This document shows positions 1-47,249 of a DNA stretch of 47,249 bases, in pieces; within the stretch, counting starts at the first letter, position 1, and each line of letters starts with the position of its first letter. The translations under genes and the position numbers were made by a program. The DNA lies in NCBI GenBank assembly GCA_030613245.1, contig JAUWMI010000033.1, positions 1-47,249 of the forward strand. Direction: 5' to 3'. This DNA is from Candidatus Sumerlaeota bacterium (GTDB taxonomy: Bacteria > Sumerlaeota > Sumerlaeia > MWCT01 > JAUWMI01). The notes beneath the pieces were generated by a model. The model had not been told where the DNA came from and made no database searches. It saw only the letters and a program-made list of their open reading frames with translations.

Positions 1-1018
1 CGGAAGGCCCGGTCAGAACACCGCCTTGCTTGCGATCCAGGGCAAGTTTGGCGCAACGGATGGCATCAATCACCACCCCCGCCGAATTCGGTGAGTCTTC
101 CACGGAAAGGCGCAGTTCCAAATTCATTGGAACATCACCAAACAACTTACCTTCCATACGGATGAAACATATCTTGTTGTCTTTTTGCCAGGCTACATAA
201 TCGCTCGGTCCAATATGGATGTTTTCATTCTCAAGCCGATTAGCTGCGACCGCCTGTACAGCCTCAGTCTTTGACTCTTTCTTGGAAGCAAGCCGGGAAT
301 GGTTAACCATATTCAGAAAATCGGTATTGCCACCTGTATTTAATTGATATGTTCGTTCTAGCTTAACGCCACGTTTTTTAAACAAATCTGTGAGGGTGCG
401 ATGAATAATAGTCGCCCCCAACTGAGATTTGGTGTCATCACCAATAATGGGAAGCCCGGCCTCTTTAAAATGCCTCGCCCAGCGCCTTTCTGGATCACTG
501 GCGATAAAAACCGGAATGTTGTTGATGAAAGCCAGACCGGCCTTTAATACACAACCGACATAAAACCGGGTTGCTTCCTCTGAACCAACAGGAAGATAAT
601 TCAAAAGAATTTCGGCACCTGAGCCTTGCAGGACTTTTACAATTTCTTCTTCTGTCGGTTCAGGCTCATTCGCAACAAGAAAGGTGTATTGATCTTTATA
701 GTTCTTCATGTGCTCGGAGAAGCCATCCAGAATTTTGCCCATTTGGACTTTAACACCTGTTTTTGGCAAATCAGAACAAAATATGGCGGTACAATTTGGT
801 TCGGAAAAAATGGCTTCAGTGACGTCCACACCAACCTTGCGCTTATCAATATCAAAAGCTGCAACGACTTCAATGTCTCCAGGCAGATAGCCTCCGAGAT
901 TCCAGTGCATCAGACCAATGGTGTCATCGGAAGACTTATCCCGATAATAACGAATACCCTGAATCAGAGAGCTGGTGCAGTTACCGATACCTACTATTGC
1001 TACTTTAATTTTTCCCAT
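1..1018 (-). CDS. ino1: Inositol-3-phosphate synthase (Ino1 type), 3' end beyond window
   Basis: Converts glucose 6-phosphate to 1L-myo-inositol 1-phosphate with NAD as internal redox cofactor; cytoplasmic, first step to inositol lipids or inositol solutes. The minus-strand reading frame opens at the ATG at 1018 and runs off the left edge, so about 339 residues are seen and the C-terminus is missing. The N-terminus has the Rossmann motif VGIGNCTSSLIQG, followed by a conserved YLPVGSEEATRFY segment and a D-D-T-K-S-Q-G-A-T substrate loop typical of the actinobacterial/archaeal short form. A strong AAGGAGG ribosome site lies about 10 nt upstream of this ATG. It stands alone, with almost 800 bp of non-coding DNA upstream. 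The family assignment is firm; the physiological product is not shown by context. Confidence 0.93.
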   Translation of the reverse strand, partial: MGKIKVAIVGIGNCTSSLIQGIRYYRDKSSDDTIGLMHWNLGGYLPGDIEVVAAFDIDKRKVGVDVTEAIFSEPNCTAIFCSDLPKTGVKVQMGKILDGFSEHMKNYKDQYTFLVANEPEPTEEEIVKVLQGSGAEILLNYLPVGSEEATRFYVGCVLKAGLAFINNIPVFIASDPERRWARHFKEAGLPIIGDDTKSQLGATIIHRTLTDLFKKRGVKLERTYQLNTGGNTDFLNMVNHSRLASKKESKTEAVQAVAANRLENENIHIGPSDYVAWQKDNKICFIRMEGKLFGDVPMNLELRLSVEDSPNSAGVVIDAIRCAKLALDRKQGGVLTGPS

Positions 1019-1813
1019 AGTTACTTGTCCACCTCCTTATTATTTATAAGTTAAGTTTAATGACAATCATGATTGAAAACGTCTATATGGCCTAACATTG
1101 GTTATCTGGGTCAATATAAGACATCCAAAATGCGAACCTGACAGTATAAGATGTCAGAAAAATCGTCTTAAAAATTAGGAACAAGTCCTCTCTTTTCAGT
1201 TATTTACATTGTGTTACGGTCTTTAGCCTGGAGTCTTATACTGGTCCGCATAATACTCTTTGCATAGAACGTAAATTACAAAGCATCCGCCGGACTCCGA
1301 AAACCCCGGCCACCCCGATACAGAACATAACATGTAAGTCATCGTTGTTTTGAAAGCGTTAACATAACTAACAGAAAAGAATATCCTAAGCCTGGAGGTT
1401 CTTTCAAGTTCTTTCTTCTTTGCTAGTCCAGATGAGAACATGACACAGTAGCCTTTGCTCGCCTTAACTTTCTCTACCCGGATGCTCATACGCACGCTAG
1501 CGATGTTCGTGACTTTAAGCCGCGTGATTTGCAGTCGCGATGTGGGGCCAAGAGCTGGTGGAGGGGATTCTGTTTCGATTTCGCCGGAAGGTATCTGAGC
1601 GGTATGGAAGCATTGTATAGGAGATGGGCTACCCTCAGGCCATATGGAGTTTTGGGATAACAACAAAATTCAGCCGCGCGGTGGCGTCGGCCCAAATGCC
1701 TTTATTAGATTACCCCTTCAAGCTGTTTATTGTAGATGTCTATATAATGAGAGAAATGCTTTTGTATGGATCCCTGCCAATTTCCACCAACAATAGTGCT
1801 TCATCTTATCCGG
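1019..1813. other. Long intergenic region, no recognised gene
   Basis: Open frames here on both strands overlap one another, lack ribosome sites and have no recognisable domain, so I call none. The left end should carry the promoter of the inositol-phosphate synthase gene. A TTGACC box read on the minus strand near 1110 is possible but has no convincing -10 partner. Short ATAAGACATC/ATAAGATGTC elements near 1114-1155 form a loose inverted repeat of unknown role. Confidence 0.6.
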
Positions 1814-2560
1814 TTATTCCATTTTTGGCTGTCTTGCGAGGGAACCATGGAGGCGTTCCAGAACCCCCGTGATAACGTCTACTGCGGATTCATAATCCTT
1901 GTGTTCCATCAAATCATTGTGAAACACCATGAGGCGTCGTTCGTTAAACTGAATCGAGAAGCGCGGCGAGTTGAGAAGGAATTGTATGACATCACTGTTG
2001 AGCGTCTTTTTAGCCCATTCCTTGTCTGCTGCCCTGACGATGAAATCACTGCTGAATTCAGCGGAATCAAAACTGATTTCTTGAAAGCCAAACTCCCGGG
2101 CAAGTTGCCAGGACTTCCGGTCGGCCAGGATAAGCAACGGCTTCAACGGGATTTCACTGTCAAGAATAACAGCGGAGAAATAATGGTGACGGTCCCTTCT
2201 TCTGAATCTGATACTGTAATGATAGTCGAAAGCCAGAACAGGCCATCCATCCCATTTGCCTTCCAGGAGATTGAAGGCCCACTGTTTCTTCCCTTGTCTC
2301 AAGCAAATAAATTCGCTATAGTTTTGCGGAATGTTCCTGTTATCTTTGTGCAGAAAGCGGAGTCCTTGAAGCTTGGCAACCGCCATGACAGTCTTTAGCC
2401 GCCTCGAACCCCTAAGCCAGGTGGAGATAAGCGCTATCGCAGAGAGGATCAAACCGAAAATCAGGAAGTCTAAGCTGCCGCTTGAAATAATCACGTACAC
2501 TGTCAATATTAACATTAACAGAAAGGGGATGACAAAAACATAGCCAAGCAGTGTTTTCAT
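1814..2560 (-). CDS. Conserved hypothetical membrane protein (about 248 aa)
   Basis: I cannot name a function. The first 45 residues contain two predicted transmembrane helices (a stretch beginning LLGYVFVIPFLLML and one with FLIFGLILSAIAL). They are followed by a basic loop and a soluble domain of about 190 residues rich in aromatic and basic residues. The layout of two N-terminal helices plus a cytosolic domain with a central VLAFDYHYS-type strand resembles small DUF3137-like bacterial membrane proteins, but that is only a resemblance. The ATG at 2560 is preferred to an upstream GTG at 2581 because GGAGC lies 8-10 nt before the ATG and would sit inside the coding region for the GTG. It is a single gene with fragmented DNA upstream. 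Confidence 0.75.
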   Translation of the reverse strand: MKTLLGYVFVIPFLLMLILTVYVIISSGSLDFLIFGLILSAIALISTWLRGSRRLKTVMAVAKLQGLRFLHKDNRNIPQNYSEFICLRQGKKQWAFNLLEGKWDGWPVLAFDYHYSIRFRRRDRHHYFSAVILDSEIPLKPLLILADRKSWQLAREFGFQEISFDSAEFSSDFIVRAADKEWAKKTLNSDVIQFLLNSPRFSIQFNERRLMVFHNDLMEHKDYESAVDVITGVLERLHGSLARQPKME

Positions 2561-2678
2561 ATCATGAGCTCCGTTTTTCACATCAAGGCCAGCACTGCTA
2601 TGTTCTATGCTAACGTGTAAGCTGAGCGGCCTCGCGCTAGCGAGATCCGTCTCCAGCGGATTGTTCTCTACGTCATCG

Positions 2679-2924
2679 TCAGCTCACACAGCAGTAAACG
2701 ATCAAGGCGACTGCATTGTGCAAGCTGTGCGCGACACTGGTAACCCAGTACGCCCTCCATCGTGAATGGCGACGCATCAGGAGGAAGCCCCACGCCAGGA
2801 AAATCCCGGGAGGCAAAGCAGTGAGCAAGCCGGCAACCCCTACGTGGACATGCTGGATCGAAAAGACAAACGTCGCTGCAGCAATGACCCAAATGGTACT
2901 GTTCGTGAAGCGGGACGCGCACTG
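2679..2924 (-). pseudogene. C-terminal remnant of a CPBP-family intramembrane protease
   Basis: One minus-strand frame ending in TGA at 2679 encodes about 80 residues with the last two motifs of the CPBP (Abi/CAAX prenyl protease-like) family. These are a hydrophobic helix ending FVFSIQHVH, a glycine-rich GVAGLL/GIFLAWGFLL helix, and the closing VAHSLHN motif (HxxxN). The N-terminal half, including the EExxxR catalytic motif, is missing, and the frame dissolves upstream near 2924. No ribosome site fits a start. It sits between the small membrane protein and the tail of the beta-helix gene, in an area of gene scraps. It is most likely a decayed fragment; a short functional protein is unlikely without the catalytic glutamates. 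Confidence 0.5.
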
Positions 2925-2942
2925 AAAAGAAAGATGCACCGT

Positions 2943-5270
2943 TCAAGACCTGGCCCCATTACTTCTTACGGCACGGCTTCGAATTCTGCGAACCGCACAC
3001 CGTGGGACAGCGAGCGGTCCTTGAACGCCGTACGGTAGAACACCCCGCAGCTCTCTGTCGTACGCAAGTTGCTTTTCGCTGTATGGAGGGGGCTGATCTC
3101 GATTACTACAGGCATTCAGAGATTTCTCATCGTTGATTCTCTGCCAGTCAAAGGCCAGTTCTAAATATCCATCTGCTTGGCAATAATGGATGACAATTTT
3201 ATGGACGTCACCTGTGATCGTCACTTCTGTTTCATCCGGGGTGGGGCCATGATGGTTCCATCGTGAAATCACCTCTTTCCCGTCAAGGAACACACGGATC
3301 CCGTCATCGGAGATGGTAGAGAATCTGTATCTTCCCTCAGGAAGCCTGACCTCGGTCTCCGCGACAATAGCGAAGTATTCACGTGACACCCCACGGGGAA
3401 AGCCTTTGGCCCAGAGCGTCGAGCTTACCTCGCGCGTAGTTTGCCGGTGAATGGGTTCAGAGTTGAATAGTTTCTTCCATGCAGCTGCATCATCATACGC
3501 CGGCCTTACCGGCAGGTCCCACCGGTACCATCGGACGTCCCACTGGATGTTTTTAAACGTGCCGGAAATCGTCTGGGTTTTACGGGTAGCTTCGTTATGA
3601 ATCTCGATTGTGTATTCCAACATTTCACAGACATCAGTTGTTGGCTTCATCGAAACCGTATAAGAATCCGATTGAGCGTCCCGGATAATCGAGATCCAAT
3701 CGGGCTTTGTGAACGTTAGCTTATCCGGAACCAATGGGAATATTTCCAGTGTATCCGCGTCCTTTCGGTGCCAGGCCACCAGCTGGCCACGCTGGTCAAG
3801 AGGAGAGAACTCACCCGCTTGGAGCGCTACCGTTCCTTTCGGTCCTGGGCGATCGCGAAGCATTACAAAGTCCCGTGGTTTTTCCTTCAGGATCTGCTGG
3901 AGCTTCTCATATTTGTACGACGCCTTAAAATTAGCGAGCTCATGGGATGGAAGTTGTTCTAAGGGCTCGAAATCACGCTCCCTTGTTTTGGTGATGATAT
4001 TACCACTGATCAAGACATCGGTTGAATTATCCAGCCGGTATGCCCTACCGCAGTCTTTGATCCGATTGTTTCGAATGACGATGTCGCGGGAGGGCCGAAG
4101 CGTGTCTATTGGCCCGCCAGCCGACCAGTGCGCGATCGCCGCGCCCTGAGTCTGGGTAAAAGTATTTCCATTTATGCGTGTGCCGGAGCCCTGCTCGATA
4201 GCAATGCCTTCTCTATTAATCCGGGAAATCTCGTTCTCGAATAGCGCAGAGTCGCTCGAGTATCCCAGCCAGAACCCATAGTCTGAGTCGCTTGCTATGT
4301 TTCGATAATAGATGTTGCCACGCGAGAATGTGCCCTCAAAAGCGTTGTGTGGTGACCAGGAACCATCGTTATAGGCGATGACGTTATTGTTGCAACTTCC
4401 CTCACAGGTATAGGTCTGGGATTTCCTGTCAATGTGGCTTTTGGTGATGTCCGTAATAAACAAGCCGTCGCCACTGTGCGTTAAGGAATTACCGACGAGG
4501 TAATTGTCATGGCATTCATTGACAAGGACAAGGGCCGCAGAATCACCTCCCCAACTGCCGCCCCACGGGCGATTGACGAAGTCGATCATATTCCAGGCTA
4601 CGATGTTGCGACACGATTTCCACAACCCAACGCCGAAGCCGGAATTGTAAGAAAAATCACAACTCCTAATAGTGCAATCAGAAGAATTTGCCAAGAGCAG
4701 ACCGTTCTGTGCACCGCTGCCTGTGCAATCATGGATAACACTCCGATGGCTGTTTTCGATCAGGATACCGGCTCCGTAGTCACGCCAGGCCTGCAGAGAA
4801 CGGAGGTGAATCCAGATTTCGATGGGCTTTCCGTCGGTTGCGATGCGCTGGGCATGGCTGTAGCCTACATTGCATTTCTCGAGCTTCAATTTCGGAGCAT
4901 TAATTGCGTGGATATTGAAATGATAGCCATGAACCTTTGCGTTACGGATCGTGACATTCCTAGAAGCGGTGATGGAAATACCTGTACCTTCCGCCTCAGT
5001 CAGGTCACGGTGATTAAGATTCATCGCGGTGAGTGTGGCGCCCTGAAAGTCCACAATAATATTGTCGCTTTTGATCTGGAGAACACCATTGTTGTCCGTA
5101 TCCTTGACACAATAACTGCCCGGCTTGATTCGTACCGACTGCGTGATGGTGATGTTATCGCGGTCGATAACCATTTCCCCCTCTGCGCCGCAAACACTCG
5201 CAATGAGCACCAGAGCAGCGAGAAACATCGGCTTGGCTCGCAAAAATGAAATACGGTGGGAATTCATCAT
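2943..5270 (-). CDS. Secreted right-handed beta-helix protein with PA14 domain and frameshifted LamG tail
   Basis: Predicted exported carbohydrate-binding or -cleaving protein. Residues 1-30 form a signal peptide (hydrophobic FLAALVLIASVCG). Residues about 35-450 are NosD-like parallel beta-helix repeats (recurring N-x-I/V-x-N-N rungs such as VIRNNRIKDCG). Residues about 590-730 form a PA14 domain (RYRFSTISDDGIRVFLDGKEV, then HKIVIHY). The last ~40 residues are out-of-frame sequence. The DNA from 3095 to 2966 is about 94% identical to the 3' end of the gene at 5669-7222, and a run of five Gs at 3088-3092 shifts the frame. Without that extra base the protein would end like its neighbour, at the TAA at 2966. 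The start is the ATG at 5270 with GAGGGG 8 nt upstream, behind a promoter/operator at 5361-5389. No catalytic residues were identified. Confidence 0.8.
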   Translation of the reverse strand: MMNSHRISFLRAKPMFLAALVLIASVCGAEGEMVIDRDNITITQSVRIKPGSYCVKDTDNNGVLQIKSDNIIVDFQGATLTAMNLNHRDLTEAEGTGISITASRNVTIRNAKVHGYHFNIHAINAPKLKLEKCNVGYSHAQRIATDGKPIEIWIHLRSLQAWRDYGAGILIENSHRSVIHDCTGSGAQNGLLLANSSDCTIRSCDFSYNSGFGVGLWKSCRNIVAWNMIDFVNRPWGGSWGGDSAALVLVNECHDNYLVGNSLTHSGDGLFITDITKSHIDRKSQTYTCEGSCNNNVIAYNDGSWSPHNAFEGTFSRGNIYYRNIASDSDYGFWLGYSSDSALFENEISRINREGIAIEQGSGTRINGNTFTQTQGAAIAHWSAGGPIDTLRPSRDIVIRNNRIKDCGRAYRLDNSTDVLISGNIITKTRERDFEPLEQLPSHELANFKASYKYEKLQQILKEKPRDFVMLRDRPGPKGTVALQAGEFSPLDQRGQLVAWHRKDADTLEIFPLVPDKLTFTKPDWISIIRDAQSDSYTVSMKPTTDVCEMLEYTIEIHNEATRKTQTISGTFKNIQWDVRWYRWDLPVRPAYDDAAAWKKLFNSEPIHRQTTREVSSTLWAKGFPRGVSREYFAIVAETEVRLPEGRYRFSTISDDGIRVFLDGKEVISRWNHHGPTPDETEVTITGDVHKIVIHYCQADGYLELAFDWQRINDEKSLNACSNRDQPPPYSEKQLAYDRELRGVLPYGVQGPLAVPRCAVRRIRSRAVRSNGARS
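2966..3095 (-). repeat. Copy A of duplicated LamG-gene 3' end
   Basis: About 119 bp (2976-3095) match 5679-5797 in the same orientation, with roughly five substitutions near the ends and middle plus one substitution and one indel (about 94% identity). In the LamG frame this copy still encodes a clean tail (SCGVFYRTAFKDRSLSHGV, then FAEFEAVP and a TAA at 2966-2968), so the protein sequence is preserved although the host ORF reads it in another frame. Similarity stops sharply on both sides. Confidence 0.9.
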
Positions 5271-5668
5271 CTCTTACCCCTCGCTTTCGAGCGCTGACGA
5301 ATCAGGCAGAGAGAATGTATAGCTTTCTGATAAGGCCGATAACGTGCCTTCCCGGGCATGATCATAGCTTGCTTAATCTACTTAAGCAAATCCCTCTTTT
5401 CGTTTTGAGGTGCCTTGTGCGGTGGGCTTGCCAACTTGACGGCCCCGCCATCGCTACTTGCGTTGATGCAATGATTCCCATAGCTGGAAGGTGACCAGTT
5501 CAATCTCTCTCCTTATTTATGACATGCAGTTGTCCATAATGTTCCTATTATTCTCCCATTTCTCGCGAGTGTTTTCTAAGGGGTCTTGATTTATCTACAG
5601 CGAGAAATTAATATTGTCCAAGGGTATTGGCAGGTCCAACTTCACCTTTTTTCCTATACTTGCGTTTC
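5271..5668. other. Intergenic region with promoter only
   Basis: Apart from the promoter/palindrome at 5361-5389 I see no gene, RNA or clear terminator here. The side near 5600-5668 is the 3' flank of the C39-like gene. Confidence 0.6.
5361..5389 (-). promoter_or_regulatory. Promoter with embedded perfect palindrome upstream of the beta-helix gene
   Basis: Read on the minus strand, TTGCTT (5389-5384), a 17-nt spacer and TATGAT (5366-5361) form a good sigma70-type promoter about 90 nt upstream of the ATG at 5270. The -35 box and spacer contain a perfect inverted repeat, TTGCTTAA-TCTAC-TTAAGCAA (5369-5389), placed as a repressor operator would be. The protein that would bind is unknown. Confidence 0.55.
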
Positions 5669-7222
5669 CTATGGTGTGGCCTTGAATTCTGCAAACCGCA
5701 CACCGTGGGACAGCGAGCGGTCCTTGAACGCCGTACGGTAGAACACCCCGCAGCTTCCTGTCGTACGCAAGTTGCTTTTCGCTGTATGGAAGGGCTGGTC
5801 GTCAAGTTCATAGGAAATGGTTTTACCCGAGCAGCGGATTGCAAACTTATGCCAGCCGCTTTTTTTCAGGTAGATGTAAGGCTTGGGATGAAAGTCATCA
5901 ATCCCTCCGTTTCTTGTGTTTCCTGCGCGAAGCCGGCCGTCATCGGAATCATACGTCATGCAATAGCTCTCACCAGACATTATTAGGTCATTTGTGTTGG
6001 GGGCATGGTCGTCATTTTCGCGAATGAAGATTCCGATACGATCCCAGCCCTGTGGTAGCTCTTCCGGGCGATAGTCGCAGTAGATCATTGCCTCGACTCT
6101 ATAGTCGGTCCATGTAGAGTCGCCGAGCCAGGCAGTGTCGTATTCCTTGCCTGGTGTAAGCAGGCGCAATGTATTTGGCCTGGTTGTCGAGCTGCTCGCT
6201 TCCAGAGAACCGAATTTGACAAACCAGTTGAGCGAAGGTTTGCCGCTCCTGGCTTCTTCGATAAGAGGCAGCGACCATGAGACTTTTGGTTCGACGTGGA
6301 TCTTGGCAGCCATATCAAAGATTCCCGGGCCGGAAGCTGCTGAGTCGGGTAAACGACGTCCCTGGACGTCAAGGAGGTTCCAGTATTCTTTAAATATGGT
6401 GGGTCTTGTCACCTGTGGAGCTTTTATTTTAAATACAAAGCGGGCAATGTCGCCCGGGGCAACCTTTTCGGCAAGCATGACACGCGATGGGGATATCCAG
6501 CTGTCGCTGAGGTAAAAAGGGCTTTGACGCGGGGTGCAAGTTGTAAACGATGGCTCGATTGCTTCCAGATAGGTTGGGTCGGGCCAAGGTTGCTTGCCGT
6601 TGTTCTTCACATCAAGCTGAACTTCTGCGATTTCACCAGGCGCCATATAGCTTGGCGCAGATATGGAAATAAGCTTTCCTGAGATTTGCGGTTCGCGAAA
6701 TGGTTCTGGATGGATAAAGGTGCCACCACGCCAATTAAACGCCTCCCAGTCTGTCACGAGGTGTGGCCCGCCGAGGCTGTAACCAGATGCTTTTCGCGAT
6801 GGGTCGTGCACAATCCATTTTCCGTCATCGGTATAACCTATAATCAGTACGAAGTGTCCATACCTCCCAAGGTCGCAGCCAGTGATCACAGGATGCCCTG
6901 CGTCCAGCTCTTTCTTGAGCGTGTCCGCGTTCCAGCCGAGCTCGTACCAGCATGGAAGGGCATACAGATTGTAATCCTTTACGATCTCTGGAAGATTATA
7001 GCGGTCGTATTGTGTTCGTTTGTGCAGTTGGAAAATAGTATTGGTTGTAAGCTCCACTTTGCCCTTGAAGTGAAGGGTCATCGCAAGACAGGTAGGAAGA
7101 CAGGTCTGGTCATCGGGCTGTGACAGGTACGGAACAGGCAGATCAACGCCTGCGGTTGAAAGGCGAAGGGTGAAAGTACAAAAGGCAATGCATAGTATAA
7201 GATGATGCAAGCGATAGTTCAT
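5669..7222 (-). CDS. Secreted C39-like cysteine peptidase with Ig-like and LamG-like domains
   Basis: Predicted exported papain-like peptidase of the Peptidase_C39_2 type. Residues 1-25 are a signal peptide. Residues about 28-165 form the peptidase domain with candidate active site Cys41 (motif QTCLPTC, with Gln35), His123 (GRYGHFVLIIGY) and Asp140 (VHDPSRKASGY). Residues about 185-315 resemble an NBR1-like Ig domain (SAPSYMAPGEIAEVQLDVKNNG...W). Residues about 325-517 form a LamG/concanavalin-like sandwich ending VRFAEFKATP. The ATG at 7222 is chosen over a TTG at 7231 because GAGGAG lies 12 nt before the ATG but only 3 nt before the TTG. The 3' end is duplicated at 2966-3095. C39 domains in ABC exporters cut double-glycine leaders, but no transporter is fused or adjacent, so the substrate is unknown. 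Confidence 0.8.
   Translation of the reverse strand: MNYRLHHLILCIAFCTFTLRLSTAGVDLPVPYLSQPDDQTCLPTCLAMTLHFKGKVELTTNTIFQLHKRTQYDRYNLPEIVKDYNLYALPCWYELGWNADTLKKELDAGHPVITGCDLGRYGHFVLIIGYTDDGKWIVHDPSRKASGYSLGGPHLVTDWEAFNWRGGTFIHPEPFREPQISGKLISISAPSYMAPGEIAEVQLDVKNNGKQPWPDPTYLEAIEPSFTTCTPRQSPFYLSDSWISPSRVMLAEKVAPGDIARFVFKIKAPQVTRPTIFKEYWNLLDVQGRRLPDSAASGPGIFDMAAKIHVEPKVSWSLPLIEEARSGKPSLNWFVKFGSLEASSSTTRPNTLRLLTPGKEYDTAWLGDSTWTDYRVEAMIYCDYRPEELPQGWDRIGIFIRENDDHAPNTNDLIMSGESYCMTYDSDDGRLRAGNTRNGGIDDFHPKPYIYLKKSGWHKFAIRCSGKTISYELDDQPFHTAKSNLRTTGSCGVFYRTAFKDRSLSHGVRFAEFKATP
5679..5797 (-). repeat. Copy B of duplicated LamG-gene 3' end (in the intact gene)
   Basis: Direct repeat partner of 2976-3095, same orientation, about 94% identical, lying wholly inside the last 43 codons of the C39/LamG gene. 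The two copies bracket the beta-helix/PA14 gene. Confidence 0.9.
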
Positions 7223-7808
7223 GGGTGACAATGGCTCCTCTGATTTTTTAAATTTACCGATAGTTACATAATCATACTGTAGAGTTAGGAATTTGAGGTG
7301 GTCAACCTTTTTTCGCGATAATGTTCTGCCAAAATTAATCTTCGAATTAATTTCTGTATCGAGCTGCGCTACCGCACACCGTTGAGGAAATATTGTATTA
7401 AATTCTTAACTTGCTGTCAGAAACACCTCGGGAGAGGTGCAGGGCAGGCAAAAAGAAAATGGAACAGAATGCGTACGTCTACACTAAGGATCAGATCTTG
7501 AAATTATTGTTACTGGCTAGGGGCAATTCTCAAGGTTTGGCGTAGATCACGCGCTTGCCATTGATGCGGACGAGGTACGGTCTTGAAATTTGAGATTACG
7601 GCAAAAATTTCCATACCACAGGCCGGCAGGAAGGCCTTATAGATGAGTGCTGATTGCTGACTTCTGATCGCTGCTTTGTCGCAATCTCCAGCTTCCGGAG
7701 GTTGCGGAATATACCACGGCAGCTCGAGTCCCATATGCAGGGGACCCACACTTAAAACAAAAGTTCAAAATTCAACAACTGACTTCCATTTAAAACTGGC
7801 CGCGGGGC
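7223..7808. other. Intergenic region with a possible gene scrap
   Basis: No complete gene recognised. On the minus strand a short frame ending in TGA at 7530-7532 reads RPYLVRINGKRVIYAKP, which looks like an authentic protein C-terminus but is preceded by an in-frame stop. It may be another 3' fragment. The stretch around 7640-7665 contains CTGATTGCTGA-type low-complexity sequence. Confidence 0.45.
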
Positions 7809-8387
7809 TTAGTCGACATACCCTTCGACTCTCTTTTGAGTACGGTAAATATCACCCCGGCTTACCGTGCCGTTGGTGGGATCATAGATGTTTTGCCCGC
7901 CGTCGTAATCGGCAGTCGGACCGAGTGAACCCATCTTCCATGCCCCATATGCAGGGTAATAGAGGTTGCTGAATAAGGGATCATCCCACCCCCCGGCGTT
8001 ATAGTTCTCGTGGAGCCAGATACAATTTTGCCAGAATATTCTATCATGTTCGTCATCGAAGGTACGCATTGCAAAGATGTCTTTAATATCTTTGCTCGAG
8101 ATGTAGGCTATGGGGGTAGTAACATGATTTGGAATGAAAGAATAGGCAGAGTTTCTGGTATCCGCCCATTGTTGAACGACGACGGGGGAAGGCGGATATT
8201 TGGTATGGTCCACATTGTAGGCTTCCACACCAGTTGCCACAGTTCGCGTATCGGCTTTGACGCGAGAAACTTTTGACCGTACCTGCGCCTCCAAAAAATT
8301 GGGAATAGCAATTGCAGCGAGAATCGCGATAATGGCAACTACAATCAATAGCTCGATTAACGTAAAACCTTTTCTTTGCAGGTTCAT
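7809..8387 (-). CDS. Type II secretion/type IV pilus pseudopilin (GspG-like)
   Basis: Structural pilin-like subunit of a type II secretion or type IV pilus machine, processed by prepilin peptidase and assembled at the inner membrane. The N-terminus has the class III signal: basic NLQRKG, cleavage at G/F, then FTLIELLIVVAIIAILAAIAIPNFLEAQ with the +5 glutamate, followed by a variable C-terminal domain (residues 35-192) with a G-x-x-Y-D-P-T-NGT-rich end. The ATG at 8387 is favoured over the TTG at 8393 because GAGGTGA sits 7 nt before the ATG and only 1 nt before the TTG. The gene is alone: no secretion ATPase or peptidase is in the window, as is usual for dispersed pseudopilins of PVC-like bacteria. 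The exact system is not determined. Confidence 0.88.
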   Translation of the reverse strand: MNLQRKGFTLIELLIVVAIIAILAAIAIPNFLEAQVRSKVSRVKADTRTVATGVEAYNVDHTKYPPSPVVVQQWADTRNSAYSFIPNHVTTPIAYISSKDIKDIFAMRTFDDEHDRIFWQNCIWLHENYNAGGWDDPLFSNLYYPAYGAWKMGSLGPTADYDGGQNIYDPTNGTVSRGDIYRTQKRVEGYVD

Positions 8388-8556
8388 TTTCAAATCACCT
8401 CGCTTCAGTTGGAATAGAGCAAATCGATTCTTGCATAACCACCCTCAAATTAGCAAGCCATCTTTGTCAAATGAGTTAGCATTTCGTGAGAGAGATAATC
8501 CATACGCACAAGGCGCATTTTCAACCTCACCTCGCCTGAGGCGGGTAAACCTTGAT

Positions 8557-8577
8557 CCTCTCCCCTCAGGGGAGAGG
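8557..8577. repeat. Perfect CCTCTCCCCT/AGGGGAGAGG palindrome
   Basis: Ten-base arms around a single central base. It lies upstream of the pseudopilin gene, so it is not a terminator for it. It resembles a widely scattered intergenic repeat type. Confidence 0.7.
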
Positions 8578-8897
8578 GAATACCAATGGCTACTTGTTAA
8601 AAGGTTTTGATCTGCATGTCAAGAGAAAAAATTGCGAATCTCAGAATCTCACGTGCCAATTAGCGAAACGAAGAGATTTTCGTAATCAAGACCTTGAGAC
8701 AGGGGACAGCATACGCCGACGATAGGATTAATTGCGCTTGCTAAGAATACTGGAGTTTTTCAATGTGGCAATCATTATTGAGCAACTCATCTGCTAAAAA
8801 GCCCCATTTTTTGTCCTTAAAAAGCAACTTTTTACTTATACTCCGTCTCTTTTGTTGAATGCTAATTACAAAATGCGGGATAAATTCCGAAAAGTGA

Positions 8898-8926
8898 TTG
8901 ACCGTCGGACAATAAAGTGATATGCA
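8898..8926 (+). promoter_or_regulatory. Possible promoter of the aldolase-like gene
   Basis: TTGACC (8898-8903), a 17-nt spacer and TATGCA (8921-8926) stand 41 nt before the GTG at 8967. The -35 is good, the -10 is weak. Confidence 0.35.
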
Positions 8927-8966
8927 AACCTAACTTATTCTGATTCAACAAAAGGAGGACAGGCTG

Positions 8967-9938
8967 GTGGAAGCACCCTGGATTACATTTCGACCGGAAA
9001 TCAAGGTACTCGACTGCACCATTCGCGACGGTGGTTTGATCAACGACCATCAATTCGATGAGAAGTTTGTGCGCGCCGTCTACGAAACCTGCGTCGCGGC
9101 GGGACTCGACTATATGGAAATCGGTTATAAGAATTCAAAGCGCATGTTTCCTCCCGACAAGTTTGGTGCCTTTCGCCACTCGGACGAGGAAGACATTCGC
9201 CGCATCGTCGGCGACAACGATACGCCGCTCAAACTTACCGCGATGGCCGACACTGGCGGCAAAAGCGACTGGAAAACCCAAATACAGCCAAAAGAAGAAA
9301 GCGTGCTTGATATGATTCGCGTAGCCTGCTACGTGCACCAGATTCCCGAGGCCGTTGATATGATCAATCACTCCCACGAGATGGGCTATGACGTGAGCTG
9401 CAACATCATGGCGATCTCGGCCGCGCAGGATGCTGAGATTGACCAAGCCCTTGAAGTGATCGTGCAAACCCCGGCCTCAGCAGTTGTCGTCGTCGACAGC
9501 TTCGGTGCGCTTTACCACGAACAAGTAGCTCTTCTCGTCGCGAAATATCAGAAGGCTCTGGAGGGTACGGGAAAGGAAGTCGGTATTCACATGCACAACA
9601 ACCAGCAGCTCGCTTTTGCCAACACCATTGAAGGAATCGTCCGCGGCGCAAACCGGATCGACGCCACGATGGCGGGTGTGGGGCGCGGTGCTGGCAATTG
9701 CCCAATGGAGCTGCTTTTGGGGTTTCTACGCAATCCCAAGTTTAAAGTCCGGCCCATCTGGAAGCTGCTTCAGGACCATTTCGTCAAGCTGCGCGAGACG
9801 CTCGAATGGGGTCCCCTGGCGCCCTACAACATCACCGGCCAACTCAATCAGCACCCGCGCACCGCAATAGCCTGGCGGGCTGGCGACCGCAAGGACATGT
9901 ATGCAGAATTCTACGACAAAACTATGGCTGACATTTAG
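8967..9938 (+). CDS. DRE-TIM (HMGL-like) aldolase/metallolyase
   Basis: Member of the HMG-CoA lyase-like DRE-TIM metallolyase superfamily, closest in look to 4-hydroxy-2-oxovalerate aldolase-type proteins; cleaves or condenses carbon-carbon bonds with a divalent metal. The signature is at residues 14-20, DCTIRDG. The metal-binding H-x-H pair is in GIHMHNN (about residues 207-213), followed by the conserved glycine-rich end of the barrel (AGVGRGAGNCPMELLLGFL). At 323 residues it is about the size of a bare TIM barrel; the C-terminal communication domain of true HOA aldolases appears short. The start is GTG at 8967 with AAAGGAGG 8 nt upstream. It is the only plus-strand gene in this half of the window and has no pathway partner nearby, so the substrate is unknown. 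Confidence 0.85.
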   Translation: MEAPWITFRPEIKVLDCTIRDGGLINDHQFDEKFVRAVYETCVAAGLDYMEIGYKNSKRMFPPDKFGAFRHSDEEDIRRIVGDNDTPLKLTAMADTGGKSDWKTQIQPKEESVLDMIRVACYVHQIPEAVDMINHSHEMGYDVSCNIMAISAAQDAEIDQALEVIVQTPASAVVVVDSFGALYHEQVALLVAKYQKALEGTGKEVGIHMHNNQQLAFANTIEGIVRGANRIDATMAGVGRGAGNCPMELLLGFLRNPKFKVRPIWKLLQDHFVKLRETLEWGPLAPYNITGQLNQHPRTAIAWRAGDRKDMYAEFYDKTMADI

Positions 9939-10102
9939 TGCGTCGAGCGGACGGTTAAGAATTTAGCGTTTCATCATAAAGAAGAACGGCGATACACCCA
10001 CATCTACAACGCATTTTGGGAAACGGCTTGCGGAGAGGTAAATGGCTAGTCCTACTTATTATGATGTTACCTTAAACCTGTCCTACCATAATTTAGGCTA
10101 AG
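9939..10102. other. Short intergenic stretch
   Basis: Nothing recognised between the aldolase gene and the saccharopine-dehydrogenase tail fragment. Confidence 0.5.
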
Positions 10103-10222
10103 TTACTCTCTCTTACTATCCTCTTCTGTAACCTCGAGTATATCTATGCTTCTCTTTTTCAGCTCGTTCATGAACCGCTCGTAGATGTCATAAACACCTA
10201 TCAAGAAGTCCTGAAGCAGGAA
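10103..10222 (-). pseudogene. 3' fragment of a saccharopine dehydrogenase-like gene
   Basis: The minus strand reads LLQDFLIG then VYDIYERFMNELKKRSIDI and LEVTEEDSKRE, ending in TAA at 10103-10105. This matches the C-terminus of the intact gene at 14183-15415 (KVYDRFMNELKKRNIDILEVIEE). At DNA level 10126-10186 and 14191-14251 agree at about 53 of 61 positions. Nothing upstream of about 10222 resembles the rest of that enzyme. It is therefore a remnant tail, in direct orientation, with the 1020-aa glycosidase gene between it and the intact copy. Confidence 0.8.
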
Positions 10223-10315
10223 TCAGATAGCACAGAGGCCAAGGAAAGTGCCCGTCGCAATTAAGCTACCAAATATGCCAGAAAGATTCATTCATCGATT
10301 CGCCTATTGACCACT

Positions 10316-13300
10316 TCACCCATTAACTGACTCTCCCACAACAACTACCGTTTGATTCAATTCAGGCGCTGTTACGGGAAAATAAAGGGGCCCGCCGGCG
10401 TTCCGTTCAACCTGTACGTAATATTCAATACCCATGCCCCGCGCGGCATCAGGAGGAAGCGACACGGAATAAACACCTCTTGCCACGTGAGTCAAGGCGA
10501 TAGAAGAGAAAGAGCCACAAGCCATCTCACGCCAGAAGAGGGCAGCGCTGCGAGGGGGTTCTCGGCCGAGGATAAGAACTTTTAAGCTCAGGATTTCGCC
10601 GGTCATAATACTGGTGCGAACCGTCGGCACCACAACGCGCGGTGCCCCGGTGTATTCCTTCGAGGGCAACGCGTCGGCAGGCAAAGGTTCGCCGAGAATT
10701 TTTGCCAGCTCTTCTCCCGGCGTTTCGAGTAAGTCTGGCAGGATGTGCTGCTCCCAGTTTGCAACCGTGCCCATCTCGGCGGTGGTGGTTATTGTTGCCA
10801 GAAGATAGCTATACGCCTTTGCGACCCGCAGAACTAATTGTATGCGAAGAGGTAGTGCCGTTTTCCTCGCCAGGTGCTTTTGAGTATCCGGATCTTTTTC
10901 GGCATTCACTTTTTCCATTGCTTGGTTGTACAGTGCCCAGGTGCATCGTACGCAGGCTGCCGCTTTGGCGTGGCGGAAATGGTCCAACCAGTAATCGAAC
11001 CGCTCCAATTGCCCTGCCCCTTTAACATGGGGTCGCAGCGCCGCCAGTTCGTCCACAAAAGCATACTCTTTGCGAACCTGATTCCATGGGCGTGCATCCG
11101 GCAGCAGGCCTCCGGGGCCGCCGACCCAAACGAAAGGTCGGGGTAACTTGCCATCTACGATTGTGAAGATTTTTGCAATTCGTTCAGCGACCTCAGGACC
11201 GAACTGGCGAAGTGCCCAGTCTTGATAGAAATCATCCGAGGGAAGATCGCGGGGTTTGCCATCGAATTGAGGCCAATCGGGGGCGTAATTTTTGTACACC
11301 GGGCCTCCGCAGTTAATCTTGCGGCTCAATTTCTTGCCTTCCACCACAACGCCGGCGATACAGGGGTTTCCGGTTTGGCGGATAAAGTCGATTTTGAGCT
11401 GGCCGCCGATGACGTGAATCTTTTCGAAAGCACAGTCGTAGGCCGTATTGAGACCGGCTTCGGCGAATATATCCAGGCGATCGATAATCTCCTTGTCTTG
11501 AATTCTGATGCCAAAGACCCGCTTGCCCTTTTCCTTGAAGTGGGGTTCGCAGAATTTGAGCGTAACCTTGTATGTTCCATCCGGTACGGACAAGCGGTAT
11601 CCGGCAAAATCGTATCGCACAGTCTGGTAAAGGGGGTCATCATCGGTGCCGGCAATGGGGGTGCCACTGAAGCTCGCGAAGACTCCGCCCAGAGGACCTT
11701 CCTCGCTCGTGCTTTCCGGCAGCCTCTCCACTGCCTTGTTCCATCGACTTTGATCCCAGGCAGCTTTTGCAAGAGAGGAAAAGTTAGGCCCCAGGATTCT
11801 CGTGCGCCAGTGAATGCCGATCAGCCCGGTGCAGCCATACTTAAACGCATCGGCAGCATCGCGTCGCATCCGCCCAGCCCAAAGCTGCGGGCAGCAAAAC
11901 GCAGCGTCGTCTTCCAGCCATGGAATTGCCCATTTCGACCGGCCCCCCAGATCTTCAAATGCAGGATCCACAGGCGCTTTGCCGGCGAAGCGATTGATGC
12001 AACTCATCGTGAAGTGCGCGGGAAGAATGCGGCGGAACATTGCGCGGTTTCCCTGCGGACCGAGAACCCAGCCGCAAGTTGCCAATTGAAACGGTGCTTT
12101 GATTCTTTCTGCAGCTGCGATAGCCATTTGCAGATCGGCGATTGTTTGTTGGATCTCTTCGTTCGACGAACCTTGCCACGTCCAAGCTTCCGGTGTCCAC
12201 AGCCAGTAATAATCGAGTGGATATGTCCTTGCCGCGCGCAGGAAGATCCCCTCGTAGAGTTCTTGGACCGTTGCAGGATCGGATGGCACCTTGCCCAAAG
12301 CTTCCAGGCGCTTCTTGAGGATTTCGGGAATGGTGAGTGGGATTTCGGTGCCGACGCATGTTTTAATACCCAGCCGACGGGCGTATCTGAACGCTTCCCG
12401 AAGCATGCCGCCCGTGCGGTTAAACAACTCATTACAGGCCTGTTTGGTCTCGGGCTGAGGCAACCAATCGTTCATGACAACTGGGCCATAGGCGTCGCGC
12501 TCAAAAAGCTCCGCAGCGCCAAAGGAGAAATCGCCGGTTTTCTTCACGAGGTAGCCGAAATTTCCCCGCAGCGTGTTCTGATAGCTGGCCGGATAGCTAA
12601 AGCGTACCCTGCCATCCTCATCCATATCCTCGGGTAGCCCGATCCACACGGTCGGCTCTGCAGCCGGGTGGTTGCCTGGTCGGCGTTCGGGGTAGGTATG
12701 CAGCCCGATGAAATTCATCCGGAGTTTCGGCAGCTGTGAAAGGATGGCTTTGTAGTTGTCCAGGTTCCACCAATCAGGGCCTTCCGGGAAATCGTGAAAA
12801 GGTAAGATCCCTCGGACAGCGAACAGCGGTTTGCCGCGCTCATCGAGATCCGGCAGCTGGAGCGCCATTCGTTTGTCCGGTATTGTGTCGCCATGCAGAT
12901 AAAAACCAACGCCAAGGTGCTCGGCAAACCGGTAGGTGCCATAGAGGGTTCCAAGCGGATCCCCTCCAGCGATAAGGACAATCTTTCGCCCGCCGCGATG
13001 AATCGTTTTCAACAAATAGTGTTCAGGTTCCAGGGCTGTGAGGGATGATTGAGTTGCTGGGGTCGGCTGCAAGGATTTCACCAGGAGGCGGTTCTTGCTG
13101 GTGACAACGATGGCATTCATCACAGACGCGTTAATCTCATCAACTTGGATGACAGGCAATAGTTGACCGGTTCGCTGATAAACATACCTGCGCACCTCGC
13201 GGGCGCCCAGCGTTTCAAGAAACGAAGCTTGTTGAGGCGAGAGAATGACGACATCCTGTAGCGTCGAAATCCTCGCCCCACGGCCTGACGGTTCGCTTTC

Positions 13301-13378
13301 TTGAATAAAGCTACAGCTGCAAGCACCCCCAATAACCCCAAGTATAACCATTAGCCGTAGGATGAGCTTTGGATTCAT
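10316..13378 (-). CDS. Alpha-glucuronidase-like glycoside hydrolase lipoprotein with malectin insert
   Basis: Large predicted extracytoplasmic glycosidase. Residues 1-20 look like a lipoprotein signal ending at Cys20 (VIGGAC, an imperfect lipobox). Residues about 40-185 are a GH67/GH115 N-terminal-type alpha/beta domain (GGDPLGTLYGTYRFAEHLGV). Residues about 190-555 resemble the TIM barrel of alpha-glucuronidases (LPKLRMNFIGLHTYPE; DYYWLWTPEAWTW; GLIGIHWRTR). Residues about 570-705 form a malectin-type carbohydrate-binding domain (VRYDFAGYRLSVPDGTYKV, then GVVVEGKKLSRKINCGG). From about 712 the helical GH C-terminal part resumes (DDFYQDWALRQFGPEVAERI), and a beta-rich domain ends the protein. 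The malectin domain therefore interrupts the glycosidase body. The substrate (glucuronate-bearing polysaccharide) is inferred from family only. Confidence 0.75.
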   Translation of the reverse strand: MNPKLILRLMVILGVIGGACSCSFIQESEPSGRGARISTLQDVVILSPQQASFLETLGAREVRRYVYQRTGQLLPVIQVDEINASVMNAIVVTSKNRLLVKSLQPTPATQSSLTALEPEHYLLKTIHRGGRKIVLIAGGDPLGTLYGTYRFAEHLGVGFYLHGDTIPDKRMALQLPDLDERGKPLFAVRGILPFHDFPEGPDWWNLDNYKAILSQLPKLRMNFIGLHTYPERRPGNHPAAEPTVWIGLPEDMDEDGRVRFSYPASYQNTLRGNFGYLVKKTGDFSFGAAELFERDAYGPVVMNDWLPQPETKQACNELFNRTGGMLREAFRYARRLGIKTCVGTEIPLTIPEILKKRLEALGKVPSDPATVQELYEGIFLRAARTYPLDYYWLWTPEAWTWQGSSNEEIQQTIADLQMAIAAAERIKAPFQLATCGWVLGPQGNRAMFRRILPAHFTMSCINRFAGKAPVDPAFEDLGGRSKWAIPWLEDDAAFCCPQLWAGRMRRDAADAFKYGCTGLIGIHWRTRILGPNFSSLAKAAWDQSRWNKAVERLPESTSEEGPLGGVFASFSGTPIAGTDDDPLYQTVRYDFAGYRLSVPDGTYKVTLKFCEPHFKEKGKRVFGIRIQDKEIIDRLDIFAEAGLNTAYDCAFEKIHVIGGQLKIDFIRQTGNPCIAGVVVEGKKLSRKINCGGPVYKNYAPDWPQFDGKPRDLPSDDFYQDWALRQFGPEVAERIAKIFTIVDGKLPRPFVWVGGPGGLLPDARPWNQVRKEYAFVDELAALRPHVKGAGQLERFDYWLDHFRHAKAAACVRCTWALYNQAMEKVNAEKDPDTQKHLARKTALPLRIQLVLRVAKAYSYLLATITTTAEMGTVANWEQHILPDLLETPGEELAKILGEPLPADALPSKEYTGAPRVVVPTVRTSIMTGEILSLKVLILGREPPRSAALFWREMACGSFSSIALTHVARGVYSVSLPPDAARGMGIEYYVQVERNAGGPLYFPVTAPELNQTVVVVGESVNG

Positions 13379-14182
13379 AATCGCGTCCTATACAAGTCTA
13401 CTGAACTTTAGAACTTTTTCCAAGTAGCCCAGGTGAGGCTTTAAGAGCCCCATGAAGGGCGTTAAGATACGGGAATTATCCACGATGCCTTTAGTTGAGG
13501 TCCTGAAGTCGATCTCTTTCGCCATGCCCTCGATGTACGAATAATCCAGGATCTCTTCATTTGAGGCCGCCTTGAGGCGGGCTCTTCTTTGCATTCGCCC
13601 AGGCGAAGTGAAACGGAAAGTGGGCAAAACAAAAACCGCCAGGGTTCACCCTGAAGGGCGCTTTAGCGTCGCTTATCCACCCGAGGCTTTAGCCATTGCA
13701 ATCTCATCCACTCCGAGAAGCCACGCTGAAGCGCGCTATGCGAAAGAATTCTTCTTCGACCCCCCAGCTAAAGCAGGGGGCAAAGAAGAGTCCGCCGAGG
13801 CGGACTAAAACCCGGAAGCCCAGCTGCTCCTCAGAGCAATGTGGTGTATCGTTCAGAGCCAATAAGCCAAGGCTCGGGGAATTTCGGTCAGCTCGCCACG
13901 CCTAAGGCGGGCAAGCCTCGCGAAGCGGGTTTGCATTCAGGACCTAAAGTGAACGAAATGCACCACGCCAAAGGCGGGTAAATCGCCTCGATGACCTTGC
14001 CAAAGCCTGATAAGAGATTCTTAGGGGCTGAAGCATTCAAAAAGTTCTAAAGCTCAGCAAGCCTAATACGTTGCCGTAAAATGCATCATAAGTGGGTTGA
14101 TATCCGCCACATCAGGCCGCACCCATTGTGTTTTCCGAACTTCTGCCCCATTACAATGTCGGCCACATTATTCTCCCTTATC
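13379..14182. other. Long intergenic region bounded by an inverted repeat and filled with mini-hairpins
   Basis: No gene supported. A minus-strand frame running into 13388 ends in a plausible C-terminus (GLLKPHLGYLEKVLKFSRLV) but opens in hairpin-rich DNA, so it may be another 3' scrap. CTGAACTTTAGAACTTTTT at 13401-13419 recurs inverted at 14039-14057 (18 of 19 positions). In between are many short palindromes, for example 13567-13580, 13594-13607, 13659-13668, 13791-13804, 13899-13909 and 13966-13977, most with CGCC...GGCG cores. Confidence 0.6.
13401..14057. repeat. Inverted-repeat-bounded non-coding block with CGCC/GGCG mini-hairpins
   Basis: Terminal 19-nt inverted repeats (one mismatch, weaker similarity extending outward) enclose about 620 bp without a convincing gene. 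At least six perfect or near-perfect small palindromes sit inside, including TCCGCCGAGGCGGA and CGCCTAAGGCG. The structure is MITE-like in outline, but no target-site duplication was established. Confidence 0.5.
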
Positions 14183-15415
14183 CTATTCTTCTATAACCTC
14201 GAGTATGTCTATGTTTCTCTTCTTCAGCTCGTTCATGAAGCGATCATAGACTTTGCCCTTTATGCAGTCTTCGGGAGGGACTATCCCCTTTTCATTGATC
14301 AATCCTTCCATGAGGAGCTTTGCCGCGATGGCAACAGGAAAACCGGTAACTCTCATCATGGAAGAGATGTCGTTCTCTGTGTCCGCCTCATCCCACATGA
14401 AGTGCTCGATCTTGACCTTTTTACCGTCCTTTGTCCCGATTGTGGTGTTATACATGACGCATACGTCGGTCTCACCCTCAAGGGGCTGAAGTTTAGGCGT
14501 TATGAGAGACAGCAGGAATTCTCGAGGCACTATCTTTGCACCATTGAAATCATGAGGTTCCATATCCAGCAGGCCGCACTCCTTCAGAGTGTCGATTCCC
14601 TGAAAATGGCCTGGCCAGCGGATGGTTTTTTCGGCAAATTCCTTAAGCTGCGGCCGTGAGAAAATGAAACTGGGCATGCCAGCTGTAACAGCGCACTGCA
14701 GTTCCTCATTCTTGCCGAGCTTTGAGAATTGGAATGTTTCGCGATCACTTATCGCAGCCACTTCCATAACTTTGCTGTTTTTAATTACTTCCACCTTGAT
14801 CATATATTCACGCAATACATGCTCGAAGGCCCAGGTGATCATGTATCTCAGCGGATGCTTTTGGGCGAACCCCTTTGCCGGAATACCACCAACTCTCGCT
14901 ATTGCGGATTCCGCAGTGTCCATCTTCCTGATAGCCTCGCCCACGGTAACATTGCTAAGCCCCGGGGCAAAACCCATACCGTCAATGAATGTCACGCCAT
15001 TGGTGATCGCGGTATTATGAAGCCAGTCTCCATATTTATCAAGCGTCATCCCCTGAGGGACTTCCAAACCTTCTGTTTCATAAGCGTCTGGACGCCTGTG
15101 AAACTCTTCGAGCATGTCAATGATGTTCAGCCCGGCCTCAATGGCAGTGTGAGCCACCTTATAGCTTGTCTTCCTGTCAGGCATTGCAATGGTGCCCACA
15201 TCGTATTGCTTCATCAAATTTATCGCAGCCTTCTTGTCGTTCACATCGAGAACATGCGGAACGATCTTCTTACTGCCGATCCATCTTTTTATTTTCTCGA
15301 GCGCATCCTTGCGCCTGCCAACAATACCTATGGCTTCGACCTCTTCGTCCTTTGCCAGATCCCATGCGACTGCTGAACCGATCTTTCCCGAACCACCAAA
15401 AACGAGAGCTTTCAT
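14183..15415 (-). CDS. Saccharopine dehydrogenase family oxidoreductase
   Basis: NAD(P)-dependent dehydrogenase of the saccharopine dehydrogenase/Lys9 family (saccharopine, lysine-6- or carboxyspermidine-type substrates are all possible). The N-terminal Rossmann fold starts at residue 1 with VFGGSGKIGSAVAWDL and runs to about 130. A central catalytic domain covers about 135-370 (GMGFAPGLSNVTVGEAIRKM), and a short C-terminal return ends NIDILEVIEE. The 410-residue length is normal. The ATG at 15415 is preceded by GGAGGAAGGTGAT, a strong ribosome site. A diverged copy of its last 30 codons lies at 10103-10222. Upstream is a GGACAGGATTTACA intergenic repeat. No lysine or polyamine gene is adjacent, so the reaction is unresolved. 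Confidence 0.88.
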   Translation of the reverse strand: MKALVFGGSGKIGSAVAWDLAKDEEVEAIGIVGRRKDALEKIKRWIGSKKIVPHVLDVNDKKAAINLMKQYDVGTIAMPDRKTSYKVAHTAIEAGLNIIDMLEEFHRRPDAYETEGLEVPQGMTLDKYGDWLHNTAITNGVTFIDGMGFAPGLSNVTVGEAIRKMDTAESAIARVGGIPAKGFAQKHPLRYMITWAFEHVLREYMIKVEVIKNSKVMEVAAISDRETFQFSKLGKNEELQCAVTAGMPSFIFSRPQLKEFAEKTIRWPGHFQGIDTLKECGLLDMEPHDFNGAKIVPREFLLSLITPKLQPLEGETDVCVMYNTTIGTKDGKKVKIEHFMWDEADTENDISSMMRVTGFPVAIAAKLLMEGLINEKGIVPPEDCIKGKVYDRFMNELKKRNIDILEVIEE

Positions 15416-15490
15416 ATCACCTTCCTCCGTTTCTTGATATTGGGCGATCTTATGTTTTATCTTTCACCAGACAGACCGTTTCATACACTT

Positions 15491-15530
15491 TTGGACAGGA
15501 TTTACAAGATTTACAGGATCAATAGGATTT
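15491..15530. repeat. GGACAGGATTTACA-type intergenic repeat
   Basis: TTGGACAGGATTTACAAGAT followed by TTACAGGAT closely matches DNA at 47059-47090 (one substitution over the first 28 nt). This sequence type is common between genes in many unrelated bacteria. Both copies here lie upstream of a minus-strand gene. Confidence 0.75.
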
Positions 15531-15550
15531 ATCCTTTTTATCTCTGTCTA

Positions 15551-16435
15551 TCATTCACTTTCTATCAAATTCACCAACCTGAGCAGTCTTCGCACAATTC
15601 CGCTTGGATCGGCTTTGACATCGTACTTGACGTTTCCCACGTAAGGGCCTTCGAAATACATGGCACGAGTGTCGGTAATCTCAAGAGACCCCGGTTTTTT
15701 AAAAATGCTGGGGCGTTGCTCAGCAAATTGCACGAGCTCATTTCGCAATTCACTCCTCTTGAACAAAGCCTTGACGCTCTGCTCGTCGTCTCCCTGTATG
15801 ATGTAAGCATTATCTAGCTCAGGGTAGCCGGTTTCGATATCTTGTTTTCTAAATAGACCCAAGCGCTTCAGAAACTTGTGATTCCATTTGGCTGAATAAA
15901 CTCTCAAATCCATATCGGGACGGTTTTTAAAATACACAGAGATCCTTATACCGTCCACTGCCTTTGCCTCTACCATCAATCCCAGTCCAAATCGTGATCC
16001 TAGTACGACACTGCTGACTCTCTTCGAAGTGACGAGATGGCCTTCAAGGTGTCCTCTATATTCATCAGGGATTTCGTCCTGTGTGAGTCCTGCAAGGTGA
16101 ACGTTCGTATCATACATTTCACCCTTATCGAGAAAAAAGCCATTGCAGTTGGGACAGCAATCAAAAATTATTTCCGAATAGCCCAAGAGGTTTACCTTGC
16201 TCATGTCCTGGTTCAGACACTTTGGGCATTTCCTAACAGGGAACCTATCCTCGTGTTTTTCCTGATCAATGGAGCAGTATTCGATGTCGCCGGCCATGCC
16301 AGTAGCCAGGACATTGAGTTCGCTCTTATCAAGCCAGACACCTCCACAGCGTGGGCACACATCGGTTGTAATGTCGGGTTCCGGAACCTTTTCCATTTCG
16401 GTGTGGCAGTGTGGACACTCTAGTGCCTTCATCAT
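15551..16435 (-). CDS. zf-TFIIB (zinc ribbon) domain protein
   Basis: Soluble protein with two TFIIB-like zinc ribbons, each with paired CxxC motifs: residues about 7-40 (CPHC ... CPRCGGVWLDKSEL) and about 70-107 (CPKC ... CPNCNGFFLDKGEM). The repeated WLDKSE/FLDKGE ending is the hallmark of this family. The C-terminal 160 residues (starting near GHLVTSKRV) form an unnamed mixed alpha/beta domain. Function is unknown; such proteins often act as small zinc-dependent adaptors, which here would be a guess. GGAGGA lies 3-6 nt before the double ATG at 16435/16432, and either may be used. The remnant of a UPF0175-type gene ends 24 nt upstream. Confidence 0.85.
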   Translation of the reverse strand: MMKALECPHCHTEMEKVPEPDITTDVCPRCGGVWLDKSELNVLATGMAGDIEYCSIDQEKHEDRFPVRKCPKCLNQDMSKVNLLGYSEIIFDCCPNCNGFFLDKGEMYDTNVHLAGLTQDEIPDEYRGHLEGHLVTSKRVSSVVLGSRFGLGLMVEAKAVDGIRISVYFKNRPDMDLRVYSAKWNHKFLKRLGLFRKQDIETGYPELDNAYIIQGDDEQSVKALFKRSELRNELVQFAEQRPSIFKKPGSLEITDTRAMYFEGPYVGNVKYDVKADPSGIVRRLLRLVNLIESE

Positions 16436-16458
16436 CTATCCTCCATTATGTCTTCTCT

Positions 16459-16560
16459 TCATAGGATAAGTTCGAGCTCTCTGGCCGATTTCTGAGTATC
16501 GCTCAAATCGCTAAGCACATCATCCGGAACCTCAAAGACCGCACGAGAGCTCCGAAGCGA
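16459..16560 (-). pseudogene. Possible N-terminal remnant of a UPF0175-type antitoxin
   Basis: A minus-strand frame ending in TGA at 16459-16461 reads AVFEVPDDVLSDLSDTQKSA then RELELIL. This resembles the first 30 residues of UPF0175 antitoxins (E-x-PDDV-L-x-x-L-x-x-x-x-x-x-A-REL). The rest of the family domain is absent and no start codon is obvious. The match is short, so this is tentative. Confidence 0.3.
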
Positions 16561-17113
16561 TTCCTTGTGATAAATCAATTAAAAGCCTGGGATGGTAGTA
16601 GCGCAAACCGAAAAATTGCTCAGACGAGGATAGATTAACCAGTTCCTCACCAGTGACGACGGACAACAGAGCCAAGTGTAAACGACTGAGCTTCCGGGTC
16701 AATTCTTGGCCCTCAAGCCCTATCAATTCCTTTTCAAGGTTGCGCATTTCAGGAAGAAGAGCGCGCGCAGCATTCCACAATTGGTTTTCGGACAGGCCCG
16801 GCTTATGCCATAAATTACGCACTGAGCAAACCTGCACCAAGTGAGCCAAATAGGTGGCCAGTAACTCTCTGGTCGCTTTTCTATCGAGCGACTTCTGCCA
16901 CCTTCGGAAAATACCCTGGGAAAAGTCTGAACGAAAAGCTGTCCAAGACGCAGCTAGAAGCAGCCGAATAGCACGCTGCAATGGCCAGTCAATACTATCG
17001 GACTCCTTCATAAGGCATTGAAGGGTTGGCACACAAACCGAGTTCCAGTGCCTGCGTCTTCCTGTCAGGATATCAGCAACGCTCCAGAGAAGTCCACCAG
17101 CAGACTTGCTCAT
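16532..17113 (-). CDS. Hypothetical protein (193 aa)
   Basis: I do not recognise this protein. It is predominantly helical, leucine/arginine-rich and without a signal peptide or transmembrane segment; one tryptophan-rich patch occurs near SIDWPLQRAIRLLLAASWTA. The ATG at 17113 has only a weak GGGGT ribosome site about 6 nt upstream. Its last 10 codons overlap the UPF0175-like remnant in another frame. It borders the DUF3800/nuclease pair and the restriction enzyme, so it may belong to the same accessory block. It could also be a chance open frame; protein-like composition is the main argument for it. Confidence 0.45.
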   Translation of the reverse strand: MSKSAGGLLWSVADILTGRRRHWNSVCVPTLQCLMKESDSIDWPLQRAIRLLLAASWTAFRSDFSQGIFRRWQKSLDRKATRELLATYLAHLVQVCSVRNLWHKPGLSENQLWNAARALLPEMRNLEKELIGLEGQELTRKLSRLHLALLSVVTGEELVNLSSSEQFFGLRYYHPRLLIDLSQGIASELSCGL

Positions 17114-17468
17114 AGCTACCCCTGATGCGAATGAGTATCTAGGGAAAAAATGGGGACAGAGAGGCTGTCCGACAATTCAAAATCATACTAATTTAACTGG
17201 GCGGTAAATTTTGTAAGTTTTGCATTTACAACGCTTTAGAAATTCAGCGCGCGGCTACTTTAGGCTACATCGCAATTCTCGGAAAGCCGATCTGTCCTAG
17301 CTAATTACAAAAAGATACGTCAAAGTGTCAAAAACACTTGACAAGAGAATCGGCTTTGCCGCAAATTTATAGTTGATGTTTGGTCGTAAAAGACCAAGCA
17401 GTTTTGAGCCCTTTACTTAAAGTTTAGGGTTAATCGACAGCCCTGTGCAAATTGTGCGCAGGGCTAAC
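17114..17468. other. Intergenic region with hairpins
   Basis: Contains TTGGTC-GTAAAA-GACCAA near 17384-17401 and an AGCCCTG...CAGGGCT hairpin near 17440-17466, just past the stop of the nuclease-like gene. No gene recognised. Confidence 0.5.
17440..17466 (-). terminator. Hairpin downstream of the BECR-like gene
   Basis: AGCCCTG and CAGGGCT arms (7 bp, plus weaker inner pairing) begin 3 nt after the stop of the 155-aa gene. There is no T-run, so any termination would be weak or factor-assisted. Confidence 0.4.
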
Positions 17469-17936
17469 TTATATCAGTTCCATAAAATTCGTTTTTTGAT
17501 TAATCGTTCTTACGTTTTCTTGTCTAGGAGAATAGTGGGTACAAAACCTGAACTCTCCATTGTTCAAAAGCGTAAGAATTACAAGATATTTCTTTGCAAT
17601 GTGCATATATAAGCGGCGAGTTATCCCGCGCCGAGGGTGATCTTGGGCGAGTCGAACAACAACTCCTGAAACCTGCCCGGATATTATTGCCCCAATCCAC
17701 CGCACTCTTCTAGCTCTATCAAAGCTGAATATTTTCTTGTCTTTGTCTTCATAAAATGCGTGGGCAAAATCATTTTCAACAAAATGAACCCTTAAGCCGT
17801 CATGGGTGTAGATTTTTCGTTCTGCGCCTTCTGAATCTCTAATGTAATTTTCCATAAACAGTTTTTTGCATTGGTTTATTACGTCATGTTCGCTTCCTTT
17901 GTATCTTACTGTCAAGGAATCTAAGTGTATTTTCAC
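17469..17936 (-). CDS. Putative BECR-fold ribonuclease-like protein paired with DUF3800
   Basis: Small soluble protein of 155 residues. The layout resembles phage/plasmid Barnase-EndoU-ColicinE5/D-RelE (BECR/PBECR) nuclease-like families. A middle F-x-H-A-F motif (ENDFAHAFYE) is followed by FSFDRARRVRWIGAII, a basic segment with several arginines (HPRRGITRRLYMHIAKKY), a LVILTLL strand, and a closing FRFCTHY strand that recalls the F-x-T-A-Y end of such RNases. His and Arg residues at these places could be catalytic. The start is GTG at 17936, whose GTGA overlaps the stop of the DUF3800 gene, so the two are translationally coupled. The family call is by eye and could be wrong; an RNA-cleaving role is inference. 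Confidence 0.5.
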   Translation of the reverse strand: MKIHLDSLTVRYKGSEHDVINQCKKLFMENYIRDSEGAERKIYTHDGLRVHFVENDFAHAFYEDKDKKIFSFDRARRVRWIGAIISGQVSGVVVRLAQDHPRRGITRRLYMHIAKKYLVILTLLNNGEFRFCTHYSPRQENVRTINQKTNFMELI

Positions 17937-18628
17937 GTTCTTGGCTCAAATCGAAAAACGTTGAATTTCCGTTCTCTCCAAGACGTTGAGATTTTTAGAT
18001 TTGGATAACCCATTAGACTAGCCAAATATGCACAAAGTTCTAGCTTGGCAGCACTGGTTTGAATGTCATTGTATTGATACCCAATAGCGCCTATGAGCAC
18101 GTCAACAATTTGCACAGGCAGCACTTGCTTAGAAACAAGAGGTTCTAGAGTTTTAATTACTGCCTTTTTGGACTTGACCGCGTTCTGAAGAACGGCTTTA
18201 AGAACTGGCACTCTTTTTCTGTCGCGGTTCTGTTTGAAATCCAAGAGCATATAATACTCACAATCTGCCTCAACCCATTTTTCCAAAAGCAAATAGTAGA
18301 ACTTATAGAATCCCAGCTCTTCATCGCCTGCATGAAATTTTCCATAATCCAATTGATTTCGGTTCACAACAATTGCCCTGAAGCGCAGGCTTTTGTCTTT
18401 CACAAAATCGGATACTAGCTGTTTATAGAGGGGCAACCTCGATGGAGAAACATTTTTCCACTTCCATTCCCCCCAGGTATTAAACTCGTCTCTGTATTTC
18501 TTTAACCGATAAACCCAGTCGTCTTTGTGCTTCCGCGGACACCAAATACTACCTATCACCATAAAATCAGAAGTTTGGTCATCGTGTCGGCTTTCGTCAC
18601 AATAGACATTGTAAATTTCGGAATGCAT
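17933..18628 (-). CDS. DUF3800 domain protein
   Basis: DUF3800 proteins have an RNase H-like fold and start with a Y-x-DES motif; here VYCDESRHDD is at residues 8-17, followed by FMVIGSIWCPR. Further conserved acidic positions are MLLDFKQNRD (about 125) and QIVDVLIGAIGYQYND (about 173), which would complete a metal-binding acidic cluster. The 231-residue length is normal for the family. The biochemical activity is not established. The family is frequent in mobile and defence-rich regions. It is the first gene of a two-gene unit, overlapping the BECR-like gene by 4 nt, and lies near a restriction enzyme. The ATG at 18628 has AGGATG 9-10 nt upstream. Confidence 0.8.
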   Translation of the reverse strand: MHSEIYNVYCDESRHDDQTSDFMVIGSIWCPRKHKDDWVYRLKKYRDEFNTWGEWKWKNVSPSRLPLYKQLVSDFVKDKSLRFRAIVVNRNQLDYGKFHAGDEELGFYKFYYLLLEKWVEADCEYYMLLDFKQNRDRKRVPVLKAVLQNAVKSKKAVIKTLEPLVSKQVLPVQIVDVLIGAIGYQYNDIQTSAAKLELCAYLASLMGYPNLKISTSWRERKFNVFRFEPRT

Positions 18629-18863
18629 CTCGTGCTCATCCTACCCATAAAATTTCAGGGAAAACTGACACCGAGAAAACGACAACAGACGGCATTATTT
18701 AATTTTTCCGCTTTCTCGGCATTTCTGGATACCGTGAACACAGCATAGCGAATGCTAAGATTTCGAAAGCTACTAGCTACTCATGGGCGGCCGATGGATC
18801 TCTCAGCGCGCCAAAAATCGGCCTCTGGTGCTTATTCGTTCCCAGCGACTCGTTGGGACAGTT

Positions 18864-19091
18864 TTAGTTTTTGGCTAGCTCGTCGAGGTTATTTTTTTTC
18901 TTGCCATCAGGATTAGATCGCAAATAGGGTTTCCTATTCCTGGGGTTAACTGCATGGGCATTATCAATTTCTCCCCTCTTAGCCATTTTAATCGCGGTTT
19001 TCAGCGGAGTATGCCTCTGATTCCCTCGGAATAGAACCTCACCAATGTTTCCCTTTGCGTCACGGTTTGCATCCACTATTCTCTTGCCCAT
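18864..19091 (-). CDS. DUF3892 domain protein (75 aa)
   Basis: Small basic protein covering the whole DUF3892 family: RIVDANRDAKGNIGEVLF at residues 4-21, TPLKTAIKMAKRGEI in the middle and YLRSNPDGKKKNNLDELAKN at the end. The function of the family is unknown; its size and charge would suit nucleic-acid binding. A GGAGGGG ribosome site lies 6 nt before the ATG at 19091. It follows the restriction-modification gene by about 50 bp on the same strand and may be co-transcribed with it. Confidence 0.85.
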   Translation of the reverse strand: MGKRIVDANRDAKGNIGEVLFRGNQRHTPLKTAIKMAKRGEIDNAHAVNPRNRKPYLRSNPDGKKKNNLDELAKN

Positions 19092-19140
19092 GACTACCCC
19101 TCCGGTTTTTTATTGGTATTTCTGACGCCCTTTTAGCCCG

Positions 19141-22100
19141 TTATTTAATAGGCCAGCCGCCGTGCTTGTCGATAGTTTTATCTATTTCAGCCATGATGCG
19201 GATGGTTTCGGATAAAGCGGACACAATGTGCTGGTAGTGCGTGAGATCATCGTAGCTGAGCTGGCGGCCTTTGCGGTCTTTGAGGCACTTTTCGCAGACC
19301 TGATACCCGCCGATATGGAATTCCCAGACTTCCGGCGGCACGTTGTCAAAATACTGTTCTTTATTAATCCATACGCGGCCTGCCGGCGCGCCCTGCCCGG
19401 GCTCCGTATAGCGCACTTTTTCCACGCGGTTATCGCCCGCAACAGTATATTTCGTGAATATAGGCGCGTGTTTCTCCATCAAGTGCAAGCCAACCAGTTC
19501 TTCTCCCAGAGCGCAGAGGTCACGAAACAGGGCCGGCTTTGACGTCAGCGGCAGCCTGGGAAAATCGAACTTAAGAAACTCTGCGTAGCGGCTTCGATAG
19601 GCGGGCGAATGAAAAACTGCATACATATAATTGAAAACATTCTCCGGCCCGAAGGCCTTTTTTGAATTGCCTTTGCCGTCGGGGATAAACGTCAGCCCAA
19701 GCCGCCGGGAAAGCTCTTCTATAAACTCCGGCGCCAGATTCGGCTGCCGCCAGTCCTTTGCGATTGGCCGGTCAAAGTCAAGAAAGTCATCTTTTTCGTG
19801 TTTGGGATAGAGGTAAATTGGAAAAGCATACAGACTGGCATGAGCGGTTTCGAGCAGGTGAAAATCAACGACGTGTCTTGACATAAGAACATGGTTGAAT
19901 TCGATTCGAGTTTGACGATTTGTAATAAACATAAGGTTACTACCGATGGTCATGTGCCCCATCACTTCCGGGCGGGGCATGCAGATGAAGCCTCGTGATT
20001 TACTGGTATAATAGGTAAATCGAGTGTCAAATGGCCGGTATAGGATTGGACATATTTTCTTTTTATCCGGCCCGGATTCCTTCAAGTCCTGCTGAGCAAA
20101 GCTTACTTTCCAATCGCGAGCGTCAGGGCCAAGCTGATACCTTTCGCGAGCTTCCTCAGGCGAAAGGCGTATAAAATCAGTAACTGTGTCCCAAACTGAT
20201 TTCTCGTCCCAGTGAATGGTTAGTTTATCCCGGGCAGTAACGATGCCTACTGAATTGACAGGCATTATTTCTGGCAGTTTCCACCCCTGTACATATTCGT
20301 TGAGCAAGCCGGTATCCTGGGGAACAAATAAATAGTAGGGTGATTGCGGATTTATGCTTGTCCATTTGCCAGTTTTTACTGCGTTTTCATAAAGCCAGTG
20401 ATACTTGCCTCCTATAAGTCGTGATTGGCCCGTTGCATCTCTTTCTAGCACTTCTCGCAGTCCCCATACATCAGCATGCTTGACGCAATGTGCTCTTTTT
20501 CTTGCTTCGGCGGGATGCTTGACAAAAATACCAATTGCAACCCCTTGCTGAATATCAAACACGTTTTCATCCTTAGAGCCATCGGGGCACACTTCCCTTT
20601 TCTTGGCGTTTCCGTGCAGATCGAGAATATGTATTTCGTCAAAAGCCTGCATAAGACACTGACGCATGCCACGAAACGTAGGATTGTCAAGGTAGCTATG
20701 GTTGGTAATGAAAGCAAGGATCCCATAACCCGTCTGTTCAATGCGCCATTGAGCAAACCGGATAAACTTAACGTAATCGTCGTTTAGCCATTTAGGATTC
20801 CGCTCGTGTAAAGGTTCTCCATCAACTTGGAAATAATCCTGGATAAGGTCACCGATAAAGGTCTTTTCTTTTCTACGAATTCTCTTCGCAGCTGTCTTTA
20901 GCCTCCATCCCTTTTTTGTTTTAACCTTATAGGTCTGACCGGGCATTATTTCTACAATACGCTCCGATGGCGTTTGTGAATGACCGGAATACGGAGGATT
21001 ACCGAGAATAACCATGACCGGCGTTTCGGATTTCACGTTGCCCGCGGCGTTGGCTTCTTCGGCGATTTTGCTGGCAAATGGAGGCAATTCAAAGAATTCA
21101 AAGAATTCCTCGAGAGCATTTGTTAAGTAAACACGCAAACGTTCTCCTGAGGCAAAGTCATACCCGCTTTCTGCTAGCTGCAGGCTAAGCTTCATATGTA
21201 CTACGGCATAAGGCGCCATCAGGAGCTCGAAGCCGAAAAGGCGCGGCAGTAGATGTTTTGAGACATACCCTGACCACATGCCTGCCTGGCCTTTCTTCTC
21301 CAAGTGCTCGTGAATCTGATCAATAACGGTATAGAGAAACGTACCGGTGCCAACTGCAGGGTCTAGAATAAGAACCTTATGACATTCGCCAGCCTTTTCC
21401 TTATGGGGTTTTCCTCCAATGTCGTGCACAGTTCGATAAAATGGAATCCTTGAGCAGTCAGCAAGGCCGTCTTGCAGGCCAAAATCCTTTTTGAGAATAT
21501 GGTCAATGCTCCGGACAATGTAAGAAACAACAGGCTCCGGGGTATAGTAAACTCCGCGTGAATCGCGCATTTTGGGATTGTACGCAGCAAGAAAGGTTTC
21601 GTAAAAATGTACCACGGGGTCTTCGCGCCGGGTGCGTTTGCCGAAATTCTCCAGGATGCTGGCAATATCGGCGCGGTAAAGCAGTTCTGCCAGATCATCC
21701 ACCGCCCAGGTGACCCGCTCATCAAGATCAGGGCCTGCAATATAGCCGAACATTTCCCTCAAAAAGGGATTGGTTTTAGGGATTTCGTAGGCAGCGCGTT
21801 CGCGCGTGAAGGGTTCGCGGCCCGTATGATTACAGCGCGCGGCGAAAAGGCCGTAGCAAATGGTCTGGGCATACATGTCAGCGAAGCCGTCTAGCTTCAG
21901 GTCGTGAAGCAGGACCTTGCGAAAGCCTTCCAACTGGCCGTGCAGCGAGCCCCCTTTGTCTTCATCCTGGAAGGTGCGTTGAATGATGTCGCGGATGAGG
22001 CGAGCAAGGACAGCCATGCGATTCGCCAGGTCTTTTGGGCCGCTGATCGTTGGAATGGTTGTGACAAAGAATGCATTTATCAGATTTGAAAATGCTTCGG

Positions 22101-22533
22101 TGCCATCTTTTTCCTTGCGCAGGTTCCCTTTCGTACCCACCCTGGCGAGCCGTGCCGCCATTCTGAATTTGCCGCCCTCGTACCAGCGAAACTCCAGGTA
22201 ATCAGTCAGGATAAGATTCCCGAGACTTTCGAGGAAGCGCTTGAGCTGGTCGCCGTCGTGGGTAGACGGCTTTTTCTTTCTAGCATCGGCTTCTATTGCA
22301 TCGAGGGATTTTCCAACGTCTTTTGCTTCGATGTAGCCGAGCGGAGTTTGGCCGCGGGTGACGATGAAATCAGGAGCGCCGCACTTCACTCGCTTCGGCT
22401 CGTTGGTAGCCGTGACCTTCTTGCCCAGGGCTTCGATAAGGGCTTTGAGCGCGGGACGATGGGTGTGTTCCGTGGCGGTGCCCGCCTGGAGGGCTTTCTC
22501 GATCTTCTTCAGGTAGTTTGTGATCGGATCCAT
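19141..22533 (-). CDS. Single-chain restriction-modification enzyme (type IIG/ISP-like, no helicase)
   Basis: One polypeptide of about 1130 residues likely to both methylate adenine and cut DNA. Residues about 40-120 hold a PD-(D/E)xK nuclease core (GAPDFIV ... GYIEAKD). A helical linker extends to about 330 (VVHFYETFLAAYNPKMRDSRGVYYTPEPVV). The gamma-type N6-adenine methylase carries motif I LDPAVGTGTFL near 400 and motif IV NPPYSGHS near 510. The C-terminal half resembles the specificity domain of LlaBIII-like type ISP enzymes (ILYRPFDTRFTYYT; FNYMYAVFHSPAYRSRY). There is no helicase region between nuclease and methylase, unlike true ISP enzymes. The ATG at 22533 is chosen over a TTG 36 nt upstream; neither has a strong ribosome site. 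Target sequence unknown. Confidence 0.88.
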   Translation of the reverse strand: MDPITNYLKKIEKALQAGTATEHTHRPALKALIEALGKKVTATNEPKRVKCGAPDFIVTRGQTPLGYIEAKDVGKSLDAIEADARKKKPSTHDGDQLKRFLESLGNLILTDYLEFRWYEGGKFRMAARLARVGTKGNLRKEKDGTEAFSNLINAFFVTTIPTISGPKDLANRMAVLARLIRDIIQRTFQDEDKGGSLHGQLEGFRKVLLHDLKLDGFADMYAQTICYGLFAARCNHTGREPFTRERAAYEIPKTNPFLREMFGYIAGPDLDERVTWAVDDLAELLYRADIASILENFGKRTRREDPVVHFYETFLAAYNPKMRDSRGVYYTPEPVVSYIVRSIDHILKKDFGLQDGLADCSRIPFYRTVHDIGGKPHKEKAGECHKVLILDPAVGTGTFLYTVIDQIHEHLEKKGQAGMWSGYVSKHLLPRLFGFELLMAPYAVVHMKLSLQLAESGYDFASGERLRVYLTNALEEFFEFFELPPFASKIAEEANAAGNVKSETPVMVILGNPPYSGHSQTPSERIVEIMPGQTYKVKTKKGWRLKTAAKRIRRKEKTFIGDLIQDYFQVDGEPLHERNPKWLNDDYVKFIRFAQWRIEQTGYGILAFITNHSYLDNPTFRGMRQCLMQAFDEIHILDLHGNAKKREVCPDGSKDENVFDIQQGVAIGIFVKHPAEARKRAHCVKHADVWGLREVLERDATGQSRLIGGKYHWLYENAVKTGKWTSINPQSPYYLFVPQDTGLLNEYVQGWKLPEIMPVNSVGIVTARDKLTIHWDEKSVWDTVTDFIRLSPEEARERYQLGPDARDWKVSFAQQDLKESGPDKKKICPILYRPFDTRFTYYTSKSRGFICMPRPEVMGHMTIGSNLMFITNRQTRIEFNHVLMSRHVVDFHLLETAHASLYAFPIYLYPKHEKDDFLDFDRPIAKDWRQPNLAPEFIEELSRRLGLTFIPDGKGNSKKAFGPENVFNYMYAVFHSPAYRSRYAEFLKFDFPRLPLTSKPALFRDLCALGEELVGLHLMEKHAPIFTKYTVAGDNRVEKVRYTEPGQGAPAGRVWINKEQYFDNVPPEVWEFHIGGYQVCEKCLKDRKGRQLSYDDLTHYQHIVSALSETIRIMAEIDKTIDKHGGWPIK

Positions 22534-22683
22534 TGAAAACTTTATCCAAGTTAGTATAGTTTGTGCCAAGTCTAACTTATGAGATAGTGCAACTTTTTAA
22601 TATAAGAATCAAGTAAAAGTGAAAAACGGCTTCGGATTGAAGGAAGCGACAATTCCAGCTATTCGGCGTGTTGAAGCCAGGTG

Positions 22684-23844
22684 CTATTTCAGGCCAGCAA
22701 TGGTTTTGATTACTGTTTCGATTTCTTTCATTTTGTCTTCCAGTGCGAAGTGGGTCTCTACGCGTTGCCTTCCTTTGTGTCCCATTTGCTCCCTCAGGGA
22801 TTTGTCGGTAAAGAGCAGCTCGATTTTCTCCGCATAGTGCTCAGGGTCATTACCCTGGACAAGAAATCCGGTTTGGCCATCGCGAATAATTTCCGTGGCG
22901 GCTCCGGATGCAGGGGCAACAATCGGTTTTCCCAGAGCCATGGTTTCAATAAAGACGCGACCAAAGGGTTCTGTGGGACACGTGTGGAGATAGAGATCGA
23001 AGCGACTGGTGTAATCCAGGATATTTTGCCGGTAGGGAACGAACGTGACGGAGTGGCTAAGGTTAAGCTGGCGCACCTGGCGTTCGAGCTGAGGACGCAA
23101 TGGGCCATCACTAATGATCAGCAATTTCATTGGCAAAGACTTTCGCGCGAGACAGGCCATGGTGCTAATGGCCAGCTGGATGTTCTTGTGCGGGATGAGC
23201 TGGCTTATGCATCCAATTACGAAATCGGTGGCTGAAACCTCAGGGACTGCGGAAGGGTTCGCTTTCGCCGCAGCCGCTTGATATTCCCGGCAATCAATAC
23301 TATTATGGACGACGGTTAGTTTGTGCCGAACGGATATCGGAAAAGAGCTGGCTGTGAACTGGGAATTGGCAATAATATGTTGCGAATAGCGCGAGACAAT
23401 CCAGATGAGGACACGGCGGATGCAGCGGGGGTAGTCAATAAGAACTTCGCGCACGTGGGCAATTGCAGGCCGCTGCGCCAGGCGAGCTGCCAGCAGCGCA
23501 TTGAATGCAATAAAGGTGTTGGCGTAGACAAGACTGACATCTTGCCGGAGCATCAGTCTGCGCAGCTGTAAGAGGCGCAGCGGAAAGAGGAGCACAAATT
23601 TGAGAAAGCGCCCGGGCTTTTTCGATGGCGTCTCGAAGGGTGAGATAATGAAAGGAATGCCTTTGGTGCGCAGTGCCGCAGATAGCATGCCATCTCGCGG
23701 AACAAGCACGGTAATGCGATAGTCGTGGTGGTGCAGGTAGTCAGCGATTTCCAGCAGACTCTTCTCTGCGCCGTAGAGATTAGGCGAGTGGCTGACGAGG
23801 AGAATGTGCTCTTGCGGCGCCGGGCTACGGGGTTCTTCGGACAT
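22684..23844 (-). CDS. Family 4 glycosyltransferase
   Basis: GT-B fold retaining glycosyltransferase (GT4), transferring a sugar from a nucleotide donor to a cell-surface glycan or lipid. The N-terminal acceptor domain opens with HILLVSHSPNLYGAEKSLLEIA. The C-terminal donor domain has FVIGCISQLIPHKNIQLAI, then the GT4 signature E-x7-E in EPFGRVFIETMALGKPIVAPASG and GFLVQGNDPEHYA. The 386-residue length is usual. The ATG at 23844 has a poor ribosome site. It is followed upstream on the same strand by a GT2 enzyme, suggesting a small glycan-assembly cluster. Acceptor and sugar are unknown. Confidence 0.9.
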   Translation of the reverse strand: MSEEPRSPAPQEHILLVSHSPNLYGAEKSLLEIADYLHHHDYRITVLVPRDGMLSAALRTKGIPFIISPFETPSKKPGRFLKFVLLFPLRLLQLRRLMLRQDVSLVYANTFIAFNALLAARLAQRPAIAHVREVLIDYPRCIRRVLIWIVSRYSQHIIANSQFTASSFPISVRHKLTVVHNSIDCREYQAAAAKANPSAVPEVSATDFVIGCISQLIPHKNIQLAISTMACLARKSLPMKLLIISDGPLRPQLERQVRQLNLSHSVTFVPYRQNILDYTSRFDLYLHTCPTEPFGRVFIETMALGKPIVAPASGAATEIIRDGQTGFLVQGNDPEHYAEKIELLFTDKSLREQMGHKGRQRVETHFALEDKMKEIETVIKTIAGLK

Positions 23845-23937
23845 GTGCGTTTTTACTCTTATTAACTCAAAGTTCCCGAAAGTTCATTAGGGTAATAATT
23901 TAACCCGGATATTCCATTTGGACAATGTTTTTCTGAT

Positions 23938-23968
23938 GCGAGGGGTCCGCCGCGGCGGAACCCCTCGC
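23938..23968. repeat. GCGAGGGG...CCCCTCGC palindrome
   Basis: GCGAGGGG-TCCGCC and GGCGGAA-CCCCTCGC arms form a long GC-rich hairpin between the GT2 and GT4 genes, followed by CCCCTCC. It may act as a terminator-like or REP-like element; there is no U-tract in either direction. Confidence 0.7.
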
Positions 23969-24046
23969 GCTCCCCTCCTAAACCTTTCGTACGGGCGATT
24001 TACGTGCTTTTTTCTTCACGGCAACTGCAAAAACGGGCATCTTGAG

Positions 24047-25084
24047 TTACTGGCGAGGTGTGTTTTGCGACCCCGCGTGTTTTGACAGCTCGCGATAGCT
24101 CTGAATCGCCTGGGTGAAGGTACAGATGATCCCACGCTGGCGAAGTGCGCGATCGGAGACACTGCGTCGGGCCTGAATAGCGCGTCGTTTGTGCCAGACC
24201 TGCCCGAGTGCGCGAGCTGCTGCCCAATCCCCTTTGATGATTGCGCCAACTCCGCCAGGGTATCCCTGAAAAAGATAGCTCATTGCACGATAGCCATCGA
24301 AGAGCAGAGAGATGAGAATTCCTTTTGTCAAATTCCAGGGATTAGCGTTCTTCATAAGGTTCCATAGCCGATTGCGCTGGCAGAGGAAAATGCGCGTTGG
24401 CGATTCACGGCCTCCGAGCAACTCCCCACCTTTATGATATACGATCGCACCATTGACAAAATAGACCTGGTATCCGCTTAGCCAGCATCGCCAGGCAAGG
24501 TCAACATCCTCGTGATAGAATTGATATGCAGGATCGAAGCCTCCGACTTCGAGGTAGCAACTTTTTCGGAGCACCAGAGCACCGCCGCACGCAAAACCGA
24601 TTGGGCCGGAGGGGAAGTGCACGAGTTCATCAGGCTGATATTTGGCGCGGTCAATGCCAGAGCCAATAGGCGAGATCATGCCACCAGCGTGGTCAATCAG
24701 CTCGGGGCGTGCGGAACACAAGAGCTTTGCGCCTGCAATAGCAACAGAGGGCTCATCGCGCAGAGTTTGCATGAGTTCCATGAGCCAGCTGGGGTGGACA
24801 TGGGTATCGTTGTTCAGGAGTGCGATGAAGTCGTTCTCAGTCGCACGAATAGCGCGATCATAGCCTTCAGCAAAGCCGTAATTCTTTTCAAATTGAACAA
24901 TACGGACGGAGGGAAAATGCTGCTGGACAAAAGCAACGGAATCGTCGGTTGAAGCATTGTCAATCATCACCGGCTCAAAAGAGGGGTATTCCGTGGTCAG
25001 AACGGATTGAAAGCAATCCTTGAGGTGAGGTTTGCCATTATAATTGAGGATGAGAACGGTGATATGTGGCCAGTTAGAGGGCAA
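24047..25084 (-). CDS. Family 2 glycosyltransferase
   Basis: GT-A fold inverting glycosyltransferase of the rhamnosyltransferase-like GT2 group. The motifs are TVLILNYNGKPHLKDCFQSV at residues 9-28, NASTDDS near 43, the DxD-like LLNNDTHVHP near 90, and YHEDVDLAWRCWLSGYQV near 200. A semi-hydrophobic segment near residue 265 (GILISLLFDGYRAM) may attach it to the membrane. The start appears to be TTG at 25084, since no ATG lies upstream in frame and the domain begins right after it; only a weak GGGGA precedes. Its 5' flank carries a GTAGCGGG...CCCCTAC palindrome. Likely cell-surface polysaccharide synthesis. Confidence 0.88.
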   Translation of the reverse strand: MPSNWPHITVLILNYNGKPHLKDCFQSVLTTEYPSFEPVMIDNASTDDSVAFVQQHFPSVRIVQFEKNYGFAEGYDRAIRATENDFIALLNNDTHVHPSWLMELMQTLRDEPSVAIAGAKLLCSARPELIDHAGGMISPIGSGIDRAKYQPDELVHFPSGPIGFACGGALVLRKSCYLEVGGFDPAYQFYHEDVDLAWRCWLSGYQVYFVNGAIVYHKGGELLGGRESPTRIFLCQRNRLWNLMKNANPWNLTKGILISLLFDGYRAMSYLFQGYPGGVGAIIKGDWAAARALGQVWHKRRAIQARRSVSDRALRQRGIICTFTQAIQSYRELSKHAGSQNTPRQ

Positions 25085-25103
25085 CTGTTTCCCCGATCTT
25101 GAG

Positions 25104-25132
25104 GTAGCGGGTTTAATAAATTAAACCCCTAC
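25104..25132. repeat. GTAGGGG-family palindrome 1
   Basis: GTAG-CGGGTTTAAT and ATTAAACCCCTAC arms; it overlaps the last codons of thpR and lies upstream of the GT2 gene. Confidence 0.7.
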
Positions 25133-25716
25133 ATGTCAGTCGGCGGTAATTCGAAAAGCGCTTCGTGAATTCTCGTATACACGGCGCCGGTTGGCTTGAG
25201 AACGCTTTTGAAAAGAATCACGCGATCAGCCCGGCATCCCCCTGCCTCGCTGTTCTCATGGCTTTTCACGACGTCCATCATCTGGCGGGTGCCGCGCAGC
25301 GACTTAATTCTAGCCAGAGTGAGATGGGGATGAAAAGGGCGATTTTCAGCTGGGAATCCCAGCTGCACGAGGGCTTCTTCTACCTTCTGCTGTAGCGCAA
25401 CGACAGCATCGTGGCCCTGTTGAATGCCAATCCAGAGCACGCGCGGAAACTTCTCGTTTGGGAATACGCCAAGTTTTTTCACGCTCAGCTGAAAGGGCGC
25501 TGTCTCTGCAGCCACACTACGCAACTGAGCGTTAATCCTCTCAATTTCTTCTTCTTTGATCTCACCGAGGAATTTCAGCGTCAGGTGAATGCTTGCGGGA
25601 CGCACCCAGCTGGGACGGGCTGGGGTAAATTGCATACCTTTCTGCAAGCGTTCGATGAGATCCTGAAGACCTTGACGAACCTCGGCCCCGATATCTATGG
25701 CGATGAAGCTTCGAAT
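25129..25716 (-). CDS. thpR: RNA 2',3'-cyclic phosphodiesterase (2'-5' RNA ligase family), apparent AUU start
   Basis: 2H phosphoesterase acting on 2',3'-cyclic phosphate RNA ends. Both catalytic H-x-T motifs are present: HLTLKFLG and HPHLTLARI. The normal family N-terminus, RSFIAIDIGAEVRQGLQDLI, is encoded upstream of the first ATG/GTG/TTG. In that frame a TGA lies three codons before CGA (Arg2), and the only candidate start giving the canonical M-RSFIAID is the ATT at 25714-25716. GGTGA stands 6 nt before it, a good ribosome-site spacing. AUU starts are known for infC. The alternative is a recent ATG-to-ATT loss with weak use of the internal TTG at 25647, which would delete the first beta strand. 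With the AUU start the protein has 195 residues, normal for ThpR. Confidence 0.85.
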   Translation of the reverse strand: MRSFIAIDIGAEVRQGLQDLIERLQKGMQFTPARPSWVRPASIHLTLKFLGEIKEEEIERINAQLRSVAAETAPFQLSVKKLGVFPNEKFPRVLWIGIQQGHDAVVALQQKVEEALVQLGFPAENRPFHPHLTLARIKSLRGTRQMMDVVKSHENSEAGGCRADRVILFKSVLKPTGAVYTRIHEALFELPPTDM

Positions 25717-25756
25717 AGCTAATCACCAGCCTTTCGATAAATTTTGTGAATGAGTT

Positions 25757-25784
25757 GTAGGGGTTTGATTAATCAAATCCCTAC
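25757..25784. repeat. GTAGGGG-family palindrome 2
   Basis: GTAGGGGTTTGATT and AATCAAATCCCTAC pair at 13 of 14 positions, between thpR and pyk. Confidence 0.8.
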
Positions 25785-25797
25785 CCATGCTTCATGC

Positions 25798-25818
25798 CAG
25801 TCCGCCTGAGTGGACTGC
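25798..25818 (-). terminator. Weak hairpin downstream of pyk
   Basis: CAGTCC and GGACTG arms separated by 8 nt begin 14 nt after the pyk stop; no T-run follows, so the function is uncertain. Confidence 0.3.
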
Positions 25819-25831
25819 GCTGCATACGTCA

Positions 25832-27280
25832 CTACAGATCCACAACCTGGATCAAATTTGTTGTGCCGCGCACATGGAGAGGCAGTCCTGCAGTGATGAC
25901 CACGCGGTTGCCTTTCTTCAACAGCTTAAGTTTCAGCGCAAGTTCTGCAGTTTTCTGAACCAGCGTGTGGGGATTCAGGGTCGTCTTTTCCCGTTGCGTT
26001 ATTGATGGAGCAAGCAAAGGCATGACGCCCCACGTAAGACATAAGCGATTCAGGGTTTGTCGACTGGAACTGAACGCGTAGATTGGGCATTGTGGTCGGT
26101 AGCGTGCGACCATGCGAGCAGTGGAGCCATACTGACTGTAGCAGATAATGGCGGCGAGTTTAAGATCGTTGGCAATGAGACATGTGGCGTGGCTGATGGC
26201 GTCCGGCACGCTGCCGGGTCGCACCATAGCTTTGCCCATCAGGAGCGCGGAATAGTCTATACTTGCCTCAGTGGCCAGGGCGATCTTGTTCATCATTCTA
26301 ACTGCAGCGACGGGGTAGTGACCGATGGCGGTTTCACCGCTGAGCATAAGGGCATCTGAGCCGTCGAGGATTGCATTGGCGATGTCGGTCACCTCGGCGC
26401 GTGTAGGGCGAAAGCGCGTGATCATGGATTCGAGCATCTGTGTTGCCGTGATCACGGGCTTGCCTTTCTGATTGCAGAGTGCGATGATGCGTTTTTGAGC
26501 CAACGGGACGTCTTCGAGTGGTATTTCAATGCCCAGGTCGCCCCGAGCGACCATAGCCCCATCGGCAGCGTCAATAATCGTGGTGATGTTTTCCAATGCC
26601 TCGCGTTTTTCAATCTTTGCTATAATCGGAAGATCGGCTTTGTGGCGTTTGAGAAATGCACGTATTCGCTGAATATCTTTCGCGTTGCGGACGAATGAGA
26701 CAGCAAGGAAGTCCACGCCTTGCTCAAGCGCAAAGCGGATGTCATTCTTGTCTTTATTTGTAGGCAGAGAAAACGGCAGATGAGTTTCAGGCAGGTTTAC
26801 ACCTTTGTGTGATGCGAGCAGGCCCCCTTCAACCACGCGACAATGAATCTCATTACCACTGACATTTGTCACCTTCAGGAGCAATCGTCCGTCGTCCAGA
26901 GCAATTGGATCTCCCTTAGCGACGACCCTGGGGATAGCGGCGAAGTTGACCGGGATGATTTCTTTCGTGCCGACGATTGGCCGGGTAGTGAGACGCAGGG
27001 AATCGCCTTTGCGAATGCGAAGTGGATCTGGGGCAAGCCGGCCGAGGCGAATTTTCGGGCCGCTTATGTCGGCCAGAATCGCCAATGGATGACCGCGCTG
27101 TTGCGCCAGGCGGTGGAGTGTGCGGATCACGGCCCGATGTGTTTCGTGCGTGCCGTGGGAAAAATTGATGCGAAACAGATCTACCCCTGCATCCAGAAGC
27201 TGTTTTAGCTTTCGGGGCGTAGCTGTGGCAGGGCCAATCGTCGCCACGATCTTCGTTCGCACCGTCTTCTTACCATTCAT
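25832..27280 (-). CDS. pyk: Pyruvate kinase
   Basis: Catalyses phosphoenolpyruvate + ADP to pyruvate + ATP, the last step of glycolysis. The protein has the usual N-terminal TKIVATIGPAT, the substrate arginine in FRINFSHG, the active-site lysine and glutamate in IAKIEKREALENI, the metal/phosphate segment MVARGDLGIEI, and the family signature around VITATQMLESMI. The C-terminal allosteric domain (about 350-482) is complete and ends GTTNLIQVVDL. The 482-residue length is typical of bacterial Pyk. A 20-bp sequence, GATTTGTATAGATAACGGTA, begins 30 nt upstream of the ATG and recurs 30 nt upstream of mqnC. Just beyond it is a GTAGGG palindrome. The nearby GH57 and hprK genes point to shared carbon control. 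Confidence 0.96.
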   Translation of the reverse strand: MNGKKTVRTKIVATIGPATATPRKLKQLLDAGVDLFRINFSHGTHETHRAVIRTLHRLAQQRGHPLAILADISGPKIRLGRLAPDPLRIRKGDSLRLTTRPIVGTKEIIPVNFAAIPRVVAKGDPIALDDGRLLLKVTNVSGNEIHCRVVEGGLLASHKGVNLPETHLPFSLPTNKDKNDIRFALEQGVDFLAVSFVRNAKDIQRIRAFLKRHKADLPIIAKIEKREALENITTIIDAADGAMVARGDLGIEIPLEDVPLAQKRIIALCNQKGKPVITATQMLESMITRFRPTRAEVTDIANAILDGSDALMLSGETAIGHYPVAAVRMMNKIALATEASIDYSALLMGKAMVRPGSVPDAISHATCLIANDLKLAAIICYSQYGSTARMVARYRPQCPIYAFSSSRQTLNRLCLTWGVMPLLAPSITQREKTTLNPHTLVQKTAELALKLKLLKKGNRVVITAGLPLHVRGTTNLIQVVDL

Positions 27281-27309
27281 CAGGGCTGCCCACCTAGCCC
27301 GTTTATTGA

Positions 27310-27329
27310 GATTTGTATAGATAACGGTA
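27310..27329 (-). promoter_or_regulatory. 20-bp box upstream of pyk shared with mqnC
   Basis: GATTTGTATAGATAACGGTA is identical to 45674-45693, and both begin 30 nt upstream of the start codon. On the coding strand it reads TACCGTTATCTATACAAATC, where TATCTATAC could contain a -10 element. Flanking DNA farther upstream is also related (a TTTATGCGAA box), so it may instead be part of a dispersed repeat. Confidence 0.5.
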
Positions 27330-27331
27330 GA

Positions 27332-27358
27332 GTAGGGCGTTTAATTAAACGCCCCTAC
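27332..27358. repeat. GTAGGGG-family palindrome 3
   Basis: GTAGGGCGTTTAA and TTAAACGCCCCTAC arms, directly upstream of the 20-bp box at pyk. Confidence 0.8.
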
Positions 27359-27457
27359 AACTGTTTCATTTATGCGAAAAGCAATAGTTCTGTTCGCAAT
27401 TCATTCAGCAGAGTAACATCGTGTCTTTGGCAACATCAACAATGCACATTGGCAGCT

Positions 27458-29611
27458 TTATTGTTCCAGGGTCTCAATGCGATAGGACATACTGACCGAC
27501 CATTTCTGCTCAGGTGCGAGGTCCAGCGACCAGTGGGGCAACAGAACCGAGCTCTGATAGATGCGCTCGAATCCTCCTTCGGATTGCGATGCGGTCTCGA
27601 TTGGGAATCGCCATAGCGTTGCAGCAGAGGAAATTACAAAATGCACCTTGATTTTCAGCCACTCATCAACCAGGCCGAAGTCCGTGGCCCTGGCTGACGT
27701 GCCTCGACTGTTGAGTGCAGGGTGTGCGAGCGATTGTCCCGTTACGAAGTAGAAGCGATCCGGAGCATTGCCAGCGAGCAAATTCACATTGAATTCAATC
27801 CCGAACAGAGTTCGCATGGGCAAAGGGGCATTATTCTGGATTGTGTAATCCGCATCAAAGCCGGACCTCGTGGGTCGAATAGTCAAGGTCTTCACAATGC
27901 GGAAAGGAACGATCGCCTGACCATGATAGAGATGCCCATCACGCGAGAATTCCAGGACGCAGCGATTTCGGCCTTTCTCAACGCGCGCCTGGTAAGGCTG
28001 GTTGACACAATCCCCATCTTCGGCGTACTGGCAAGCGCTAAAGGCATCCAGCGTGGTAGCCGGATTGAGAAAATGGTCAATTAACGAAACACGGGGATAC
28101 CAGTCATAGTGCAACAGCTTTTCCAGATCAGCCTCTTTTGGCCGCAATAAGTCATGGATGCTCTTGGTGGATTCAGGATTCGGTGGCAAGGCCGGCGCAG
28201 GATCTCTGATTCGCTGATGGTACGCCTCTTCGCGCCGACGTAAGGTGTCAATGAGGTTAATTGCAGCGGGCTTAAAGTCGTGTTCAAACAGGGTTGCTCC
28301 CTGTGCAGGTTTGAAATAGAGGTTCTCAAGCGGCGTTTCAACCAGGAGCTCCTCCTGGCCGTCGCAGTCGAGGTCGCACGTGGTCACGTCTATCCAATTC
28401 CGGTTTTTGTGCAGAACCGTATCCAGTGCCGTTTCCGCGCGAATCAGGCGATTGTAAAGCGCTGAGCGCAAGTGAGTCAGGTACAACCCGCCAAAGACAC
28501 CGTGCCAATAGGCGCAGTTGCACTGGCCCTGCCAGAGATTATCCTGGGCGTCGTGCACAGCCGGGTGGTCTGGGGCACTCTCGGCTGCATGCTGCACACG
28601 GGCGCTAACGCGAAGCATCTTCTTGTGGATATTGTTACTTTCGGGATATTTAACAAAAAAGTTTCGCCAGAAACCGCCCCGCACAAACATCTTGTAGCGA
28701 TCGTATAGGTCACACTCTTTCAGCTTATTGACGAAATCCTCGTAGTGCAAAATTGTGTGCGCTGGCATGGCCCATTCCATCATTTCAAAGTAGGAAGCGG
28801 TAGGGAGATAGACCTGGCCGCGGGGTTGGCACTGCTGGAGCGCTTCGCTAAAAGTCAGGAGTCGAAGCCAGTCGCGGTTGGCCTCCAGGGTCTCGAAGAA
28901 GCGGCGCAGCCAGCCGTCAGTGTAACAGTGACGATTTGTTTCAGGCCAGATGCCGAATTTTTCGCCGTCATCAGCCATCACGATCAGGCGATCGCCTGCT
29001 TCTGTGGCGATAGAGCGAAAGTAATCAATGGTGACCTCTGGTACCTGAAACGGGATGGTGTAGCGCAGAGTGGTGCTAATCGGGAAGATGGCGATGCCCT
29101 TACCCAGCTCGTCTGTCAGAAAGTAGCCGAAAATGTCTGGTTCGCCAACGCCAGCAATCTTGAAATGCGTATCATCAACTACAGTATAGGTCACTCCAGC
29201 GTCTCGGAGGGATGCTGGGAGATGCGGTTCCCAGACGCGCTCTGCCAACCAGAGTCCGGTTGGATGACAGCCAAAGCGCTCTGTGAGATAGCATGTCAAT
29301 TTTTTAATCTGGCCCACCTTGTCGCAATCGGGGATAATGGGGAGTAGCGGTTCGTAGAATCCGCCGGTCATCAATTCGATCTGGCCGCGTTTAATCATGC
29401 GCTCGATGAGACTCAGGAACTCAGGGCGGTGCTGTTCGATCCATTGGAGCAGCACGCCGGAATAATGGAGGCTGATCTTGATGGATGGGAATTCATCGAG
29501 CGTTTCAAGAAAGGGAAGGTAGGCCTTGTTCACTGCGTCAGAGAAGACAGAGTCGAAATTTCCAACGGGCTGATGGCAGTGGATGCCAAGGCAGAAGTTG
29601 AGCTGCGTCAT
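27458..29611 (-). CDS. GH57 4-alpha-glucanotransferase / alpha-amylase
   Basis: Cytoplasmic GH57 enzyme that disproportionates or hydrolyses alpha-1,4-glucans, close to the Thermococcus 4-alpha-glucanotransferase type. The barrel begins with LGIHCHQPVGNF (His11, His13). The candidate nucleophile is Glu124 in WLAERVWEPHL, and the candidate acid is Asp214 or Asp215 in VMADDGEKFG. Residues about 300-400 match the DUF1925 helical domain and about 420-717 the DUF1926 beta-sandwich (ENLYFKPAQGATLFEHD). The length of 717 residues is usual. No signal peptide is present. Its ATG overlaps the hprK stop (ATGA), so it is co-translated with the HPr kinase. That couples stored-glucan use to carbon-state signalling. 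Confidence 0.92.
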   Translation of the reverse strand: MTQLNFCLGIHCHQPVGNFDSVFSDAVNKAYLPFLETLDEFPSIKISLHYSGVLLQWIEQHRPEFLSLIERMIKRGQIELMTGGFYEPLLPIIPDCDKVGQIKKLTCYLTERFGCHPTGLWLAERVWEPHLPASLRDAGVTYTVVDDTHFKIAGVGEPDIFGYFLTDELGKGIAIFPISTTLRYTIPFQVPEVTIDYFRSIATEAGDRLIVMADDGEKFGIWPETNRHCYTDGWLRRFFETLEANRDWLRLLTFSEALQQCQPRGQVYLPTASYFEMMEWAMPAHTILHYEDFVNKLKECDLYDRYKMFVRGGFWRNFFVKYPESNNIHKKMLRVSARVQHAAESAPDHPAVHDAQDNLWQGQCNCAYWHGVFGGLYLTHLRSALYNRLIRAETALDTVLHKNRNWIDVTTCDLDCDGQEELLVETPLENLYFKPAQGATLFEHDFKPAAINLIDTLRRREEAYHQRIRDPAPALPPNPESTKSIHDLLRPKEADLEKLLHYDWYPRVSLIDHFLNPATTLDAFSACQYAEDGDCVNQPYQARVEKGRNRCVLEFSRDGHLYHGQAIVPFRIVKTLTIRPTRSGFDADYTIQNNAPLPMRTLFGIEFNVNLLAGNAPDRFYFVTGQSLAHPALNSRGTSARATDFGLVDEWLKIKVHFVISSAATLWRFPIETASQSEGGFERIYQSSVLLPHWSLDLAPEQKWSVSMSYRIETLEQ

Positions 29612-30597
29612 ATTTCAGTGACCTCAGTGTCTTCTAGCAACCGGGCCAGAGAGGTCGGGACGTCGGCGGATTGCATCTGCTGGATGAGTTTATCGTTGAA
29701 GCGCTTGGCGGGAATAATACCGGTGTTTTTCAGCCGCTGGGTGAGTGCTGCTACCTCAATGAGGATACTGAGGTTTCGCCCGGGCTCAATTGGGATCACG
29801 TATTCGGGAATTTTGACATCAAAGATTATGCAATGCTTCTCCTCAATACCTAGGCGCTCATACTCTTTTCCTTCTTCCCACTTTTCAAGGCGTACGAGGA
29901 GCGAGATATTCTTTTCCTCGAGCACGGATCTTACTCCAAAGAGGCTTTCGACATCTACGATGCCGAGTCCGCGAATTTCCATGTGATATTTCAGGACACC
30001 GGAACTATGGCCTAGAAGGAGATCTTTGGCCAGTCGGCGCAAGATGACCACATCATCAGCCACGAGACGATGGCCGCGTTCAATAAGTTCAAGGGCACAC
30101 TCACTTTTCCCAACGCCGCTTTTACCGACAATGAGAACGCCCAGGCCATAGACGTCAAGCAGGTCGCCGTGGATGGTGCACGAGGGCGCGAATTCCTTCT
30201 CCAGATAACGCGAGAGCATGCCGGAGAAGCGCGATGTCGGGATGATTGTCGTCATCACCGGCACGTTGTGCGAGTTAGCCAAATCGATAAACTCCGGTGG
30301 CGGCTTCTGGTTTGACGTGATGATGAAGCAAGGAATGTCGAACTCAAAGGTACGCCGCAGTCGTTCCAGGCGCTCGTCTTTCGCAAGGCTCTTGAGGAAG
30401 GAGATTTCTGTGATGCCGAGAATCTGAATGCGATTATGCGAGAAGACATCAAAGAAGCCGGCAAAAGCGAGACCAGGACGGTTCAGTTCGCTGGACTCGA
30501 TCGCCTTTTTCAACCCCCCAGCACCGGCCATGATCTTTAGATCCAGGGCCTTGCCTTTTGCCTGCAGAATTTGCTCTACTGTCAGCTGAGGACACAT
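29608..30597 (-). CDS. hprK: HPr kinase/phosphorylase
   Basis: Phosphorylates and dephosphorylates a serine of HPr, sensing carbon and energy state. The N-terminal domain covers residues 1-130. His143 in TIHGDLLDVYG and the Walker A G158-KSGVGKS lead the kinase core, and the HPrK signature MEIRGLGIVDVESLFG begins at Met206. The end (LTQRLKNTGIIPAKRF...L) is complete, so the 329-residue protein should be active. No ptsH or PTS permease is in the window, as in many bacteria with regulatory-only HPr. It lies just downstream of tRNA-Thr and overlaps the GH57 gene by 4 nt. Confidence 0.95.
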   Translation of the reverse strand: MCPQLTVEQILQAKGKALDLKIMAGAGGLKKAIESSELNRPGLAFAGFFDVFSHNRIQILGITEISFLKSLAKDERLERLRRTFEFDIPCFIITSNQKPPPEFIDLANSHNVPVMTTIIPTSRFSGMLSRYLEKEFAPSCTIHGDLLDVYGLGVLIVGKSGVGKSECALELIERGHRLVADDVVILRRLAKDLLLGHSSGVLKYHMEIRGLGIVDVESLFGVRSVLEEKNISLLVRLEKWEEGKEYERLGIEEKHCIIFDVKIPEYVIPIEPGRNLSILIEVAALTQRLKNTGIIPAKRFNDKLIQQMQSADVPTSLARLLEDTEVTEI

Positions 30598-30646
30598 ATC
30601 CTTTTACTTCCTTTGCTGCGCCATGGCCGCAGGAAATAAAAAAATG

Positions 30647-30722
30647 TGGAGCTGATGGTCGGATTCGAACCGACGACCTGCTCATTACGAGTGAGCTGCT
30701 CTGCCAGCTGAGCTACATCAGC
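30647..30722 (-). tRNA. tRNA-Thr (anticodon CGU)
   Basis: On the minus strand, GCTGATG pairs with CATCAGC as the acceptor stem, followed by the discriminator T and an encoded CCA (76 nt in all). The D arm has AGCTCAGCTGGCAGAGC, the anticodon stem GCTCA/TGAGC encloses CTCGTAA with anticodon CGT, and the T arm has GGTTCGAATCC. It decodes ACG codons. Confidence 0.97.
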
Positions 30723-31142
30723 TCATAACACAAGAGACTTCCATACAACGTTCTGCAATGTGCCTACTTCTATCAATCGGGCCAGAGATATTTGGCCAGT
30801 TGCCCGGGAAGAAAATCAGGCGCTCACTCAGTTTGCCATGGCACTTCCTGCAATAGCATCACAAGTAATTGCAAGCGCATACGGAACGAGATAAACGACA
30901 GATTCCTGCTTGGCCCCAATGAAAGAAGCAAATAGTAGCTATAATGAGCCTGGGCGAATATCAAGAGAAAATTAAAGGTTCCATTTAACACACCTTTCTT
31001 TATTTTGTTAGAATCAAAGGTTTGCGGAATCAAGAGACAGAGTGGAATGTCATTTTGTAATAAAAACAGTCGCGTAAATTGAAAAATACAACGTGGTTTA
31101 AGCTAATATGACAGATAATGGAGTGTGCGTCAGTTTAATTCG

Positions 31143-31165
31143 GTAGGAGCTTAATTAACCCCTAC
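31143..31165. repeat. GTAGGGG-family palindrome 4
   Basis: GTAGG-AGCTTAA and TTAA-CCCCTAC arms; an imperfect member of the family. Confidence 0.6.
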
Positions 31166-31194
31166 TCTTAGTCCGGAAAACTGGCATGTAAAAA

Positions 31195-31278
31195 TCTCAC
31201 GCAAAGTCGCCAAGAGATTACGGCAATGCAATCTTAAATCGTGCTTTTCTTTGCGTCTCTGCGCCTTCGCGTGAGGTA
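31195..31278. repeat. CTCACGCAAAG / CTTTGCG...CGTGAG inverted repeat
   Basis: TCTCACGCAAAGTCGCCAAG (31195-31214) faces CTTTGCGTCTCTGCGCCTTC plus GCGTGAGG (31250-31277). Together they form a long imperfect palindrome of a type scattered through many bacterial genomes. Confidence 0.7.
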
Positions 31279-31483
31279 TAGCGAAAAACCAGGATTGGCG
31301 TAAGCAGAGAGAGGTGGAGATGTGCATGTCGCCTGTTGTTCAGAAATAACTACTGCGAACAAGAATAATATGCACAAAAGTAATAAAAACTGCACTTTTT
31401 TGGTTGACTTCCTATATTCGGCATATAATATTATAGAGTAAAGAGATAAGAAATGGGGGCAAAGATTTTTTGATAATTTTCTG

Positions 31484-31512
31484 TTGACATATAGTAAAAT
31501 TGGATAGATACT
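31484..31512 (+). promoter_or_regulatory. Promoter of the XRE regulator gene
   Basis: TTGACA (31484-31489), a 17-nt spacer and GATACT (31507-31512) lie 65 nt before the ATG at 31577. A second candidate, with TATAAT near 31423, lies farther upstream. Confidence 0.6.
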
Positions 31513-31576
31513 AATAAGATTAATTTTAGTAAGTTAAGGTGTGATGGCACCGAAATTTTTGAAAGGAGTTGTACAG

Positions 31577-32110
31577 ATGGACAACATTTTGGGTGATGAG
31601 ATTTACGAAAGTCGGCTAAGCCGGAAACTTACCCAGGATCAGTTTGGGAAAGTCTACAGCGTGTCCGGGCCGGCAATTTTCAAGTTCGAGAAGGGATACG
31701 TAAAGCCGTCGTTTCAGTTGTGGTTGCGAATGGCGAAGGACTTCAAGATTCCAGAGAAGAAAGCAGTGCTGATGTGGATTAAGTCGCGGCTGCCGGCAGA
31801 GTATCAAAATCTGATTGACTTGCGCGAGATGGGGGTGTCTGAAGAAGGTGAGGCCTACGAGCCTGAGAAGCCTGTAGACTTCTCGCGTTTCACTGACCGC
31901 GATGAGCTGCGCAAAAAGGTACTGGAAGATCCATTGTTGCCCAAGGGCTTGAAGGCCATGGTCCAAGATGAAGAGATCTGGGCTATTTACAAGCCAACGG
32001 GACACGAGGTTAACATTCTGCGCGATGCGTTCATTCGCTTTGGTAAAGGAACCAAGGCGCTTTATCGCGAAGCATTGCGGTTGGTGCGGGAATTCAGCGG
32101 GGCGGAATAG
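31577..32110 (+). CDS. XRE-family helix-turn-helix regulator
   Basis: Probable DNA-binding regulator of 177 residues. Residues about 5-60 form a Cro/C1-type helix-turn-helix: IYESRLSRKLTQDQFGKVY, then the recognition helix VSGPAIFKFEKG and PSFQLWLRMAKDF. The C-terminal 110 residues are charged and helical and match no family I can name. The ATG at 31577 is chosen over an ATG 36 nt upstream because AAAGGAG lies 8 nt before it. The gene stands alone on the plus strand with its own promoter and a strong terminator, so it is a monocistronic unit. The target is unknown; its divergent or neighbouring genes give no direct clue. Confidence 0.82.
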   Translation: MDNILGDEIYESRLSRKLTQDQFGKVYSVSGPAIFKFEKGYVKPSFQLWLRMAKDFKIPEKKAVLMWIKSRLPAEYQNLIDLREMGVSEEGEAYEPEKPVDFSRFTDRDELRKKVLEDPLLPKGLKAMVQDEEIWAIYKPTGHEVNILRDAFIRFGKGTKALYREALRLVREFSGAE

Positions 32111-32160
32111 GTTTTTTCTCGCTGAGGTGCGCTCAGCAAACGCGTTAACCAGGAAGCGTG

Positions 32161-32211
32161 GCTCCTTATTGCCGGCTGGTATGGCCGGTGATAAGGAGCA
32201 TTTTATTTTTG
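32161..32211 (+). terminator. Rho-independent terminator of the XRE gene
   Basis: GCTCCTTATTGCCGGC pairs with GGCCGGTGATAAGGAGC around a short loop, followed by TTTTATTTTT. It is a strong intrinsic terminator for plus-strand transcription, placed about 50 nt after the stop. Confidence 0.88.
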
Positions 32212-32236
32212 GCTTACTTGGGCGGCGTAAATGTCG

Positions 32237-32827
32237 CTATAGAATGCCCTTGGTGGATGGTATGGATTTTCTGCGGGGGTCTTGCTGGACAGCTTCGCCA
32301 AGTGCCTTGCCGCAGGCCTTAAAGAGTACTTCAAGAATATGGTGAGCATTGGTGCCGTAGAGCAAGTTCAGATGCATGGTGAGTCCGGCATTCGTGGCTA
32401 AGGCGCGAAAGAACTCCTTTCCCAGCTCGGTGTCGAATTGACCTACCTTCTCCTTAGGACATTGCACTGCGTATTTCAAGTACGGCCGATTGCAAATATC
32501 CACGACACAGTGTGCAAGTGTCTCTTCCATGGGTATGAAAGCCGAGCCATAGCGCACGATTCCCTTCTTATCTCCCAGCGCCTTGTCCAGCGCCTTACCC
32601 AGGCAAATTCCTACATCTTCAACCGTGTGGTGATAATCAACCTCGATATCTCCCCTACCTGTAATGGTGATGTCAAAGTGGCCGTGGTGGGCCAGCAACT
32701 CAAGCATGTGATTGAAAAAGGGTATATCGAGCGTTGAGCGGAATTTCCCGGCTCCGTTAATCGTGAGTGAGACCTCAAGGGCGGTTTCGCGTGTTTTGCG
32801 GTGGCTGGTTGCCTTACGTTTAGTCAT
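32237..32827 (-). CDS. hisB: Imidazoleglycerol-phosphate dehydratase
   Basis: Dehydrates imidazole glycerol phosphate to imidazole acetol phosphate in histidine synthesis, using a manganese cluster. It is a monofunctional 196-residue IGPD carrying both metal-binding repeats: DYHHTVEDVGICLG and NAHHILEVLFKACGKAL. The substrate-loop segment RYGSAFIPMEETLA is also present. The ATG overlaps the hisC stop (ATGA) and has GAGGTGA 5-6 nt upstream, so it is last in hisD-hisC-hisB. Confidence 0.96.
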   Translation of the reverse strand: MTKRKATSHRKTRETALEVSLTINGAGKFRSTLDIPFFNHMLELLAHHGHFDITITGRGDIEVDYHHTVEDVGICLGKALDKALGDKKGIVRYGSAFIPMEETLAHCVVDICNRPYLKYAVQCPKEKVGQFDTELGKEFFRALATNAGLTMHLNLLYGTNAHHILEVLFKACGKALGEAVQQDPRRKSIPSTKGIL

Positions 32828-33879
32828 GGTTTGTCACCTCGAATCAGGTTTTTAAGAGTCCGAAGCAATGTAGTCATCTCCCGTTCGGTTCCAATGGAGA
32901 TGCGAAGGCCCGGGGTGTGCGATTCAGATGTGAAATAGCGGACGAGGATCTTTCGCGCCTTGAGCTGCCGATAGATTTTATGAGTTTGCTGGCCAATGGC
33001 GAAGAGGAAGTTTGCGTGAGAGAGAGGAACGCGAAATCCGAGATTCTGGAGTTCGCGGCGCACCCGGGCACGGGTTTGCTTAATGCGCTGGATGTTGCGG
33101 CGAAAGTAGGGTACGGCCCGTAGGGCGGCTTCCGCTGCCACCTGGCTGAGCCGGTTCACATTGTAGGAATCTTTAATCTTATAGAGCTGCGAAATGATCT
33201 GTGGACTGGCGACCGCGAAGCCGATTCGTAAGCCAGCCAGAGAATAGGATTTTGAGAGCGTGCGCGTGATGATGAGGTTGCGAAAGCGTCGCAGCAGCCT
33301 CAGGCAATGCTGAGGCGCAAAGTCAACGTATGCCTCATCGAGCACAAACAGGGTTCTTGGACGAGTGCTGAGAAGCCGAGCCATGAGCTGTGGAGGATAG
33401 AAGGTTCCTACTGGCGAATTCGGATTTGCAAGAAAGAAGATCTTCACGCGAGAGGAGAAGACTGCTGAGGGCATCCCATAGTCATCTTCAAGGGGATACG
33501 TAATAATGTTCGCTTGGAACATTTGACCGAGTGTTTCAAACAGGGTGTAGGTAGGGGCGAACATCCCGATGCGCATCCCAGGGTCAATATAGGCCTGGCA
33601 GATTAGACGTAGAATTTCATCAGAGCCATTTCCGATTATGAAGTTGGATGCAGGGATCTTAAACCGGCGCGCAAGGATGGAGCGCAGGCTCGTGCAAACA
33701 GGATCGGGGTAGATGCGCAACTGTGGGTTCGTGGCCTTTCGGAGTGCTGCTGACACCTGGGGTGCAGGCGGGTAGGGGTTTTCATTGCTATTTAATTTAA
33801 GGTATCCTCGGGTTCTTGGTTGGAGTCCGGGGACGTATGGTACAAGGTTTTGCACTGCACGTGTGGGCTGAATCGTCAT
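32824..33879 (-). CDS. hisC: Histidinol-phosphate aminotransferase
   Basis: PLP enzyme converting imidazole acetol phosphate and glutamate to histidinol phosphate. The fold type I motifs are N-terminal LKLNSNENPYPPAP (residues about 27-40), GNGSDEILRLICQAY, the aspartate in FVLDEAYVDF, and the PLP-lysine motif TRTLSKSYSLAGLRIGFA near 205-222. The C-terminal arginine in TPGLRISIGTERE binds substrate. The length (351 residues) is normal. It overlaps hisD upstream and hisB downstream by 4 nt each. Confidence 0.95.
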   Translation of the reverse strand: MTIQPTRAVQNLVPYVPGLQPRTRGYLKLNSNENPYPPAPQVSAALRKATNPQLRIYPDPVCTSLRSILARRFKIPASNFIIGNGSDEILRLICQAYIDPGMRIGMFAPTYTLFETLGQMFQANIITYPLEDDYGMPSAVFSSRVKIFFLANPNSPVGTFYPPQLMARLLSTRPRTLFVLDEAYVDFAPQHCLRLLRRFRNLIITRTLSKSYSLAGLRIGFAVASPQIISQLYKIKDSYNVNRLSQVAAEAALRAVPYFRRNIQRIKQTRARVRRELQNLGFRVPLSHANFLFAIGQQTHKIYRQLKARKILVRYFTSESHTPGLRISIGTEREMTTLLRTLKNLIRGDKP

Positions 33880-35171
33880 CGTTTTTTATTCTTTCGAATC
33901 CGAACGGCGATGGCGTTTGCGTGCTCCACCAATCCTTCCGCCTCCGCAATTGCGATCGCATGGCGGGCCAGACGCACAAGCCCGGATTTTCTACAATGAA
34001 TTACATTGCTGGCCTTCAGAAAGCTCTCCACTGAAAGAGGCGAGAAAAAGCGTGCTGTGCCGCCAGTCGGCAGTACGTGATTAGGGCCTGCCAGATAGTC
34101 GCCAATTGGTTCTGGCGAAAATGGGCCAATAAAAATGGCACCAACATTTCGGATTTGGTCTGCGAGCCGCTGGGGAGCTGAGGTCAGAATTTCCAGATGT
34201 TCGGGGGCAATGTGGTTTGCCAGTGACGCGGCATCGCTCCGTGAGTTGACTCGGATAATCAGCCCGTGACGCCTGAGCGACGCCTGAGCAATCTGGCGTC
34301 GTGGTGATTGCTCGAGCCGTGCAGCCAGCAGTTGCTGCAATTTTTGGAGCGGAAAGCGTCCAATGAGAATTGCCACAGCCACGGCGTCCTCGTCGTGTTC
34401 CGCCTGTGAAAGCAGATCCGCGGCGACGCATTGTACGTCAGCCGTGCGATCAGCAATGACCACAATTTCGCTCGGCCCGGCGAGCATGTCAATGTCAATC
34501 ACCCCGTAGAGAAGCCTTTTCGCCTCTGTAACGTATATATTGCCTGGACCGACTATCTTATCAACCGGTTTGATGGTCTGGGTGCCATAAGCCAGCGCTG
34601 CAATTGCCTGAGCCCCGCCGATCTGGTATACTTCCTTAATCCCAACTAGATGTGCTGCAGCGAGTGTGGGACAGTTGAGCTTTCTCGCAGGGGATGGTGG
34701 CGTGACCATGACGATCTCAGGCACGCCGGCGATCTGAGCCGGGATGGCATTCATCAATACCGATGAAGGGTATGCGGCTTTCCCGCCTGGGATGTAGATG
34801 GCAACACGCTGGAGCGGCAGCCACCGTTGACTCAGCGTAACGCCAAGACGGTCGGTGAACGACCATGAGTGCTTCAGCTGGCGGCGATGGAATCGCTGGA
34901 TGCGATTACGGGCGAGAGTCAATGCCCGGCGGAGCGCTGGATCAAGATGCTCCCAGGCCTCTTTGAGCTGTCGCGGTGGGATGCGCACAGATTGCTCGCT
35001 GAGCGCGACAGCGTCATATTGTCGAGTATATCGCAGCACGGCGCGGTTGCCCTGGCGGCGTACATCTTCGACAATCTTGCGCACGCGCTGGTTTACGCGT
35101 AGCTCCTTACGGCCGCGCACCAGGTTCGCCCAAAGTTTTTGCTGCTCTTGTGGATATGTAAGTACGCGCAT
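33876..35171 (-). CDS. hisD: Histidinol dehydrogenase
   Basis: Zinc enzyme oxidising histidinol to histidine, the last step of the pathway. Motifs seen are YIPGGKAAYPSSVLMNAIPA, DMLAGPSEIVVIAD, the zinc-site glutamine and histidine in LLSQAEHDEDA, and the catalytic Glu-His in ANHIAPEHLEIL. The 431-residue length is standard. GGTGAG lies about 12 nt before the ATG at 35171. It is first of hisD-hisC-hisB; the remaining his genes are not in the window. Confidence 0.96.
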   Translation of the reverse strand: MRVLTYPQEQQKLWANLVRGRKELRVNQRVRKIVEDVRRQGNRAVLRYTRQYDAVALSEQSVRIPPRQLKEAWEHLDPALRRALTLARNRIQRFHRRQLKHSWSFTDRLGVTLSQRWLPLQRVAIYIPGGKAAYPSSVLMNAIPAQIAGVPEIVMVTPPSPARKLNCPTLAAAHLVGIKEVYQIGGAQAIAALAYGTQTIKPVDKIVGPGNIYVTEAKRLLYGVIDIDMLAGPSEIVVIADRTADVQCVAADLLSQAEHDEDAVAVAILIGRFPLQKLQQLLAARLEQSPRRQIAQASLRRHGLIIRVNSRSDAASLANHIAPEHLEILTSAPQRLADQIRNVGAIFIGPFSPEPIGDYLAGPNHVLPTGGTARFFSPLSVESFLKASNVIHCRKSGLVRLARHAIAIAEAEGLVEHANAIAVRIRKNKKR

Positions 35172-35300
35172 TCGCGATGTCTCTCACCAGAGAATCCTAC
35201 GGGTCTTCAGCAGAATGCCCCGGCTGTTCTATCAGCGTAAGCTGAAGGGTCTTTCAGTATGACAACCCAATGGGCATTTCTTCCCGGGCGATTCCCCAGG

Positions 35301-36512
35301 CTACGAGATGCCCAGCTCCTCAAGCGTGCTCAAGAGCTCTTCTTCCGTGGGCAAACGATTGAGGTCGGCCTGAATGTTTCCGGTCTGATCAATGATGATC
35401 AGGCGCGGGAGCACACGAACGTTGTATTGCATTGCGACGGTATTCTTGATATCGCGGAGCACAGGGAAGGTAATGCTTCGCTTCTCTAGAAAGCTCTTTA
35501 CCATTTCAACATTGGCTTCGTTGGTCACACCGATTACGACAAGGTCGCTGGCTGCATAGCGCTCGTGGAGCTTTTGCAGGATCGTTAACGTGTTGATTGA
35601 CTGGGGATTCTGGGTTGTCCAGAAGCTCACGATCACTACCTTCCCGCTGAGCGATTGCAGGCTGTGGGTATTGCCCTCAAGGTCTTCCAGTGTAAACGCA
35701 GGCGCCTTTTGACCCACCAAGATGGGAGGTGAAGAAGCGGGCTGCGGTCCCAGCGAGAGCTGCGCAACCTCTTGGGCTCCAGCAGGCGGATTAAATGTGA
35801 AAACCTGGGAAGGGATGGCCTCATTCAGATGAATGTTCTTATGCCATTCCGAGATCACAACCGGTGTGGATGGAGGAGTTATGTCCTGTTGCTTAGCAAT
35901 AGACTGAAGGTATGGCGTCATATCGGTGGTAGATTTGCGAATAATGTGCGCCCGCTTGTCAATCCACAGCTGTGTTATGGTATTGTTGTTTTGCGTCAGG
36001 CGAAGAACCTCACAGAGATGTGCGCCAACTGAATCCGATGGCTCCAGTTCTATTGATTTGATGTTGTCCATGAGATACGCATCAGGATTTTCCAGCATAA
36101 TGAGCGCAGGGACGTTGCAGCGGATTTTCGTCAGAAGACTCTCCTGGGTTTCTGCTGTGAACGTGGCAGGCACAGGAATCTTCGTATATTGCTTAAGTAT
36201 CTCCAGATAGGAATAGAGATGCTTCCCGTCCGATATTATCTGTGCACCTGCCACTGGATCCTTGTTGACAAAAGCGACCTTGTTTGGCCGTTCAAACGCA
36301 AACATGATACTTTGCGGCTTCTGCATACGATCGGAAAGCTGCAGTTCGATCTGGGCTTGATAGGAGCGGAGTGCGCGGTAGCGTTTCAGCACTGAATCGA
36401 GGAGTGCACGGGCCTGGTCGTGCTGCTTGGGCGCCTGCGCACCGGGGCCGCATGAGAGCATTGCAAATGCAAGGAGGATAACAGGAACCGTAGCAGTGTA
36501 ACAGCGTCGCAT
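35301..36512 (-). CDS. Lipoprotein with LolA/DUF2092-like and TlpA-like domains lacking the CxxC
   Basis: Predicted exported lipoprotein: hydrophobic VPVILLAFAML followed by Cys21 (LSC-G), a near-lipobox. Residues about 30-225 resemble LolA/outer-membrane lipoprotein-sorting or DUF2092 proteins (YRALRSYQAQIELQLSD; KVAFVNK; QLWIDKRAHIIRKSTTD). Residues about 262-403 have a TlpA/AhpC thioredoxin-like fold (VGQKAPAFTLEDLEGNTHSL; VVIVSFWTT; cis-proline region NVRVLPRLIIIDQTG). Where TlpA has W-C-x-x-C this protein has W-T-T-Q-N-P-Q, so it cannot do dithiol exchange there. The ATG at 36512 begins the signal peptide; an ATG 27 nt upstream is also possible. It lies upstream of hisD with a 129-bp gap. 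Role unknown, perhaps binding rather than redox. Confidence 0.75.
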   Translation of the reverse strand: MRRCYTATVPVILLAFAMLSCGPGAQAPKQHDQARALLDSVLKRYRALRSYQAQIELQLSDRMQKPQSIMFAFERPNKVAFVNKDPVAGAQIISDGKHLYSYLEILKQYTKIPVPATFTAETQESLLTKIRCNVPALIMLENPDAYLMDNIKSIELEPSDSVGAHLCEVLRLTQNNNTITQLWIDKRAHIIRKSTTDMTPYLQSIAKQQDITPPSTPVVISEWHKNIHLNEAIPSQVFTFNPPAGAQEVAQLSLGPQPASSPPILVGQKAPAFTLEDLEGNTHSLQSLSGKVVIVSFWTTQNPQSINTLTILQKLHERYAASDLVVIGVTNEANVEMVKSFLEKRSITFPVLRDIKNTVAMQYNVRVLPRLIIIDQTGNIQADLNRLPTEEELLSTLEELGIS

Positions 36513-36809
36513 AATATTTGATTCAATTCCAGAAGGCATGTTTTGTTCGCGACTCTCGAATCATCGCAGGCTCTTCTCGAGGCGTGATACCTGCTGATTC
36601 AGAGATCTGTGCGTGCATCTGAAGCTGAAATTTTGGATAATAGATACCCTTATTCTGATTTAAGTGTCAATACTTTGTATGAGGTCTTGGAGAAAAAGGG
36701 GAGGATCTATCAGCATGTGCAAAACCTTGACTTTTCCAGGGGCATGAGGCAATAGGATAAACTTTGTTAGACGTAAGAGAGGATGATTTTTTTTGGGGGA
36801 GAAAGCAGC

Positions 36810-37253
36810 GTGGGTGAAGAGCCGCGGGCAAGCGAAAATCTGCGGACGTGCGAGACGGTTGTTCGCGTGACTTACAGTGACACGGATCAGATGGGCATGG
36901 TTTATTATGCAAATTATCTGATCTGGTTCGAGATTGGCCGCACCGAATTCATGCGGCAGTATGGGTTGACATACAAATCGTTAGAGACGCGGGGCATGTT
37001 TTTGCCGGTCGCACGATGTGTATGTGAGTATAAATTGCCAGCAAAGTATGATGATCTAATCCGGATTGTGACAACGATTGCCCAAATGACCAGGGCCAGT
37101 ATCACATTTTCTTACAAGTTGTTGCGCGAGGGAAGTGGAGAAATTATCGCTCTGGGAGAGACGAAACACGTCTGTATTGGTCGCGACGGAAAGATTCTAA
37201 AGTCGGGCCTCTCAGGTTTGCCCTTTAAAGCACCTGGGATAAATGGGCAGTAG
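36810..37253 (+). CDS. Acyl-CoA thioesterase, YbgC/4HBT hot-dog family
   Basis: Hot-dog thioesterase hydrolysing acyl-CoA (or acyl-ACP) esters in the cytoplasm. The family core is VRVTYSDTDQMGMVYYANYLIWFEIGR with the catalytic aspartate in YSDTDQMG, followed by ITFSYKLLREGSGEIIALGETKHVCIGRDGK. I prefer the GTG at 36810 because GGGGGAG lies 8-9 nt upstream. The ATG at 36783 has its only purine run touching the codon. It precedes ftsX by about 110 bp on the same strand; YbgC homologues are often near envelope genes, but the link is loose. Confidence 0.87.
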   Translation: MGEEPRASENLRTCETVVRVTYSDTDQMGMVYYANYLIWFEIGRTEFMRQYGLTYKSLETRGMFLPVARCVCEYKLPAKYDDLIRIVTTIAQMTRASITFSYKLLREGSGEIIALGETKHVCIGRDGKILKSGLSGLPFKAPGINGQ

Positions 37254-37364
37254 CGATGGTGGCGTGGGCAATCAGCAAATCATCTAGCACTGTGCAACCT
37301 GATTCGCAGATTAGAGGGATGAAGATTTTAGATTGTATACAATAATATGGTGCGGGAGAATACA

Positions 37365-38201
37365 GTGTCTGACGTGGAGAAGCGAGCTTATTTGATCGAA
37401 TGGCTGGTGTTTGTTCTTCTATTTACACTCCTGGTGGGATTCTTGCTGTGCCGCAAGAATTTTACGGCGCTTGTTGCCTATCTAGAGAAGAGCACGCCGG
37501 TCAAGTTAGTTCTACACAGAGATGTCACTGGTGAGCACCTGGCGCCTCTCGTTGCTGCGTTAGAGCGGACGCCAGGGGTGGTTGGCGTTGATGTGATCAG
37601 TAGCGCGACGTTACAGCATGTTTTGCAGCAGCAGGAGCCATGGGTTCAGGAACTTGATACAGTCTTGCCTGGTACGTATCCGGTGAGCATCAATGTAGGG
37701 ATTGACGGCAGCCTGCGAGACCGTAGGGCTTTTGCTTCGGCACTTGTGGGCATCGCGCAGTTGGATGGTGTGGAGACGTTGATGTATGAGGAAAAAGGTT
37801 TTGACAAATCCAGGGAGTTTGTGCGATTCGTGTATCAGTTATTTCGCAGCGCATTGGTATTAGTATTTTTATCTGTCGGCATTCTCTATTGCGCGACGCG
37901 TGCGCTCGGGTTTCGTGGTCAATACGATAAAAGCGGTGAAGATGGCAGCTGGGTTGAGGAGAACCCGGCGCATTTTACGTCTAGAACGATTATTTCAGGC
38001 ATTGCTGCGGGCGTGACAGCAGGGATGTTTAGTCTTGTTTTTCTGTGGTGTTGTATAGAGGCCGCCAATCTGGTGCTTCAATATCGGCTGGTATTTTTCA
38101 CACCAGGAGAGATTAGTGTGTTTTTGTTTTCGGCAATGGCACTGCGCGTTGGGCTGGATGTCTTAACGAGTGGGTGGCAAAGAGTGCGGAAGCACGTATA
38201 A
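37365..38201 (+). CDS. ftsX: Cell-division permease-like protein FtsX
   Basis: Inner-membrane partner of the FtsE ATPase, transmitting a cytoplasmic signal to periplasmic murein hydrolase regulators. There is one N-terminal helix (LIEWLVFVLLFTLLVGFLLC), a periplasmic FtsX extracellular domain (residues about 45-145, APLVAALERTPGVVGVDVIS), then three helices near 160-180, 210-235 and 245-265. The GTG at 37365 has GGAG 6 nt upstream; the ATG at 37347 has none. Its stop overlaps the next gene's ATG (TAATG). Unusually, ftsE is not adjacent and is not found in the window. A canonical FtsX has about 300 residues, so 278 is slightly short. Confidence 0.85.
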   Translation: MSDVEKRAYLIEWLVFVLLFTLLVGFLLCRKNFTALVAYLEKSTPVKLVLHRDVTGEHLAPLVAALERTPGVVGVDVISSATLQHVLQQQEPWVQELDTVLPGTYPVSINVGIDGSLRDRRAFASALVGIAQLDGVETLMYEEKGFDKSREFVRFVYQLFRSALVLVFLSVGILYCATRALGFRGQYDKSGEDGSWVEENPAHFTSRTIISGIAAGVTAGMFSLVFLWCCIEAANLVLQYRLVFFTPGEISVFLFSAMALRVGLDVLTSGWQRVRKHV

Positions 38202-39484
38202 TGTCACAACTACGGAGCTGTAAGGTGAGTGGCTGGTGGAGACGAGTGGTTTCGACTGTGCTCATGGCATGGTTGGTGGGCATAGTATTAGCGGGCTGCC
38301 TGGCGAACTCTACACTGGTGGCGCAAGAGGAAAAGACTCAGGCTGGTGATTTAAAGAAGATCGAATATTCGGAAGAGACTTTGGAAGAGACGCAATCAGT
38401 GTTGAATCAGATTGAGACCAACATCGATGCGTTACAGCAGGAGAACAAACAGCTCGATCAAAAGGCGCGTCAGAAGCGAAGCGATATTAAGCAGGTAGAA
38501 CGCTCGCTCAAGCAGCAATCCCGGCTCTGCCGGATTTACGATTACAAGTTGCACAATACAGAACTAGAAGTAGGGCAAGTACGTGAGGATCTGGCGCGGC
38601 TGAATCAAGGGATTGCCAAGCAGCAGACGCAGTTGCAGCTCGAGCTGCATCAGCTTGAGTTGCTTGGGCTACAAAGAGCGCCGCATCGTCTTCTTGTGCG
38701 AGGGGCGAATGCAGTAGATGATTATTTTGTGGCCAAGACGACAGCGCGGCATGGGCTGGAAAAGTTAAGACAACAGTTAGCGGATCAGGCCATGCTGCAA
38801 GATCTGTTAGAGGAAATCGGGACATCGAATCAACAGACAGAAATAGTGAGTCAGCAGTCGCAGGAGGAGCGCCAAAGCACAGAGAAGCGGATGAAAAGTG
38901 AATTGCAGGGTCTCGAATCGCTCATGCGTACCAAGAGCGAGACACGGGAAAAGATGGCTGTTCTCCAAGAGCGGCAGCGGCGTGTGGCGCAGATCATTCG
39001 CTTATTGATGAAACAGAAGACCGCGCGCGAACACGCGGAAGCATCATCCCATCTCCTTTTCAGAGAAGACGGCACGTTGCCATGGCCTTGCACCATGCCT
39101 CTTGTGCGGGGATTTTCAAAGGATACAACAGACGAGGCGAGCTACAATCCCGGGGTTGATCTGGCATTGCCCCAGGGTACGGAAATCCGGGTTGTTGCCC
39201 CGGGCGAGGTGCTCTATGCAAAGGTGTTTAGAGGCTACGATAATTTGGTAATCGTTGATCACGGCGGCGGGATGTGTAGTCTGTATGCGTTTCTTGATAA
39301 GATACTGGTCACGCAAGGCGAGAGGGTTGAAAAGGATGCCGTGGTCGGGCTATCCGGGTTGCTCGAAGGGAATTGGGGCCCGGGTGTGCATTTTGAGATT
39401 CGCAAAGACGGCGAGGCGATTGATCCTCGCGTGTGGTTTGAGGCAGCTTCTGGCCAAGCAGGCGCTGGCGCGAGCGGGAAATAG
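38201..39484 (+). CDS. EnvC-like murein hydrolase activator lipoprotein (degenerate LytM)
   Basis: Predicted lipoprotein with a perfect lipobox LAGC (Cys33) after WLVGIVLAG. Residues about 55-280 form a long heptad-rich coiled coil (QIETNIDALQQENKQLDQKA; QERQRRVAQIIRLLM). Residues about 310-415 form a LytM/M23-type domain. The zinc ligands are replaced: NPGVDLALP has Asn where H-x-x-x-D has His, and GPGVHFEIR lacks the first His of H-x-H. So it should activate amidases rather than cut peptidoglycan, as EnvC does. The ATG at 38201 overlaps the ftsX stop by one base, with GGAAG about 10 nt upstream. It fits an FtsEX-EnvC-type division module. Confidence 0.85.
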   Translation: MSQLRSCKVSGWWRRVVSTVLMAWLVGIVLAGCLANSTLVAQEEKTQAGDLKKIEYSEETLEETQSVLNQIETNIDALQQENKQLDQKARQKRSDIKQVERSLKQQSRLCRIYDYKLHNTELEVGQVREDLARLNQGIAKQQTQLQLELHQLELLGLQRAPHRLLVRGANAVDDYFVAKTTARHGLEKLRQQLADQAMLQDLLEEIGTSNQQTEIVSQQSQEERQSTEKRMKSELQGLESLMRTKSETREKMAVLQERQRRVAQIIRLLMKQKTAREHAEASSHLLFREDGTLPWPCTMPLVRGFSKDTTDEASYNPGVDLALPQGTEIRVVAPGEVLYAKVFRGYDNLVIVDHGGGMCSLYAFLDKILVTQGERVEKDAVVGLSGLLEGNWGPGVHFEIRKDGEAIDPRVWFEAASGQAGAGASGK

Positions 39485-39616
39485 AGGCGGGGTCGGTCAA
39501 CCAGAGTTCACCACGCTTCTTGTCCGCCGTCAGACGTCTGGCTCTGGTCTTCTAGCGTGACAACGCGGCAATATCATCACATTGCCATCAAATTCAGTGT
39601 GGAATGAGGAGTGCAC

Positions 39617-41113
39617 ATGTCTGGAGCAAACTTTTTAAAGCACCCAATTGAGAAACGCCTTCTGATTCTCAGTCTGCTGGTGCTTCTTTGTGCAGTCGCC
39701 TTGATGGGCCAGGTGGCCAGCAAGGTCAAGACGGAAGAGCAGGACGAAGAGTTCTACCGGTTTGTGGATCTCTTTGCCGAGGTTTATAAAGACATCCAGG
39801 GCAAATACGTCAGAGAGATTGACTCGGAGAAGCTTTTTGAGGGAGTCCTGAACGGGATGTTCCTTACTCTGGATCCTCATAGCCAGTACATGGGGCCTGA
39901 TGCCCTGATGGAGCTTGAGAAGGATACAGAAGGGCAATTTTCCGGTATCGGAATACATATTACGCTCAAGAATAAGATCTTGACCGTAGTGGCACCGATT
40001 CCGGGCTCGCCAGCAGCGCAGTTGGGTCTCCAGCCCTGGGATCGCATCATCGAGATTGAAGGGAAGTCTACGGAAGGCATTACGCTGATTGAGGCAGTAA
40101 AGAAACTTACAGGGCCGCCCGGCACCACAGTAACCATTACCGTATATCGCACAGCTGAACCCAAGCCGCTCCATTTTACCCTTACGCGCGAGACCATCAA
40201 AATCCGAAGCATTTACTCAAAAATCTTTGACGATGTCGTAGGCTACACACGGATAGCCAAATTCAGTGAGCAGACGGCGAGAGATCTCGAGCAGGCAATT
40301 CTCGAACAGATTGAAAAAGGCGTCAAGGGTCTTATCATTGACATCCGATTTAACACCGGCGGATTGTTGCAGCAGGCAATTGAGGTGTCTGACCTGTTTG
40401 TGTCAGAGGGCGAGGTGATTGTCTCGACTCGTGGGCGTATTCCAAGCCAGAATCGCGAATACCGAGCGGACCGCGATCCGATTACGCATCTTCCCATAAT
40501 TGTGCTCATCAATCAGTTCAGTGCCAGCGCCTCGGAAATCGTTGCGGGCGCCATCAAGGATCATCACCTGGGTATTCTGGTCGGGCCGAAAGGCGAGAGG
40601 ACTTTTGGCAAAGGCTCGGTTCAGACCATTGAAGAACTCCATCATTCGCTTTCCAAGGATGAGAACGGCAACGACCGGCGCAGTGCCATTCGCCTGACCA
40701 CTGCTGAATATTACACGCCAAATGGAGACAAAATTCATGACGTTGGCATTGAAGCAGATTGGGAGGTCGAGCTGCCAGAAGGCCACGAGCTGGCACTGTC
40801 GCGCCATGGACTCCTCGGGGAGCCGGATGTGCGTGAACCGGAGCATAAGGAGCAGAACCAGCTAGAGGAAGCACCACCGGAGGAAGAGCTACAGGAGCCG
40901 CAAGGGGAATCGCAGAATGTTGATACAGTAACTACACCTTCGGTTAAGGAACCGGGGCCTGAGGAGACATCCCCGGGATTCTATCTGCCTGAGCAACCGG
41001 AGAAAGAGGACGAGACTAAGGAGGAGAAATTTGTTGATGTCCAGCTCGAGGAGGCAATTAAAATTATAAAGGCTCACATTGCGATGGGACTGCTCGGGAT
41101 AACCAGTGAATAG
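39617..41113 (+). CDS. ctpA: C-terminal processing peptidase (S41, CtpA/Prc family)
   Basis: Periplasmic serine protease trimming protein C-termini or degrading murein-hydrolase regulators. An N-terminal helix (LLILSLLVLLCAVALMG) exports or anchors it. Residues about 95-180 are a PDZ domain (GIGIHITLKNKILTVVAPIPGSPA). The S41 core follows (GLIIDIRFNTGGLLQQAI) with the nucleophile serine in FSASASEI and the Lys-x-x-x-Gln of FGKGSVQT. After residue 405 comes a long Glu/Pro-rich low-complexity tail, then a short helix (QLEEAIKIIKAHI). The ATG at 39617 has GAGGAG 6 nt upstream. Its place after ftsX and envC matches known co-occurrence. Confidence 0.93.
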   Translation: MSGANFLKHPIEKRLLILSLLVLLCAVALMGQVASKVKTEEQDEEFYRFVDLFAEVYKDIQGKYVREIDSEKLFEGVLNGMFLTLDPHSQYMGPDALMELEKDTEGQFSGIGIHITLKNKILTVVAPIPGSPAAQLGLQPWDRIIEIEGKSTEGITLIEAVKKLTGPPGTTVTITVYRTAEPKPLHFTLTRETIKIRSIYSKIFDDVVGYTRIAKFSEQTARDLEQAILEQIEKGVKGLIIDIRFNTGGLLQQAIEVSDLFVSEGEVIVSTRGRIPSQNREYRADRDPITHLPIIVLINQFSASASEIVAGAIKDHHLGILVGPKGERTFGKGSVQTIEELHHSLSKDENGNDRRSAIRLTTAEYYTPNGDKIHDVGIEADWEVELPEGHELALSRHGLLGEPDVREPEHKEQNQLEEAPPEEELQEPQGESQNVDTVTTPSVKEPGPEETSPGFYLPEQPEKEDETKEEKFVDVQLEEAIKIIKAHIAMGLLGITSE

Positions 41114-41175
41114 AGTTGGTGTCCGGCAGCTGCGCATGATAAGCCGGGCGGCTCCCCGCTGGTAGTCGAAAACGC

Positions 41176-41234
41176 AACGTCGGGAAAAGCAGATGTTGAT
41201 TGATAGAAGGAAGCGAATCCCGACGTTTTTTATT
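41176..41234 (+). terminator. Long-loop terminator after ctpA
   Basis: AACGTCGGGA and TCCCGACGTT form a 10-bp stem followed by TTTTATT, as in an intrinsic terminator, but the loop is about 32 nt long. It ends the thioesterase-ftsX-envC-ctpA transcript. Confidence 0.65.
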
Positions 41235-41262
41235 ATGAGCGAAACAATACAGGAAGAGCAGG

Positions 41263-41904
41263 ATGGTAACAGCGGGATCGTTGTTTTTTCACGGCTATGT
41301 ACTGGGACTCATGGCAGCTGCGCCGATCGGGCCGGTTAATATAGAGATGATTCGGCGGGGATTGCGCGTGGGGTTTTGGGCGCCGTTTTGCATAGGGATG
41401 GGCGCGGTGACTGCGGACTTTTTTTATGTGACGCTGGCGTCGTTTGGCTTTTCATCATTATTTTCGCACAGCGCAGTTGTCCGAGGGGGCCTGATGCTTC
41501 TGGGTGCAGCCCTCCTGAGCTTCCTGGGAATCGCAGCAATGCGCGAGGCGAGGCATCCGGTATCGCTGTCTGAGAACCCGGGACAAAAGCCGCTTAGCAA
41601 GGTTAAGTATTACCTGCTGGGGGTGCTACTGTGTCTGGCCAATCCAATGACTATTGCCTACTGGCTGGTAGTGAGTGCAATTTTTCTGCCAGGCGGCGAG
41701 GAACTGTGGCGTACCTATACAGTTTTAGTGATCAGCGTGTCAGCAGGATGTATAACGTGGGTGCTCTTTATTTCAACGGTGCTGCACGTATCGCGAAGTC
41801 ACGTAAGTTCCAGGCTTTTTCAGTACGTCAATCTGGTGAGCGGGGTTTTACTGGTCGGCTACGGCCTCTTTTTTGTGCTAAAGTTTATCCGCCTTATCTG
41901 GTAA
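41263..41904 (+). CDS. LysE/RhtB-type amino-acid exporter
   Basis: Integral membrane exporter of the LysE superfamily, predicted with six helices over 213 residues. The family signature near the start is GLMAAAPIGPVNIEMIRRGLRVGFWAPFCIGMGAVTADFFYV, and a second conserved site is GVLLCLANPMTIAYWL near residue 120. The substrate cannot be told. AGGAAGAGCAGG immediately precedes the ATG. It overlaps the 3' end of the convergent Nudix gene by 11 bp. Confidence 0.9.
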   Translation: MVTAGSLFFHGYVLGLMAAAPIGPVNIEMIRRGLRVGFWAPFCIGMGAVTADFFYVTLASFGFSSLFSHSAVVRGGLMLLGAALLSFLGIAAMREARHPVSLSENPGQKPLSKVKYYLLGVLLCLANPMTIAYWLVVSAIFLPGGEELWRTYTVLVISVSAGCITWVLFISTVLHVSRSHVSSRLFQYVNLVSGVLLVGYGLFFVLKFIRLIW

Positions 41905-42643
41905 GCAGAGCAGGATAGAGACGAAGGCGCGCCAGTTGCGCAGGTCTAAGACGGGCAGTGTCGAGGCGGTAAAGTCTATGGCGTTCCGCACGGAGGCCAG
42001 GGGATTTTTTAGCGCAAGGTTTGAGAATGCCAAGCTTGTGGAGGGCGCGGGCAAATCGCTGAGGCTGAAGTGGATTGCCCATGATGATTTCAAATGCTTT
42101 TCGAACCGTACTGACGGTGAACTGCTGCGGCAGAAAAGGGAAGACGAACGGGTAACGTTCGATGCGGTGGCGAAGATACGCGAGGGTGTGTTTGAGAATC
42201 ATGCGATGGTCGAATGCCAGTGGTGGAAGATTAAAAAGGGAAAACCAGCCAACGCCCTTTGCGTCGTCCCCAGCGCGGGGACGAACCTTGTCCGGCCGAA
42301 CAATGCCTAGATAGACAACGGAAATCACGCGGGTACGCGGGTCGCGCCGGGGATCGCCCGCAACGAAGAATGGATCAAGATTGCGCGGGCTCAGTTTCAC
42401 CCCGGTTTCCTCGGCGAGTTCGCGTACCGTGGCTTCTTCCAACGATTCCCACAAATCAATAAACCCTCCGGGAATGGCCCAGTGGTCTTTAAAAGGGGGG
42501 TTCTTGCGCACAATCAAGAGCACCTTGAGATCGTTTTCCTTGAGTGTAAGAACCACTGCGTCAACCGTGACGGCCGGCCGCTCGTAGTGCGTAGAAGTGT
42601 GTTTGCTTCGCTTTGTCCGCTCTTTGTGCTTTGCCCGTGTCAT
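41894..42643 (-). CDS. nrtR: NrtR-like Nudix/winged-helix regulator
   Basis: Fusion of an N-terminal Nudix domain and a C-terminal winged helix, the layout of NrtR repressors of NAD metabolism. The Nudix box is fully conserved (G-FIDLW-E-x7-REL-AEE-TG-V) at about residues 60-82. The C-terminal half (residues about 165-245) matches the NrtR DNA-binding domain: FTVSTVRKAFEIIMGNPLQ, then RFARALHKLGIL and LYRLDTARL. It follows nadE on the same strand, which supports the assignment. The ATG at 42643 has GGAG 6 nt upstream; an earlier frame opening has none. NrtR proteins sense ADP-ribose or NAD products; whether this box still hydrolyses is unknown. Confidence 0.8.
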   Translation of the reverse strand: MTRAKHKERTKRSKHTSTHYERPAVTVDAVVLTLKENDLKVLLIVRKNPPFKDHWAIPGGFIDLWESLEEATVRELAEETGVKLSPRNLDPFFVAGDPRRDPRTRVISVVYLGIVRPDKVRPRAGDDAKGVGWFSLFNLPPLAFDHRMILKHTLAYLRHRIERYPFVFPFLPQQFTVSTVRKAFEIIMGNPLQPQRFARALHKLGILKPCAKKSPGLRAERHRLYRLDTARLRPAQLARLRLYPALLTR

Positions 42644-42792
42644 CCAGAGCTCCTGTGGTACGCCTTTCCACCAAGCGATATGAGTTGCCCGCTCTAGGCG
42701 GCCTTGCCTGATTTTGCCTTCCTGTACAGCATACACCAGTGGACTACGCTCGTTTTCCCAAGCACCACCAGATTATCTAATTGTAATATAGG

Positions 42793-42815
42793 GTGGCACG
42801 GGTATCTTGCCCGTG
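42793..42815. repeat. GTGGCACGGG...CCCGTG hairpin repeat, copy 1
   Basis: GTGGCACGGG-TATCTTG-CCCGTG, the same sequence as 45731-45753 reversed (22 of 23 positions). It lies between nadE and the NrtR-like gene. Confidence 0.8.
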
Positions 42816-42853
42816 ATAACTTTGGTGAGTTTCCCAGACCAGAGCCGTCGCTA

Positions 42854-44485
42854 CTAGATCCCTTTTGCGATGGGCATGCGCCAGCCGTAGCCGAACGCCT
42901 TACTGGTGACCTTCAGTCCGGGTGGCGCTTGCTGGCGCTTGTATTCATTACTGTCAATGCACTTAATAATATTTTCAATGAAGCTTCGCTCGAATCCCAT
43001 CGCCACGATATCCTCCACCCCCTTGCGATCCTCAACATACGCTTTGATGATCGGATCGAGAACCGGGTAAGGGGGTAGCGAGTCTTCGTCCTTCTGATTT
43101 TTGCGCAGCTCAGCTGAAGGTGGTTTGGTGAGCACAGAGGCGGGGATGATCTCGCGGTCGCGATTCACGTAAGTGGTAAGCTCATAGACTGTGGTTTTCG
43201 GCACATCCGAGATCACGGCAAGGCCTCCAACCATGTCGCCGTACAGCGTGCAATAACCCATAGCGAGTTCCGACTTATTTCCGGTACTCAATACGAGGTA
43301 GCCGAATTTGTTCGATAGGGCCATAAGGATATTTCCGCGAATGCGGGCCTGGATGTTTTCTTCCGTGACGTCAAAAGGTTTGTCCCTAAAATGTTCGCTC
43401 AGAGATTCGAGGTAGCTGGTAAAGATAGGCTCAATGGGAATGACGCAGTATTCGATGCCAAGGCGGCTTGCCAGCTCAGCAGCATCCTTGGTGCTCTGCT
43501 CTGAGGTGAAACGAGACGGCATGAAAGTGCCAACGACATTCTCGCGTCCCAGGGCCTCCACGGCGAGCAGTGCTACCAGTGAGGAGTCTATGCCTCCGCT
43601 CAGCCCGATAACCACGCGCTTGAACCCGCATTTCCTCACGTAGTCGCGCAAACCGAGGCACAGGGCCTGGTAGAGACGCTCCATGCCTCCTGCCGTGGTT
43701 GGATGATGCTCGCCTGTTGTCTGATCCGTATCGTAGAGGAGCAGGTCTTCCTGAAAATCTCGTCCCTGAGCAACGATCTCCCCACGGCGATTGAAGACAT
43801 TGCTCCAGCCGTCGAATATCAGACTGTCATTTCCGCCCACAAGATTCGTATGCACCAGTGGGACTTGGTGACGGCGCGCAATCTGGCTGAACATGTCGTG
43901 TTTAATCTGGCGCTTGCCTAGAGTAAATGGCGAGGCGGAAATGTTGATCATGAGATCAACTCTCTGTTCGGTCAGTTCCAGAACCGGGTCGCGTTTGTAC
44001 AGCCGGCGGCCCCAATGGAGCTGGTCATTCCAAATATCTTCGCAAATGCTGATGCCGAGCCTTTTACCACGGAAAAGAGCTGGAGTAACAGAGGGGGCCG
44101 GATCGAAGTAACGCGCTTCGTCGAACACGTCGTAGGTGGGTAGGAGAGATTTATGATGCACGGAGGAGATGGATTTATCGCAAAGCAGAGCTGCACTGTT
44201 GAAGGTGCCTTTCCCCTCGGCAGTGGGATTAGGTGCCAGGTAGCCCACAATTGCCCCGATTCCTTCTGTTTCGGGTGTGATGGCCTCGAGCTGGTGCACA
44301 TTCTTTTCAACGAACCACTTTTTCTCAACCAGATCCTTGGGGGGATAGCCCGTTATGGTGAGCTCGGGGAAGACGACGAGGTCAATATTCTGCGTCCTGG
44401 CTTTACGGATGGTCTCAATAATGATCCGCGTATTGTGTTCTAGCGCACCAACGATAGTATTAATTTGTGCGAGGAGAATTTTCAT
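42854..44485 (-). CDS. nadE: Glutamine-hydrolysing NAD+ synthase
   Basis: Amidates nicotinic acid adenine dinucleotide to NAD+, using ammonia channelled from glutamine. The N-terminal nitrilase-type glutaminase has the triad Glu41 (VVFPELTITG), Lys112 (HHKSLLPTYD) and Cys148 (GISICEDIW). The C-terminal synthetase has the ATP pyrophosphatase P-loop LSGGIDSS (296-302) and the conserved STGNKSELAMGYCTLYGDM. Its end (KVTSKAFGYGWRMPI) is complete. The 543-residue length is usual for this two-domain form. A possible regulator, NrtR-like, is downstream. Confidence 0.96.
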   Translation of the reverse strand: MKILLAQINTIVGALEHNTRIIIETIRKARTQNIDLVVFPELTITGYPPKDLVEKKWFVEKNVHQLEAITPETEGIGAIVGYLAPNPTAEGKGTFNSAALLCDKSISSVHHKSLLPTYDVFDEARYFDPAPSVTPALFRGKRLGISICEDIWNDQLHWGRRLYKRDPVLELTEQRVDLMINISASPFTLGKRQIKHDMFSQIARRHQVPLVHTNLVGGNDSLIFDGWSNVFNRRGEIVAQGRDFQEDLLLYDTDQTTGEHHPTTAGGMERLYQALCLGLRDYVRKCGFKRVVIGLSGGIDSSLVALLAVEALGRENVVGTFMPSRFTSEQSTKDAAELASRLGIEYCVIPIEPIFTSYLESLSEHFRDKPFDVTEENIQARIRGNILMALSNKFGYLVLSTGNKSELAMGYCTLYGDMVGGLAVISDVPKTTVYELTTYVNRDREIIPASVLTKPPSAELRKNQKDEDSLPPYPVLDPIIKAYVEDRKGVEDIVAMGFERSFIENIIKCIDSNEYKRQQAPPGLKVTSKAFGYGWRMPIAKGI

Positions 44486-44555
44486 GCTGTTGCCTCTCCC
44501 GGTTTGCTGGTTGTTTTCAGTGTCTGACCGAGCGTTCTAAGCGATGAGATAGTAT

Positions 44556-45644
44556 CTAATTCAAGATTGTATAGTAATAATTTCGGATTTTCGGAGTAAA
44601 ACCGAGCTCGTAGATCAGGCGTTCGATCTCAGCTCTCTCCATGCGGAAGCAGACACCAGCTGCCCGCACAACGTTTTCTTCAATCATGGTGCTGCCGAAG
44701 TCATTGCCGCCAAAAAGGAGCGCGATCTGGGCAATCTTCGCCCCCTGCGTGACCCATGAAACTTGCAGATTGGCAATGTTGTCCAGGTATAGGCGCGAAA
44801 TCGCCAGCGTTTTAAGATATTCCACACCACCAACCGGCTTTAGTGCAAGCGCCGTGTTCGTCGGCTGAAACGTCCATGGGATAAATGCCGTGAATCCGCC
44901 TGTTTCGTCCTGCAATGATCGAATCTGTTCCAGATGTTCGACGCGTTCTTCGAGAGTTTCGATGTGGCCGAACATCATGGTTGCTGTTGTGCGCAGACCA
45001 AGGCGGTGTGCCGTGCGCATGACTTCCAGCCATTCGTCTTTCGTACACTTTCTCGGGCTCAACTGTTCGCGGCACCGCTGGCTCAGAATCTCTGCCCCAC
45101 CGCCAGGAATGCTATCCAGGCCTGCATGGTGGAGTCGTGCGATTACCTGCTCAAGCGAAAGCGTATTCTGCTTCGCGAAATGCACAATTTCCGGTGGCGA
45201 GAAGGCGTGGATATGAATCGGGAAATTGGCTTTAATGAATTGGAGCATCTCTTCGTAGAATTCTAGAGGCAGCTCGGGATGCAAACCGCCTTGCATCAAA
45301 ATTTGCGTTCCCCCCAGCGCGACTGTCTCTTCAATCTTCCCGTGCAATGTGTCGAAGGAAAGAACGTACGCCTCCGAGTCTTCGAGCTTGCGATAGAAGG
45401 CGCAAAAGGCGCAGCCTGAGATGCAGAGATTTGTATAATTGATGTTGCGGTCAACGATGTAGGTGATCAGAGGCTCGGGATGGAGACGGGTCTTGACAGC
45501 GTGGGCAGCGCGGCCAATGCGAACCAGATCAGGGGAGCGAAAAAGCAGCACGGCCTCCTCAGATGAAAGCCGTGCGCCGTCCAGAACGTTCTCCAGAATC
45601 TTGTCAACCTGAGAAGCGGAGGCTGTTGGTTCGGTCATTTTCAT
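44556..45644 (-). CDS. mqnC: Cyclic dehypoxanthinyl futalosine synthase
   Basis: Radical-SAM enzyme of the futalosine pathway to menaquinone, making cyclic dehypoxanthinylfutalosine. The 4Fe-4S cysteines are Cys74, Cys78 and Cys81 in CISGCAFCAF. MQGGLHPELPLEFYEEML, HAFSPPEIVHFAKQ, SIPGGGAEILS and RTTATMMFGHIETLEERV are family-specific. The length (362 residues) is usual. The gene faces the same way as mqnE upstream and nadE downstream. The 20-bp box shared with pyk begins 30 nt before the ATG. Confidence 0.93.
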   Translation of the reverse strand: MKMTEPTASASQVDKILENVLDGARLSSEEAVLLFRSPDLVRIGRAAHAVKTRLHPEPLITYIVDRNINYTNLCISGCAFCAFYRKLEDSEAYVLSFDTLHGKIEETVALGGTQILMQGGLHPELPLEFYEEMLQFIKANFPIHIHAFSPPEIVHFAKQNTLSLEQVIARLHHAGLDSIPGGGAEILSQRCREQLSPRKCTKDEWLEVMRTAHRLGLRTTATMMFGHIETLEERVEHLEQIRSLQDETGGFTAFIPWTFQPTNTALALKPVGGVEYLKTLAISRLYLDNIANLQVSWVTQGAKIAQIALLFGGNDFGSTMIEENVVRAAGVCFRMERAEIERLIYELGFTPKIRNYYYTILN

Positions 45645-45673
45645 GCCTGCTACGTATTACCTGTTATTATTGC

Positions 45674-45693
45674 GATTTGTATAGATAACGGTA
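45674..45693 (-). promoter_or_regulatory. 20-bp box upstream of mqnC shared with pyk
   Basis: Identical to 27310-27329, and likewise 30 nt before the start codon. A related TTTATGCGAA box lies beyond it near 45829-45840, as it does near pyk at about 27370. Confidence 0.5.
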
Positions 45694-45706
45694 CAACTAT
45701 GTGTGG

Positions 45707-45724
45707 CATCCGCCTAGGCGGATG
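45707..45724. repeat. Perfect CATCCGCCTAGGCGGATG palindrome
   Basis: Eighteen-base perfect palindrome; its CGCCTAGGCG core is like the mini-hairpins at 8533 and 13567-13977. Confidence 0.8.
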
Positions 45725-45730
45725 AATCTA

Positions 45731-45753
45731 CACGGGCAAGATGCCCGTGCCAC
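45731..45753. repeat. CACGGGCAAGATGCCCGTGCCAC repeat, copy 2
   Basis: Reverse complement of the repeat at 42793-42815 with one mismatch; hairpin arms CACGGGCA and TGCCCGTG. Confidence 0.8.
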
Positions 45754-45858
45754 GTTGAATGGTACAGTTGAAGACCAAGCATTCGCACAAAAATAAGGCC
45801 TTCAGCGGCTTTGGCTGTTTCTTTATTTATGCGAATATTAATAGCTTCAAAAATTTTT

Positions 45859-45920
45859 ATCTGTGTTCATCTGTGGTTTCGATATATTAGTTACTGTTGC
45901 AACCGCAGATACACGCAGAT
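45859..45920. repeat. ATCTGTGTTCATCTGTGGTT / AACCGCAGATACACGCAGAT inverted repeat
   Basis: Twenty-base arms (45859-45878 and 45901-45920) with four mismatches around a 22-nt loop; a common kind of intergenic palindrome in many bacteria. Confidence 0.75.
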
Positions 45921-45923
45921 TTT

Positions 45924-45951
45924 GTAGGGGCACGCCTAGGCGCGCCTCTAC
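45924..45951. repeat. GTAGGGG-family palindrome 5
   Basis: GTAGGGGCACGCC and GGCGCGCCTCTAC arms; the right arm contains CTA at 45948-45950, the complement of the mqnE TAG stop codon. Confidence 0.7.
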
Positions 45952-47036
45952 TCCTTCAAGACAGGATTATACAGAGTGTCGCGTTCAACAGGAGTGCGGC
46001 CAGCTTCGATAATGAGTGCAGTCATTTCATCTACTAACAGCTCCTGCGGCGTTTCAGCACCAGCCGCGTGCGTGATTCTCTCCTGCACCACCGTACCATC
46101 GAGATCGTCAACACCGAAGGCGAGCGAGACCTGGGACAGTTTCAGGCCCAGCATGATCCAGAACGCCTTGATGTGCGGGAAATTATCGAGCATCAAACGC
46201 GAAACAGCAAGCGTTTTCAGATCGAGGTAGCCTGTGGGTGGTGGTAAATCGGCAAACTCGGTGTGCTGTGGATGAAATGCCAGCGGAACGAATGCCATGA
46301 AGCCATTCGTGCGATCTTGCAACTCGCGCAATCGAATAAGATGGTCTATCCGCTCCTCAATTGTCTCCTTATGACCATACAGCATAGTGGCGTTTGAGCG
46401 AATGCCCATCTCGTGAGCGGTCTGCATGACCTCGAGCCACTGGTCGGGGGGAAGTTTGCGCGGGCAGATTTCGCGCCGTACACGATCAGCGAATATCTCA
46501 GCACCACCGCCAGGGATTGCGCCCAGCCCGGCCTGGCGTAGCTGCTCGAGTGTATCTTTCAGCGACAGTCCGCTCCGTTCGGCCATGTGAGCAATCTCAA
46601 CTGCTGTGAATGCCTGCAGATGCACGTGTGGATAGAGATGCTTCAGCGCGGCGAGCATCTTGAGGTAATATTTAAAGTCAAGCGTGGGATGGAGTCCACC
46701 AACAATATGGATTTCGGTTGCGCCGCGAGGCAGGGCAGTGCGTGCGCGCTCGACAATTTGATCAACGGTCATGGTGTATGCGTCGGGGTCGTCAGGATTT
46801 TTTCCGAAGGCGCAGAATCTACATTGGTTCTCGCAGATGTTTGAATAATTGATATGAAGATTCACGATGTAGTAGGTAGTGTTGCCATTCAGCGCTTCGC
46901 GTTTGCGATTAGCCAGCGCACCAATGGCCAGCAGGTCGGGCGATCGGTAAAGCGCAACTCCGTCGTCAGCACTCAGGCGTTTGTGCTCTTCAAGTTTCTT
47001 CTGTATGCTCTGTAACTCTGGCGATAGTCGGGTCAT
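45948..47036 (-). CDS. mqnE: Aminodeoxyfutalosine synthase
   Basis: Radical-SAM enzyme making aminofutalosine from the chorismate-derived enol ether (MqnA product), the second step of the futalosine pathway. The cluster cysteines are Cys68, Cys72 and Cys75 in CENQCRFCAF. IHIVGGLHPTLDFKYYLKML, LQAFTAVEIAHMA, AIPGGGAEIFADRVRREICP and RSNATMLYGHKETIEERI support MqnE rather than MqnC. It is a paralogue of mqnC with the same 362-residue length. The stop codon lies in a GTAGGGG palindrome. Immediately upstream of the ATG is a GGACATGATTTACA repeat; the ATG has no strong ribosome site. Confidence 0.93.
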   Translation of the reverse strand: MTRLSPELQSIQKKLEEHKRLSADDGVALYRSPDLLAIGALANRKREALNGNTTYYIVNLHINYSNICENQCRFCAFGKNPDDPDAYTMTVDQIVERARTALPRGATEIHIVGGLHPTLDFKYYLKMLAALKHLYPHVHLQAFTAVEIAHMAERSGLSLKDTLEQLRQAGLGAIPGGGAEIFADRVRREICPRKLPPDQWLEVMQTAHEMGIRSNATMLYGHKETIEERIDHLIRLRELQDRTNGFMAFVPLAFHPQHTEFADLPPPTGYLDLKTLAVSRLMLDNFPHIKAFWIMLGLKLSQVSLAFGVDDLDGTVVQERITHAAGAETPQELLVDEMTALIIEAGRTPVERDTLYNPVLKE

Positions 47037-47058
47037 TGTGAATCCTGATTTATTTTTT

Positions 47059-47170
47059 TGGACATGATTTACAAGATTTACAGGATTTTTACATTATTTT
47101 TTATCCTGTTCATCCTATTATCCTGTTTGTGTTTCTTCTTAATTTCTTGAACAGGATTTACAGAATCAAT
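47059..47170. repeat. GGACAGGATTTACA-type repeat cluster
   Basis: TTGGACATGATTTACAAGAT followed by TTACAGGAT, with related TATCCTGTTCATCCTATTAT and AACAGGATTTACAGAATCAA further on. The family is the same as 15491-15530, and it begins 22 nt before the mqnE ATG. Confidence 0.75.
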
Positions 47171-47207
47171 GCGTGCATACGCCCCAGTCGTGTTGAAAAT
47201 TGAGACT

Positions 47208-47236
47208 GTAGGGGCGCCCCGGCGGGTCGCCCCTAC
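47208..47236. repeat. GTAGGGG-family palindrome 6
   Basis: GTAGGGGCG and CGCCCCTAC arms with a CCCGGCGGGT centre, near the right edge of the window. Confidence 0.8.
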
Positions 47237-47249
47237 TCCCCTGATAATG

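Follow-up and report, generated by a model that had tools for sequence, protein, structure and literature searches.

PrrC is a latent anticodon nuclease encoded in a type I restriction operon; it is silenced by the restriction enzyme and freed when T4 Stp inhibits that enzyme (PMC2610378, PMC3874165). A second group of relevant nucleases shares the BECR fold, the plan of which has been described (PMC3482391). Its PBECR families were described as domains in phage polyvalent and minor capsid proteins, and an active site formed by a helix His and a Ser or Thr in strand 4 is given for five of the six families (PMC5512222). For DUF3800 proteins, earlier work predicted an RNase H fold in which the catalytic residues are rearranged (PMC10910872). 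They have been reported beside rare CRISPR systems and non-coding RNAs, and are found with CRISPR effectors, as nucleases accessory to these (PMC10910872, PMC12669027). Finally, the PADLOC collection of defence models includes candidate systems (PDC), which stem from a "guilt-by-embedding" survey cited in PMC12988326 (preprint 10.1101/2024.01.29.577857, Payne et al.). One entry of this candidate list, PDC-M63, gave no defence when tested (PMC12409345). In the literature searched we found neither the name PDC-M04, another of these candidates, nor a characterization of the gene pair that it denotes.

The window analysed here, a stretch of 47,249 nt from a Candidatus Sumerlaeota bacterium, carries a PDC-M04 pair on its minus strand. 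Gene A (17933..18628, ATG start) encodes a DUF3800 protein of 231 aa, and gene B (17469..17936, GTG start) a protein of 155 aa that is a predicted PBECR-type RNase. The stop of A and the start of B share the four bases GTGA (17933..17936), an overlap from which translational coupling of the two genes can be inferred. Both reading frames and the overlap had been placed correctly in the initial annotation, and the motifs that it had recognized are present: Y-C-DES at residues 9–13 of A, and F57-A-H59-A-F61, R74-A-R-R77-V-R-W80-I81 and F131-C-T133-H-Y135 in B. A scores 34.6 bits against the Pfam DUF3800 family (PF12686), above the curated cutoff of 21, and the two proteins match the PADLOC models PDC-M04A (PDLC04353, E 9.8e-69) and PDC-M04B (PDLC04359, E 8.9e-18). 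The pair is not a chance arrangement, because both proteins match these models and the overlap arrangement recurs in relatives. Profile scans assigned no Pfam, NCBIfam or PHROG family to the B protein of the window; a match to MGMT_N (E 0.14) was dismissed as chance. No Rfam DUF3800 RNA motif lies near the pair. The GC content dips to 40–43% at 17000–18999, over the pair, against roughly 50–53% in much of the surroundings, which suggests recent acquisition. Terminator-like hairpins are found downstream of B (17170–17154, minus strand) and between A and the adjacent DUF3892 gene (18840–18858, plus strand), and hairpins are no more numerous than in shuffled sequence.

The locus is thus not a first sighting. 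The initial annotation knew of no characterized system of this kind; the pair proves to be catalogued already as PDC-M04, with both models matched, the same gene order and adjacent genes, and to be homologous to rlfA-rlfB of phage P1, and no characterization of either was found. We see no difference between the window pair and the PADLOC family, for which PADLOC gives no function. What appears to be new is the link to P1 rlfAB, the pairing of a BECR with an RNase HII-like protein, the position inside restriction operons, and the mechanism proposed below. In kind, the window pair belongs with restriction-embedded RNase effectors and BECR toxin modules, as a variant of these, and is not categorically new. 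It ties together an uncharacterized PADLOC candidate, the DUF3800 family and the P1 genes, and for each of them it yields a prediction of the fold, of the residues in the active site and of the logic of the circuit.

The search for conserved DUF3800 neighbours proposed in the initial annotation was carried out in both directions. The 80 best relatives of A in the genome scan span many phyla, and a B profile placed B immediately downstream in 79 of them; the scan used six A seeds, each with a B neighbour, so this proportion is valid for that DUF3800 subfamily only. B occurred nowhere else among the 8546 ORFs of all loci searched. When the best start was chosen, B began within 4 nt of the A stop in 68 of the 79 loci and between −8 and +13 nt in 78. 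The reverse scan, with the B profile against about 1130 genomes, is independent of the A-seeded one and detected B in 39 genomes, in 35 of them with A directly upstream. The four exceptions comprise a pair split by a transposon, two decayed B genes and a contig end. In the split pair (locus L229 of genome G266, 6168–12246), an otherwise complete type I operon reads hsdM-hsdS-A, a transposon-like block with TnsB/TnsC-like genes, then B-hsdR, and a complete B ORF is kept 4.9 kb from A. Leaving the contig-end case aside, no intact B without an A in its locus was seen among the 39 genomes. A without B does occur, in the phages Moorella MCACPph1, E. coli Chuche and Mannheimia PHL101 and in one Nitrospirota genome, and these stand-alone relatives keep the acidic residues discussed below in all cases but that of Moorella MCACPph1. 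Pairwise distances of A and B correlate (r = 0.90; the highest of 1000 permutations gave 0.26), and the two trees agree. The pair, the absence of which from other genomes would have spoken against a two-gene module, thus recurs across many bacterial phyla, and the conserved pairing and gene order support an obligate pair within the subfamily of A. Single-sequence searches with the window B found no direct relatives in viral contigs, plasmids or phages; those relatives were reached only via A or via profiles, and a viral scan with a narrower B alignment returned one locus, which was already known.

The surroundings of the pair point to restriction, and at many loci to restriction operons, a link that the initial annotation did not make. 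In the window, the gene upstream encodes a type IIG/ISP restriction-modification enzyme (19141..22569, minus strand; Type_ISP_C 4.8e-94; REase_MTase_IIG 1.7e-293, 975 bits), and between this and the pair, on the same strand, lies a gene for a DUF3892 protein of 75 aa (18864..19091). Just downstream of the island, a 294-aa protein with two TFIIB-type zinc ribbons is encoded on the minus strand (15551–16435). Although the window pair itself adjoins a type IIG enzyme and not a type I operon, the pair is enriched inside type I operons among its relatives. Their 138 nearest flanking genes include Methylase_S (HsdS specificity) 15 times, ResIII 12 times, HSDR_N and SWI2_SNF2 10 times each and N6_Mtase 5 times, whereas 138 control genes more than 4.5 kb away include two N6_Mtase and, among the 25 families listed, none of the other four. 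With the seeds used, an Hsd subunit lies within about 8 kb at no fewer than 30 of the 79 loci, and complete loci read hsdM-hsdS-A-B-hsdR or, in another case, hsdS-hsdM-GIY-hsdS-A-B-hsdR. Many relatives thus resemble the prr locus in that a gene for a predicted RNase-type effector sits inside a restriction operon. The resemblance ends at the proteins: PrrC is a single-polypeptide ABC ATPase-nuclease in a type IC operon, whereas A and B are two unrelated small proteins with no ATPase, and in profile scans neither matched an ABC ATPase or a PrrC-type nuclease domain.

B is very probably a BECR-type (PBECR-type) RNase, as judged from its predicted fold plan, an invariant His and Thr/Ser pair, and matches to PBECR2. 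The structure prediction suggested for the 155-aa protein in the initial annotation gave an AlphaFold2 model of high confidence (pLDDT 90.6, pTM 0.85), and this has the BECR plan and not an unrelated fold: helices 56–61, 72–76 and 78–85 are followed by a four-strand meander (92–97, 108–113, 117–123 and 129–135). H59, in the helix 56–61, and R74 are invariant in 102 of 102 B relatives; position 133, in strand 4 (129–135), is Thr or Ser in all 102, and position 135 is Tyr or Phe in 100. PBECR2 (PF18810) is the commonest match, found for 27 of the 102 members scanned singly, always below threshold; the best reaches 26.0 bits (E 1.1e-5) against a cutoff of 27.1, and none of the 102 passes a Pfam PBECR cutoff. 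The BECR RNase of the initial annotation is thus borne out in fold and putative catalytic residues but not by a Pfam-level family match. B shares the fold plan and the helix-His/strand-4 Ser-Thr pattern with the PBECR2 domains of phage minor head and polyvalent proteins, and differs from these in being a solo protein paired with A, in scoring below the Pfam cutoff and in having R74 as a second invariant residue. An alignment of B with one PBECR2 branch by hhalign matched the right elements, weakly (E 0.011, probability 4%; unrelated control E 0.18), and a PF18810 search of the phylum of the window returned nothing. Among viral models (BFVD), phage polyvalent and minor capsid proteins came out on top (probability 0.90–1.00, E 1.2e-3); against the PDB nothing was significant, and the best match (E 0.025, probability 0.44) was to chains of a toxin-antitoxin module from pneumococcus. 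Sequence searches found no solved structure for either A or B. A separate Ferriphaselus prophage encodes a minor head (MuF-type) protein (locus L160, 637–1929) whose C-terminal domain exceeds the Pfam cutoff for PBECR2.

The AlphaFold2 model of A (pLDDT 94.7) agrees with the RNase H-like fold and acidic cluster noted in the initial annotation and narrows them down. Its top 17 matches in the PDB are all RNase HII, H2 or HIII (best E 1.6e-5, probability 1.00, TM about 0.45), with human RNase H2 among the best. Residues D11, E12, D130 and D176 are conserved in at least 99% of 123 sequences. In the model, strand 1 finishes with D11-E12, part of the Y-x-D-E-S signature, and strand 4 with D130; D176 is found in a late helix. 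We take this order to be that of the D-E-D-D site of RNase HII, a match of residue order made without superposition. A profile scan found no helix-turn-helix family and no DNA-binding domain in A; in view of the RNase HII-like fold, a profile match of A to BRO1 (E 0.005, residues 15–79) was put down to chance. A is probably an enzyme rather than a passive antitoxin, because the modelled fold is RNase HII-like and the conserved acidic set is complete.

A tblastn search with A retrieved P1 RlfA and P7 RapA, at about 31% identity over the whole length. In P1, rlfB follows rlfA with a 1-nt overlap; repL immediately precedes the two genes, which are under a C1 operator. A B profile built without the window and without P1 recovers the B protein of each (96 and 89 bits), and the PADLOC PDC-M04 models score RlfA at 318 bits and RlfB at 173 bits. 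On these profile and model scores, P1 rlfA-rlfB is a PDC-M04 pair by sequence. It is homologous to the window pair and has the same gene order and conserved residues, but resides in a lytic replicon operon outside any restriction operon, whereas the window pair is beside a restriction gene.

Building on the observed pairing and gene order, the two folds, the conserved putative active sites, the link to restriction and the homology with rlfAB, we lean with modest confidence towards a two-gene RNase effector module in which A controls B, with B set free on failure of restriction or on an attack on the DNA. Such a module would travel with restriction-modification systems and phage-plasmids. B would be a BECR (PBECR-type) RNase that needs no metal, cuts tRNA or another RNA and probably harms the cell that makes it. 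A, translated before B and coupled to it, would hold or license B. By a PrrC-like logic, B would stay latent while restriction works, and would be freed when a phage inhibits restriction or A meets a nucleic-acid cue; freed B would then stop translation in the infected cell. The module would monitor the restriction system next to it or, in the case of P1, the state of infection. We infer RNase activity, toxicity, the RNA target and the trigger, as well as control of B by A, for which gene order and co-occurrence are the only basis. If right, the module would represent a second, ATPase-free design among the few RNases embedded in restriction operons. A more specific proposal, which we put forward tentatively, is that PDC-M04/rlfAB form a new class of restriction guard, with a DUF3800 RNase HII-like sensor holding a BECR RNase in a latent state and setting it free on inhibition of restriction or on foreign RNA-DNA hybrids. 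In that case, P1 would have the same device as a guard against superinfection.

An alternative is a plain toxin-antitoxin pair, in which A merely sequesters the BECR toxin B and the module stabilizes its carrier, a phage-plasmid or a restriction locus, with no defence trigger. The partner-first order and coupled translation, the finding of stand-alone A but of no intact B whose locus has no A, a pattern that a toxin B would lead one to expect, and the plasmid state of the P1 prophage all accord with it, and RelE/HigB type II systems likewise place the partner gene first in a bicistronic operon with a BECR-type toxin, here a candidate one. The character of A, however, makes us consider this reading unlikely. 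In place of a small DNA-binding antitoxin there is a large enzyme-like protein of RNase HII fold, 231 aa long and with no DNA-binding domain detected, and its full RNase HII-like acidic set would be unusual for a passive antitoxin. The same properties of A can be read the other way, as a sign that the two proteins are cooperating nucleases: A would handle a nucleic acid (an RNA-DNA hybrid, an R-loop or a replication primer) and pass a product or signal on, as an activator of B and not as its inhibitor. Both putative active sites are conserved, A resembles RNase HII, and the CRISPR-associated DUF3800 proteins are a precedent for accessory nucleases; phages, however, also encode A-like proteins that stand alone and have the acidic residues of A, and we hold this reading, too, to be rather doubtful.

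The P1 annotation of these genes as "possibly associated with lytic replication" has no evidence behind it, and a role in replication or RNA processing in mobile elements, to which the label would lead, is the least supported of the alternatives and in our view very improbable. The position of rlfA-rlfB directly after repL under the C1 operator would suit it, as would an RNase HII-like enzyme that could act on primers. On the other side, silencing of rlfA or rlfB by CRISPRi left P1 plating unreduced, in a screen that also missed the essential repL (PMC10695390), P1-like phage-plasmids vary in the rlfAB region, where GC is low (PMC9603915), and most relatives of the pair reside in bacterial genomes, many of them beside restriction genes. 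The hypothesis of an RNase module controlled by A is directly testable with P1 and E. coli K-12, both of them in standard use. Of 5426 complete E. coli genomes, 121 carry a near-identical pair, nearly always on plasmid records.
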